A DNA stretch of 64,000 bases from Microbotryomycetes sp. JL201. Lineage: Eukaryota; Basidiomycota; Microbotryomycetes. How positions within the stretch are numbered: position 1 is the stretch's first letter; each line of letters starts with the position of its first letter. The stretch is taken from NCBI GenBank assembly GCA_033819885.1, contig JAQYUZ010000002.1, positions 558,001 to 622,000 on the forward strand, read 5' to 3'. Positions 1 through 64,000 of this stretch are shown here, one piece after another. Both the position numbers and the translations under genes were made by a program. Under the pieces are notes generated by a model, which saw nothing but the letters and a program-made list of their open reading frames with translations, searched no databases and was not told the origin of the DNA.

Positions 1-1426
1 TGAGCCAGACCCGACTTGAACATTTTGGCGGCAATCAAAACGGCCAAAGCGGACAAGCTAACGACAAGTGTCAATTTGTGAATGTTGCCGAGGTTGTCGA
101 TGACGAAATTGATCTTGTCGATGAAAGACTCTGCCGGGTGAGCTTTGTCTACATAGGGCTCTAGACCGAGCACTGGAACGAGTTGAGAGGCAAAGATGAC
201 GAGACCGACAGCAGTAACGAAGCCTCGCAGTAATGCCCTACTCAGGACAGCGTCAAGGAAGCCCAATCGAAGCATGCCCAAGCTACAGATCACAATCTTC
301 ATGTCAGCCACTAGGTTGTGAAAGAATTCAAAGATGTGGACTTGCGCAAAGGTGATTAATCCTGCTTGAAACGTGATGATTGACGTAACGGTCATCGTCA
401 GCTTCATCTTGCGAGCGTCCGACATGTGGCCGTGCGCATGCGTCTCTGCTTCGATAAATTTCTGTATTGCTTCGCCCATGATCAAGGAAAGGGCAGCTTC
501 TGGGCCGACGCTAAGCTGTCGACATGTGCCAAGCACAGAGTCTGCGTAAGCGGAAAAGATTAGCTTCAGGACGACAGAAGATGCAAGCGATCGCCCGTCG
601 CTCAACTGACATATCATGGCAGGTATTGCAGCGCCGAACAGGCCGCATACTGGGTCGCTCTTGACGAGGTTAGTCGAGTAAGACATTGATTGAGGGACGA
701 TCAACGACGTCATCTGCCGCGGAGAACGGGGTTTGCATGCAATCGAAGTAAGCAAGTTGCTTGTGCACTGACGGTGAATGCAGCCGTCAAGTCTCCAGCA
801 AACGCCTTGAATGAGTATTCTGGCAGCCAGTTGAGCACCTGTGTGTGGCGAAAGGATACGTTCGAGTCAGCCCGCTGCGACCTTTTGCGATGATCGTGCC
901 ACGTGCCGGTACATAGTACGTTGCCCTTGTCGTGAATTTTGCCCATCTCTGTTGTCTGCGCTCTCTCCGTTCGAGCTTTCTTGCAACTGACTGAGACCGA
1001 TTCAGTCTCGCCGGCAGAGATGCGAATGCTGTACGAACGGGCCACTGGGTGAGCTTGATCGATCAGGAAACGAGGATGGCAATAGAGATGTGCACCTGCT
1101 GCCCTCGCCTGTCCCGACATTGTGCCATAAGTCCGTGGTCCGTGCTCGCCGCTGGCTTCGTTCGCCGTGACGAGCATGTCGTCAGAGTCTTGCTCGTCCG
1201 CGTCCGTGTCTTGTCGGTGCAGCAAGCGCTGTGGCTTCGCTGTCGACGCTGTATCTGTCGAGCTGACCGTGTACGACGAGGGTGAAGCGAGCAGGCGCTC
1301 GTGCTCGCGCTCGTGCTTTTGCTGGGCACACACACGCGCAGGCGTCGCCGTGCTCGACGACGTAGAACGTGACAACGGACTCGACGTCCGCCTGAACGAC
1401 GACCGTCGGTCTACCGGACTCGCCAT
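1..1426 (-). CDS. SulP-family anion (sulfate) permease, N-terminal part; 3' end lies outside the window
   Basis: Integral plasma- or vacuolar-membrane anion transporter of the SulP/SLC26 family. The frame starts at ATG 1426 with a hydrophilic Ser/Thr/Arg-rich N-terminus (MASPVDRRSSF...). It is interrupted by introns and then enters the transporter core: LNWLPEYSFKAFAGDL, then LIVPQSMSY (the family's P-Q-x-M-S-Y helix), then QLSVGPEAALSLIMGEAI and LGFLDAVLSRALLRGFVTAVG near 480-230. These match the conserved first half of the membrane domain. The rest of the membrane domain and the C-terminal STAS domain would lie beyond base 1. The long hydrophilic N-terminus and the LGFLDAVLSRALLRG block recall the uncharacterised fungal SulP group (Ypr003c-like) more than the high-affinity Sul1/Sul2 permeases; this is inference. 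It lies downstream of CTP synthase on the same strand, 315 bp away. Intron borders between 1130 and 880 are not resolved. Confidence 0.8.
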
Positions 1427-1741
1427 CGCCGGCAGAGCTGCGGCCGCGAAGAGGCGAAACTGGCCAACTCAGTCACCTGACCGCAGCGGCTGCCATCATC
1501 CCCACCACTCGCAACCATGTCGCTTCCAATGCCAAGAGATGGAAGCGCTCAACCTGCCCTTGGCATGCCACAGACTCGACACACAGAACCAAGAAAAAAA
1601 AAAAAAACGGATGTAGGCAAGAAATTACAAACAATTCGAGTTGGGTACACGACGAGCAAAAGTACAGAGTAACCCCTGTCAAACAAGTTATGAGAACGTG
1701 ACACGAACCAAATGTCTAGTCTACCGATTGTCGATGCGCAG
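1427..1741. other. intergenic, SulP promoter side / CTP synthase 3' side
   Basis: No gene seen. It holds an uninterrupted A run at about 1593-1606 (a long T run when read on the minus strand), as is common in fungal promoters upstream of a start codon; here it lies 167-180 bp upstream of the SulP ATG. Confidence 0.4.
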
Positions 1742-4090
1742 TCACAATGCAAGGCTGCCGACGCCACCCGTCACAGCCTCGACTGGGCCGTTGGCGGCAG
1801 GGGCAGCAGGCGCCGCGGCGGCGGCAGCGCTGTCGACCGACTCGACAGGATCAGACAATTTCAAGTGAGAGTCGGGATGCTGGACAGACACATTAGGGTA
1901 GTCAGCAGGCGCACTCTACGTTGTCCAGATCGCTCTGGCAGGCTCACGGGCGGAACGTAATCGCGTTGCCGCTCAATCTGCTCCGGCAGCACGCCGGACG
2001 CAGCTGCGATAAAGCCAAGATACGCCGGCGACGGATTCAAGGGACGAGTGCAAAACTCGGGGTGCGCTTGCAAGCCGGCAAAGTAAGGATGCTCTGCGTC
2101 ACCGAACAAAGCTGTCAGCCTCACAGGTTCGATACAGCTCGTGCAAAATTGTTCCTTCGGACTGACCCTTGATCTCTGCTACCTGCATTCGCTCGCCCTT
2201 CTCGTCCTTGCCCGTGAACCGCAAACCCTTGGCCTCGATCCGGTCAACGTACGCCGGATTGACCTCGTAACGATGTCGATGACGCTCCCAGATAATCTCA
2301 GAGCTACCGTACAATTGCCTGACTTTGGACCACTCCGTGTCCTTTTGAAAGATGGTCGGTCGCAGACCAAGTCGCATCGTTCCGCCGAGATGAGTCTTGG
2401 AAATCTCGGGCATGAAAATGATGACGGGCTCCTTTGCGTCTTCGACGAGCTCGGCTGATTGAGCATCCTTGATGCCGACAACATTGCGGCAGTATTCAAT
2501 CACGGCAATCTGGAAACCGAGGCAGATGCCCAGGTACGGCACCTGTTTCTCGCGTGCCCACTTGGCAGCAGCAATCATGCCTTCTGTACCTCGCAAACCG
2601 AAACCGCCAGGAACCAAGATGCCGCTCGCAGTGCAAACGGCTTGCCACGCGGCGTGGAAATCTTTTGGGTTTTCAAATTGCGCCTCTGACTCGAGATCTG
2701 ACGCTTCAACCCACGTGATGGTCAGCTTGCGACCGCATTGCATCGCAGCGTGCTCCAATGACTTGACGACCGAAGTGTACGAGTCTTGCAGCGCCGTATA
2801 TTTGCCGACAAGGACAATGCTAACCGTGTCAAACAGCCGGTCATGGCTGATCGTCAAATCCTTCCACATGGACATGAGTTTGTGACCTCGTGCAAGTCGA
2901 AGGTTGTCCGTTCTAAGGTCGGCCAGCTTGAGTCGGCGATGCAAAAAGTCGAGCATGCCTTGATCCTTGAGCAGTAGCGGCACGTGGTACAATGACGACA
3001 CATCGTGCACGGCAACAACTTGCTCCGGCGCGACGTGACAGAACATGGAGATTTTCTGCGAAATGGCCTCTGGCAAGAGATGAGGGCACCGGCAAGCAAT
3101 CTGCGAAAGACACACAGGTCAGCATGCGTCGCGTGAGCCAAAAAGCGCACGATCGCTCACAAGATCAGGTGTCAAGCCGAGGCCGCGCAAGTCACGAATG
3201 CTGGCTTGCGTCGGCTTCGTCTTGAGCTCGCCGTTGATCGAAGGCACGAGGGAAACGTGAATCAAGGCAAAGTTGTCGGCGCCGACGCGGAACTGGAACT
3301 GGCGCATCGCTTCGACGAAAGGAGCCGACTCGATGTCGCCGACCGTGCCTCCGAGCTGTGAGTTTCGCCAGTTTTGTCAATCCGAGTCGCGTCCAACCTT
3401 TACCGTGGCCGTGACTGACCTCGATAATGCACACGTCAGGGGGCATGCCCGACTCGTCGACAGGAATTTTTGCAACGCGCTCGACCCAATCCTGAATGGC
3501 ATCCGTCACGTGAGGCACGACTTGAACCGTCTTGCCGAGGTAATCTCCGCGACGCTGAGTCATCGAATGAAAGTAAGCTTTTGCGAGCTTGGCAAACGAA
3601 CAGCAAGGCGCAAATGCGCACCTCTTTCTCGATGACTTCTCTGTAAATCTTGCCTGTTGTGATATTGTTCTCGCGACTGAGGGTTACGTTCAAGTAGCGC
3701 TCGTAGTTGCCCAAGTCGAGATCGACCTCGCCTCCATCGTCGAGCACAAACACCTCGCCTGGTTCGAGTCATGCATGCTGTCAGTCTTGATGCGGCACAG
3801 TCGGCAATCGTCTGCTGCAACTGACCGTGCTCTGTGGGCGACATTGTGCCGGCATCAATGTTCATGTAAGGATCGATCTTGATGGCTGTGACATTGTACC
3901 CGAGCGTCTTGAGCAGCAATCCGGTCGACGAAGCTATCACATGTGACGCAGAACAACCGTCAGCTGTCGTACACGCGCGTCTTTTTTTCCTTGACAGGAC
4001 TTTGACCAAGACGAGGACGCGAGACTGACCGATAACGCCCTTGCCGATACCAGAGATGACACCTCCAGACACGAGAACAAATTTGGTCAT
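1742..4090 (-). CDS. URA7: CTP synthase
   Basis: Makes CTP from UTP, ATP and glutamine in the cytosol; last step of de novo pyrimidine nucleotide synthesis. ATG 4090 begins [18 protein letters not shown], the synthetase P-loop signature. After a first intron (donor just after 4030) the frame resumes with [33 protein letters not shown]. The class I glutamine amidotransferase domain is clear at 2600-2500, with the nucleophile Cys in [10 protein letters not shown], and the end reads [29 protein letters not shown] in pieces. The last intron (GTGAGC donor, CTGAC branch, CAG acceptor) leads to an Ala/Pro-rich tail ending GGVGSLAL and the stop at 1742. The gene has at least six short introns. The divergent side (4091-4443) separates it from the Sec5 3' end. 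Length and motif order are normal for the family. Confidence 0.96.
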
Positions 4091-4443
4091 GCTGACGATT
4101 GGCAGTCGGACGCTGTCGCGAACAATGCAGGGCCGCGTCGATCCGCAAAAAAGAACGCACGTTCAAACAAAGCTCGTGGGCGCACAAGCAATTGATCCGA
4201 GAGCTAGAGAGCGTGTGTCGAAAGCTGAAACAGTCGACTGCGAACGTTCGAGTCGAGCTGTGCCCCTGCCGGTCTCGCAACGGGGGGAACTAAAAGTTGC
4301 CCACGCGTCGCGCGCAGCATCTACTCTTGCAATGGCAAGAATAAAGTAAAACGTCCATAGAGCTGGAGGTCTCGAGCGATTACAACACACACCATCGTAT
4401 CTACCACTCGAAACCGCGCGAAACTCATACACCCAAAAGAAGC
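4091..4443. other. intergenic between CTP synthase start and Sec5 stop
   Basis: Upstream region of CTP synthase and 3' region of Sec5, both on the minus strand. No further gene, repeat or RNA seen. Confidence 0.4.
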
Positions 4444-7400
4444 CTACGCGGCAACCGCCGCCACCTGCTTGCCCATGTCGACTGGAGACGTATCTCTCGC
4501 GCTCGGATCCTTTGCACCCGTCTTCGAAGCTCCACCGCTGCTCGTTCTAAAGCAGAGGAATTGCAACGCTGTCGCTCGACGACTCGCCACGAGCGTGCGC
4601 TTCAATCCTTCGAGTTCGGTTTGCAGCTCTGTCGCGCTATTGGGCGAAGGCCGACGATAGTACGATTGAGATATCGTCTTGTAGATCGATTGCAACGTCG
4701 AATCCGCATGCGGACTGACGTGTTGCGACAGTGTCTGGTGCATGAATTCGATTTCGAGCGTCGCCTACCAGACGAAGCAATGTCAGTATATTGCAGCAAA
4801 GTCACGCAGACGGCTACGCGCACCTGAAGCATGCCTCCCATGCCAAAGCGTTCGACTTGACTGAAGGCGTCCAACGCGACCTGAGCGAGCTCCTCGACCA
4901 TGGCGCCAAGCGTTCGAGCGACAAGCGGTCTCGCCGTGGCCGAGACCTGAGCATGCACAAGGACGAGCGATAGCAGAGCGTCGTATATGAACGGATGTAC
5001 CTCTTCCAATGCCGCAAAGCCATTGGTCAGCGCGGTCGTGGGGCTCACCACTCAAGATCCGACAACTTACCGGTCGGCTTGGCTGCCTCGTACCAGTCGA
5101 CGGTCCCTCCCAACACGCCTTTCCTGATGATCTTGGCTACGTCTGCACTCTTGCGCTTGACGTAGTCGTCAAACAAGATCTTGTCCAATTGATCAGTCAC
5201 GTCCATGAGCATTTGGACCTCAGCCGCCATGTCGATCCTGAAAGCTGCTTGAAACTGATTGACGAGTTTCGGAATCGTCACGTCGCGTAAGTGCGTCAGA
5301 TTGGACACGGTCAACAATATGCGCGTGTCGACGCTACGAATGTCGACCTCCTTTGGTCGCCCGTCGTCAGTCGTGACCAGCGCGTTGCGACGTCCAGGTC
5401 GACTCGAGTCTTGGCTAAAGATGCTTTCAGGGTCCGAGAATGCTACGTGAACGAGACCGTCCAGGAACGCGTACAGTGCGTCAAGGTAAGCCGACTGGAT
5501 CTTGCGCACAAAATCGGTGGGCAAGTCGCCATCTTGGCGAGCCCTAGCGGCGTGCAAATTGCTACTTGGGCCCATGAGGGCATTTGCTCGGTCTTCGGAC
5601 CCTCCAGCGATCCGGTACGTAGAGATCGCGCAGAAACGTTGGAACGAAATGATTTGCCGCAGAAACGCAGTAATCGATACATCGTCCGAGTCTGGCTTCC
5701 ACGTTTCGAGTCGGTAAAACACTTTGGCGTCGCGCACCCACGCCGAACAAATAGCTTCCTCGAACCGCCACCGCGTGCTCGAAACGAGTTCCTTCAGACT
5801 CTGATTGGCCTCACCTGCCAACTCAAGAGTAACGAGTTCGCTGACGCTCTCGTTCAATTCCGAGAGAACCTTGAGCAGCCAGTGGCAATTTGTCGCGGCG
5901 TTGGCTGTTGGAGGCACGAATGGCGGTAATGGCGGTGTCGCATTCGGATCTGCGTTCGGGTCGGGCGAAGCTTTTGTCGAGGAAGACAAAGTGAAGAACG
6001 TAGACACGAGCGTCACGTAAAGCGTGACGATGTCTTGAGACATGACGCGGCACTGCGTCGGACTGCGCTTGTTCTGGCCGACCTGTGGCGTAGAATTTTT
6101 CTGGTACAGACAAGGGAGTTTCAACATCACATGAATGCCAGACTCGTCCGAATTGGTCTCACCTTTTGATATTTTCCTTCCATGTATCCCTTTGCAACTT
6201 TCCAAAAGCTTGGCAAGGTCTGCAAGATGACTTCGTTTAGGTTTCGAACGAGCTCAAAGATGAGCTTCCAGACTTCGAAACCGGCCGCCGTTTCTGCGTC
6301 GCAAAGACAGTGAGCAAACCAAGTTCGTGAACGACAACATGCCGCTTCACCTCGTACTGCCTCGCCATCAAGCGCTTCCAAGCTTGCGACGCACTTGCGC
6401 AGGTCCGCTGCCAGCATCCGCTCGTCCATGGTTTCCTCGCCATGTTGGTCCATTGCTATTCTGATTCGGGAGCTTGATGCTTCTGCAGATGTTCTGAGCA
6501 ATTGCAGAATATGTCGATGTTGAGTGTCGAAAAAGATCCAGACCGGATCGTCTGACGGATCAAGTTCGAGCAGGATTCTGCAGCAATGTCTTGTCAATTG
6601 GGCGAGCGAGTCATGAATCGGACAGAGCGCACTCGATGGTCTTTTCAATCTCGTCCAAGCCCCTTTTGGTGTCTCGTAGACGCTTGCCAAGCGTTGAGCG
6701 CATGTCTCCGATAATCTTTTCCACTTGGCCCCAGACCTGAGAAGAACCGGTCAGCTCGCTCACAATGTAGCGCGCGGGTTCTTTGTACTTTGTCATAGAT
6801 CCTCTTTTGCTGTTGTTGCTGCTGCGGCGTTGTTGCGGTCGGCAGCCCGAGCAGTTGGGCTGGTCTCGATGCGAGAATGAAACGACCTTTCTTGTAAGCT
6901 TGTAACGCGACTTCATATTTTCCCTGTATGTGATGGCGTAAGTTGGCACGCGACCCAGGGCTGGACGACTATGCTCACAGCTTCTACGGCCTCGCCGAGA
7001 ATAGTGGGCAAGTTGAAAAAGAACTTGCTGCGTTCAAACACGCCGAGTGTACTTCTGAGTCTCTCTGCTTTTGTGCGAGCGTCCAAGATTGGATTGTAGA
7101 CGACTTCTGCCCTTTCCGTCGCCTCTGCGGGGACGAAACGTCGTGAGCTGGGCAAAGCGAGGTGCGGTGGAAGACGCTTACGGTTGAGTGCTTTGCGCAT
7201 GTCCCTGACGCCGTGCTCTGATCCTTCCTCTAAAGGCCCGCCGTGTTTCATTTCCTCGTAGACAGCTGCAATTGCCTGACATGAGTGCTTGTAGGCTTTG
7301 TTCTAAGGTTCATAGAGGGGACACACTCTCGGTGGCGGCCTTTACAGCCACGAACCTGTCCCACTCTGCCTCGACGAGCAGTTTGAGAGCACCTGACCTT

Positions 7401-8261
7401 TGCTCGAGCGATTCCTTGAGTCGTTCGCGACCTGTGAGCTAGCGTGAGCTAAGCCCTTCTCGCGGGTGCGAGTCGACGCACCAACAGTCAAGTCTCTGAA
7501 CGTGGCATTGGGGTGGACTGAAGACAGAAACACTTTTGGGTCGAATGCTTTCGAGTGGAGCAAGACGGCTGGGCCTGCGGGTTGGAAGATGAGAAGGTGA
7601 CGGACAAGGTGGCGCTGCACGCATCGTCTCACGAAGATCAGACGGCAAGTCCGGATTTGACCTGGCGTCGCATGCAACTCTTGTCAGACTTGTGGATGTC
7701 GGCAATGTTGGAAATCTACTGACGCGAGCACGTTTGCGCGCAAGAGACCGAGAGGGTCTGGCTCGTCTGCCTTGCCGAACGCGCCTGCGACTGGTGGGTG
7801 CCCTGTGTCTGCCCTTGGCTCGCCAAACAATGCTGCATCGCTCGAATCGCCTTCTTGCCATTTGGACTGCGTGTGCGTGTCGGACTGGGATCAGCCTTGA
7901 AGGTGCGATGGCAACTGCGAGTTGCTGGACTCACGGGCGCCAGCGAATCGAGTCCGTACAGCTGAAGCACTGTTCAAATTTGGGACACGGAAAAGTGAGC
8001 TCTGGCAGGTGACTGGATGACGTTCTACATGCCCGACTCACTGGCCGTCTCGTCGACCTGCCAGTCTTCGTTGCCCGCGCTATGTTGCCTGCGAGTGCGC
8101 GGTGCACGCGAGTCCGGCGCGACTGTGCGCGCTTGCATGCTGCCTGTGTCGTTGCCGTCGTAATCGTCGTGCTCACGCGCAGACGGACGGCGCGGTGCTC
8201 CACCCACTTCGCCGCGCAGGTCGCGCTGGCGCTCTGGCCGCGCGGGCGGACCTCGCTGCAT
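4444..8261 (-). CDS. SEC5: Exocyst complex subunit Sec5
   Basis: Subunit of the octameric exocyst that tethers secretory vesicles to the plasma membrane. N-terminal family blocks: LQLYGLDSLAP, then SKAFDPKVFLSSVHPNATF, then RSTLGVFERSKFFFNLP followed by an exon matching the YKKGRFIL block. The middle reads ITAFLRQIISFQRFCAISTY. The C-terminal block reads MHQTLSQHVSPHADSTLQSI and YKTISQSYYRR, ending DMGKQVAAVAA at the stop (4444). The start is inferred: ATG 8261 opens an Arg-rich exon (MQRGPPARPERQRDL...) whose donor GTGAGT near 8048 joins an acceptor AACAG so that the codon before LQLYG is split by the intron. Many short introns, most not individually placed. It is divergent from PDAT with about 170 bp between the two start codons, so the two probably share a promoter region. 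Confidence 0.88.
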
Positions 8262-8434
8262 GGCCAGCCCGAGCTAGTGTGTCTGCCCAACCCTTGGCGG
8301 CGCGTGCGTGTATCGGGGAGTTGAAAGTCACGTGCGCCGGCGAAAAGCGCAGCACGTTGAGCGAAAGTGTTCGGGTTCGGCTTTGCTCGCCTGCCCCTGT
8401 TGCCCGTCAGGCGCGCGCTCTCACTCCGTCGACC

Positions 8435-11180
8435 ATGAAACGCCGCAACGTGCGTGCAAACGCGCCCGGCAAGGTGCAAATGCCCGACGACGGCGACGAT
8501 CGCCGAACGTCATCGTCTGGCCAGTCAACGGCACACGGTCACGGCAAGCACATGTCCGTGCCCCTCTTCGAGCGCAAAGTATCGACAAAGGATGGCGAGC
8601 TGGATCTCCGAGTTGACTTGGACCCCGACACGGGCAAGGCCACAGTCCGCGGCGATCCTTCAACGCCATGGCACGAGCTCGACCTCAGCGATTCCTTCTT
8701 GGCAGCTCTGCACACAGGACAGTTCGAACCCAAAAAGCCACTGTACAGCAAGCGCAGATTCTTTCTCTTGATCGGCGGCCTGCTCGGCATTGCCTTGAGC
8801 TGGTTCATGACCGAGGGCGACCCCCTCAAATCACTCGCCGACTTGGACTTGGACGCATTGACGCGTATAGACTTGCAGAACCTCGTCGCAGACTTGCCTG
8901 GCCAGTTCAACTTTAGCGAAATGCTCGCGCCAGGCCGGGAGTGGCTTACCTCAAAAAGCTCGTCCTTCGTCGTCGGAAGAGAGGCGGCAGAGCGCGGGTT
9001 GTCAAAGAAGCACGCCGCAGTCATCGTCCCGGGCATCATTTCGTCTGGCCTAGAGTCATGGTCAACCGCGCCTGACGCCGCACAATTCTTTCGCAAGCGC
9101 ATCTGGGCCGGTGTACCCATGATTAGAGCAGTCTTGACGGCGAAAGATGCTTGGGTCAAGACGCTCAGCTTGGACGAGTACACCGGCCTCGACCCGGATG
9201 GCTACAAAGTCAGGTCTGCCCAAGGCTTGGATGCCGCCACCGCTTTCGTGCCGGGCTATTGGATCTGGCAAAAGGTCATAGAGAATCTGAGTGTGCTCGA
9301 CTATGACTATAACGACATGCATCTGTTCTCGTATGACTGGCGCCTCGCTTTCTACAATCTCGAGGTTCGCGACAAGTACTTTTCCAGGCTCAAGGCGCAG
9401 ATCGAGTTCAACAAGCACGTGCTCGGCAGAAAGACTGCATTACTCTCTCACAGCATGGGATCAGTCGTCGTTTTGGTGAGTAGGGCTCACATCGGAGCCG
9501 AGGAACACGCCACAAAGTCACTTCAACCTCGAGAATTGTTGCTAATCATGCCCCGGAAACTCAGTGGTTCTTCAAATGGGCTGAGAACCCGCAATACGGT
9601 CGCGGCGGATCCAACTGGGTCGAGACGCACATTGCAGACTGGGCGAGTGAGAATGTCGACCTCAGGAGATGCTCTGCTGACACTCGGACATTGCAGGTCA
9701 ACATTGCAGGGCGAGTACGCGAATAAGTACCACGAGCTCGATATTCTGACGTGAGTTATCCCCGCAGAACTTTGTTTGGCGTGCCAAAGGCAATGGCGGC
9801 GCTCTTGTCCGGCGAGATGCGAGACACGGTCGAAATCAATGCAGCTGGCGTCTTTCTTCTTGAAAAATTCTTCTCGCGTCAGGAACGTGCAAAGCTGTTC
9901 CGCTCGTGGGCCGGTTCGGTAAGTGCTGACCATACTGTACCCTTGTGAGGATGAGGCTCACGTCGTCTGTGCACAGTCTTCGATGCTTCTGAAAGGAGGG
10001 TGAGTAGGTTCTGCTTACCATGGGGCGGGAGATTGACTTTTGCTTCCAGTAACGACGTCTGGGGCGACCATGACGGTGCGCCAGATGACCCGCCGGGTGC
10101 CAATCTGACAGCTGGCAAGCTATAGTGAGCCGGGAGTCAAACATTTCGCGTGGTCTCCTCCTGACTGGTCCACTTGCGATTGCTAGTTATTTCAAACCCG
10201 AAATCTATGGCAATGAGACGGACATCAACGCCGTGACTGCCAACCCGAACCTGACTTTGTCCGAAGCAACGGGCTACATCCTCAATCATGTCCCACCAGC
10301 ATATCAAGCAATGCTTCATTCCAATTTCTCGCTAGGCTTTGAACGAGATCCCAAAAAGATTGCGGAAAACGACAACGACCACCGCAAATGGGCTAACCCT
10401 CTCGAGACGAGGTTACCGAACGCGCCTTCCATGTCCATCTACTGCATCTATGGCGTCGGAAAAGAAACCGAGCGAGGTTACTTTTACCAACAAGGAGGAT
10501 TTGAACATGACGAGACTGTTTCAGGGCTGAACGCGACATGCGAAGACCCAGAGTGTTCGGATCAGACACCGAGGACACCTTTGGACTTGCCACTGTCGAG
10601 AAGGGTGTGGATCGACGGTTCGGTCACGTTGCCAGATTCGCATTCGCCAAAAGTCAGATCTGGCGTTGTTTTTAACGATGGAGATGGCACGGTCAGCATG
10701 CTCAGTCTAGGTGCAATGTGCGTTGCAGCGCTTCGTTGGGCTCTTTCGATACTGACCAGTCTGCTCGCTGTCCAGGTGTCAAGAAGGGTGGAAGGTGAGA
10801 CACTCTGTTTCTGTACCTCGTTCTCGAAACACGCCACTGACGTGTGTTGAATTGTCTTTCAGCGCGACTTGTACAACCCCGGCAAAAGTCGAGTCGTTAC
10901 TCATGAAATCAACCACGAGCCCCAATCTGGTGATCTTCGCGGTGGCACGACGACGAGTGACCATGTGAGATTAGTCATTCATTTCCGAAAGAGACCGTTT
11001 TGTTTCAAACCCAAACTAATCTCGTTGTGCGAACTTGATGAACAGGTTGATATTCTTGGCAACAGTGAATTACAAAGAGCCATCATTGACGTCGTTACTG
11101 GCCATGGAGACCTTGTCAAAGATCAGTATTATAGTCGAATTCGAGAAGCATCGAAAAAGATCAAATGGGACAAGAAGTGA
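8435..11180 (+). CDS. LRO1: Phospholipid:diacylglycerol acyltransferase (PDAT, Lro1-like)
   Basis: Transfers the sn-2 acyl chain of a phospholipid to diacylglycerol, giving triacylglycerol; an ER-membrane, lumen-facing LCAT-family enzyme. The model has ten exons and 722 aa: 8435-9475, 9565-9642, 9697-9710, 9768-9918, 9977-9999, 10050-10124, 10187-10717, 10776-10794, 10863-10964, 11046-11180. One N-terminal membrane anchor lies at about residues 108-124 (RFFLLIGGLLGIALSWF) after a basic/acidic cytosolic tail. Family blocks in order: VIVPGIISSGLESW (lid region), YDWRLAFYNLE, the nucleophile elbow LSHSMGSVVV (Ser), VNIAGTLFGVPKAM, a catalytic-Asp region around NDGDGTVS, and HVDILGN with the catalytic His near the C-terminus. 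Odd points: the introns at 9643-9696 and 9711-9767 are GC-AG with identical GCGAGT donors, and they bracket a 14-nt exon. Exons of 23 and 19 nt follow. All phases close, and the conserved VNIAGT block spans the two GC-AG junctions. It lies near DGAT2. Confidence 0.95.
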
Positions 11181-11346
11181 AGAGTTTTGTTAGAATATCC
11201 ATACACGGCACGCGTCGAGTGTACAAAGGTAGTCGGAAAACAACATGTTGCAACACAGCGCACGGGAAAACAGATTCGACGACATGCAAGCGAGAAGGCG
11301 CACACATACACAGGTAGAAACGAAGAGCGCACGGGTGCAAGCGCGT

Positions 11347-12493
11347 TCAGGTTCTGCCGTCGAGATACTCTTTGGGCAGTGTTGTACTCGACAAGGTCTT
11401 TGTGGCACCTTGCTCACTGACGAGCAAGTCTGAGAGCATGACGCTCGCTTGCGGCGTCTGTACCATTGCTGGTCAGCCCTTCTGTGCATGTGCGTTGAAA
11501 AGGGTCGGCTTGGCTCTCTCTCACCTTGGCGTGGTAGTGACTGATTGTCGTCCACGACTCGCCTTCCTCTGCCCGCAGAGGTGCAAACAGTTCTGCTCCA
11601 GCTCGACCGTTGCCTGGACCGCTGCCGCCTTTGCCGTACAAGCCACCAGACGTCGAGTCTGCGTTAGCCTTGACTGTCATTTGTACGGCTTTGGCTTCTT
11701 CTTTTTTGATTTCAGTGTCTGAAATGTCGCCTTCAGAGTCTGCGTCTTCGTCAATCTTGGCTTCACGTTTCCGTCTTCGTTCGAGCGCCACCATGTTGTC
11801 GAGATATGTCAATTTTGGTCGCATTTGAAAGGTCTGAGTGACTGGGCTGAGATGCAAGCCGTCTGTCGGCAAGTTGCCAGGTCAATTTTTGTGCAAGGTG
11901 CCTTGGTCTCGCTCAGGTGACTGACCCTCTTTGACGACGCCTACGAGGTAATTTGTGATGTCTGGCACGACTGAGCTCGCGTATGTAATCTTTTGCAGCC
12001 TGCGCTCGTCTCGTTCGTGCCTGAGAGCGTTTGCCGTCTCTTCGTCGAGCTCGGGCCTCTTTGCGCCGCGCGTTTTCTTTTGCAAGGGCTGGTCGAGCAC
12101 GGCGTACTTTGGATCGATGACGCCGGTTGCGAGTTCTTTTCCACGTTCGTCGTCGAACCTGTCCCTGGTGCGCTCGATGGGCACGTCAAGTTCGAGGTGT
12201 TGCGAGACGGGCTTGAGCCTCGCCTGCAACGGCGCCGCCGCCTCATCCTCGTCGTCACTGTCGCTGTCGGGCGCGTTGTCTGGCCTGAGAGCAGGTGGCA
12301 AGAGTGGGTGTGCTGTCTCTGGTCGCGGCTGGCGGTCGGGGTACTGCAGCAGCGTCAACGACGACACGAGCTTTGGAGCGTAAAACACTGGCAACTCGCG
12401 CACGACAGGGTCATCCTCCTCGTCGGATTCAGACCCTCCGCTCAAAGAGCCGAACCGCGAGGACGACTGGCTCGGTGTGCGCGCGCGAGGCAT
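11347..12493 (-). CDS. RPC37: RNA polymerase III subunit Rpc37 (RPC5)
   Basis: Subunit of the TFIIF-like Rpc37/Rpc53 heterodimer that helps Pol III initiation and termination. ATG 12493 opens an acidic N-terminus (GGSESDEEDDPV), then the dimerisation-type beta-barrel start: LPVFYAPKLVSSLTLLQYPD, RLKPVSQHLELDVPIE, and IDPKYAVLDQPLQKK. An intron (donor after VVKE, with an ATTGACC branch) joins to DGLHLSPVTQTFQMRPKLTYLD, the family's second conserved block. A Lys/Glu-rich linker and a Gly-rich stretch follow. A second intron near 11480 leads to the C-terminal exon TPQASVMLSDLLVSEQGA and the stop at 11347. Its 3' end is convergent with PDAT, 166 bp away. Length is in the range usual for fungal Rpc37. 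Confidence 0.87.
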
Positions 12494-12855
12494 GGCAGGA
12501 CAACAAAAAAGTCCCCGACTTGGAGAATTAATTACTGCAAAGTGGCGTGGGATTTTGTGTGCGTGGAGGGGGCTGGTTGACCCGCTGATTGCGAGATGAA
12601 ATCATTCTTCCTGATAAGCGGTAGGTCAGGGCGTGTCACCGTTGACACGTCTCGGGACGAAATAGATGCTGCGAGTCTCAGTCGAGCGCGTCTCTTGCAC
12701 CTTGCCACGTCGCCATCAGCAGCTCGCGCATCTCGCTCGCTCAGCCGGCTCAGGTGTACTTGCTCGTCAAAGGCAGACTCTAGTAGTGCTGCATCGTTTC
12801 AGTCGCGCGTGATTGCTTGCCGTTCCATTTGCGCTTTGGCTGGTGAACACTCGCC
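12494..12855. other. intergenic between divergent Rpc37 and J-domain genes
   Basis: Shared 5' region of two divergent genes. The reading frames inside are short and lack motifs; nothing else is recognised. Confidence 0.4.
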
Positions 12856-13809
12856 ATGAACACATTCCCAGATTATTATGCCATTCTAGGTGCGGCTTTG
12901 ATGTCTCGCTGATAGTCTTCAGTGTCATGGCTGACCATGTCGCTCGCCAGAGATTGCTCCGACGGCGACGGCCGAGCAGATCAAGACGGCGTACAAGCGC
13001 CAGTCACTCAAATCGCACCCAGACCGCATCCCCGTCGGCAGTCCTGACTATGAGCGCAAGCGTAAGCTCGCGACTCAGCAATTCCAAGCCGTCGCAGACG
13101 CGTACTACACTTTGAGCGACACGGGTACGTCATCGCCCGTTCGCCGGCTGACCTCCGAAGGTCACGTGCACACACTGACTCTTGCTCATCACGTCTGTCT
13201 TGACCCACAGGACGAAGGGCAGCGTACGACAGACTGAGAGACTCGCAGCCGTCACACTCTCGCTCGTCGGCTCCAGACAGCTCATCTTCGTACTTCGACT
13301 TTTTCAGCCGAGCGCGCTCTGGCGGCGGAGGAGCAGCGCAAGATGTGCCGCCATCCCCTGGGTCGGACGATTTCGAACAGCCTGATCCAGAACACGTGTT
13401 TGGAAGCGTGTTTGAAGAGCTGCTGAGGCCAGAGGTGAGCGATGCCACCGCCGTGCCTGATTCGAGCGTGTCGTCAGTAACGGCTAACACATTGGTCGGA
13501 AACAGGTACAGCGACATGCACCGCTGTGGACGTGGCTCGGAGCAGCATCAGGAGCTGCAATTGGATTCATCGCCGGCAACATCCCGGGAGCGGCCATTGG
13601 AGGTTTTGCAGGTTCGAGGCTAGGAGCAGTGCGTGACGCAAAGGGCAAGGCCGTGTACCAAGTGTTCAAGGTGAAAACACATTTGACGTTGTGATTCGTG
13701 CATGAGCCTCACACCGCTCTTTTCGCAGGACCTCGGCGCCGACCAGAAAGCTGAAGTGCTCAAAGGTCTTGCGGCAAAAGTGTTTGGCATGACAGGCATC
13801 GCCAGCTGA
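12856..13809 (+). CDS. DnaJ/J-domain protein with glycine-zipper C-terminus
   Basis: Hsp70 co-chaperone by its J domain. ATG 12856 gives MNTFPDYYAIL; an intron after CTAG joins to EIAPTATAEQIKTAYKRQ and SLKSHPDRIP. The HPD tripeptide that activates Hsp70 ATPase is intact. Helix IV is in FQAVADAYYTLSDTGRRAAYDR. The linker is Ser-rich (SHSRSSAPDSSSS) with an FDFFSRARSGGGG segment. The third part holds GAASGAAIGFIAGNIPGAA followed by IGGFAGSRLGA, a glycine-zipper hydrophobic stretch that could sit in or on a membrane. It ends DLGADQKAEVLKGLAAKVFGMTGIAS. Five exons are evident. Fungi have similar J proteins with short C-terminal hydrophobic repeats, but I cannot assign a named orthologue. The client and location are inferred, not seen. 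Confidence 0.87.
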
Positions 13810-13881
13810 GCACCCAGTTCGTCCCTTACCCCACTTGTACAATTGTTCTTTCAAGAATTTGCTGCAATATTACATCTATGC

Positions 13882-15150
13882 CTACAACTCGCTATGAGGT
13901 GGCGCCGTTGGCATGGGCCCCGGGTGTCGAGATTGTCCGCCGGCCAACAACTCGTTCGTCTCGTTTCGATAGCTGACAGCCTTGATGACCAACGGCAACC
14001 AACCTCCTGGGGGCACAGCCACATCTCCATGTCCGATAACTCGCAAGAGCGATTTGATTGTACCTCCGTGCGCCGTGATGGACACGTACGTGCTCGAGTC
14101 TGTCGCAAAAATCTCGTTCAACACTTGTTGCGTCCTCAGAGCTTGTTGTTGACTACTCTCTTGGAAATCGGGTGACCACAATTGATCGTGCTCCGAAAAT
14201 GTTGGTTCAAATTCGAAAAGAGGGAAACGTCTTCTGATGACGGATTTTTCCCTTCGTTTGTCACAAGTGTGCAAGCCGATCGTTTCGCGCAATCGTTCTT
14301 TGACGAGCGGCTTGACGCCTCGCTTGTCAATGAGAATGTCGTGCCAGGTCAGTTCAAGAGTCCTCGCAGATCGACTGAGTGGACTCGAGTATATCCGTTC
14401 AGGTAACGGAGCGCCTTGTTGTATCCTTTGTTTCCATGCCTGGTTGTTCGCTTTCGCTTGTTCAATGCCAAGTGGCGTCAATTCTGGATCAGGGCCCCAC
14501 TGAGGTGAGGATCGGTCAAACGTCAAACGTGCTAGACTATACCAAAACCTGCCAAACGAGCTCACTCGAATGTCTCCATCCGTTTCAAGCCTGGACCAAT
14601 ACGCATTCCAAGCTGGCGTTCCGTACTTAATTTCAGCCACATTGTGATACCCTTGGCCGTGTCGAGCAACGTAAAGAACTTTGTACGTCGTATGATCGTC
14701 GGCCTCGTCATTCAGACGTTCGACGTGCCGTGCGAACTTGCGCCACCGTTCCGGAGACCGGTCGAGCAATTCGAGCGGGCTCAATTCAGCGCTGTACTCT
14801 GTCGTCTTGCCACAAAGTCGTCAGAAGAAAGGCTATTAAGTCGGAAATCCCTGCTTACTGGTCCAAACACTTTTTGATCTCGTCAGCACAAACCGAAAAC
14901 GGACACGTGCACGATACCAAACCCGTCACTCACATCCAGACACGCTCGTGAAATTGGTCGGGACGAATGTCTTGCAGCCCGGCTTGGGTCTGCTCGTCGA
15001 GAGGAACGGCCATTGGCGATCGTCAACGTGCATGTCCGCAATGACAGACGCGCACAACAACAGCTTGTAACAGACACATATCAATAGCAAGAAGTATGAA
15101 GAGGGAAGATTACTGACTGTCGAGTGCACAATGGCTGTGGCGATGTACAT
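13882..15150 (-). CDS. Histidine phosphatase (phosphoglycerate-mutase-like) with probable signal peptide
   Basis: The core matches fungal Pmu1-type proteins of the histidine phosphatase superfamily: YKVLYVARHGQGYHNVAE contains the RHG catalytic motif, HDILIDKRGVKPLVKERLRE the acid/arginine region, and YVSITAHGGTIKSLLRV the second catalytic His. The substrate is unknown. The N-terminus was read through introns: ATG 15150 MYIATAIVHST joins to LLLCASVIADMHVDD. Together these form a good signal peptide, absent from yeast Pmu1, so secretion or the ER lumen is likely (inference). The middle exons (around 14930-14780) are short, and one acceptor there follows its branch site very closely, so that junction is tentative. 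It is convergent with the J-domain gene, 73 bp apart. The C-terminus ends TAPPHSEL. Confidence 0.82.
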
Positions 15151-15365
15151 GCGCTAGCGTGGCAGGGAAGAAAGTATCCGGCCGAGAGGGCAGAAGAAGG
15201 GTGGGCGCGGCCGGCGTAGGCCATGCTCAGCCACCGTCAAGCCTAATCGCGCTCAGAATCACTCCGAGTGAAAATGAATGCTTAAGGCACAATAGCCTCC
15301 TATTCCGCAGCTTTTTTGCTGTTTGGATTGTATACTACACCAAGACTTCCACCTGCACCAAAAAA

Positions 15366-15445
15366 GACGCAGTGGTTTAATGGTAAAATTGGGCATTGCC
15401 ATCTACAAGCTTGCCTAGCTCCGGGTTCGATTCCCGGCTGCGTCA
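15366..15445 (+). tRNA. tRNA-Gly (anticodon GCC) with a very short intron
   Basis: A complete cloverleaf can be drawn by hand. Acceptor GACGCAG/CTGCGTC pairs in all seven positions with discriminator A at 15445. The D arm is GTTT/AAAT with the loop AATGGTA. The anticodon stem is GGGCA/TGCCT (one G-T pair) with TT-GCC-A in the loop. The T arm is CCGGG/CCCGG around TTCGATT. The anticodon GCC is at 15398-15400. The anticodon loop is too long unless about 9 nt after position 37 (15402-15410) is removed, which then gives the usual 71-nt tRNA-Gly body. A T5 run follows. Confidence 0.95.
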
Positions 15446-15450
15446 AAATC

Positions 15451-15455
15451 TTTTT
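15451..15455 (+). terminator. RNA polymerase III terminator of tRNA-Gly
   Basis: Five T residues, six bases after the discriminator base; the usual Pol III stop signal. Confidence 0.8.
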
Positions 15456-15646
15456 GCTGTTTGAGCCTCTCTAGGCTCTCTCTGACTGGCGGCCTTGCTT
15501 TTTTCTTCACCTTACGAGACGCTAGACGGCATGCGCGCCCTTCAGGGCATTCCTGTGTTTTTTTGTGGCAGCGCGCCAATAGCCATTGCACATTGCATGA
15601 AGAGAGTGCGCTAGAAACTACCACAACCGGATCCTGTCCCTTTTCA

Positions 15647-17500
15647 TCAAGCAATGATGGTCAACTCGCCTTTTCTGCCCGTCGCGTACAGTTCCTTGTA
15701 CTGGTCCCAAATCCTGTCGAAACGCGACGTTAGCGCGGGCCGCGCACAACTTCATATGAGCAGCACCAAAAAAAGAAGACAAACTTTTTCAGCTCGACAA
15801 TATACTGGGCTTGAACCTCTTCAAGTTGAGTCATGGTTGGATTGTCGGTTTGAGTGACACGGATCGGTCGACCGACCACGGAGACGATTGGATGGCGATA
15901 AGGCAGCAGGCCGACATTGTCTGTGAAGCAGAACGGTTCCGACGTTCAGAACAGGAAGTATTGGTACGGAGTATTCGGAACTCACAATTGAAAAGCCCTC
16001 GACCGAAAAAAATTGCTGCAACATTGACGACTGAGCTCGAAGCTCGGCTTGTTCGACCCAAGCAACTTACGCAACGTAAATCCAAATGCTGCTTGGAATC
16101 GCTTTTGCAACTTGTACAGTCTCGTACCCCTCTCGTTCGACAATTGTTCAAAGATCTAGCGCGTTGGTCACTGAGGTCAGCCAGCTGATCGCGAACGCCG
16201 TCGCTTGCTCACGTCATTCTCGCCAAACGAGAAAACTGGTACAAGATCGGCGCCCGTCTTCATGGCGAGCTTGATGAAACCCATCCGCCTTTTCAGAGTC
16301 AGATCTGCCGTGCCTGGCCTTGCGTGCAATGATTCTGCGGCGCCGCCAACGACAATTGTCAATGCTGACCCGGGCCCTGAGCGTTGCCGAAATCAGATCA
16401 GAAGACAGATTCGGTCAAAATCGATCGGATTGCTTACCCTGTTTGAGGATGTTTTGACACGACTTCATACTGACGGAGCAAATGCCGAGGGACAGAAGCA
16501 AGTCACGGTAAAATGGGATTTGGAAATTGCTCTCTAGCGTGAGCAGATGAGGTTTGAGACCAGGAAACAGCCTTGAAAAGCCCGTGGCTGAAGGGCGCGG
16601 TTTTGTCAGTCTGGTCACTGTTGCCTGAGGCGGAGAGCTCACCATCCGTTCCAAAGTTTGCGACTACGATGAGATGGTCATCAATAGGCTCCTATCATCT
16701 TCACCTACAAGATAAGGGTCTCACTAGCTCCCATGCCAATAATGCCGTGCGGGTGATAGCCTGCCCACCGCAACTTCGGCTGTCAGATTCTGTCGGGTTG
16801 ACATTGCGTGTATGCCACTGACCAAACACATATCTCCTCTCTGGCGGAAGGTCGGCCGTCTGTAGCGAAAAGTATCCCAGACCCACGTCAGACGGTTCGA
16901 CTCGAGCCTGCGACTCGGGTGCCCACCTTGATGAGCGAAACGGGAAAGAAGCCGGCGAACCATCTCCAAAATTTGCTTCTGCGCATCTTCATAGATGTAC
17001 GACCTCCCCTTATTGGTGCCTTGTCTATGAAAAAGACCCAGATCAAGTACGGAATCAAGATTGGCCAAAAGATGGGAATCGAGCTGCACGTAGAGTCGAG
17101 GGAGTGAATGACTCCGGTTAGTAGCGAGTTTAAAAGACCTTGAAGTTTCAATGTTCCCAGTCGCTGTGCGTGCACATTGAATAGACGCAAAATATCGGCC
17201 CCACTTTGGGATTGGGAGCCGACAGGCGACGAGACGCCTTACCATAGCAAGAAGAACGTTCCAAGGGACAGCGGCAGGAGGATCGTCCATCCAAAGACGG
17301 CGAAAGTCTGCAACCTGCGATGCCGTGGCACGACGAGCGGTGCGAACCTGACGCGAAACGTCCACCGCCAGTCCGACGTCAGCGGTTGTGCGCACGAGAG
17401 CAGAGCCGTTGGGCGCTGTGGCACCAGCTGACTTTATCCGTGTCCTGTTTGACTGGGTGTAGGCTTCTTCTCTGCGCTGGCCATTCTCTGACGGGGCCAT
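15647..17500 (-). CDS. DGA1: Diacylglycerol O-acyltransferase type 2 (DGAT2, Dga1-like)
   Basis: Acyl-CoA-dependent synthesis of triacylglycerol from diacylglycerol, at the ER and lipid droplet. ATG 17500 [16 protein letters not shown] is joined by an intron (GTCAGC donor, CGCTGAC branch) to [20 protein letters not shown]. The membrane hairpin follows: [16 protein letters not shown] and [13 protein letters not shown]. The catalytic [11 protein letters not shown] motif (HPHG) straddles a splice junction near 16750. Then come [35 protein letters not shown] and [11 protein letters not shown], all DGAT2 hallmarks. The C-terminal exons read [15 protein letters not shown] and [17 protein letters not shown], with the stop at 15647. 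Length and motif order are normal. The first intron was chosen because it restores the frame; the exact start is less certain. It is divergent from the 17563 gene with only about 60 bp between the start codons. Confidence 0.93.
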
Positions 17501-17562
17501 GTGAGGGGGGTCCGAGCGAGAGCGTGAAATCGCCGCCCGCCGGTTCGGCTCGAGCTGTCACA

Positions 17563-18775
17563 ATGACCGACGCCGAGCCGTGTCCTCCCCCGCCAGAAGA
17601 CGCGAGCAAAGGCAGAGACGCGAGCAAAGCCAAGCCTCATGGCCTGGCCGGCAACAGTCTTGCGCCACGGGACGCCAACGCCGCGCCAGCGTCGCCTGCC
17701 GAGCTCGAAGCCATCCTGAACTCTGCCCCGGCCGTCCCGATCCAGGTCAGGCCGCCAAAGTCGACGCCAGAGAGACCAGACGAGAGGTGCTGGACCACCA
17801 CGAGGCAGACGAACGCGCGAAGGTGAGCGTCAACCACTCGCAACGGACCGGTCGCACAAGCTCACTCGGTCGTCCCACCCAGAGCACTCGGCAGACCGCC
17901 ACAGACGACAATGTACTGCTATATCAACTGGCGTCACGCAATCAGCGACCTGATCCCCGTACCAGGCATGCCAGGCGCTTTCATCGCGCGAGAGAGTCGC
18001 AAGCCGACAACGACGAGTGGCAAACACGATCATTCGATGCGCACGACTGGACCACCATCTTCGAGCGCGCCCGTATCGCTGCCCGACAACTTGCCCGCCT
18101 ACCACTGGCCCTGGCTAGACGGAAGGTACTTGTATATCGCGCGAGGCTCAACCGCCGTCAAACGCCACTTGGATGACATGCACGGGGCGCACGACGGCAA
18201 GCACACGACAAAGAGTATAGACAGGTTGTACGATAGGTGCGTTAAGCAGCGCATCGAACGAGACAACAACCGGAAGCAAACAAAGCAGCGACAACTGCTC
18301 GGCATTGACGATCCCGCGAGCGAAGAGTAAGCACACGCACGTGCTCGAACGAGAGGCACGTGTGCACAACATTGCTAATCTCTGTATCTCTTTTCAAAGC
18401 TACGAGAGATTAATATCGCTGTCGTCTGCCTATTCGACCTCGCTGCAACGAATGCACGCCCACATTCAGCGAATCTACGGTCCAGCGTTCCGCAACCTCG
18501 GTCGATTACCGGAGACGTTTACAGACGGCACTCAGAAGCGCATGCTCGACAGCTGTATCGAAAAGTTGACGGACGGTAGCGCTTTCAAACTTGTAGACAG
18601 GTTGTGGGACAGCACAAAGAGGGTCACGACGACTTTGTATGAGAGAAAGAAGAACAGAGACGAGTCGGACAAGGGCAAAGGAGACGGAGGAGCGGGACCA
18701 CCGGTGATAGGGTCGGGAGGACCAGTTTTACCTCCGTTGCCACCTCCGCCAGCGGGAGGCGCACCTGCAATCTGA
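17563..18775 (+). CDS. Unknown protein, proline-rich tail
   Basis: I do not recognise the family. A four-exon model closes in phase and gives 338 aa: 17563-17745, 17787-17822, 17905-18326, 18400-18775. It has an acidic/Pro N-terminus (MTDAEPCPPPPEDAS), a short linker (VLDHHEADERAK), then YCYINWRHAISDLIPVPGM, AYHWPWLDGRYLYIARG and a basic helical stretch DRLYDRCVKQRIERDNNRKQ. Next comes a well-formed helical segment YERLISLSSAYSTSLQRMHA with LVDRLWDSTKRVTTTL. The tail is Gly/Pro (PPLPPPPAGGAPAI). An overlapping long frame (17580-18176) is also open, but it is Arg/Ala-rich and would break phase with the last exon. The second junction (acceptor ACGAGAG at 17786) lacks a clear branch site. It shares a very short promoter with divergent DGAT2. 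Confidence 0.6.
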
Positions 18776-18927
18776 TTTTGAAAGCTACGCGGCCAAAAAC
18801 AACAGAAATGCGAGGGATTGCGAATGCACAATTAAACAAAGTTGCGAAACGACGACCGATACTGCTACAAGAACGAGGTTTATACTTCGATACACAGATA
18901 TGGTCACCATCGCTCAGATAGACGAGA

Positions 18928-20375
18928 TCAATCACGTCGAGGGATGGAGTCGACTAGCGGTTCAGCAAAGGCAGATACAACCTGTTCGTACACCCAGTAC
19001 ATTGTTATAGCGTTTGGCACAACTCGCAAGAGGTGTGGACTGAGACCACCGTACAAGGCCCGCCAGCCTTCGTCGGCCAAGACGAGCTTGAACGATTGAA
19101 CGAGCGACGTGTATTTTGGGCTTTGTCCTGGCGGTGCGGGCTGTCGCAATCGAGTTCGGATGACCTGCAGAGAACGACATGGGGTCAGAATGTCGGGAAT
19201 TGGCAAGCGAGAAAACTGAGACTCTTACCTCGTGAGGATACGTAATGATGGTCGCCACCAGTTTAGCGGCGCCTGCGGCGGCACTAACGCGCCAGCCATT
19301 CTGTTCTTCAGTTCTTCGACCATAGTTTGCCATGGACTTGAACCTCTCATACAAAGTCCATTGGATTGTGCCTTCTGTGACGCCTAGCAAGCTTGCCGAC
19401 AAGCCTTTGTAGAAACCTCGCACGCCATCGGATCTGAAGATGGCAATCGTCGTCGAATACGAAGTCGGCCTGTGGTGTAATGGCAGCGGCGGAGACGTCA
19501 TCGATCTGAACGAATGAGAGAACGTCGCCGACGTTTGCTTCGGTGGCGAAGGCAAGGGCCGTTGCGTTGAAGACGGCGTTGTCGCTTTTGAGGACGACGC
19601 CCTTTGCTGTTGTTGCAGCTGCATGACTGTTTTGACGACCCAGATCGGGTTCGTGGCGGCGGCTGTGATGACTCCGGCGGTGGCGGCCGCCGACAGGTGT
19701 ACGAGCGAGTTCTCCTGGCCGTCATTGAAGTAGTCGGCGTACACTTGTTTGCCATTTCCATATACGAAGAAATTGATGGACCTGTGCATACCGAACAAAG
19801 TGAGTCTTAAGCGATAATTCGCCAATATGAGCTCCAAGGTAGCGCTCACCGCCCTGGCACCACGCCGACGAGTGTCGGTCCGAGGCCCTTGAACAGCGCG
19901 GTCGGTCCTTCGTACCGGTATACGTCCCTGTTGTGCTTTGCGTTGTCAGCACGAGTGCATACATTGAGAGCGAAAATGATTGACTTGCCGGAGGATTGCA
20001 CCTGTGTCGACGAATGCGGCGACGAGGGCTCTGATTGGATTCCTTGCATGACTTGTTGACTGTTTTGCCGCTGCTGCTGAGCTCGCGTGGCTGTACATGC
20101 TCGATTGCAACCGAGTCTTGACCAGATCAAACGGCGCAGTGACGACAGAGCCACACATGCCGCCCAGCCTGTGCATTCAAGCCTGGGTCAGTGCTCTTCG
20201 CGTACATACAAGCGATTCCGCGGTCACAGACTGACCCGCCGGCGACGAGGTGGACGGCAGGCGGGGGCCGTATGCGACGGGGCTCGAGCGCGGCCGTCGT
20301 CTGCGTTGCAGCGTCCTCTGCCGTCGAGAGAGGCACGCTCGCAGCTGCCGTGGCATCTTGCACACTGCCAGGCAT
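18928..20375 (-). CDS. RIM2: Mitochondrial carrier, pyrimidine-nucleotide type (Rim2-like)
   Basis: Inner mitochondrial membrane solute carrier (SLC25), probably pyrimidine nucleotide transport. Three repeats are seen with their signatures: PFDLVKTRLQS (repeat 1), PIWVVKTVMQL (repeat 2) and, across an intron, YPHEV/IRTRLRQP (repeat 3). ATG 20375 MPGSVQDATAAASVPLSTAE leads to PPPAVHLVAGG, which an intron joins to LGGMCGSVVTAPFDLVKTR. The gap between the first and second repeat has an Ala/Ser-rich insert and the block YRYEGPTALFKGLGPTLVGV. A second long Ser/Thr/Pro insert follows PIWVVK (residues translated near 19600-19470). The long insert and the W in PIWVVK fit Rim2/SLC25A33-36 rather than other carriers. 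The C-terminus ends EPLVDSIPRRD. About 220 bp separate it from divergent CCT theta. Confidence 0.85.
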
Positions 20376-20596
20376 CTCTCGGTTGGATCGGCAGGCTTGC
20401 GCTCCGACGAATGCGAGACGTTGTTGGAAAAGACGAAACCGCCGAACGCGCGCGCGCACAGGCCGCCGTCGACGACCGCTGCTTTTCCTCAGTCGACTGC
20501 AATTTCCCCTCATCCGAGTGCGTCCACGCACGCAAAAGCGGTGTGCTGCGTCCGACGTACAAGCAGTTGACAATCCAAACACGGTTGCAGGACGCC

Positions 20597-22950
20597 ATGT
20601 CGCTCAAGATTCCGCAGGGCGCGTCGAGCTTGTTCAAGGATGGCTACAGCGTCCGTCGGCATCCGCATTGTCGGTCTCGCAGTACATCTTGCTGATATTT
20701 ATGCCGGGCCGCAGGTCCATTCTGGCATCGAGGAGGCCGTGATCCGGCAAGTCGCCAAACGCGTCCGTCGCAACACGCAGAGAACTCGCGAGCTGACCGT
20801 ATGCGCGCTCTTACCACCCCTTTGTCACGCTCTCACTCCATCAACAGCAACATTCGAGCCGTCGCCGAGCTTTCAGAGATTGTTCGCACGTGAGTTTTAG
20901 AGCGTCGCGCGATTACGCTTCGACAGCTGTCTAGTGACTCGGCCTGACACGTGTATTTCACTTCGGCAGCTCTTTTGGTACACTGAACCAAAGAGTCAGA
21001 TTGGCCGCGCGGGCTAACGCATTCGTGGCACAGGACCGAACGGCCGCAACAAAATGGTCATCAACCACCTCGAAAAGCTGTTTGTGACTTCAGACGCCGC
21101 GACTATCATCCGAGAGCTCGAGGTCGTGCACCCGGCCGGCAAAGTCCTCGTCATGGCCAGCCAACAGCAAGAGGCAGAGGTCAGCTCACGCTTCACGCTT
21201 CTCCCGCGACACGAGCGCTTGTTTACGAAACATTGTCCCCGTAGATGGGCGACAGGACGAATCTCGTCCTCATCCTTGCCGGCGAGCTGCTCCGCAAAGC
21301 AGAGTACTTGCTGACTATGGGACTGCACCCGTCCGAGGTTGTGCTCGGATACGAGCTCGCACGGGACAAGGCCCTCGAGGAGCTCGAGAGTGAGTTGGCT
21401 TCCCCTTCGCTGTATGATTCTTTATTCTCATGACCTTGTCGAAAGAGCTCTCAATCCGAACGCTCGAGACGCCCTTGACCGAGGAAAGCTTAAAGGTGGC
21501 GCTCAAGCCTGCTCTCGCGTCAAAAATGTATGGTTCCGAAGATCTGCTGGCAGCACTCGTGGCCGAAGCGGTTCAAGCTGTTATGCCCAAAGACCCGAAA
21601 ACAGTGAGCTTGCGTGCGCAAACAGTGATAATGCTCATCTCACTGATAAAATGCTGCGACTAGTTCAACGTTGACAATATCCGCGTAGTCAAGATCATGG
21701 GAGGTGGACTGACTCAGAGCCGTGTCGTGCGCGGCATGGTCTTCGGACGAGAACCGGAGGGTACGCCGCCAACCTAGTCTGTTCATTCCTTTCGACTCAC
21801 TTATGCACTCGACCCGCAGGCGTCGTTCACAAAGCAACCAACGCCAAGGTCGGCGTGTTCACATGCGGCATCGACATTGCACAAACCGAGACAAAAGGCA
21901 CCGTTCTGCTCAAAAACTCGGAAGAGCTTCTCAATTTTTCCCGAGGCGAGGAGAAGCACATGGAAAAGGTGCGCAAGTTTGGCAGCAAAGTTCGCAATCT
22001 TTGCTGACTTTGTTACTCTGTCAATAGATTTTCAAAGAGATCGCCGACTCTGGTGTCAACGTTGTCGTCGCCGGTTCATCTGTCGGCGAACTTGCCTTAC
22101 ATTACCTCAACAGGCACAACATTCTCGTCATCAAAGTCTTGTCCAAGTTTGACTTGCGACGACTGTGCCGCGTCGTTGGCGCGACTCCCTTGGCACGTCT
22201 CGGCGCTCCGACAATCGACGAGATGGGACAGTGTGATGTTGTCGAGACGGTCGAAATTGGTGGTGATCGCGTCACTGTATTCAGGCAGACGGAAGAGACG
22301 ACAAGGACGGCAACTGTCGTGGTTCGAGGCGCAACAACGAACCAAATGGACGACGTTGAGCGAGCGGTCGACGATGGAGTGAACGTTGTCAAGGGCATCA
22401 TCAAAGACTCGCGTCTGGTTGCCGGAGCAGGAGCGACAGAGCTCGAGTTGGCCAAGCGCATCGCAGAGTACGGCGAACGGACGCCTGGGTTGGCGCAACA
22501 TGCGATCAAAAAGTTTGCGGACGCGCTCGAAGTTGTACCGAGGACATTGGCAGAGAATGCTGGTTTGGACGCGACAGAGGTTCTCAGTCGACTGTACGCT
22601 GCTCACCAAGCAGACGAGTGTGGCGTTGCCGGAGTTGATGTCGAGGTCAGTGTATGCGCTCTGCCTTGACCCATGAGCTGGCCCGGCTAACGGTGTCGAC
22701 GCAGGCTGAGAACGGCGGCGTGCTCGACGCAAGTAAAGCGGAGATCTATGATCTGTTGGCGGCCACGAGGTGGGCTTTGCGCTATGGCACTGACGCCGCC
22801 ATCTCTGTCTTGCGCGTCGATTCCATCATGTGAGCGTCTTGAAACTTGGCAAGACACTCTGAGCATTGACACCAAACATTTCGCAGCATGAGTCGACAAG
22901 CAGGTGGACCCGCAGCTCCCAAGCAGAACCCGAACTGGGATGAAGACTAG
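20597..22950 (+). CDS. CCT8: CCT/TRiC chaperonin subunit theta
   Basis: Subunit of the hetero-oligomeric cytosolic chaperonin that folds actin, tubulin and others. First exons: 20597-20650 (MSLKIPQGASSLFKDGYS), 20715-20746 (VHSGIEEAVIR), 20848-20889 (NIRAVAELSEIVRT), 20970-20977 (an 8-nt exon), 21034-21179 (PNGRNKMVINHLEKLFVTSD...), then 21245 on. Theta-specific blocks include TSFGPNGRNK, TSDAATIIRELEVVHPA, GLHPSEVVLGYELA and VVRGATTNQMDDVERAVDDG. The C-terminus ends APKQNPNWDED. The intron at 20747-20847 is GC-AG with a GCAAGT donor. Odd point: the conserved nucleotide motif GDGTN reads GDRTN here (exon from 21245, codon AGG at 21254-21256). Length is otherwise normal and no frame break is seen. 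Confidence 0.95.
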
Positions 22951-23076
22951 ATCTGCCTTGCAACTCGGAGAAGCGTTGAAAGGAAGAAACAAAAAGGGGA
23001 AGAAACGTTGCTCAAGCCCTCGGACAGCGGTGGCCTGACGACGATACCTCTATGTTGCAACATTGTAACCTGTCGT

Positions 23077-23939
23077 TCACTTGATACGTTTCTCGAGATA
23101 TGCGGCTCCATGCATGTACAATTTGCCTTCTAAATCCTTTTCTTCGTACCGCGGAACCATGCGCTCAAACACAGTATATCCCTTGCGGACATACCAATCC
23201 TGGTTGACCCTGGCATCAGCGTCGTAGTGCCAACCGAACCTTTTCGCGTGACGAGGATCGACTGCCAGGTCGCGGTCGATTGTATTGAGCGTGACGTAAT
23301 CCGCGTCAAAGGGAGGTTTCGATGCCAAACTCTCTAACTCTGCCAGAATCATGTTGCCGAGACCCCGACCTGCCAAATGCTTGAGAGTGAACAGGTTTGA
23401 AATCTGGATCCTGCGCGGTTTCTTGTCTCGACAGACCAGTCGCTCGTCTCCCATGTCATCGTACCAGTCCTGGCAAGTCCTCGTCAGTCGTAGGAGATGA
23501 GTTGGTCCGACACTTGCAACCCACGAGCGAGCCCTGGCCAAGCGGTCGGAAATTAGGGTTCGGTGGCGGCCCCTCCTTTTTCGGCGAGAGATTACACATG
23601 TCTACTTGTGGCATATCGCTTGTCCATTTTGCTCGAGATTCTTGGTCGTCTGCAGGGAAGACCCAAAACAGTGCCTTGAGCGCAGTCAGGCGCGCAGTCC
23701 ACGTGTATGCAGTTAGAGGTCCGACCACACCTTGAGTCCTTGCCTGCCGTATTCTCGCCACTTGTCCACCTTGTCGACGTTCCATCCGCACAGCTGGAGG
23801 GGCCGTGCAATAGAAAGTCAGTCGAGTCACGTGCCGTTTCATTTCTGCTCGGCTCGATGCGCACCACTCGTTGGCGTCGCAGCTCTTCCACCTGTATACT
23901 ATCGTCCGGATCGAACGGTACCAGCTTGATGCTCGACAT
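23077..23939 (-). CDS. GNAT-family N-acetyltransferase
   Basis: Acetyl-CoA-dependent acetyltransferase of unknown acceptor. ATG 23939 gives MSSIKLVPFDPDDSIQVEEL; an intron joins to CGWNVDKVDKWREYGRQGLK, and another to ALFWVFPADDQESRAKW. The acetyl-CoA site is seen in ISNLFTLKHLAGRGLGNMIL (motif A, R-G-x-G-N/x). The C-terminal strand region is VNQDWYVRKGYTVFERMVPRY, where the DWYxxxGY element is typical of fungal GNATs of this type. It ends AAYLEKRIK at 23077. An in-frame upstream stretch and an ATG at 24124 exist, but using them would place the start 30 bp from the GH20 stop and needs an unseen splice, so 23939 is preferred. Confidence 0.83.
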
Positions 23940-24153
23940 GTCGGTCGTGAGCCCGAAGGATGGTACGAATCGGACGTGCCGCCCGCGAGTCCGCGAGGTC
24001 GGCGCGTTCGACCACGTGAAGCGACTTTTGTCTGTGATAAACTCGCCACAGAGTCCGTCGTATAAAAGTATGTATTGCTTAGAGAGACTTCATCATCCGT
24101 GTCATATCCCTCAATTGGGTTCATGGTCCGTACGCTCACGCCACGCCCAGCGT

Positions 24154-26579
24154 CTAGCTAATTGAGCTTTTGTCGCACAGGCCTGGGGTCAAAGCGCAAG
24201 CGTGCGGCTGCAATGGAGCGCCGCGGATGCCTCGGCTCAGCATACGATATCGCCAGTCGTGCAATCGAGGCAAAGCTTCCTTTCCACTTCGTGCCTCGCC
24301 GTTGATGAACTCGCCGGTCCAAAAAACTTCAGCGGCGGCAGCCGCTCTCGGCCTGTGTGTCGAATGTAAAAGCGTGCAACAGATGAAGTCAGTGAAGATT
24401 CAAACTGACCATGCCATTGAATCGAGATTCGTCGGATCTGCTTGCTCGCTCCACAACAACGCCTCGCCACCCAAAATGAGTCTTCTTTGCCTTGCAGTTA
24501 CATTTGCGTACGGATCGAACGAATAAATTTTTTGCCAACTCTTGAATGGGTCGCACCAAGAGTCGCCGCCTCCTTGAACGTTGCCAAGCCATCCGCCCGC
24601 ACCGCCTTTCAAGCTAGCAAGTCAGTCAATCCTTCCCGTGAAGCTGGTATCACTTACAATCTAGATAGAAGTAGTCGGACGCCTGGAGACGAATAAGTTT
24701 TGACGCATTGATCAAGGTCGGAGGGGTCTCTCACAGCATGGATGATACGAAAGCCCTTGTTCGCCACAGCTCGGACATTGGCGGACGAGATCCATACGGT
24801 GACGATTGTATCGAGTCCGAGCGACAGCTCATGGTTGAGAACCATCTAGTACATCGAGCAAGCCTTCAGTGATGCTCTGCACTTGGAACAGGCGTCTCAC
24901 CTCTTCCCAAACCACAGGCGTTTTGCGTTCATGGCGCAGTCGGTCGTGGACAGAACCGACAAAGTCTGTCAACAACAGGTCTAGAGTAGCATTTCCACGC
25001 TTTTCCATTTCTTGTTGCGTTTTTTTGTCCTCCAAATAGCAATTCTCGTTCTGGAAAGCGAATATGTCAGGCCGCTGCCTTGCTCTTGAACTATAGCCCG
25101 TGACAGACGACCTCATCGCCTCCTGTTGAAAAATAGGGACTTTTTATCATGCTGGAAGCGCTGCCGATGATGTTTGCTGCGAACGTGGTGGTTATTTTGT
25201 TCAATCGAAGCTGGCCTGTGCCAATTCGAGTACATTTGAGTTCGAAGACTTTATGAAACACGAAACGCTCACCTGTTGGAGGTTCGGCAGCATATCGTGC
25301 CCAGTTTGTGTTTTCGCCGAGACAAACGACGTGATCTGGATGAAAGCTCGCAACAGAGGCTGTGTGACCGGGCATGTCGACCTGTCTCAAGTTGGTCAAC
25401 ATTTGATGAGGCACCCTTCGTGGGTATAACGCACCTCAAGGAGCACAGAGATGCCCCGAGCGTTCGCATACTCCTGGATGTGCAGGATATCCCACCTCGA
25501 ATACGTCTCTACCGGCGAGTACGCCGCGTTCTTATTGAGGTGTGGAAATGCAGGAACGTAGAGAGGCCAAGCTTGTGAGTCTGTGGCGTGCCTAGACCCA
25601 AGGCGTCAGTAGCGGTGCGCTTTGATAGCGAGAGCTTCGAGCGTCGTACCAGTGAAAGACGTTGAGCTTGGCGAAAGACATGGCGTCGAGCGTTCTGAGA
25701 ATGTCTGCACACAATTGCTCAGTTTGCACCGCGGGAGGTCGGAGATGAACTCAGCACACTCGCACACACCTGAGACTGGGTAGAAATTCCTTGCAGTGTC
25801 AAGCATGAACGCGCGATGCGGAAAAACGGGTCGGTCTCGGATCTCAAGAGGTACATCGACAATGTAGCGTATGGATTGCTGCGCTCTTTGAGGCAGCTCA
25901 TAAACAAGCTGCGAAAAAGTTTGCAGACCTCGAAGCAAGCCAAGAGTTGTGTTGGCCTCCAATGTGGCCCGAGTCGAGTCGGAAGGCACAACAAGGCAAT
26001 CTGTCAAGTATCTGTCAAGAAAGAGTTCTTAGACAGTTGATCTAAGCCTACACGATTCGTCCTGGTCCTCATATGGTTGATTTGCGTTTTGCGAGATTGT
26101 CAAAATTTGGGAATTCGGCCTTGCAAACTCGACAAGAGATAGTGTCAAGACGTGTAGCTCTGGAGCAGAGAGGATTGCTGATCTACGAGCAACAGTATCA
26201 GCACTGCTGCCGGCCATGAGTTGTCGAGCACGATCACCTGTCTGCCTCACCGCGGCCGACAATGAGCCGCTGGTGATGATCATGCTCGAGATGGTAGACT
26301 GTCTCTTCAATCGCCAAGTTGAGCTATATTAAACCGCCCGCTTCAACTGCAAGTCCTCCTGGATTGGCTCAGCTTGATGCTCACATCACCGAACTGCGCC
26401 GTCGAGAACACGTTCGGCTGTGTGAACTCTATTTTGAAGCTCTCAGATATCCTCAGAAACCCTGTCCCGTTGGTTATGAGCAGTGGATGCGGCCAGAGCG
26501 CGGCTGCCGGCAAGTGGAGCGCCGCAAGGCCGACGACGAATCCTAGCCTTTGCAGAGCACAGCGGCTACTTGCCAGCAT
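24154..26579 (-). CDS. Secreted beta-N-acetylhexosaminidase, glycoside hydrolase family 20
   Basis: Removes terminal N-acetylglucosamine from chitin oligomers or glycans outside the cell or in the vacuole. ATG 26579 gives the signal peptide MLASSRCALQRLGFVVGL with AALHLPAAALWPHPL. The N-terminal GH20b-like beta domain follows (RISESFKIEFTQPNVF). The catalytic TIM barrel shows RHCFMLDTARNFYPV-like RAFMLDTARNFYPVS, VDMPGHTAS, and the diagnostic Asp-Glu pair in YFSTGGDEV (about 25110-25130). Later come WISSANVRAVANKGFRIIHA, GGEALLWSEQADPTNLDSM and the C-terminal LPRLHDWRYRMLSRGI, ending LCDKSSIS. There are more than ten short introns. It is in tandem with, and 120 bp downstream of, the GT90 gene on the same strand. 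Confidence 0.93.
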
Positions 26580-26699
26580 GGAGGGCGACAAAGTCCAGCA
26601 AGCGGGCAGAAATGCGAGTCGTGATGGCGGTCCGAAAGAGCCTGAGGACTCGGCAAGAATGTTTACAACAAAAAGAAAAGTCGTAGCGTCGTATATCCT

Positions 26700-28146
26700 C
26701 TAGTGTGGCTCCCAATGGACTTCGTTGACCAGCATGAAGCTTTCGTAATCCACGCCATCTCCGATGGAGGCTTTGAATCGCATCGTGGTGGCGTACTCTG
26801 CCAGCAAGCGCCGCCAGTAGCATGTGACCGAGGCAGGCGTAAGATACCTACATGCTCTCGTCAGCTTGTGAAAGCGAACGCTTGGCGGCCTGGGCTCACC
26901 GGTCTCGTAACGTGCGGACAGCATTGTCCGCGATCTGCTGCGCCCTCGCCTGGTCCGAGATGAGCTCATCCATGACCTGCGGCAAGTCCTTCCAACCCTT
27001 GTCTTTCAGAATCACAATGTTCTGGTTGGGTGAGGCGGGGTCACTGTTGAGTGCGTTGTGAAAGTGCTGCGTCCACTGCATTTTGTGTGAAATCACGACA
27101 CTGTGGCACAGAGCAAGGTATTTGAGACGACCACTGTATGCACTGTTACCTTCAGCAGATGCCAGATACCGATATTTGCAGTGGTCATCCATTGCGATAC
27201 GCCCCTGTGCCCCCGCTCCCCAGTTAATCTCGCCGATATCTGAATAGTCGTGACCAGCCGCGACGTCACGGAGCTCTTCTCGGATCTTCGCCAGGTACGC
27301 GCCGCGCCAGAACAGTTTGTCGGCCTTTTCCGCCCATGTCGTTCTAGCGTCGATGGCCTTTGCTCTGCGCCTCGCGTCTTGCCAACCGAGCACACGAGGC
27401 TCAGGCCAGCTCCAGAAACCGAAATCAGGCATGAGCCACGTTTGTTCTGACTGCTTGCCGTCTTCACGATTGAGCCCGAAATGCGGTCCCGGTGGAATAT
27501 TATCTGTACCGCGAAACCAGAACTCGACATCGGGAATGGGCTCGGGGGCCGTCATGAGGGCCTGATGCAGTGATGCCAAGATAGCCTGCGACCTCTTTGT
27601 CCATTCTCCTTTGAAACGTTTTATATAGAGCTGGCCGTTGACGATTGCCACTCTCGAGGCGTCTTCCTTTTCGCTACCTTGCTCAATCTCCTTGAGCGTG
27701 ACACCAGACCGATAAAAGTGCTCGCGCGTCTTCTCGAGCTCTGGCCACAGCAAGGGGAAGCCAGCGTCGCATTCGGCGTACGACAAACGGAGGTTTCGAG
27801 CAAGTCCTTCTGGCAAGGCGTCTGTCGAGTTGAGAATGCTGAACGCCTCTCGGTCAGACATGATGCTGGAGTCAAAGTTGATGTAGGGCTGTGCCCGTGC
27901 ACTGAGAACTATCGACCTGCCATACCAGAGGCCGATTAATAACGAACCGAAGCAGACAGCGACAAAGTGCAAAGACGTGGGTCCCGCAGAACGACGCTGC
28001 TGTGCATCGAAAGAGCGCCAGCCGGGTGCGGGCAGCTCAAAGTCGTTGCCAACTCTGGTGTAACGAGCGTCGCCAGCGTCGTTGGATGACCGGTGCTTGC
28101 CTGTTGCGCCGCTGCCATGCACCGCATTTCTGACCCATGACAGCAT
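26700..28146 (-). CDS. CAP10-like glycosyltransferase, family 90
   Basis: Golgi-type O-glycosyl (often xylosyl) transferase of the cryptococcal CAP10 family. ATG 28146 MLSWVRNAVHGSGATG is followed by a single membrane anchor (LHFVAVCFGSLLIGLWYG, residues about 55-72), giving type II topology. Family blocks: VEFWFRGTDNIPPGPHFG, MPDFGFWSWPEPRV, KADKLFWRGAYLAKIREEL, DDHCKYRYLASAEGNSAYSG and RLKYLALCHSVVISHKMQW, the GT90 core. The last intron is near 26890 and the C-terminal exon ends FMLVNEVHWEPH. An upstream in-frame extension to 28299 exists, but the 28146 start keeps the anchor at the usual distance. No missing core motif is noted. The acceptor glycan cannot be read from the sequence. Confidence 0.92.
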
Positions 28147-28560
28147 TGTCTTTAGGAGAAGTAAATGACCTGACCAGCACTCGCAAGCAGCCGGACAGCG
28201 AGACCCGAGCGCGAGGCGAAGCTTTGTGGCCTGAGCGTAAACGATGCGCGTCGCACAGACCATCAAACAGACAGACAAGCGCAGCCTGCGAGTCACCAAG
28301 GGCGAGGCTGAGCATCACAACTCCGTCTCCGCTACCTCGCTTTGACGATCTCGCAGACATACCAGCAATCGTCCGCCAGTGTCGATTGGCCTGCGCTGCG
28401 ACGCTCCGACACGCATGTCTTCCTTCGACGCCGATCGCTGCTTGGCGACGACCCTGAGTGACGAGCCTCATGCGCACTTGATTGGGTCCAATGTTGTTTC
28501 GAGTCGAGATCTCACACCGTGCGCCAACAGCACGCAGTGGCGTCGCAATAACGCACTGAC
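28147..28560. other. intergenic between divergent GT90 and membrane-protein genes
   Basis: Divergent promoter region. A short frame on the plus strand (28379-28612) has no motif and overlaps the next gene's start; nothing else is seen. Confidence 0.4.
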
Positions 28561-29556
28561 ATGTTGGCGGGCAGATCTGCAATCCTGTCAACCGTTTTTT
28601 TCCTCCTCGTGATTCCAACAGGCTACCTGTTTTACCGGCGGAGACTCAAGCGCTTTGCTGTCGCGTCTGTCTCGCTATTCTGTTTGTCGTGAACGCCACG
28701 TTTTCGCTAAGGTAAACTCTGACTAGTTTCGCCGCAGGTTCAGCACTGGCATTCGCAGTACATGCCGGAATCTCAAGTCGATCGCCACGCCCGCCGAACA
28801 GAACAGCGACCCAGGTTGAGCAAGTTTTGTTTGTGATTGCGCAACTCGCTGGGATCTGGGTTCACGTCTCGATCAGCAGAGACTTGATTGCTAGGGTCAC
28901 AATTCGTCTCGGCGCATCCAAAGTGGCATACGCCAGCTGCGTCGTTTGCCTGTTGTCCTTCGTCCTCTCGACGGTAGCCTACTCGAAGGCGCCCGATCCC
29001 GTCAACTCGCATACACCCTCTTCTCAGGTTTGTGCACGTCAGCAAACATTAGAGACTCGCTGACCGCTTTTGAGCAATAGTACACGTCTCTGCGAATAGC
29101 CGCTGCAGTCTTTCCGTTCTTGCTGGTACTCGTCCACGCTCTTTGGCTTCCCTTCGAACGAGCCATCTCGCCATTGGTGCTTCTGCGAGATATTCTGATT
29201 CTGACTTTGCTGGCGTGGTTTCTAGTCATACCTTCGTTCTGTGCGCTGTCCTCGAGTACATCAGTGCGAACTTACTGAGCGGCGTCATCGAATGCAGACA
29301 TCTTCGGCGCCGCTGTTGTCAATTCGGAATCATCGCCACTCGTCTGCTCTGCGGTATGGTTCTACATTGCGCTCGGTCTCTTTCAGATACTCGGTCTCGG
29401 TCCAATCGTTGTCGTAGCTTCGTTCACGGTGGTGTGTCTGCAAACTGCTCGATTGACGGGCTGATCTGACTTGATCCTCAGCGAATTGATGACGCGATCG
29501 AAATGCAGCGCTTGCTAGCCGACAAGGCACTTTTGCAGAACACGATACTGGCGTGA
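28561..29556 (+). CDS. Unknown integral membrane protein, about seven helices
   Basis: Family not recognised. A five-exon model closes in phase (263 aa): 28561-28681, 28738-29027, 29081-29255, 29298-29428, 29482-29556. Predicted membrane segments in order: ILSTVFFLLVIPTGYLFY, FAVASVSLFCSALAFAVHAG, VLFVIAQLAGIWVHVSI, YASCVVCLLSFVLSTVAY, AAAVFPFLLVLVHALWL, DILILTLLAWFLVIPSF and SAVWFYIALGLFQILGL, plus PIVVVASF. The soluble tail is short and charged (RIDDAIEMQRLLADKALLQN). The introns use GTTTGT twice, and GTACAT and GTGGTG as donors, with TTACTGA, CTGAC and similar branch sites. Helix count is by eye. No conserved motif of GPCRs, transporters or acyltransferases was noticed, so the function is left open. 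Confidence 0.7.
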
Positions 29557-32068
29557 AAATAAAGCAAGACAGCAGTTTAACAAAACGAGTACCGTGCTAG
29601 TATCTCCACTACTCATAAGAACCAAGCCTCGGTCTCAGCTGGAGGCGTAGAAAGCGTGCAACGCGCTGGCGGCGAAGGCTAAGAAAGGTCGTCAGCTCAC
29701 AGATCCGCTTCATGCTTGTCAGCGATCGCTTAAAAATAGAGCTCTTGGCCGTCTCAACAAGGATGCGCGCTGTTGCTGCTACGATTGCGTCGACGAAAGG
29801 CGAAAACAACCTGCCAAGACTAACGCCATGCTGATCGGTGACGGGGTCTTCATTGCGAAATCTCCCGGAGAGTCGTGTAAGATTGATGAAACTTTGTCTA
29901 GGTTGCTTCACATCGTCGAATATACTGCTAAGTCTCGAAAAGGATGCCGATAGCGGGATCGCCTGTCGGACGTGGCGAATCTGTCGCCATGTAAAGGTCC
30001 TCGTTGATTGATCGTAGCTCCGACTCCACGTCCAGATACGCTCTGCACCGGGATGCCTTAGTTTGGCTCTCGAGTCCTTCTCGCTCCCTCCATCGGGTCG
30101 TTTGGCGACTGCTGAGCCGATGTTTCTGATGACCGAAACGGACTCCGAGAGCATCTGATGCTTCTATAGAGCTTTCTAGCAGCCGAACCTATACTGATTG
30201 TGAAAGAACGATCCTTTCGGTCAAGCTCGCACACAGCGCGACCTTGTTTTGATAGGTGTGGCGGCCGAACATCAACGTCGTCGTTTTCGAGCTAGATCCG
30301 GCCTGTACGACACAGGCTGCCAGCCAATTCACGCGGAGATCGACTTTTGTACGAGCCGGTAGCGAAATCACTGAGCTCAGCGGTCCTCGCACGTCTCGTT
30401 GACTACCAGAACTTCCTATTTGTCGACTCGGCCGGTGAATGCGGACTCTTGCGGGGGTCAGATCCGGAAGACCAAGCGGTGACACCCATGCCCCTCCAAA
30501 CTTGCCACACGTGCATGTCGAGTCGTAGTCCCAACGTCCGCCTCTGCGATGCCGAGCAGGTTTTCGAGGTAGCTCGGATGCACGTTGCAGCGATCGCCAA
30601 GCATCACTTCGTGAGCGACCCTGTCTAGGTTGTGGAGAAGTCCCGGTCAAGAATGTGTGGACATACATATGGCGACAAGTCGGTTCATAGCTCGTTCATC
30701 GGCGGTGCAGTTTATAACAGGGAAGTCGTCTGAAACATCCCTCCAGCCCTGTGCCTGCTAGCGAGCACTTTGGGCACGCAGAAGACTGCTGCGAGCAACA
30801 TTTGTATGTGTCCTCCCGTTGCCCCATGCTTCTCACTGGCGATCCGGCGGAATGGAGTGACAATAATCATCGGACAAGATTCACGAGTTCAGCATGCGGT
30901 AGGAAAGGCGTGGACCATCCAAGTCACACACATGGGCTCGGTGCTTAACACTGTGTCAGTCATATCAACGAAATCGAAACAGCGGCGTTTAACCTCATCC
31001 GAGTCGATAGCTTGCCCAGCACGGCTAAATTTTCGAGAAAGCCGAGCGCTTTTTGTGAAAGCCAGGGTGAGGTGGATAAGCAGTAAAACCTTTGTCCAAG
31101 TCGACTGCGGAAGCTTGTATTGATGGCAGCCCCGAAATTCGGGTTGTTGGTGGAGCATCGTCGGGATTCGGACCCAGAGGTGCTGGCCAGTTTGGACGTT
31201 GCGCGTCTACGAGTATCCAAGTCTCCCATAACTCACAGTAGATATGATCGCAAACGGTGGTAGATGGAGTGAATCTGAAACGAGGACGGCAGCTGCTGAA
31301 AGGATTCGACGGCGTTTCACGAATCGAATCGTCTAGGCAGCGTTTTCCTGTAGCAACGGCGTTTGAGCGCTCGAAAGGTGACCTGTACAGATTCTGAGCC
31401 AGCAAGAGCTTCGAGCACCACAACATCACATGTTAAGCGCATCGAGGGCGAGCGCCGGATTGTGCTGCCGCTGCCCGAAGTCTGCAGGCGCGCACATGAC
31501 GCGTATCCATCAAGGTTCACACATTGCGAGTAAAACTGGGCCCGAGTTCTACCGTGGAGGCTCGTTCAACGACGTGGCAAGTCCGTCGGATCAAGCAGCT
31601 TCGCACGGTCACGTGACGTGCCGCAATGAGATTCTGCCTCGCTGCGTGGTCCACGGTCATCCGTGCAACATCAGCTTGCCGTGAAAACATAAACTTTGCC
31701 GCAAAGAGCGAGGCCGGCACGTGTCTAACGTCATTGAGCGGGTGCGACATGACTGAGACAATTTTCCGATCAACCCCTGCTTGTCTGAGGTTATCATTAG
31801 GCATTCCCGAAAGATGACCGCGTCTCGCGAACCGTGTTCCAAAAGAGAGTCGTGCGGCGCCGTCTTCGCGCCTCTTTCAACCTTTCTCACACTGACAACA
31901 CGACCTTCGTTACATACCACCCGCCATCGACTTTCTACCTGGCGCTGCCCACCTGCAGCTCACGTTCTGCGACAGCTCGATTCTGCGCGCCGCTCAGGCC
32001 TCTTTGCGAAAGGCGGGCGCCGGATCCGACTCTCTTCATCTCTGTGCCACTCGCAGAGCTGGAGCAAA
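29557..32068. other. gene-poor interval, 2.5 kb
   Basis: No complete gene is supported. The longest frame is 29609-30154 on the minus strand (181 codons, Ser/Arg-rich, no motif). Stretches that look protein-like occur on the minus strand at about 30189-30660 in two different frames and at 31025-31520, but none connects into a spliced model with proper ends. No terminal repeats, target duplications or transposase motifs were noticed. The 5' untranslated region and promoter of the acyltransferase must lie at its right end. Confidence 0.5.
31025..31520 (-). pseudogene. possible decayed gene fragment, unknown family
   Basis: A 134-codon minus-strand frame (31025-31429) contains natural-looking sequence such as DHIYCELWETWILVDAQRPN. 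An overlapping frame to 31520 (SPSMRLTCDVVVLEALAGSE) also looks coding but is in another phase. No splice pair joining them was found and no start is evident. Either a relic of a host gene or chance; the family is unknown. Confidence 0.2.
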
Positions 32069-34611
32069 ATGGGACAGCAGGTTGCCACGCATTTGCTTCA
32101 GCCGGGGTCACCCGTCTCGTCATTGCTGGGTCTGGCTCCTGGCCTGACCGACGACGAGAGCGATTCGTCAAACTATTCGGCCTCGCCGGCGAGAAGTCGT
32201 TCGCCCTCTCTGTCTCGCGGATGGCCAGCACCAACGAAACGCGATGAATCCGCATTCCGTGACATGTCAGATCTGCTATTAAAGCCCGGCATCTGGCCCG
32301 AGACGCCTCGTTCGCCCGCGCCACCGATGCACTCGTTTCATTCAAATTATGATGCCGATCAGAATGCCCTCGTCACAAACACCAATCGTTCTCAGTCAAT
32401 CCGGCGCGCGCGCTTTGACCCGTCAGATAGCTTGCAAGAGGTTCAAAGTACGCCTGTTCCACAGTCAGTCCCCCGCTTCGTGCCAACATTCGAGCATCTG
32501 TGAGCCCTTCAAGTCTCACTTCCCGTGCTACCCAATGTATTAACCCTGAGCTTCTTACCAGTCATTGGCAGCCCGCTTTCGAAAACGAAGCAGCTCGTCA
32601 GTTGCGGACGCCGCTCATCAGGAGGCTTGGTCCGACCGAATTAAGCTATTATCTTGCCACGCGTGGCCAAGGGGAGGAGAGCGGTGTCAATGATATGTGA
32701 GCGCTCCCGATGCTGCATGGTCTTAGTTGATTGACCTTCGATCATTCCAGGTACCTTCATATTGGCAAGGCATCACAGCACCTTCCAAGGCGCTTGAGGC
32801 TGACGTTTGGTGTCGATCTCCATAGGCTTCAAGGCGAGCCCGATGCTTATGACACCTTTACGTCTGCTTGACGTCTGGACAGAGCTCACCTTGCGCCATC
32901 CGCTGTTGGCTAGCTCGGTGGACTATCGCACCGCGGAAGAAGAAGCTTACTTTGTGTGCGTGCTTGGGGGTTCATGACTTGCTCCGTCATGCTGACATAG
33001 ACTTGCGGCGGCGCAGACATCATCCACCAGTATCAAAGAGTGAGGCCCGAATCCGCGCTGGATCGCTCATGGCATTGGTCGCGCAACATAGTCACCAAGG
33101 TGCTCTTCATTGCATGCTATGTGAATCGCAGGTCACTCACTCCACTCGCATCTATAGATCTTCTCGACGACTACCTGAACGGTCCACGGACCTTAGCCGA
33201 CAACCGCTTGTCTTTTTTCGTGATCTCGAGCCCTGAACCGCAAAGCACGCTCGACTCGGCAGATGTGCCACTCGAGTACCACTTCATGTTGTTCTGTTCG
33301 CATTTCATCGGAGACGGGATGGCTCTGCACGCTACGGCGAACGAGTTCTTCCAGCTGCTCACTTCCGGGTCGGATGATTCATTCACCGCCACTGATGCGC
33401 TGGACGTCGACGTCCGTCAAAGTAACACCCATGATTTGCCAGAGGCGCTAGAAACCTGTCTCAAGATGCCTCAGCAATCATCCAATATCCGCTGGGCTGC
33501 GGCTTGCGTTGATTACGCCTCGAATCAAAGGCAACAAGTCGTAAGTGCCCCGTCATTCAATGATGTCGGCCGGCTCACACGTCAGCTCATTCAGGGAGGA
33601 CATGCTTTGAGGCGCAAACGTCTCGGATCACGCGAAACAACGGTCCGGACCGTTGCGATCGACGCAATCAAAACGAAAACTATGCTCGCCTCGTGCAAGG
33701 CTCACGGCACGACAATCTCGAATGCTGTCATGGGTCTCGTCAATGTGGCCCACATTCGCGCCAACCCTGACCTCGACACGCGTCAGCCGATGTTGTTCTA
33801 CAGCGCGATGTCAATAAGGTCGGCGCTTGAGGCACAGCCACGCAAAGCATGTCCATCGCTGCCAGAAGACCATTTCCGCATCGCCATTTCATACTTCAAC
33901 ATCATTTTGCCCAGCTTCTTGCCGAAGTCTACCTCAACGAGTGAAATCTTTTGGGCTCGGTGTCACTCAGTGAAGCGGCAAACGACGAAGGCCGTCAAGA
34001 GTCCGTTTCTCAAAAGCCGAGCAATCAAGACTGCCTTGGAGCGAGAGCAACGGTCGATCAATTTCGCTCGAGAAGACGAATGCAAAGAGCAAATGTCGAA
34101 AGACACCGGTCTCGGGCTGCACATCCCGTTGCGCGAACCCGTTCGACCGATCACGCCCCCACAAGCTGTGCAAAAGGCTCCGCAAAAGGTCCCCAGCACA
34201 GCTCTGATGGGTTTGTCGATGCTCGGGAGTAAGTATTCTGGATGTCTGAACTAACACAGGCACTGACACATTCTTGCTTCAGACCTCGACGGAGTTTACA
34301 CGCACAAAACATATGAGGGAGTTGAGCTCGAGAGGTGAGTCTCGATGTGTCCGATTGGGGCCGGTCGCTGACGAGCAGCCACGCAGCCTCACAACGGGGT
34401 CCCGACAACGCCCTGGAGCACTTTTGTTATTTGCGTACACGTTTGCTGTAAGCTTATATTGCCGCCCATCGCCGGCGCCAAGTGTCCTGACCTTCGTCGA
34501 CAGGGCAAACTGTGGTTTTCCCTCGGTTACGACCGCAATGGCTTCGAAAGCGGCACTATCGAGACCTTCTGGTCAGAGTTTCTACAAAGTGCCGATGAAT
34601 TTTTGCTGTGA
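32069..34611 (+). CDS. Alcohol-acetyltransferase-like CoA acyltransferase (condensation/BAHD-type fold) with long N-terminal extension
   Basis: Probably transfers an acyl group from acyl-CoA to a hydroxyl; substrate unknown. A nine-exon model closes in phase (688 aa): 32069-32499, 32562-32696, 32751-32764, 32826-32955, 33001-33039, 33132-34228, 34283-34334, 34387-34447, 34504-34611. The first 143 residues (MGQQVATHLLQPGSPVSS...) are Ser/Pro-rich and disordered. The domain then starts: LIRRLGPTELSYYLATRG, GVNDMYLHIGFKASPMLM, LTLRHPLLASSVDY, LLDDYLNGPRTLADNRLSFF. The catalytic-type HxxxDG motif is in CSHFIGDGMALHATANEFF. The end reads GKLWFSLGYDRNGFES, the family's C-terminal block. Exon 3 is 14 nt, and intron 32765-32825 is GC-AG (GCAAGG donor, GCTGACG branch). 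It is isolated in a gene-poor interval. Confidence 0.88.
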
Positions 34612-35417
34612 AGCCCACGTTCATCACATCTATCACTTTCGATTTTTGCGCAGTGTTGTCTGTCACTCCTTTGGGCGTTACTTTGTTCGCGGTCCTGCTT
34701 TTGTCATTCGTTTTTTGCAATATCTATTACCTTCCTTCGATCCACGGCTTACGTGGGGGACACAGCTTGTCTCGATTGAAAGTGGCAGCGAGACCCAGTC
34801 ACTCGCTGTGATGCCCTTGGGCGAAATGACAGAATTTGTACGACAGTGCAGTCGGAATGTTTCTGTACAAGCTTCACCGACCACACAGGATAGTCGCTTT
34901 AACCAATTCACTGCGGCCGAAGGCGGCGAGTAGTGAGCTGGCCAAGCACTGTACCACGACCGCGGATCCGTCTTCCAAGGCGGACCTGATGACTTTTGAA
35001 GTATCACGGCCAACGATCATACGCGTGCAAGCACGCGTACTCTTCCGGAACGCAGTTCAGCCTCCATAAACTGAAACCCTCGCAGCACGAACATTGAATT
35101 CGTCCAAACATTCAAGTCCGGATTCGTGCATCGGTGTTCGTTCGGATTGCGTTCATAGTATCAGTGCAGACCGAAGACTGCGCTTGTGTGTACACTTGAT
35201 TTCGGGCGGCCGAGTGCTGAAGCTATTCTGTGATTTGCACCTGGAATACGTCATTTTGGCGTGTGTGCACGCATCTAGAGAATGCTCCGTACCCGCATAT
35301 ACAATGGATTCGATACTGCATTGCACATTGCACATAGCAGACGGACGTATCACCGAATAGTCAAGATTAGCAAGCAGCGTCTCCGGGCCCGTTCCGGTTG
35401 ACACAGAATGATTGGCC
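34612..35417. other. gene-poor stretch after the acyltransferase
   Basis: Only short frames without motifs on either strand. No RNA gene, repeat or mobile-element part was recognised. Confidence 0.45.
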
Positions 35418-36001
35418 TCATTGAGCGGCAGTCCAACCACGCTGTCCAGACGCACCAGTGTACGCATGTACCGAGTCTGCATAGAACTACACAATCAGCA
35501 TCATTTCGTCCGCGAGCCTTCGAATCGAACTCACGTGCGCCCTGCAGACCAGCATAAGATGTGGGCGCAAACTTAGGCTCTGCGACAGCGAACAAGTAAA
35601 GTCAGTATTGTCAGCCGCAAACAATACTCACTGGCTGTCTGGTTGTGCTACACGCAATTGCTTGATGGTCGACCACGTCGCCCGCTCTCGTATCGGCCTG
35701 TGCAAAGAGTGCAAACGAAACGACCATGTTCATGCTGCCCAAATCCTTTCGGACCGCTTCGGGCAGTGAGTAGTGTCTCGCAGGTGAACGAGGCGCGTGC
35801 CTCACCTGGGCCCAGTGTCCTGAGCACGGTTAGGGTATCTGTTACCCGTGGTATCGGAGGTCTGTGTCGGAGACAAGGTAAAGGACGGGCGTGATGATGC
35901 GCGGGCGAGGTGAGTGGCACTCGAGCGGACTGACAGCGCCCCGAACTCGGCTCAGGAGTCAAACTGTCGACCCGCGGACTTGGCAGGTCTGGTGTTTTCA
36001 C
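35418..36001 (-). CDS. possible spliced gene of unknown function (5' end not found)
   Basis: The minus strand shows a coding-like run, HYSLPEAVRKDLGSMNMVVS then FALFAQADTRAGDVVDHQAI, followed by two good introns: a GTGAGT donor with CTGAC and a CGCAG acceptor (about 35632-35582), and GTGAGT...GCTGATTGTGTAG (about 35537-35492). The joined exons continue in phase (LRPHLMLVCRAH, FYADSVHAYTGASGQRGWTA) to a stop at 35418. A third candidate intron lies upstream (about 35847-35802, GTAACA donor, CTAAC branch). The frame then runs to about 36001 without an ATG, so a first exon is missing from the model. No family is recognised. The splice signals make this better than random, but composition and isolation keep it tentative. 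Confidence 0.33.
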
Positions 36002-36443
36002 CTATCCACAGCACAGGTTTCCCACCTTCGCTATGCCACACCTGTCCGAAGAAGACGATTTTCGGCCTGATGCAGACCGCAGGGCTTCTGGGAGCGTTAC
36101 GACGGGCAGGACGCCGGCGCCCTCTCAGCCTCCTGCCAGAAATCCCACTTCTTCCATTTAGTGCGCCACAATATCTCGAGAGCGGAGGTGCACGTGCTGT
36201 CGACAATTCATTCGATACACTCAGCGAGTTCGAGGCCTGGTCCCCAGCACAGAGGGAAAAAGCCGCCGTGTGCTTGGGAAAACGCAAGCGCTTTACGCGT
36301 CGCTATTGACTGATGCAGGTCTCGCGGGCGACAAAAATTGAAAAGCGGTGAGTCTCGTCACTGCCCGGCCCATGTACACACCTAACAGTCAGCGGCGAGG
36401 ACGTAACAGCTCGTACAGACCACCACATTGTCCACCGCGATTA

Positions 36444-37179
36444 TGGCTGGAAGGCCAGCCGGCATCGCGCCATCAGCTCAATCCGGCCCAGAGTCCATCA
36501 ATCCGACTCTTTTAAAGCATGTTCGTGCGGAAGCTAGGGCTCTGTATTTCTCTGAGCGGGATACGGCGCCATTCGACGGGAACTCCGACTCGTTCTAGGG
36601 CAAAAGTGTGCAGGCAGGTCAACGTTGACACTCAGGCTCTTGGGTAAGAGAGTTGAGCAGTCTCATTAGCCGTACTTCTCGATTGTAGCCTGGAACGTCA
36701 CATGCAAACGAGGGGCAGGCCAACGGCAGGGTATACGCTCATCAACCCGCAAATGGCAACCAGAATGCCAGCAGGGAGAGCGGCCACCAATTGCCGGATG
36801 ACGACGAAAACGAGGATTGCAACAAAAAGATGACGATAACGATGACGATGACGATGGAGATGACGATGACGCAGACGAAGACGAACCAGAACGCGAGAGA
36901 ACCGCCGACAGAGCGTTGTCGGGGCATGTTCCCGACTCACATGGACTATCAGACGGGTAATATACCCCGTCGGAGCCCGCCTTCCATGACGATACGCCGG
37001 AAGCTCGCCCAGGCGTCCACCGACCTGGACTCAAGGAGTCGGGCCAGACAACAACTCGGAAAGTACACAAACAGCCTTCAGGACGGACCAGAAGATACAA
37101 CGATTCGGAGCTCGAGGCATGCATGTATGCGACCGGGTCATCGTCATCATCGAGAAAGAGGAGGAAGACGTGAGATCTA
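36444..37179 (+). CDS. possible gene with acidic GAT/GAC repeat tract, unknown function
   Basis: ATG 36444 opens MAGRPAGIAPSAQSGPESIN and SERDTAPFDGNSDSF. Further on, one frame gives ANGNQNASRESGHQLPDDDE and another gives a long Asp/Glu tract followed by ERERTADRALSGHVPDSHG. After a possible intron the frame ends RRYNDSELEACMYATG with SSSSSRKRRKT and a stop near 37176. The pieces have the look of a nuclear acidic/basic protein, but I could not find donor/acceptor pairs that join all of them in phase. It may be a real gene with unread introns, or a decayed one. Confidence 0.3.
36829..36882 (+). repeat. imperfect GAT/GAC trinucleotide tract
   Basis: Roughly eighteen consecutive GAT/GAC-type triplets with a few changes. 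In one plus-strand frame they encode poly-Asp; on the minus strand they give a Ser-rich or His/Arg-rich frame that should not be taken for a gene. Confidence 0.8.
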
Positions 37180-37242
37180 GAGACCGCCTGAAGTCGTCTG
37201 TCGTCAGCGCTAAGACTTGTTAGGATCCTAATTCCAGTGTAA

Positions 37243-37537
37243 CTATGACCATGCCCTCTTCTGTAGCGTGTTCTCTAATTGGACAAGTCGGAGCAATTCT
37301 ACAGCACGTATACAAAGGTCGAGTGAGTCACGCATCTGCGCTTCTGGACTCATTCGTCCGCGTGGGCGTGCCTTGACAACACGAGCTGTGTGCAGACGCA
37401 AATTTGCTTCTACTTTCTCGAGCGCGGGCAGCACGCGTATTGCCGAAACGAATTTTAGAACACAGTTTTTGTACGCGTACCACGTGGATTCGTTTCGATA
37501 CGCGTCTGGGCCATCGGCTGTGTATGAAACCAATAGT
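37243..37537 (-). CDS. possible terminal exon, unknown helical protein
   Basis: After an acceptor-like ACACAG at about 37522, one minus-strand frame reads DAYRNESTWYAYKNCVLKFV, SAIRVLPALEKVEANLRLHT and SLDLCIRAVELLRLVQLENT to a stop at 37243. The composition is helical and protein-like. No upstream exon with an ATG could be joined in phase (MSGAVNGRLITTSGKR near 37640 fails the phase test). It could be the last exon of a small gene or a relic. Confidence 0.25.
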
Positions 37538-37820
37538 CCCTAGCGCTACGCTTCGGGGAAAAGCTGTGCGCTGCACTGGTCAGCGATGGACGGGGCTGCC
37601 GTGGCTCCTGAGTAGTCGACTACCTTTTCCCGCTCGTAGTAATCAGGCGTCCATTCACAGCGCCAGACATTTCAAATTGTCACAGATAATGTCATGCTGA
37701 AACTTTCAAGAATTCTGATACGGTGTGGTCAAAGGCGAAAGCGCAGTCTCGGCTCTTTGCCTCCTCGGCCAGTCTGGCCCCTGCTTGCAAGACCGACACA
37801 CAATCTGCCACTACTCCGAC

Positions 37821-38944
37821 ATGCGGTACTACTCCCCCGAAGAGCTTGAAGCGGTGACGAGCGAGGCGTTCGCACTCAGACTCGACGGCAACGAGAAGCT
37901 CAAGCAAGGCGACCTGCAAGGCGCACTTATGGCATACCACCAAGTCCTCCTCAAACTCAAAGGCAAGTCCCACAAGTATCTCACCCAAGGGGGCCACTGG
38001 CACCGCAAGTTGAACGACGACGCACGAGCCACTGCGAAGTCGCGAAAGCCGAGTAGCGTGTTATGCCAGTCCCCCAGCTGATTGTACTGTCCTATGGAGC
38101 ATCTTCAAAGTGATCCAGAAGCTTGCTCTTGCACGGCCCCCGCCGAATGGTGGACTGACCACGCTGCCGAGCATCTCCAAAGTTGTTCCCCAAACAGCGA
38201 CTGACCTCCTCACGCACACTCTATACTCTTGAATTATGCTAGGCCTCGAGCCGAGCTTCAAGACGAGTCCCGCCTCGATAATCGCCCCCGCCTTGGAAGG
38301 CTCCACCGAGGCCAAATCTGCAGACCCCTTGGACTTGAAGGTCAAAGAAGCCATCAAACTTACATGTGGGTAGATCCCCCGCAAATTTTGGCGCAGTAAA
38401 GGAAGCTGACGCTTCCCAGTAGACCTCAACTCGGCCGTGTGAGCGCGCTTGAACGAAAAGAGCTTGACGTAGTCTCAACTTTGATAACGCTGCAGCATAC
38501 ACATCAAGAAGAAAAATTGGAGGTACGTCTTGCTGCTGCTAATCTCTTCCTCCAGAAAAGGGGCAATTGACGCATGTCTTCCAGGCGAGCTTTGGAGTGT
38601 GCCCAAACGGTCCTTAAGACGGACGAGTAAGCATTGCGAATACACCAGCACCTTTCTGGCACTAACAAAACACAATTTGCACTGCCAGAAAGAACCCAAA
38701 AGCCAAGTTCAGAGAGGCTCAGGCGAGAATTGGCCTCGGCGAGATCAACAAGGGCAAGCAGATGCTGCAAGAGCTTTACAAGGTTACCGGGGACGGCGCC
38801 GTCGCAGCAGCTTTGAAAGAACTCGAAGAGTCAGAAAAGGCGAGTGCTGCAAAGAGTAATGCGAATTGGAAAGGCATGTTTTCGAAAGGCAAGGCGCCAG
38901 CAGAAAAGTCTGCCGATTCCGGTCCTGCTGCCGGTAAAAGCTAG
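37821..38944 (+). CDS. Tetratricopeptide-repeat protein, TTC9-like
   Basis: A small TPR protein, 202 aa in six exons: 37821-37962, 38243-38365, 38420-38438, 38496-38522, 38585-38626, 38689-38944. TPR helices: LRLDGNEKLKQGDLQGALMA with YHQVLLKLKG, then VKEAIKLTLDLNSAV, HIKKKNWRRALECAQTVLKT, and PKAKFREAQARIGLGEINKG. This spacing, with a long insert after LKGLE, is that of the TTC9 family, a likely chaperone or cyclophilin/Hsp90-type adaptor (inference). The tail is Lys/Ala/Ser-rich (GKAPAEKSADSGPAAGKS). The first intron is long for this genome (280 nt) and is GC-AG (CTCAAAG then GCAAGT); no GT donor gives the right frame. Exons of 19 and 27 nt follow. Confidence 0.88.
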
Positions 38945-39112
38945 AATTAGACCGCGCGATCGGCTTGTCCAATTTGTGTGGTGTTCAAGTCTCCCCTTCT
39001 TCCCCCTCGCATTTTCGCAATCTCGTCGTTCATGTTTCCCTTTTGCATTTCAGAAAAGGATTCCCACGAAGCCAGACAAACCGAGGAGACATTCTTACAA
39101 CAACATGTACTT

Positions 39113-42100
39113 TCATTTGCCATGCATAGGTTTCTCCATAGCAAGACCAAACCCACCCATGCCTCGACCGCCACCAAAAGCGACAGGCGGCCTTTTAGCA
39201 ACCTTTTTGATTGGCTCGTGGCCTGCATCGTCCTGACCGGGACGCCAGTCAGCCGGCAGAGGGACCATCTTGTCCACGTCGTCGTTCTCTGGTCGGTCAT
39301 CTTCTTGCGGACCGCTGCCACCCTGTAGCTTCTCGAGACTCTCGGCTTGCTTCTTTCTCGCCGCAGCCAAATCCTCCTCCGACGCCTTGATAGGTTTGCG
39401 GAACTTCGGTGGCGGCGGTCGAACATCGTTCTGGACATGCCTCCAGTCTGGGTGGAGCAGTCCTGCTGCTTGTTGGACTCGGGCCCACTGTTGAACGTAT
39501 GTGCCTTGCCCGCCAGTTGACACGAACGAAGACATGGGCACGCTTCCAGCCTCGTCTCGCTCGGGTCCGGCCCACAGAGGCGTGAAATCTCTTTCTTCAG
39601 CTTTCGGAATGCGCAACGGATGCGCCTCGGTGTTGAACACCCAGTCGTCCAGGGAGAAGAAATCTTTTGGAGAGAACTGCAATTGTCCGTTGTCAGTCGC
39701 CATCTGTATGATCGACAGTCTGCGAGCGCTCACGAGCAAGTAGTAATACTTGAGCGTTTCAGCCATCACAAACGACTCCATCGAGTCAATCTTGTTTGGA
39801 ATCTTCATGTGAACCGACGAGAGTGACGCAAAACTTCAAACAGAGCAATCAGAAAATGCGGGATAACCGGTGGTCCACCAAAGCTCACCCATGCTCAGTA
39901 ATCGAATGTTCCATCCATGACACAAACATGCGCCAGCCGTAATCCTGCGGAACAAGGATCAGCGGCGGGTCGGCTCCAAGCGGGCGACAATTTGCTCACC
40001 TGCCACTTCCTGTCGCCCGTCAGGCGCCACATGTAAAAGATTGACTCGATTGTTTCTGGTCTACCGATGAAGCGTGGATTGCTGTGCTTGACGCCAATGA
40101 CTGGGTTCCCGCGAGGCACTTTTTGCGAGCCGTCTGAAGAAATGCATCGGGTCAGGCTTGCCTATGACAATCCTAGATGCCCGCACCTCCAGAATCTATT
40201 GTCTCGAAGCGAGCTTCCTCGTCTGGGTCGTAGAACACGAGTGTCTCTGGCCCAAGGCCTGTAGCAGTGGATTCATATGCCCAAGCGCAGGTCTCGGTGA
40301 ACTGATAAGACGAATCAGCAAACGGTGGCTGGTGAAAGCAAGATCGAACTGACGTTCCGGGCGACCTCCAGATCACCATGTCGACCCAACACTCGAGCGC
40401 CAAGGCCGAGCATGCCGCCGGCAAAGCAAGTGAGATGCTCCCATGTGTGTGAGTAATGGCCCCATTGCTGTTGAAAATGTCAGGGCTACATCACAGGTTA
40501 CAATAGCTGGACCTACCCTCATGCCTAGGTTGACGAGATCGCGACGCCCAGGAACAACCTTGATGTCACTGGCGAGATAATTCAAGACTGACTCGGCGAC
40601 TTGTTCGTACATTCGAGCATATTGCGGGGAAACGTTCGAGGTAAGCTGAGCTTGCTTGATCAGATACTCATAATACGAATCCGCCAGACCGCCCAGCGTG
40701 TATTCGCCCTGCGTCTGCTCTGGACGGTCCGGGTCGACGTACGTTGGCAGCAACGATCCAAGACGGTGCCTGAGAGCCATAGTATCTGCAGGCGGCTCAA
40801 GAGGACCGGGCTCGAAGGCAGTGTCCAATGTGTCTACTGCCCTTTGAGCCTATGATTCCGGGAAAGTTCAGAGAACGAGGCCTAGACCTCATAGAGCAAA
40901 CACGACTCACCGCTTGATAGTAGATGTCGTCGCCCGTAAGCATTGAAAGCTTTGTGAACTCGAGCGTCATACTTCCAATCTCAGCTAGCATGACTCGACC
41001 GTTGGCGAGTCCGTTGGGGTTCGAGCCAAGCATGTATCGATTGACGGGCAAGCCGTGCTTGGTACCAAGTGAAGGAAGAAGCCAGTCGCCGAGCTCGACA
41101 GCGCGCTCAAGCATGAGCCTATCGTTGGAGAGCTCATACGCCGACAGCATGCCGCCGAGGTAGCGGATCGTTGTCTCGAACCAGCTGATAGTTGTCGGCG
41201 AGTGCTGGTCCATTTCGGGCCTCATAATTGGCTTGACTGCTTGCTTTCCATCTTGCGCGCCCTCTGCGGTCGCATCTGATGGAGGGATATCCAGGTTTGA
41301 CAGAGGCGGGAGATCGGTAGAGAATGTCCTGGAACCGGACGGCACCAAAAACGTGAAATCGAGCTCGGCAACGTGTTCACGAGCCAAGTTATATTCGTGC
41401 GTCAAATTCATGATGAGCAAGGTGTCCAAATTGTCGACAATGTTAGCGCCCCAGCCATTGTAACCGTTCGCTCTTCCTGACGACACCGGCTTGATCTCGT
41501 CGTGGCCCCATGCATGTTGCTTGTAGCCTTCCCAAGCATGCAAAAATGCTCGTTTGACCCATTCGCGCCTCTGTTCCTGTTCACGAACGTCGGCCTTGCT
41601 CGCCAGATCGTTACTCTCGGCTTGGACACGCGGCAGGTTTTTGCCGCGCACGTCCGACAATGCCGTAATATCCGGTGATTGCCATCCGCTTTGCTTCAAA
41701 TAAAGGTCCTTGTGTTTGACAGGCAAAGGCCGACCTGTGATTTGATCGTACGCTGGGGCGGGCTGGACATGCGGACCGACGCGCGTATTTGGCAAGACAT
41801 CGCCAGCGTCAACAGACCACCGAGCAAACTCGACTGCCTTTGCCATGTGCTTCGCAGGCGGAAATACTCTTTCTGGCGGATCTCGCAAACCTTGGCCATC
41901 CGGGAACCGATCTGGCGAGAGCAGTTTGTGGCCAATCCATGTTTTGGGAAGTTTGGGCCACGGGTTCGGCCATGTTGGCGGGACTTCGCGACGTGCTTGA
42001 GTGTACTTTGAAGCGTCGACAACGGGTATCCCTGTAGCGATGGTCTCTTCATCGGTTCCTGACACGGTCGCTGTGGTCTGAGTGGCAACAGTGGTGATCG

Positions 42101-42542
42101 CAGATTCCTCAAGGGCAACAGTCTGGTAGTCCGTAATAGGATCGGAGATGTCCTTCGAGTCTGTGACTGAATTGTACTTGTTCTTTAATGCCATCGACGT
42201 GTGTCTGCGTGCATCGTCGGTGAGCTCGAGCCTCGCGCTATTCGACGCTGACACTCACAGCCAGTACAAGACTCCGGCAGTCAGGACGACCAGCGTCAGC
42301 TTTGATTTCCATGTGCGTTGTCTGCCCGTCAAGAGTGCTGCCACCTTGTTGGGCCATCGCTGCTGGCCATCCGAGCCGTCGCCTCGTCCGATCGCACTGC
42401 CGTTTGCCGGCGACAGGCGAGCTACTTGCGGCAACAAGCTGTCTTGAGATTGAGCCAGAGGCGTGTACGTGTACATGCTAGGCGCGTGCGACCGGGAGCC
42501 CGCGCCAAGCGGCGGTCGTGGTGCGAAGGGGCTGATTGACAT
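39113..42542 (-). CDS. MNS1: Class I alpha-1,2-mannosidase, glycoside hydrolase family 47
   Basis: Trims mannose from N-glycans in the ER or Golgi; calcium-dependent inverting enzyme. ATG 42542 MSISPFAPRPPLGAGSRSHA leads to a single type II anchor (KLTLVVLTAGVLYWL). A long Thr/Ser stem follows, then the (alpha/alpha)7 catalytic domain: VKRAFLHAWEGYKQHAWGHD, NGWGANIVDNLDTLLIMNLT, TTIRYLGGMLSAYELS, NRYMLGSNPNGLANG and MLAEIGSMTLEFTKLSML. The C-terminal part has DSMESFVMAETLKYYYLLFS and VFNTEAHPLRIP, holding the TEAHP calcium-binding Thr. A tail with Pro/Lys and GGGRGMGGFGLAM extends past the usual end. Acidic residues expected for catalysis are present by eye. Several introns lie in the 3' half (40900-39720). 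MNS1 is used for the family member; ER versus Golgi type is not settled. Confidence 0.93.
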
Positions 42543-42788
42543 TCAATGTCGACAAATGTAGATTGTGCATTTGGCGTGTGATACTTGGAAGCCGCTCTCG
42601 GCCGCGAATGTCCCGAACGCCAATTTGGTGTAATTCAATCTAGTAATGTCACTAACTCCTGTTGTAGCCCGTAGGCGTTCTTTAATTTTCGTCGTAGTCG
42701 CCGGGATTGGGCCCGCCCGAAAACATCCTTCTCGCTCCTTACACCTACGTCCGCTGCTCACCTCATTACGCCGACTCTAACTGCAATT

Positions 42789-44093
42789 ATGAACTCGGAG
42801 AAACGCGACGCTGTGAGCTTGAGCACGGACATGCAGCAGAGCAAGGGCGCATGGGTTTGGTCAAGCCTCCCTCGGCGCGGCTAGAGTCCAATGGCAACAA
42901 GCACTTGCCTCGAGCTAGGACTCGGTCGCTCCTGAACTTGTTTCGATGCATTGCGTTGACCATCAGAATACTTTGCTCTGCTACATGTCTTCAAAGCACA
43001 TGACGATGTTCAAACACTGACTTCATGCGCCGTTGGTAATGATACTCATCAGGTCATCAATGCGTACAGCGACTTGGCGCAGAGCATGACTCGCGCCTCG
43101 CTGGCCGTCATCGACTACGCCAACTCTCTGCGCGTGTCTGCGGACCCAGCAGCATTGATTGGCAACCCTCCCATGGTCTTGCTTGCCTTGCCGCAGCTCC
43201 AATACGCCGTGGGTAGAGAGATGTGTCTTCAGGCGATTGCCCGTTGACTAACCACTTGCACTCGCTCAACAGGACGGCGAGGACGGCGAGGGCAAAAAAC
43301 GTAAAAAGGCGAAGAAGCTCAAGGACCCGAACGCGCCAAAGCGTCCTCCGTCAGCCTACATCGAGTTCCAAAACAATGTCCGCCAAAAGTTCCGCGAGCA
43401 GGACCCTGGACTGCCGTACGCCGAAGTGTTGCGCAAGATCGCAGACACGTGGACGTCTCTGGATGAAGAAGGCAAAAAGGTGCGTCATAACGTGCACTTG
43501 CGTCATCGTCACGTGCCTGACCGACTCGCGTTTGGGCAGCCATGGAACGATATTGTCGCGCAAAAGACTATCGAGTACGAGCAAGCAAAGGCCAACTACA
43601 AGCCTTCTGGCGACATTCAAGTTGAGGAACAAACGACGACCGTAGGTAAGGACGGCAAGGAGTATGCTGGCAAGAAGCGCGGACGCAAGTCGAACGCCGA
43701 GAAGGCCGCCCTGGGCTTGAGCGAGCCAGAGATCACGAAGGCGGTCCAGGCTGCCAGCTCGACCAGCAAGAAGAGCAAGAAGGACAAGGTGAGCGCCCGC
43801 GCTGGGACTGACAGAAGTGCTCGTACTGATGGTCCTCCTTCCACGCCCCATAGAAGACCAAGGAGCCTACGCCAGTTGTGAGCAGCCTTCCTCTATGGGC
43901 GCTATTGATTTCTGACTGTATTGACTTGTGACAGGCCGCCACCTCTGATGATGAAGAGGACAGCAGCGATGAGGATGAGGATGAGGATGATGACTCTGAC
44001 GACTCTTCAGAGGCTGAGTCTGAGCCTCAACCAAAGAAATCGAGCAAGGCCAAGAAGGAGCCACCCAAGCACAAAAAGAGCAAGCACGCATAA
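42789..44093 (+). CDS. HMG-box chromatin protein
   Basis: DNA-bending nuclear protein. A short first exon, MNSEKRDA (42789-42812), is joined across a long intron (about 240 nt) to VINAYSDLAQSMTRASLAVI. That helical N-terminal module is followed by a basic linker (KKRKKAKKLKD). The HMG box is complete: PNAPKRPPSAYIEFQNNVRQ, LPYAEVLRKIADTWTSL, and across an intron PWNDIVAQKTIEYEQAKANY. C-terminal to it are an AT-hook-like KKRGRKSNAEK and a Lys-rich segment. A long acidic tract follows (DDEEDSSDEDEDEDDDSDD), then a basic end (KKSSKAKKEPPKHKKSKHA). It resembles fungal Hmo1/Nhp6-type proteins, with more flanking sequence than Nhp6. Divergent from GH47, 246 bp between starts. Confidence 0.9.
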
Positions 44094-44548
44094 GTACGGG
44101 CTTTCATTCCGCTTTTCATAGCCTTCTGCGATAATGTCCTCTTCACGTGTACCTGCAATCAATACTGTGACGTTAACGCTTCCATAAGCAGTCCCGTCCC
44201 TTGATTTTGATGCCCGGTAATACTGTCATCACGTGATTGTTGACACCTGCGCGCCTGGTTTTCCTTTGCTCGCGCCGCCCGCGGCTTTCACAACTGCCAG
44301 TACGCTACAAGCATCTCAGCGAGCGTAAGGCGGCAATCCCTAGCATTTGATCCGTTCAAGACTCGCTTCTCAGCCGATCAGCTTCTCAGAGCGTGTTCTG
44401 TTTAGCACGGCGCCAGTGTTGTTTACTGCGTAAGACTGAAGCCAAAACCATCTGCCGCCGGCTTGGGAGAGCTATACTCACCCAAATCTGTTGTGTATAG
44501 GGCTATTGTCAACAGCTCTATAGCTGATCAGCGGAGGAGGCTGCCGTC
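44094..44548. other. intergenic, promoter side of the Ser-rich membrane protein
   Basis: 455 bp between two plus-strand genes. No gene, RNA or repeat recognised. Confidence 0.4.
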
Positions 44549-46813
44549 ATGGCTACCGCCGCGACAACCATCCGAGCGCCTCTAAGGCCCCGGCCATCAT
44601 CGCAATCACTCGGCCAGGCGAGCACGACAGACGCTTCGTCGAGAGAGTACGTTACAGCAAGATCGTCTCTGCACTCGCATGACGAAGACAGCAGCGATTA
44701 TGAGCGCTATGAGCACTTGCGTGCCTCTTGCGCACTGCCTCGTTCAGAAACACTCTCAAGCTCTGTAGACAACTTCGCAGACGCAACGTATACTCAACAC
44801 GACGTTTCACACATGCACGACATTTCGGCCATGTCTGCTGGTGTCGGATTGAGCCTGCCACAATCTCAGTCGTTTGCCTCGTTCGCGTCTCGTTCAACTT
44901 TGTCAAGCGAACCGCACGAGCTGTTCGCCAGTGCAGGTCTACCACCTTTTGTCAAGTCTGCCATGCTTCAGCGCGAAGACACTGCTCGGGCCCTGCACGA
45001 CACCGAAGACAAAATGAACGAATCAGGCCCCAAGGCAGTCGCCCCAGCTCTGCGCTCTGCCAAAATCGGAAACGGAACGCAGACAGCGATCCTCGGCGAA
45101 TGCTTTGAACAAGCAAATACCAAACGGAAAGAAAGTCGCATACGACTGCCAGCAAGAGACGTCAAGCCGGCTGGGTTCCCAATGTCGACCTCGATTCTCG
45201 CCACCGAGCTGAGCCTCAAGCAGAGCTACCGTGATGATGGGTCCGGGCAAGACAGCAGTGAAAACACCGGCTCAACGAACTCAAGTCTCGACGGTCACCG
45301 CACCATTAGCGACGTAGACCTTGACCTGAGCTTTGATTTGCCGCAACGCATCGACCTCGAAGGGTTTATGGGAGCATCATCGAGAACGCGAACTCATGAC
45401 GCGGTAGCAGATTTGCGAACAGCGTTTCGCGCAGCAGAAAGCGGACCCCAAAACGAAATCGCAGCGAATGCAGACGAGATAGCTGTAGCGCCCGGAACGC
45501 CGCGCCGCTCTCCTCTCCCGAGATCGATGTCTTCGTCTCCTCGAATGGCAAGAAAGTTACCTGCTCCTCTCTTTGCAACATCCCGCGATACACAACCCTC
45601 CCATGGCTTCGTGCACAACACGACAGATTCAAGCTTCAGCTGGCGGGAAAAGGGCAAGTGGAAAGCGAGCCAACGCGACCAGAACGACGACATGAATGTC
45701 CTGGAATTTGTCGTCGCAGATGAGCGCGACTGGAGGAGCGGGCAAGCGGCTAACGCTTCTCGAGACGGCTTTTCACCGCAGACCTCCCCACTTTTTGACC
45801 ATGACAGTCAGGGATCAACACGAACGACCCCAACGACTCCGAATGATACGCCTGTGATGCCGGAGCATGACCATCAAGCCATCTCCGATCATGCCGACGA
45901 AGAGTATCAACGACTGCTGAAGCATAAAGGTCCAATACATGGACTTGGATTCAATATCGAACAATCGCAAGAACCTCCCTTGTCTCCGGCAGAAGCGTTC
46001 GACAGGCGTATACCGTTTCTGTCTGTGACCGCGCCTCAAGAGGAGAGCGATGACGAGTCGGGGACTGAAGAATCCGCCGTCGATCCAACCGCTTCGCCGT
46101 CTCGGAGATTGTCTAACCGGTTAAGTCGGTCAGGACACGCTACAGCTGTCAGCGCTTTCGCAGAGCTCGAGTCTGCGAGGGTCCGAGAGCGCAACAGCGC
46201 CAGGTGCACGAAACAGGCTCGACACTTGTTGCGCTCAGAGACGATGCCGGGAGCTCGACTTCCTCACGAGAAGGCGGCGGACTCTCGCTTCGCGTTCAAG
46301 CCGGTACCTCTCCAGCTCGTCGTCGACCATTGTCCTCCAGCGATGGCTCAGACGACGAGGCATATGCGCATTGACAGTCGTCGCCAAACGCGTCCGCTGT
46401 CTGTGATATCACTGCTCGACATGGCGACATATCCTGCGGCGATCCTCGACGAGACGCCCCCAGCAAAATTGACTTTGTGGCTCGGATTCATTTTGGGGCC
46501 ATGGCTGTGGATCATTGGCGGCTGGTACCTACGAGGTGGAGACGGCGAACTACCAGGTACTCAGGGGATCAGGTGTCACGAAGCGGGGTGCAAATGCGGC
46601 AGGCTTTTGTCGCGGATGAAGCTGACCAGTCAGCACTTTCGCCACGGAGAGGCTATGCAAACCGGCTTGCAAGGCGCGGCCGCGCGGATTGACCATGCGA
46701 AATGGATGGGAATGGACGAATGGGTGTTTTGGAATAGGGTCGCTGGCATAGGGTCTGGCCTGGTGGTGATAGCAGTGGCGACCGTGGGGATCTGGGCCGC
46801 GGCGACAACGTAG
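44549..46813 (+). CDS. Ser-rich protein with two C-terminal membrane segments, unknown function
   Basis: A single uninterrupted exon of 754 codons from ATG 44549, which is unusual in this intron-rich window. Residues 1 to about 640 are Ser/Thr/Asp-rich and disordered, with proline-directed phosphosite-like runs (RRSPLPRSMSSSPRMAR, TTPTTPNDTPVMPEHD) and acidic patches. The C-terminus has two hydrophobic segments: KLTLWLGFILGPWLWIIGGW and NRVAGIGSGLVVIAVATVGI. Between them is a short Cys-rich loop (RCHEAGCKCGR). A conserved-looking sequence, DEWVFWNRVAGIGSG, precedes the last helix. Basidiomycetes have large Ser-rich proteins with this C-terminal arrangement, but I know no function. It may anchor a regulatory tail at a membrane; this is inference. 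Confidence 0.85.
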   Translation: MATAATTIRAPLRPRPSSQSLGQASTTDASSREYVTARSSLHSHDEDSSDYERYEHLRASCALPRSETLSSSVDNFADATYTQHDVSHMHDISAMSAGVGLSLPQSQSFASFASRSTLSSEPHELFASAGLPPFVKSAMLQREDTARALHDTEDKMNESGPKAVAPALRSAKIGNGTQTAILGECFEQANTKRKESRIRLPARDVKPAGFPMSTSILATELSLKQSYRDDGSGQDSSENTGSTNSSLDGHRTISDVDLDLSFDLPQRIDLEGFMGASSRTRTHDAVADLRTAFRAAESGPQNEIAANADEIAVAPGTPRRSPLPRSMSSSPRMARKLPAPLFATSRDTQPSHGFVHNTTDSSFSWREKGKWKASQRDQNDDMNVLEFVVADERDWRSGQAANASRDGFSPQTSPLFDHDSQGSTRTTPTTPNDTPVMPEHDHQAISDHADEEYQRLLKHKGPIHGLGFNIEQSQEPPLSPAEAFDRRIPFLSVTAPQEESDDESGTEESAVDPTASPSRRLSNRLSRSGHATAVSAFAELESARVRERNSARCTKQARHLLRSETMPGARLPHEKAADSRFAFKPVPLQLVVDHCPPAMAQTTRHMRIDSRRQTRPLSVISLLDMATYPAAILDETPPAKLTLWLGFILGPWLWIIGGWYLRGGDGELPGTQGIRCHEAGCKCGRLLSRMKLTSQHFRHGEAMQTGLQGAAARIDHAKWMGMDEWVFWNRVAGIGSGLVVIAVATVGIWAAATT

Positions 46814-47676
46814 GGTTTTGTGCAGGGGTCAGATAAGATTGAGCTACCCAGTTGGTTGCAGATTATGTTGTGTGATTTTTGAATCTGCCTCCCAAATGCA
46901 TCTGTCCTTACGTGTTTCGTCGCTCGCCTCACTCGCGCGACCGAGCCATGCTCGCGTGCGCCAACTCGAGGCAGCTGCTTGTCTGCCCGCCGCCGACCAC
47001 CGGATGTCTTGTGAACGAATGACCTGTTACAGCATGCGATAGGACTCGATCTCGCAGGTGGGCACGCGATTTAAATTACTAGACAACATATTCTTGCGTC
47101 ACGTGATCTTGCAGAAATAAAGGTTCGTCTGTGCGCGTCCGAACGCGTCTCATTAAAACAGTGCAAAAGCGCGCGCGGCCACCGGGCGGGCCCAGTCTTT
47201 CCTCGAGCTCGACGTCTATCGCAACGAGTGCAGGACACTGCAACAGGTCTATTCAAGACGCTTGCAGGAGTTGTCTTGTGCGTCCTGCTAAGCTGGATTC
47301 GTACAGCGTGACGCCGGATCGCACGCCAGCAGCCGTGTCACCGTCAGACGCGCGCTATCAGCAGCCAGAGCAATACTCCATTTCGCACCGGCAGTCAGTG
47401 CCACACCAAGGTACAAGCTCAGGCAATACCGGTGTCAAGATCTCGACCGCGTCTTGGCTGTCAAAGTACGCAGGCGGCAGCGCGCACGAGTCAGCAACAC
47501 ACACGGCTACTTTGAAGCATATCGGCGAATCGAGCTGGCGGCAAGATCAATCTTTCGATTCAGCAACCCTGCTTTACCCATCCGCCTCTGTCATCAGCCA
47601 GTCGCAGTTCAACCTGGTTGTTCAGGCACCTTCTCACGCTCAGGCGCAAAGTAGTAACAGTCAACCGGCTCAGGCT
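46814..47676. other. region upstream of Yta7, probably holding its first exon(s)
   Basis: Open in the Yta7 frame from 47107 to 47677 without an ATG, with protein-like Ser/Gln-rich sequence (YQQPEQYSISHRQSVPHQG). A CTTGCAG acceptor-like site lies just before 47114. An unplaced upstream exon with the true start is therefore likely in 46850-47100. Confidence 0.45.
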
Positions 47677-50600
47677 ATGAACCCTTACGACATGCATGCA
47701 TACGGCCAGGCGGCATGCGCAAATTCTGCTGCCGCTCAATCTTATCCTGCCTACGCTGAAAGAAGTGGCGGAGACAGCGGCCACAACGGTGCGGCACGTC
47801 CAGCACGAAAGGGCAGGCCCGTCATTAAAGACAGTGAGGATGAAGACGAAGACGCAGAAGGCGAGGTAGATCAGCCGTACACTGCGCCTGTCGGTGACGT
47901 TCCGATGGATGGTCCGCCAAAGGCAGAGGACGACGAGTTCAAGATTGAACCTCCAAAGCTCGTAGCGACGTTGACAAAATCTGGTCGCAAAACACTGCGT
48001 CCTGCAATCTACGACGGAGATTCGTCAGACGAGGATGACGAGCCGGTCAGACCTGCGAAATCTCTACGGAGAGGGCGAAACAGGTCGGGATACGGCGATG
48101 GCAACGGATTCGTCGAGCCTGACGACGAGTTCAACGAGGACGATCTCGAAGAGGATGACCAAGGCGAATACGGCCTCGATCGCAAGACTCGTCTGCAGCG
48201 TGCGGCTGCAGCCCGCAGAGCCAAGAACGAAGCAGAAGCCGCTAGGAGCCATAGGCGTCCAGCACGCTCAACCCGCAACTCTGCAAGAAACGATCCGTCT
48301 TTCGAGGCCGATGAGAGTCCCGCAGAGACGACTGAAGACGAAGTCGACTTGGAGATTTCGTCCGACGACAGCTTGAAGCCGCCTGCACCTCGCAAGTTGC
48401 GAGAAAAACCCAAGATTGATTATTACGCTATTCCGCCCGTCGATGCACTGACGAACAACAAGTCGAAGAAGAAGAAGCGTGGCGATGACCCATTTGCTGG
48501 TTTGCCTCACAACCTGACTGGCGCGCAATGGGCGGCCTTGTACCCCGACAAAGGCAACAATGGGGATTCGGTAAGAGCTTCGCCTTGCGACTGTCAGCAA
48601 AGGCTGAAATGCACGATGCCCCGCAGTCCTCATCGGATGATGACGCTCCCGGCTTTTCGACGCCTCGCAAAGGCGGAGGCGGCATGTTTTCGTCAAACGC
48701 GGCGCTTGCCGGTCTCGGTGCAGGAGGTATGTTTGCTGGCGGCGCTGGACTTGATCTCGGCGCTCCGAGCAACTTGGGCAAAGTTGGAGGGTCCACCAGT
48801 AAGTTTTCGCGTGTCATGGAAACAAACGCTCAAAGTTGACGCCGTTCTTTCTTTCAGGTCTCGCAGACACGGATCCCCTAGGGGTCTCGCAAGTCTCATT
48901 CGACTCTGTCGGTGGCCTTGGTTCGCACATTCAGCAACTGAAGGAAATGGTATCCCTTCCGCTGCTGTACCCGGAAGTTTTTGAGCGCTTCAACATGAGT
49001 CCTCCGCGTGGTGTCTTGTTCCACGGTCCACCTGGAACTGGGAAAACCCTTCTAGCCCGCGCTCTCGCTGCTAGCTGCAGCACAGACGGTCGAAAAATCG
49101 GTAAAGCAGATCGCCCTTCCTTGACGGGTGTCGTTGCTGAATGTTGTTGCTCTGCTCAGCATTCTTCATGCGCAAGGGAGCAGATTGCTTATCTAAATGG
49201 GTCGGTGAGGCTGAGCGCCAGCTGAGGTTGTTGTTCGAAGAGGCAAAAAAGTGTCAGCCGAGCATCATCTTTTTTGATGAGATCGACGGTGCGTGCTGGA
49301 AGCCTGTGGTCAATCTCAGGCACACTGATCATTGGCTGTTTCAGGACTGGCACCTGTTCGAAGTAGCAAGCAGGAGCAAATTCACGCATCCATCGTGTCG
49401 ACCTTGCTCGCTTTGATGGACGGCATGGACGGACGAGGCAAGTCAACTCTGAACGATGCCGACCATCCGTTACTGACTACGGCATTTTGCTCAGGCCAAG
49501 TCATCGTCATTGGTGCCACAAACAGACCCGATGCAATCGACCCGGCGCTGAGAAGGCCAGGCCGCTTCGACCGCGAGTTCTACTTTCCTCTGCCAAATAT
49601 TGAAGGCCGACGCAAGATCATCGACATCCACACCAAAGGATGGAACCCGCCTTTGGAGGACGCCTTCAAAGACGAGTTGGCGCATTTGACAAAGGGCTAC
49701 GGTGGCGCAGACTTGCGAGCCTTGTGCACAGAAGCAGCCTTGAACGCGGTTCAAAGAACCTTCCCGCAAATTTACAAGACAAACGACCGGTTGTTGATAA
49801 AGCCCGAGAAGATTGAGGTTACAGCGCGAGATTTCATCATTTCTCAGAAGAGTGAGTTATGAGACGGCTGACAACGATGACATGTACTCAACATCCGTCG
49901 AGCAGATCTTATCCCATCAACCGCTCGTGCGACATCATCTCTCGCGGCGCCTCTGCCTGTTCAGCTCGAGCCGCTCCTCTCCGATAGCCTCGAGACCGCG
50001 AAGCAAGTCCTCGCAAAGGTGCTACCAGAAGTCAAAAAGGTCAACGTGCTGGAAGACGCCGAATGGGAAGACGATGGAGGCGGATTCGAAAAGGAAAAGA
50101 TGATGCAAGGTAGGGTTAAGGGCGCGATGCCGCTCCCCGCGCCCGAGCTGAACCGTCATCTTGTGCAGCTTTCGAGACGCTGCGCGTGTTCAGGCCGCGT
50201 CTACTCATTCACGGCGCAGTCGGTATGGGTCAGGGCTACGTCGGGTCTGCCGTCTTGCACCACCTTGAAGGTTTCCACGTTCAACCGCTCGATCTCGCCA
50301 CACTCGTTGCCGACTCGACTCGCACAATGGAAGCGGCCTGCGTTCAGCTCTTTGTCGAAGCTAAACGACACAAGCCGTCGATCTTGTTCATCCCCTCGCT
50401 CATCACATGGTGCCACAGCGTCGGCGAGTCAGTCAAATCGACCATCAAGGGCTTGCTCGATGGCCTGGATCCATCAGATCCAATCCTACTCCTCGCTGTT
50501 GTTGACGGTCCGCTATCAGAAGTGCCTGGAGACGTGCGATCTTGGTTCGGATTTGTCAAAGGCAACCGCGTCGCTATCGGGCACCCGATTGCTGTGCGTC

Positions 50601-52204
50601 TGACAGCAGTCCTCCCTGCTTGGCTCAGAAGCTGACCGACTTCAACGTGTGCAGGCTGAGCGCGAAAGATTCTTTGACGAAGTCATCAAGTCGCTGCGGC
50701 GACCGCCGAATGAATTTCCAGACGCCATGCCTCGTCGCAAGCGAGTCTTGGAGAAGCTCCCAATAGCCCCGCCACCGCCGCCCAAAGAGCCAACAGAGGC
50801 CGAGGTTAAAGCGCAAGAGGAGACTGACCAGAGATTGCTAGAGTACCTCAAGTGGAAGCTCGGACCGATCCTGAATGAGCTGAAGAAGCGGTACAAGCGG
50901 TTTACGCGCAGTTTCTACGTGAGCGCCTTCACCCAGTTCGTCGGGAGCCTGTACTGATCCACTTCGCTGTTTCGCAGAGCGATTGGCGCAATGACGACCT
51001 AGTATTCCGAATGGACCAGCAGAAGCGCGAAGTCGAAATTGTCGGACTTGGCACGCAGCCATATTTCAACGTCGACCTCGACACGATGCACAATGACCTG
51101 TACAAAGGCTACTACTTTACGCCTGAGGACTTTCTGGCAGACGTGTTGCGTATTCAGGCCAACGTCGAAGTAAATGCCATTCTTGAGCATGACACTGAGG
51201 CGCCAGTGAGGGCTGGCCAGATGATCAACCACGCCCGCGTCATGATTGACCAGTCTTTCGACGCCAACTTTCGTGCCGAATGTGTCAGGGTGCGCGAGCG
51301 AGCGGAAGAGCGTGAAAACAAGCTGCCTCCAGGCGCGAAGGGCAAGCTCCGCAAGATAAAGAGCAAAGGTCCGGTGCCGGCCGGCGACGACTTGTACGCC
51401 TATGCCTCGGCTGCTGCGGCGGCGGGCGGCAAGGGGCTGATGGGTACAATCAAGAAATCGACCGAGAATGGCGAAGAGCAAGCTGAAGGCGGAAGAGGGG
51501 CTGAGCCTGATCGTTTAGCCAAACGCGTCAGAATTCAAATGGACGAAGAAAAGGCCAACGACACAGACGAAGCCCCTCCGAAACGAGCAAAGAGCGAACA
51601 TGGGGGTGCGAGCACGTCAAACGGCATGCGAGTCAATTTTGTGCTCAATGGCGCGCCAGCTCAGCCAGCAGGTGCTTTTGCTGCTCCCATGCAAGTTGGT
51701 GCTGCACCAGAAGACGTGATCGGACTCGAAATGCCGCCACTGCCATCACTGCCGGACGCGGTTGCTCCTGCCGCATTGACCCCTCACCTCTCGTCGACCG
51801 TCGGAGCCTCCACGTCAGCTTCTGAGTCTCTGCTTTCAACTGCACGCCAAGCAACTCCCCGACTTGGCACTTCGGACGCCGCTGGAAGTCGGCCTCTATC
51901 GCAATCGGCGGCGGCGGCATCGTCCTCACCGGCCGCCGTGTCTGATGCGCCAATGCCTCCTGCAACACCCGACCCTCTGCCCGAGTTTGTCGTGCCGTCG
52001 CCCGAGCTAACTCGGCTGGCGCGGATGCTGAAAGAAGACACGGCCGATCTGACCGTTGACGAGCTCGAGCAGATGCGTGCGGCATGCTTTGACGTTGTGT
52101 GGAGGGGACGAAAAGAATGGAACCGAAGTCAAGTCGTGCAGCAAGTGAGCGAGCTTGTGACAGAATTTGTTATCGAGGCGCGAGAGGCCAAAGAGTTTGC
52201 ATGA
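47677..52204 (+). CDS. YTA7: Yta7/ATAD2-type AAA ATPase with bromodomain-like region
   Basis: Chromatin-boundary and histone-chaperone ATPase of the nucleus. Order: acidic N-terminus (DSEDEDEDAEGEVDQP, DDEFNEDDLEEDDQGEYG), then AAA1 with FDSVGGLGSHIQQLKEMV, Walker A GPPGTGKTLLARALA, Walker B IIFFDEID and second-region GATNRPDAIDPALRRPGRFD. AAA2 is degenerate (LLIHGAVGMGQGYVG lacks the Walker A Lys), as is usual in this family. The bromodomain-like part is QPYFNVDLDTMHNDLYKGYY to NHARVMIDQSFDANF. A C-terminal helical block, DTADLTVDELEQMRAACFDV, ends the protein. Introns are short and interrupt both AAA modules. The start is not settled: ATG 47677 (MNPYDMHAYG) is the first Met in frame, but the frame stays open upstream (see 46814-47676). 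Confidence 0.93.
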
Positions 52205-52291
52205 AGACCTAGGTGTAATCATCTGCCGTGAACCAATTTTGGCTTTTCAGGCTAGATTCGTTCATCTCATCTTGTATGTAACATTGTTGCA

Positions 52292-55200
52292 ATGCCGCGA
52301 ATGCGCGTAAAGGAGAGCAGAGCAGCCCTGATAAAGCAGTGCAGGGACGAGTAGGCGTCTGGTGTGGCTCCTTGCCCTTCTTGTCGTACTTTGCTCAATC
52401 GCCTCGCGCGCGAGATGTGCCAGCGGTGTACGTGCCATCGCATGTCGACTATGATGCCCACCAGCTGACGCTGTGCTGTACAGGCCTCGAGGCCGAGCAG
52501 CGCTATGGCCCCGCGTGGCAGAGCGCCGCCGTCTTGATGGACAAGGCTCTCGGACGGCCGGCATTCACGGGCGACCGACACTCGATGATGTACTTGGACA
52601 GGTTCTGCGAGCACTTGGAGCTGTACCCACGCGACGACAACTTTCTGCTCGACGCTCAGCCGGGCACGTTTGGTGTCGGTGCGTCCTGTGCCTGAGACGC
52701 ACCTGTGACGTCTTGTCTGACGCAATCACTTTGGTGTGGTACAGTGACCTGCATGGAGTCGTCGTGCTACATCGACATTCGCGTCAGTCGCGCGCAACGC
52801 CATTGTTCGGCGCCCGGTTCGCTCTGGAGTCCTGTACTGAGCATGTATAACTCCTTCCCAGCTCGAGGCACACCCAGACGACCCTAACGAAGGAGGCAAA
52901 CTCTATGGCATCGGATCACTTGCGGCGTATCACGTAAGCTTGGAGGTTTGGCATTCATGCGCTTCCCAAGCGTCTCGACGCGTCTCGACGCGTGCTCGAG
53001 CTCGCACGTGACTGGTTTCTCAACACGAGGGCCAAACTGACATGGACATGACCGTCGACAGGACCACATTCAAAGTAGTGATGCACACCGAAAAGCAAGA
53101 GACGAGCGCCAATACACAGCAGCTGTCAGTCGCCGCAAAGTTGTTTGTCGACGCTCGCGGACCAGGCTGCGTGCTGACACGTTAACAATCACAGAAAATT
53201 GCCAAGGACTACGAGAACAAAGCTGTGGTCCAACAAGGCGTACTTCACGTTCCCATACCTCCAGAGCAAACAACAGCTGCTCTTAAGCCGCCCCAGCAGC
53301 ACGCTCCCCCTTCTCATCCTCCTCTGCCTCACACAGACTTGCAAACACCCCTCAAAAACCAGCAGCACGTCTCGTCATCGTCCTCCACGCGACAGGCTGC
53401 AGCAGCTGCTGCCGCCAGCAGCAGCATAAGCAGAACCAGCAGCAGCAACAGCTCTGCCCACAAGGCGGGTCCCTCGAGGGCGTCCAGCCTCGACAAGAGG
53501 CCGCGAAGCCCATTCGATCTCACCTCGGCGAACAAGCGTCCAATGCTCGCGAGTGGCAGTAAGACGCCTGTAATTGACATTGCCCGCTATGAGCAAGCCT
53601 GGGCAAGCGTCAGGGCCGAGATATACGATATCGATGCCGCCCAATACGAGTCGCAGCAGACTCTTCGAAGCTATTCTGACGCGCTCCTCAAAGTCGTGGA
53701 CCCAGCACTCAGGCAGAAGTACACAGATGCACTCAAACGGATAGACGTCGAGATCAGCGCGATGCAGCAAACACATCGCGAGCTCCTCCGTAAGGATATC
53801 CAGCTATCCGAAGCGATCCGAGAAGCAATGGCAAGCAGGAGAGCTTTCCCAAATTTGCCCACGCCAGCGCCTCCGCTTGCCAAGGCCGCTGCTAGTGCGG
53901 CAGGGCTTCTGAAACCGGCCGGACTGGTGCATGGTGTCGATTTCTCAGACGACGATGATGTCATGGCGCCCCTCTACCAAGCCGACAACGCCGACTTTCA
54001 AGAATTTCTCAAGGCCGTCCAAGGTGCGGACTTCGAAGGCAATGCAACCGTGCAAGAGGCGGCTCAGAAGCTTGGACTCATGTCGCAATCGGACAAGATT
54101 CCTGGCATGAACGTGCATCTGTTGCCTCATCAGCTCATCGGCGTGGCTTGGATGGTCGAGCAAGAGGTCAAAGGCAAGAAGTAAGTTCGCCTAGTCCTCT
54201 CGCTCAAGGATTTCGCTGCTGAACTGTGTGGTTCAAGCTATGGCGCCATCTTGGCCGACGACATGGGTCTCGGCAAAACGATTCAAACGATTGGCTTGAT
54301 GTGCAAAAACCCCTCAAAAGAGGACACTTGCAAGACGACCCTGATCATCGCACCGCTGTCGTTGCTCAGCCAATGGAAGGAAGAAATCGAAGAAAAGTGC
54401 CAGGCCAACCGTTTCAGCGTGCATATCTATCATGGTAAAGGTCGCAGCGAAATGACGAAGAAGAAACATCTCTTGCGGCATGATGTCATCCTGACGACTT
54501 ACCACACCCTTCTCGGCGAATATCCTGACGAAGAAGCAGCTCAGAAGCGAGCGAAGAAACAGGCGAAGCAGAATGGTCATCCTGACAACTGGGAACAATA
54601 TATTGAGACCACGCGCAAGGGCTTGCTGTTTCAGACAGAGTGGTTCCGTGTTGTCCTTGATGAAGCTCGTAAGTTAGTTGCCGGCTCACGCTACGAGCAG
54701 GATGCTGACAACTGTGGCCATGCAAAAGACGTCATCCGCAACCGCCAAACCAAAATGTCTCGCGCCGTGACCCACCTCGACTCGCTGTTTCGCTGGTGCT
54801 TGACTGGAACGCCAATCCTCAATTCTCTCGCCGATATCTATGCTCTGCTGCGGTTCTTGCAGGTCAAGCCATGGTATGACTGGGCACAGATGAACACGCA
54901 CGTCGTCAAGGAGGAGAAGAGGCGTCCAGACATTGCAGCGAAGAGGGCTCAGGCGATTTTGGCGTCCTGCATGATCCGCCGCCGCAAAGACACTAAGCTC
55001 GACGGCAAGGAGCTCATCACGCTCCCCGAGAAGGTCTGCGATGACACTTTGCTCGAATTGTCCCCAGAAGAGCGCAGCATCTGTGAGTGCCTTTGGCAAT
55101 GGGACAGGTTGCAAGAGCAAGCTGAATTTGCAAAAACGCAGACGACGCGGTCGAAAGAAAGTCACAAGTAGCGTTCAACAAGTTCATGAAGGCCGGAACA

Positions 55201-56932
55201 GTCATGAAGAACTACGCCAACGTACTCACTATGTTGTTACGCCTGCGTCAAGGTTTGCTCTTTGGCCGTTCGCATTGACGTGTGTCTGACAGATTTCGTA
55301 CAGTCTGCCTGCATCCAGCGCTCATTCGTGAATCATTGACGTCCAAAGCACGAGCCTCTGTGCATGCTGACCAGATCGCTCGCAGTCGAGGGAGAAGACA
55401 TTCTCGCTACGTCAAAGACAGCCGAGGAGGAGCTTTCGCGTGCAAAGATGCTCCTTGGACACGTTGCAGTGAATAAGATTCGAGAAGCTCGCCTCGCCGT
55501 GGCTAAAGAGCGTGCCGAGAAAGAGGTCAGAACTTGAAAGATCTAAAAGCTAGTACTGCAATGGCTGACAGCGGTTGCCGGGTAGCGGTCGGCCAAGGAT
55601 GGCGAAGAGATCGAGCTGGAAGCGGACGAGTGCCCAATCTGCTTCAGTCCTGTGCAGGAAAGCGAGGAGGGCGGCGTCTATACAAAATGCAGCCACTTAT
55701 TCTGCCGCGCTTGCATCGTCGAAGTGCTTCAAAAGGATGCGGAGGACGACGGTGCCCACAACGGCAACTTTCGGGCCGACGAACGTCCATGTCCAAACTG
55801 CCGTGGGCCTGTCTCACCCGCCATGTTGTTCCCGTTGTCAGTGTTTGAGCCCTCCGACGAGGAGCTGGAACCTTTCTTGTCCGTACCTCCTTCGCCACAG
55901 AAAAAGGCGGCTACTGTCAAAGCAGAGCCCGACCAGAAGATGATTATCCTCGACAGCGACGATGAAGAAGACGCTGGTCCAGTAATGAAGAAGCTGACCC
56001 AGTTCAATCGAGCAATCATTCAAGACTCTGATGACGAGGACGAGGGCATTCCTACGCTGGGCGAGATCACCAATAAAGGTGCGAAGGCCGCAAAGAAGGC
56101 AGACAAGGGCAAGGAGAAAGCGAAAGACCTGCCTGGCTGGATGGCCCACCAAGAACCGAGCACCAAGATGAAATGGGCGCTCGAGGAAGTCTTGCGCGTC
56201 CAAAAGGAGAACCCCGACGACAAGATCATCATCATTTCATCTTTCACTACCGCCCTCGACATGGTGGACGACATGTTCCAAGCTAATGGCATCGCGACGG
56301 TGAGATACCAGGGTGACATGACGCGCGAATACCGTGAAGAGGCGGTCAGGAAATTCAAGAAGAGTCACAAATGCAAGATCATGCTGTTGTCGCTGCACAG
56401 TGGTGGCGTCGGCCTCAACTTGACGCGCGCCAATCGCGTGATCTCCCTGGGTAAGTCGTCTTTCTTACTGGTGCGTGTGAACTAGGTGCGAACGCTTGCC
56501 GACGTCGTAGACTTGGCTTGGAACAAGGCGTGCGAGAGTCAGGCATTTGACCGGTGTCATCGAATTGGCCAGACCAAAAAAGTACAAATTAGTGAGTCTG
56601 CCTTACGGTCTTTCGGGAGGTTTGGATGCTAACGACGTCGTGCAGACCGTATGATGATCGACAAGACGGTCGAGCAACGCATCGCCGAGCTGCAGATACG
56701 TAAGCAGAATTTGGCTGATGGTGCGCTCGCCGAAGGCAAGGGACAGAGTAGGTCAAACGAGAAGCCCTGAAGCACAGTTCCGAAACTGACCGCTTCCGCA
56801 CACTTGCAGAGATCAAGAGGTTGACTGTTGCCGAACTGGCCAACTTGTTCGGTAAGTCAGGTATGCTTCGTGCGCTGAGAAGTCGCTGAGTCCTCGTACT
56901 CAGGTCTCGATCGCTATGGCCGCCGCCTCTGA
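52292..56932 (+). CDS. SNF2-family helicase with embedded RING finger (Rad5/Uls1-type)
   Basis: Nuclear DNA translocase and probable E3 ubiquitin ligase. The tentative start is ATG 52292 (MPRMRVKESRAALIK), spliced to VPAVYVPSHVDYDAHQ. N-terminal exons follow: GGKLYGIGSLAAYH, TTFKVVMHTEKQETSANTQQ, then a Pro/Ser/Ala-rich linker. SNF2 motifs: LLPHQLIGVAWMVEQE (Q-like), ILADDMGLGKTIQTIG (Walker A), and DEAH split by an intron (VLDEA, then HVIRNRQTK at about 54670-54730); next come LTGTPILNSLADIYALLRFL and MIRRRKDTKLDGKELITLP. A C3HC4 RING is inserted: CPICFSPVQESEEGGVYTKC, SHLFCRACIVEV, CPNCRGPV. The second helicase half has DKIIIISSFTTALDMVDDMF, LSLHSGGVGLNLTRANRVI and DRCHRIGQTKKVQI. It ends LFGLDRYGRRL. 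The RING position fits Rad5, Rad16 and Uls1; no HIRAN domain was recognised, so the subtype is open. Confidence 0.92.
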
Positions 56933-57878
56933 GTTGCCCCTCCTTTGAGTTCTATGCTTTACCCGCGATCCCTGCAATCTTTCGACACCAGAGTTTCAAA
57001 AGTCCATTTTTTTCTCTTTCGCTTTTCTCTGTCTCCACTGGCGGGTACCGCCCTGCTTTCGGCTTTGCCACTTTCGAATTGTTTTTGTCAAATGCTTTTG
57101 CAACGCTTGATGTGACTTTGTTCTTGCCAAAGCGAGTGATATCGGATTGCATATTGAAAGCACTAATTAAAGGTGTAGTGTTACATGTTGGAGTGAACGC
57201 AGCACGTGACTTGCAATGACGTCAGGATTGCATGCCGACGGATCACTTTGGAGTCCACACAAACTGCGTGTTTCGAGGCTGTAAGCTTCAAACAGTTCTA
57301 AAGAAAGGGGCGAATGATGAACTTGCATGCTCTCCCGGTCCTAAGCCAAGGCGGAAGCTCTTGCCCCGTCTGTACAGAACGACAACTGCAAGCACGATTT
57401 TCGTACAGTCAGTTTCAAGCCAGACGAGAACATGAAACCTTATCGTGAGCTCACGCTTGGGAATGATTGTGTCTGTTTCGTTGCGCGGTGTGAGATCAAG
57501 TCAATTCGTTGAAACGTAGACTCGCGTGAGCGTCTGTAGGGATCACGATCCCACAAAGATTGTGAATTTGCGATAACTTACATCGATGCGTCTTGTGTAC
57601 GCGATGGACGGGCCTGATGTCACGACGATGACGATGACACAGGCGAGCGAGCGTCAGCTGTTGTGCATTTGAGTGCTTGTCGAGGCTTGACAGTTAAGGT
57701 CTGTAAACTTACATCCTTGTTACTGTCTCAAAGAGTTCGGAGGATTGCGACACAATGAGGGCAGGGAGAGAAGAGTCAAGGGCGAGGGGAACTGACGCGC
57801 ACGATCAAATTGCGTCTAGTCACGTGACTACTCGCCACTTTCGAACAACATTGAACATGGACATCGACTACCTGAGGA
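56933..57878. other. intergenic between SNF2-RING and Vps18 3' ends
   Basis: 946 bp between two convergent genes. Apart from the short minus-strand frame at 56952-57152, no gene, RNA or repeat was recognised. Confidence 0.45.
56952..57152 (-). CDS. possible small protein, 66 aa, unknown
   Basis: An ATG-initiated, uninterrupted frame: MQSDITRFGKNKVTSSVAKA, then basic/charged sequence (SKVAKPKAGRYPPVETEKSE), ending KLWCRKIAGIAGKA. It is Lys-rich and lacks membrane segments. The N-terminal QSDITRFG faintly recalls a PIP-box but has only one aromatic. It lies antisense in a 946-bp gap between two convergent genes, so it could also be chance within 3' untranslated sequence. Confidence 0.3.
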   Translation of the reverse strand: MQSDITRFGKNKVTSSVAKAFDKNNSKVAKPKAGRYPPVETEKSEREKNGLLKLWCRKIAGIAGKA

Positions 57879-60800
57879 CTACAACTCTTCTCCAGGCTCA
57901 ACAAAATCTTTGTCCAAATCGTTGACGGCGCCGTGGCACAGTGGACAACTGCTCGCCAGCAACTCGTCGAGAGCGCGCCTGAGCTCCTGCTGCTCATGCG
58001 CGGCCTGTCGCGCGCGGCTGCTCAACTCGGCACCATCCGATACATCCTCGCGCTTAAGTGCCGAAGTACCATTCCACCCAGCGAAACGGCCGGCGCTTGC
58101 ACCAATCAACCTGTTGGTCGGAATCGCGCCGCCAATGACGCCAAGTAGAGCGTCCGGCAAGACCAATTTGCGTAGCTGATCCAACCCTTGCACAGACGCT
58201 TGGGCGAGCTTGAGCGTCTGATCTTCGACGACATTGCGAGTCCGCGTTCCGTTTGAAGCCTTGCTTGCGCTGTGGCTCGTCGAAGCGAGTCGATTTTGGA
58301 GATCGAGCATGCGTCGAAGAGCGACAGGAGACAATTGTTTAGTCACCTGGTGCAGCAGACTCTGTCAGCTCTGACGAACAACCCGTCCGTTAATACACGC
58401 GCTACTGACCTCATTGATCAAGCAATCAGCATGGAACAAATGTTGACAAGGAAAGACGTAGAACTGCCTCGTCAGCAGTTGCAGTGTGCAACTTGCGCAC
58501 TTGTCGTTGGCATCGACGACCACGAACCGGTTGCGCAAGTCTGCGATGTCTCTCTTGATCTCTTCGGCGCTTTGAGTTGCGTCGTCCATTTCTTTCTTGA
58601 GTCTGTCGATATGTGACGAGTAATCTTCGAGTGCGTTGCAGATCTCCTCCTTGAAGTCATCGACGACGACAAAGTCGGGGAAGAAGGGCAAGACGTCCTC
58701 GATTTTGACAAGATCGGTCGACTCAAGAAATCGCATAGCACTGCGTCGAATGAAACGTTGTCAGCTGCATACTCCTGACATCTGCTTGGCCTCTGCCAAC
58801 GCACGCTCTGATGTCGCTGTTCTGTCCCACGACGTAGCGAGCAATCTTGAGCCACAGCTTCTTCTTGAGAATGTCGTCATCTTCTGGTTTGTCTGCGCTC
58901 ATCTTTGCCAATTCAAGGTCGCCGTGATCGAGGGCGAGATCGACGCTTGACTCGAACAAACCCATCTTGGAGTAGATCAACACGCACGCCTGGACGCATT
59001 TGTTGGCCCGGCAGATTCTCAATGCGTAGTCAAGATCGTAGTACGGGTCACCCGTGACCGGATTGCTCGGACATGTCGAAAGAAAATGCAAGAAGTCGGC
59101 CTCGTTGCCGTGCGAGTTCGTAGCGAACAGCGTGATGATGGCGTTATGTACAGAAGTGTCTGTGTTCTGAAGCTGCATGATGGAGTACTGAAGGAATCGG
59201 ATGGCATGGTCGACCTTGGGTCGAGCATCCTTTGTGAACAGCCGTCTTCGAGGTGGGCACAAGGCCGGAATCAACTGGCGCACATCGAGTGTCGGCTGTC
59301 GCATAAAAGCATCGACACTATCGGCAGGGGCGTTGTCATACACAGTTGGAGCGTATCGATAGTAGTACTCGAGCTCGTCCTGAGAATGTTGGTAAGCGAG
59401 CGCTCACCTCGACACTCGTTCGTGCCGGCTACTCACTTGTTTGCTCAAAGCTTCGAGCACCTTGTACCAGTTCTCTTCGGATATCCAGTGCTCGATAACA
59501 CGCTCAATGTCCCCAACGAGGTTTGCATAGTACAACATAATCTCGTCTCGACCGTGTTGCGCCAGCAGATCAAAAACTGTCCGCTCGTCCAGGTTTTGCT
59601 GGCCAACGACATGTGAGCTAGGCTCTGATCGATGAGGAGCTCCACTCACTTTATACGTAACGAGAAACTGCCTGAGCTCATCGTCGATGAGCGTCTTCTC
59701 GACGGCCAAGTTCGTGGCGTTCTCGGTCGTTCGCTCAGCTGCAGCTGCGTCTTCTAATTGTGCAAGTTTTGAAAGGTAAATCTCGACGAGCCATGTAGCA
59801 AGCATCATGCGCTGAGTGATGTCCTGTGAAGAAAAGGCCGGTAAGTAACCACATGAAAGAAGCTTTAAGCTGACTTGCAGTCTTTTTCAGACGTTCGAGC
59901 TTGGCCACAAGGTAATATCTGAGTGCATCACGCTCGTTCTTGTCAACAAATTTGAGCACGACATCTTCAAAGTTTCTTGACGATTGCGCAAACGCTTGAG
60001 CCGACTGAATGTAACGCCCGCTGGCAAAGTAAGACTCGGCCTCCGCTGCAAGCACCGTTTCTCTTTGGCGCGCGCTCTATCACGCGCCCCGTTCATCAGT
60101 ATATTTCGACGGTCGGATAGTCGATGCAGCGTGACGTACCTTTGCATACTTGTGTGCCAGCTCCCAATTGGACCTGCTCAGATGCGTCTTCCACACGTTC
60201 CTGTCCTCGTCTTTGATGACCAGCTCAAAGATTGATTGGTCGGTATACATCCAGCAGGTCCTTCGGATTGGATCCGTTGCGAGCTTCCTGGGCGTAACGT
60301 CTGTAGGCTGAGAGTTTGATCCGGTCTCAGCTCCGCGCTCAGGGTGCACTGCCTCGCCAACTCACAAGGTCCAGCGGCTCTTCGTATACGACCTTGTCGC
60401 TCATCAATTCAAGCACACGCAATTTATCATTGTACAGCAGCACAATGTGCCACTCTGTTAAGGCCATCGAAATGGGCGTCAACGGACCAGCGGAATTGGT
60501 CGGCTCTGGCGGGTACGGTACGAGGGAAGCAGACTCGATGACTCCGTCTCCAGGAGTGTAGGAGTCCGATTTGGACGTCGGTAGAACTAGGGAGCCGTGA
60601 TAGATTCCGGGACCGGTCAGCCATGCGACGCTGGATGGTAAGTTGAGGGACGGCATGCTCGGCCTAGAGTCGCTTCGCTGAGTGGCGAAAAAGTGGAGCT
60701 CGGAAGGAGCCATATCTCCAGGTAGATCGAGTGTTTCTGTGAAGGTCACTCAGCCATGGTGCTCGTCTCATTCCATTTGGAGTAGCAAGGCCTCACTTGG

Positions 60801-62015
60801 CTGAGCATTCCCGGACGAGAACGGTTGGAACAAGGATTCGAGGAGCGGCGCGTCTTCATCTCGTCTCGAAGAAAGTCCGCCTGCAAACTGATAGATGCGC
60901 GTACTGGTCGTTGCGATCGCCACAGCGCGTTTGCTCCAAGTCTCGTATCGCAACCCGGTCACGCCTTGCCGCTCTGGCAGCGAAAACAAGACCTTGACGT
61001 ATCGTTCCGGGTTGTTTGATCTACCAGGAATCGCGAATGCCGAGGACTCGGACAAGGTCGAATCTAGGATGCAGGTCTCGATGATCTGACCCGAGCGCGT
61101 GCCGAGCAAGATCTCTCGTGTCGAGAGCGGATTTGTGCTCGGTCCTGACGAGGCAGAATTCGTAGTCGGTTGTGAGGAGCACCAAGCGACCGATTCTATC
61201 GCAGCACCTTTTATCCTTGACAGCGGCTTTGGCTTGCGCGCATTAGCGGTTGCCCCTGCCGGTGTCGGGCCGACGAAGACGTAGAAATTGTCGCCCGAGG
61301 CGAACGAGATAATGACGTGCCTACCCGTCGGGTCCGAATGTACTTTATGAAGCTGTGCTGAAGTGGGTATTGAAGTAGAATTCGGCGCATTGCCGTGTGT
61401 GGCGACGTGTGGCACTGGTAGGTCGATAGTCTCAACCTGGTCTGGCTTGTCGAGGTCTATTCTTACGAGTTGCGGTTGGGCGGTCTGTTGAGTCTGCTGT
61501 CTCTGTTGCTGCGTGCTTGCGTGCCTGTCTGACTGTCGTTTGGCAGCAGCGCCTGTCAAGGCGAGCAGCAGAATGTTGTTGTTGCACGCGAGCGAGAACA
61601 GAGGGCTCGCCAGTGCGAATTGAACTCTGCCTAGCGAGAACATGGGCTGATCCTGATCCTGTGTAAAGACAGACAAAGATCATGTGGTGGCCCACACGAA
61701 GCGTCAGCGATGTGTCGTGCGCGACGTACGGTGATCCTTGACACGCTCTGGCTGGAGCAAGAGCGCTCAGTAAGGGTCATGATGGCCACTGACCTCGCCA
61801 TCTGCGACATCATGGCTGTAGACGCCGCCGTCGCCGGGCTCGAACCCTTGGACCGGCAGCGGCTCGGCAGCCGCCGCGCCACGGCCCTCAATCCAGTCGT
61901 CCAGCTTTCGTTTCTATCAACAAGGAGTCGACTGCCGTCTGCTCTGATCCGAGTTCGTGGGGTGACGAGGCTGAGGTTCGAGGTCAACGCTCGTTGACGT
62001 TCTCCGTCGCGCCAT
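57879..62015 (-). CDS. VPS18: Vacuolar sorting protein Vps18 (Pep3), HOPS/CORVET core subunit
   Basis: Core subunit of the HOPS and CORVET tethering complexes at vacuole and endosome membranes. N-terminal Pep3/Vps18 beta-propeller: LDDWIEGRGAAAEPLPVQGF, DQPMFSLGRVQFALASPLF, NNILLLALTGAAAKRQ, LRYETWSKRAVAIATTSTRI. Alpha-solenoid and clathrin-repeat blocks: HNAIITLFATNSHGNEADFL, LSTCPSNPVTGDPYYDLDYA and LRICRANKCVQACVLIYSKM. The C-terminal RING-H2 is CASCTLQLLTRQFYVFPCQH, then LFHADCLINEV, and, after a stretch of about 130 residues, SSCPLCHGAVNDLD. It ends VEPGEEL. The only ATG found for the first exon is 62015 (MARRRTSTS...), then an intron ending GTTGATAG before KRKLDDWIEG. Its donor is weak (GTTGAC), so the start is tentative. 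Confidence 0.92.
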
Positions 62016-63563
62016 GTCGACCGCAAAATCGGCCCAGACGAACACGTCTGTCCGACACAAGTCAAACCTTTCCACTACAAAGTCAGCGGTGGCCTCTGCG
62101 AGCAAATCAAAGCCGTCTGCGGCCGCTGCAAGTGCTGCGCCGAGCACCGAGCGTCGCACAACGTACAAGCCCGTGCTCGACAACCCGCTCACGGTCGAAT
62201 GGTCAGTCACGACACGAGAGTGCTCGCTATCCTGCCGCTAACATTGCTGAATTCGCTCAGGCCTCGCCCGCCTGCCGCTGCTCGACAAGAAATCCTCGAC
62301 GTGCTCTGTCAGCTGCTCAACACTTACGGCAGCCAATCCGTAAGCTCGTGGAGACACAAGCATCACGCCGCTCGCCGCAGAGAGTCGCGCCAGCAACCCA
62401 AGCAGATCGACCTCGACTTCAAGCCTGCTTCAGGAGCAAGCGACACCGGCAGCAAGGGCCAGGACAAGCGCAAGAATACTGCTGTCGATGATCGAAACAG
62501 GAAAAGGCGCAAAGCGCACAACCCAAAACCGCCGCCAAAGGAAAGGCCGAGTATACTTGACGGAATGACGATCGGCATCAACAGTACGACGAAACTGCTC
62601 GAGCAAACAGTCTTGTTGGATCGAGCTCAGCTAGGGCAGACAGCGACACTCGCCAAAGAATATGTCAAGAGCGACTTGACACGGGATCAACCTTTCCAGA
62701 AGGTACCATCCGCCACTCGACGGCGACTGCGATCTCAGTTGCCGTCAGCAAAGCCTGTGCGCACGCTTTCGGAACCTCGACCCGCATCAGACACTTTGGA
62801 AAACGACCTTCGCATTGAAAGGGTTTCCTGCACTTGCCAACGAGACCGAGGGACTGGACAGGTCGTAAAGCTGTCTGATGAACATCCAGCAGCTATTTCG
62901 AAAACAGCGCCATTCAACCATAAAGATGGCGATTTCCTCTGGAAATACCAAATCGACCTCGTATTCGTCTGCAAACCCGACATCAACCCGCCAACATTGG
63001 TCGCCCATTTGCCAACAACCGCCGCCGCCGTGAACGGTGTCAGAGAAGCCCTCGACGCTCGCGAGCGACAGAGCTGCCAAGACGGAGAGATGGAAGCGCA
63101 AAGTGACGACATCAAAGCGGAGCAGCAATTACCGCGGCGGCTCCTGTATTTCGTCCCGCTCGACATTGGCGCCGAACGCAAACTCTCGGACGCACTGGGT
63201 CTACGACGTGTGGCAGTCATCGGCTTGTCTGTGAGTCTTTCACATCTATCTCATATCCTATGTAATCAGCCCGCCCTCTCTGATGCTGTCTCGCATCAGT
63301 CACAAATGCCCGGTCTGGAACCTTTACTCGAGGTTATTCAAAAACATCTCGAACCGATTAGGGCACCTTGGCTCGCGCCCTTCTTGTCAAGCGAAGGTGC
63401 AGCATTTGACAAGACGTCAGATCCGCGATCGGTGCCGAAATTCATTCCAGCCCACGTCAAGCATCTCAAAACGAGCGTCCCGGTTGACCTAAAAGCGGCT
63501 CACACTGCGAAAAAGCAACGAAAACAACTCAAAAAGCAAGGCGTGCACGTAGCAGAGGATTGA
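62014..63563 (+). CDS. POP3: RNase P/MRP protein subunit Pop3
   Basis: Protein subunit of nuclear RNase P and RNase MRP, which process tRNA and rRNA precursors. ATG 62014 opens MSTAKSAQTNTSVRHKSNLS; the first conserved block, TTYKPVLDNPLTVEW, closely resembles the N-terminal YKPVLDNPFT block of yeast Pop3. An intron (62202-62260) splits the Trp codon and the frame continues PRPPAAARQEILDVLCQLLN. A basic linker follows (KRRKAHNPKPPPKERPS). The L7Ae-like core includes ILDGMTIGINSTTKLLEQ, LLYFVPLDIGAERKLS and RRVAVIGLSVSLSHLSHIL. The C-terminal block, APWLAPFLSSE with FIPAHVKHLKTSVPVDLKAA and KKQRKQLKKQ, matches the PWL...VKLLKTTVP end of yeast Pop3. It is longer than the yeast protein because of the linkers. 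Its start codon overlaps that of divergent Vps18. Confidence 0.85.
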
Positions 63564-63598
63564 CATCCACACAGCAGAGAATTGAACCCTAAATGCCA

Positions 63599-64000
63599 TC
63601 ATTGTTGCAACTTTATTGTAACTGGTTTGTCTGCATACACAAACAGCTCGAATTCGTCGTGGCAGTCACGTTGCCCGGTCGACAGGTTGATTGTGTAGCC
63701 CTGTTCGGTCGGGCTGAGCGTCATGATGTTTGTCAACAAGCCGCAAACGAGCGCGGACATTGGCGTTTGCTGAGCGATGCGTGTCGAGGCAGTGTCGGCG
63801 ACGATAACCGCCACGGGCACCGGCGTTTCTTTCGCTCGGAGTCGCATGCTGCGCCATTCAAGCGAACGTCAGTCGCAAACCAACGCATGCAGAAAGTACG
63901 GCTGACCTCAACGAGGTCGGTCTGTCCAGATGCAGCGACACACGAGCAGAGCCGTCATTCCTGCGTGAGACCACTCCTGAGCCGACGAGCTCAGACTGAA
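63599..64000 (-). CDS. C-terminal part of a gene running off the window, possibly calpain-like (Rim13/PalB type)
   Basis: The last two exons of a minus-strand gene. The upstream exon reads ELVGSGVVSRRNDGSARVSL with HLDRPTSL; an intron (GTCAGC donor, about 63906-63846) joins to MRLRAKETPVPVAVIVADTA, ALVCGLLTNIMTLSPTEQGY and DEFELFVYADKPVTIKLQQ, stop at 63599. The ending, a GYTINLST stretch then FELFVYADKPVTI, resembles the beta-sandwich (C2-like) end of calpain-family proteases. The catalytic domain is not in the window, so the assignment is weak; any protein with a terminal beta-sandwich would fit. Confidence 0.4.

Follow-up and report, generated by a model that had tools for sequence, protein, structure and literature searches.

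A PDAT-like gene with two predicted GC-AG introns in a row, separated by an exon of 14 nt

We propose that a gene of the LCAT family, which is probably a PDAT, contains two consecutive short U2-type introns with GC donors, on either side of an exon of just 14 nt. We consider it very probable that this gene is spliced constitutively and that the pair of GC introns has no special role. The gene lies in the window, by which we mean the whole stretch of 64,000 nt that was analysed (positions 558001-622000 of contig C12, in a genome of 17.15 Mb and 92 contigs). Its features are listed in Table 1.

Table 1. The PDAT-like gene, its splice sites, and the other predicted GC-AG introns of the window (window coordinates)
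Feature	Positions	Strand	Description
LCAT-family gene, probably PDAT	8435..11181	+	complete from start codon (ATG) to stop; 10 exons and 9 introns; 722 amino acids
Exon 2	9565..9642	+	78 nt; 3' end encodes ...HIADW
Intron 2	9643..9696	+	54 nt, GC-AG: GCGAGT ... CTGAC ... ATTGCAG
14-nt exon	9697..9710	+	GTCAACATTGCAGG; codes for VNIA plus two bases of the Gly codon that follows
Intron 3	9711..9767	+	57 nt, GC-AG: GCGAGT ... CTGAC ... CCCGCAG
Exon 4	9768..9918	+	151 nt; starts with the base that completes this Gly codon and continues as TLFGVPKAMAALLSGEMRDT
Second tiny exon	9977..9999	+	23 nt
Third tiny exon	10776..10794	+	19 nt
GTCGAG	9619..9624	+	very weak frame-keeping GT donor; use drops VETHIADW
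GTGAGA	9647..9652	+	overlapping GT donor, 4 nt 3' of the GC donor of intron 2; frame-shifting if used
GTCGAC	9655..9660	+	very weak frame-keeping GT donor; use adds ASEN
GTACGC	9715..9720	+	overlapping GT donor, 4 nt 3' of the GC donor of intron 3; frame-shifting if used
Further predicted GC-AG intron	49438..49494	+	AAA ATPase gene, inside Pfam match
Further predicted GC-AG intron	19928..19988	-	mitochondrial carrier gene, inside Pfam match
Further predicted GC-AG intron	59824..59878	-	Vps18-like gene (presumed name), no Pfam match

The splice sites and their signals

All nine introns of the gene are short (50-89 nt). Seven of the nine donors are GT, and those of introns 2 and 3 are GC. The model protein matches the LCAT domain (PF02450) with 255.9 bits, where the Pfam cut-off is 21, so the gene belongs to the LCAT family. 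The finer name is probable: we took PDAT from the preliminary description of this sequence, and the protein presumably resembles fungal PDAT. PDATs have an N-terminal membrane segment and a lipase-type serine motif, and by eye, the model protein shows RFFLLIGGLLGIALSWF and SHSMGS.

The preliminary description placed the two introns and the 14-nt exon exactly, including both GCGAGT donors, both GCAG acceptors, and the CTGAC within each intron. That two GC-AG introns flank a 14-nt exon here is supported by the frame and by the LCAT score. We enumerated 923 combinations of zero, one, or two introns, drawn from 20 GT or GC donors (9600-9760) and 12 AG acceptors (9640-9800), with intron lengths limited to 38-160 nt, and required the frame to be open through SGEMRDT. 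This left 226 combinations. VNIAGTLFG is encoded by seven of these, each of which uses the GC donor at 9711. Just one, in which both GC introns are removed, joins HIADW to VNIAGTLFG (HIADWVNIAGTLFG). We scored three alternatives against the LCAT domain, and they reached 246.6 bits (donor at 9655), 240.2 bits (donor at 9619), and 234.8 bits (retention of intron 2). Also, an LCAT sequence from the PDB (4x96, which we take to be human LCAT) aligns without gaps from NWVETHIADW through VNIAGTLFG to SGEM; the stretch around the splice sites is weak by itself (13.3 bits, i-Evalue 0.15), and the E-value for the whole sequence is 6.5e-7. Given the enumeration, the LCAT scores, and this alignment, both GC-AG introns together are the best reading of the site. 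Each intron starts with GC and ends with AG, and its removal restores the conserved frame, which would place both in the U2-type GC-AG class; each, taken singly, exceeds chance.

A gene finder that is blind to protein similarity read the site differently. With GC donors allowed, it kept intron 1 and began introns at the GT sites 9647 and 9715, which leaves an exon of 5 nt between them, and its model protein lacks both WFFKW...HIADW and VNIAG. We also note that ATTGCAG occurs three times within 79 nt (9631-9709): in exon 2 (in the codons for HIAD), as the acceptor of intron 2, and once more within the 14-nt exon, which therefore holds a second acceptor 13 nt 3' of the one used.

GC-AG introns typically have a strong donor consensus outside the dinucleotide. 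The two GC donors of this gene do (4.18 and 4.76 nats, against a mean of 2.63 nats for GT donors), and among the predictions of the gene finder, the flanking consensus averages 3.57 nats for GC donors and 2.63 nats for GT donors. Both introns contain CTGAC, which is the learned branch-site consensus, and have CAG acceptors, as expected for the U2 type. Predicted pairing with U1 is -6.5 and -9.8 kcal/mol for the two GC donors, as compared to -4.8 and -3.2 kcal/mol for the GT sites shifted by 4 nt. By class, the mean predicted pairing is weaker for GC donors (-4.7 kcal/mol) than for GT donors (-6.1 kcal/mol), but both GC donors of this gene exceed the GT mean.

The single candidate that we found for the U1 snRNA (G000:C7:112439-112616) scores 31.1 bits against the Rfam family, whose cut-off is 69.5, so its identification rests also on its ATACTTACC start and on a Sm-like site, AATATTTGG, that we found by eye. 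The 5' end ATACTTACC is the usual one, so a special U1 is unnecessary. A DNA search of the genome found no second U1 copy (the counts from this tool are lower bounds), and with that and the usual 5' end of the candidate, we rejected a variant U1 snRNA.

From the sequence, we infer the following splicing mechanism. Each donor would fit the consensus of this genome (GG/GCGAGT) apart from +2 and would pair with the usual 5' end of U1 despite the mismatch at that position. A consensus CTGAC branch site and then a CAG acceptor would complete each intron of 54 or 57 nt, and the spliceosome would remove each intron separately, by intron definition. Ordinary intron definition should suffice because the introns are short and have full donor, branch, and acceptor signals. 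If the introns are removed separately, then the size of the middle exon is irrelevant. No regulation would be involved, and the pair of GC donors would be a coincidence: two members of a class with 2-4% of the introns, in an intron-rich genome.

GC-AG introns, tiny exons, and donors across the genome

To estimate rates, we used a gene finder (a small hidden Markov model) that was trained on the window and on 200 kb of contig C1 (100001-300000), or 264 kb in total. Its accuracy is unmeasured, and its ab initio counts of micro-exons may include false exons. With GT donors only, it predicted 108 genes with 469 introns and 372 internal exons in the 264 kb. We then gave all 15 non-GT donor dinucleotides an equal prior. 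With a prior of 0.001, it predicted 470 GT, 3 GC, and 0 other donors (473 introns); with 0.005, 469 GT, 8 GC, and 0 other donors (477 introns); and with 0.02, 482 GT and 19 GC donors, with 15 for the other 14 dinucleotides together (516 introns). If only GT and GC were allowed, GC donors made up 18 of 496 predicted introns (3.6%), and at the prior of 0.005 they made up 8 of 477 (1.7%).

Ten of the 18 predicted GC junctions were scanned, and seven of these lie within Pfam matches (Mito_carr, AAA, DnaJ, Saf4_Yju2, DSHCT, DEAD, and PH). The other three lie outside Pfam matches: the Vps18-like fragment hit no Pfam family, and the matches in the Rpn10-like fragment and the TCP1-like fragment stop short of the junction. 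At these ten junctions, prediction with GT donors only gave no gene in three cases, and elsewhere it retained the intron, added residues, or altered the protein nearby. Together, the gene-finder calls and the junctions backed by Pfam make GC-AG introns a normal minority here, at about 1.7-3.6%. For comparison, PMC7072748 (its Table 1) gives 1.009% of introns for fungi, and PMC11590231 reports 1.85% for Ganoderma lingzhi, with 194 genes that have two or more non-canonical pairs. The predicted rate here is at or above the fungal mean and near the value for G. lingzhi.

The GCGAGT hexamer that introns 2 and 3 share is unremarkable: it accounts for 3 of the 19 GC donors predicted, and among GT donors, GTGAGT is the most frequent, with 75 of 469. 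Genome-wide, GCGAGT followed by CTGAC and CAG has 641 matches, as compared to 490 in the reversed control, and the same pattern with the branch motif reversed has 352 matches, as compared to 505 in its own reversed control. These counts, in which a single donor may match more than once, are too noisy to give a rate.

Tiny exons are not rare either. In the predictions for the 264 kb, 20 of the 372 internal exons measure at most 25 nt, and the PDAT-like gene has three. If donor types are independent, then the genome should contain 6.8 exons that lie between two GC donors at a GC rate of 1.7%, or 31.8 at 3.6%; for exons of up to 25 nt, the expectation is 0.37 to 1.71 per genome. As chance alone should give several exons between two GC donors per genome, one case is unusual for a single gene and expected for a genome. 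The genes predicted in the 264 kb contain no adjacent GC pair, and the PDAT-like gene is no exception, because the gene finder misses our reading of it. Across the genome, the pattern GCGAGT ... GCAG ... GCGAGT, which would enclose a short exon, shows no enrichment (30 matches versus 73 in the reversed control). We also rejected a preference of GC donors for micro-exons, on a small sample: of the internal exons that adjoin GC introns, none of the 17 on the upstream side and none of the 14 on the downstream side is 25 nt or shorter, versus 19 of 383 and 19 of 386 for GT introns. With GC-AG introns as a regular minority class here, we view the double arrangement as close to ordinary.

In 94 of the 478 GT introns predicted, donor position +3 is C, a letter that is rare there in most eukaryotes. 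Across the genome, GTCAGT and GTGAGT are about equally common: in combination with CTGAC and CAG, we found 1954 matches for GTCAGT (408 reversed) and 1527 for GTGAGT (210 reversed). Two GTCAGT junctions are inside the matches to the N-terminal domain of CTP synthase in a CTP synthase-like gene (window 1742-4090, minus strand), and a Sec63-like gene likewise has GTCAGT at a junction within its DnaJ match. Separately, the genome has a U6 snRNA gene (G000:C63:52479-52661; 48.5 bits, above the cut-off) with a 67-nt GT-AG intron directly after ACAGAGAA, adjoining ACAGAGA. Introns in U6 occur in other yeasts. Our literature search returned nothing relevant on GTNNGT donors in fungi and nothing on a U6 intron of this kind. 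The +3 C donors and the U6 intron tell more about splicing in this genome than the PDAT site does.

These results matter for annotation. Gene finders that accept only GT would break the PDAT-like gene (ours failed even with 2% GC) and would misread a few percent of the introns in this genome.

Other explanations of the site

The preliminary description stated that no GT donor keeps VNIAGT in frame. This is correct for intron 3, where none of the GT sites shares the phase of the acceptor at 9767, but not for intron 2: GTCGAC (9655) and GTCGAG (9619) preserve the frame of VNIAGT, as does retention. So, only intron 3 might be a real GC-AG intron, and intron 2 might be retained or be spliced from one of these GT donors. 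The length of intron 2 (54 nt) is a multiple of three and it has no in-frame stop, so that relative to removal of both introns, retention adds 18 residues to the protein, the donor at 9655 adds 4, and the donor at 9619 removes 8. (Intron 3, if kept, introduces an in-frame stop.) However, the two GT donors are very poor (-4.16 nats at 9655 and -5.97 nats at 9619, versus 4.18 nats for the GC donor at 9643), the LCAT score drops by 21.1 bits with retention, by 9.3 bits with 9655, and by 15.7 bits with 9619, and each change would insert into or delete residues that the PDB LCAT aligns without gaps. We think that this explanation is very improbable. We give almost no credence to a joint origin of introns 2 and 3, by tandem duplication or as introner-like insertions. 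The identical donor hexamers and the three copies of ATTGCAG would fit with this, but the local alignment score between the two introns is just 10, versus a mean of 11.0 (sd 2.1) after shuffling, and the 125-nt stretch has no second copy in the genome. The best scores of the two introns against 496 sample introns (overlapping predictions at the PDAT site itself were left out) are 23 and 20, and the shuffled best scores are 18 and 22. As the genome search and the shuffle comparison found no near-identical intron copies, we rejected introner-like elements.

The preliminary description also suggested that the arrangement calls for exon definition by other signals or for regulated skipping. We did not find support for this: GC donors are 1.7-3.6% of introns, tiny exons are not rare, the paired GCGAGT pattern is not enriched, and skipping the 14-nt exon shifts the frame, so that the protein ends after 404 residues. 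A related proposal is regulated unproductive splicing, in which deliberately weak GC donors would compete with GTGAGA at 9647 and GTACGC at 9715, and shifted donors or skipping would shift the frame, lead to nonsense-mediated decay, and so tune the level of the enzyme. Both introns do have a GT 4 nt downstream of the donor, the five shifted or skipped forms that we computed all end after 404-435 residues, and the gene finder favoured the shifted GT sites (given its donor scores and a 2% prior for GC). According to PMC2490688, alternatively spliced genes in human, nematode, and Arabidopsis show an enrichment of GC donors, which would also fit. However, every GCNNGT donor has a GT at +5/+6 built in, and U1 is predicted to pair better with the GC sites than with the shifted GT sites (-6.5 versus -4.8 and -9.8 versus -3.2 kcal/mol). 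Because skipping or the use of either shifted GT ends the protein after 404-435 residues, such forms could only be unproductive. Overall, regulated splicing seems quite unlikely to us. A bolder speculation, which we regard as unlikely, is that donor recognition in this lineage has become lax at +2 and +3 and depends on -1 and on +4 to +6, with C a mainstream letter at +3 and GC donors at 2-4%, and that the PDAT-like gene is an off switch that is sensitive to U1 and U6. If so, small changes in dependence on U1 or U6 would act via the overlapping GC and GT donors, and decay of the mis-spliced mRNA would turn off an oil-forming enzyme. If the overlapping donors are used, then the site would also be a simple test of the tolerance of fungi for GC donors. 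We prefer constitutive splicing of two ordinary GC-AG introns.

Relation to known systems

The pair in the PDAT-like gene would be a further case of the known class of U2-type GC-AG introns (PMC7072748, PMC11590231). These have a GC donor, an ordinary branch site, and an AG acceptor, and several can occur in one gene. The PDAT-like gene differs in that two of them are consecutive, around a 14-nt exon. We did not find two consecutive GC-AG introns around a microexon in titles and the beginnings of abstracts, from a search that was not aimed at PDAT structures.

Two other systems can be compared. The Xlr2 switch of Trichoderma virens (PMC11121469) also involves a fungal microexon, but its inclusion depends on glucose, while here skipping of the 14-nt exon breaks the frame. 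In stwintrons, which are nested introns, two splicing units also lie close together (PMC9024468). We rejected a stwintron here because the piece between introns 2 and 3 encodes part of a conserved domain, which means that neither is nested in the other.

The bglA genes of basidiomycetous yeasts also share features with the PDAT-like gene. According to PMC9142197, they have many introns, with means near 60 bp, and several microexons, and a GC-AG intron flanks microexons (intron 11 in Rhodotorula minuta and intron 5 in Hamamotoa singularis). Each bglA gene has a single GC-AG intron, whereas the PDAT-like gene has two in a row.
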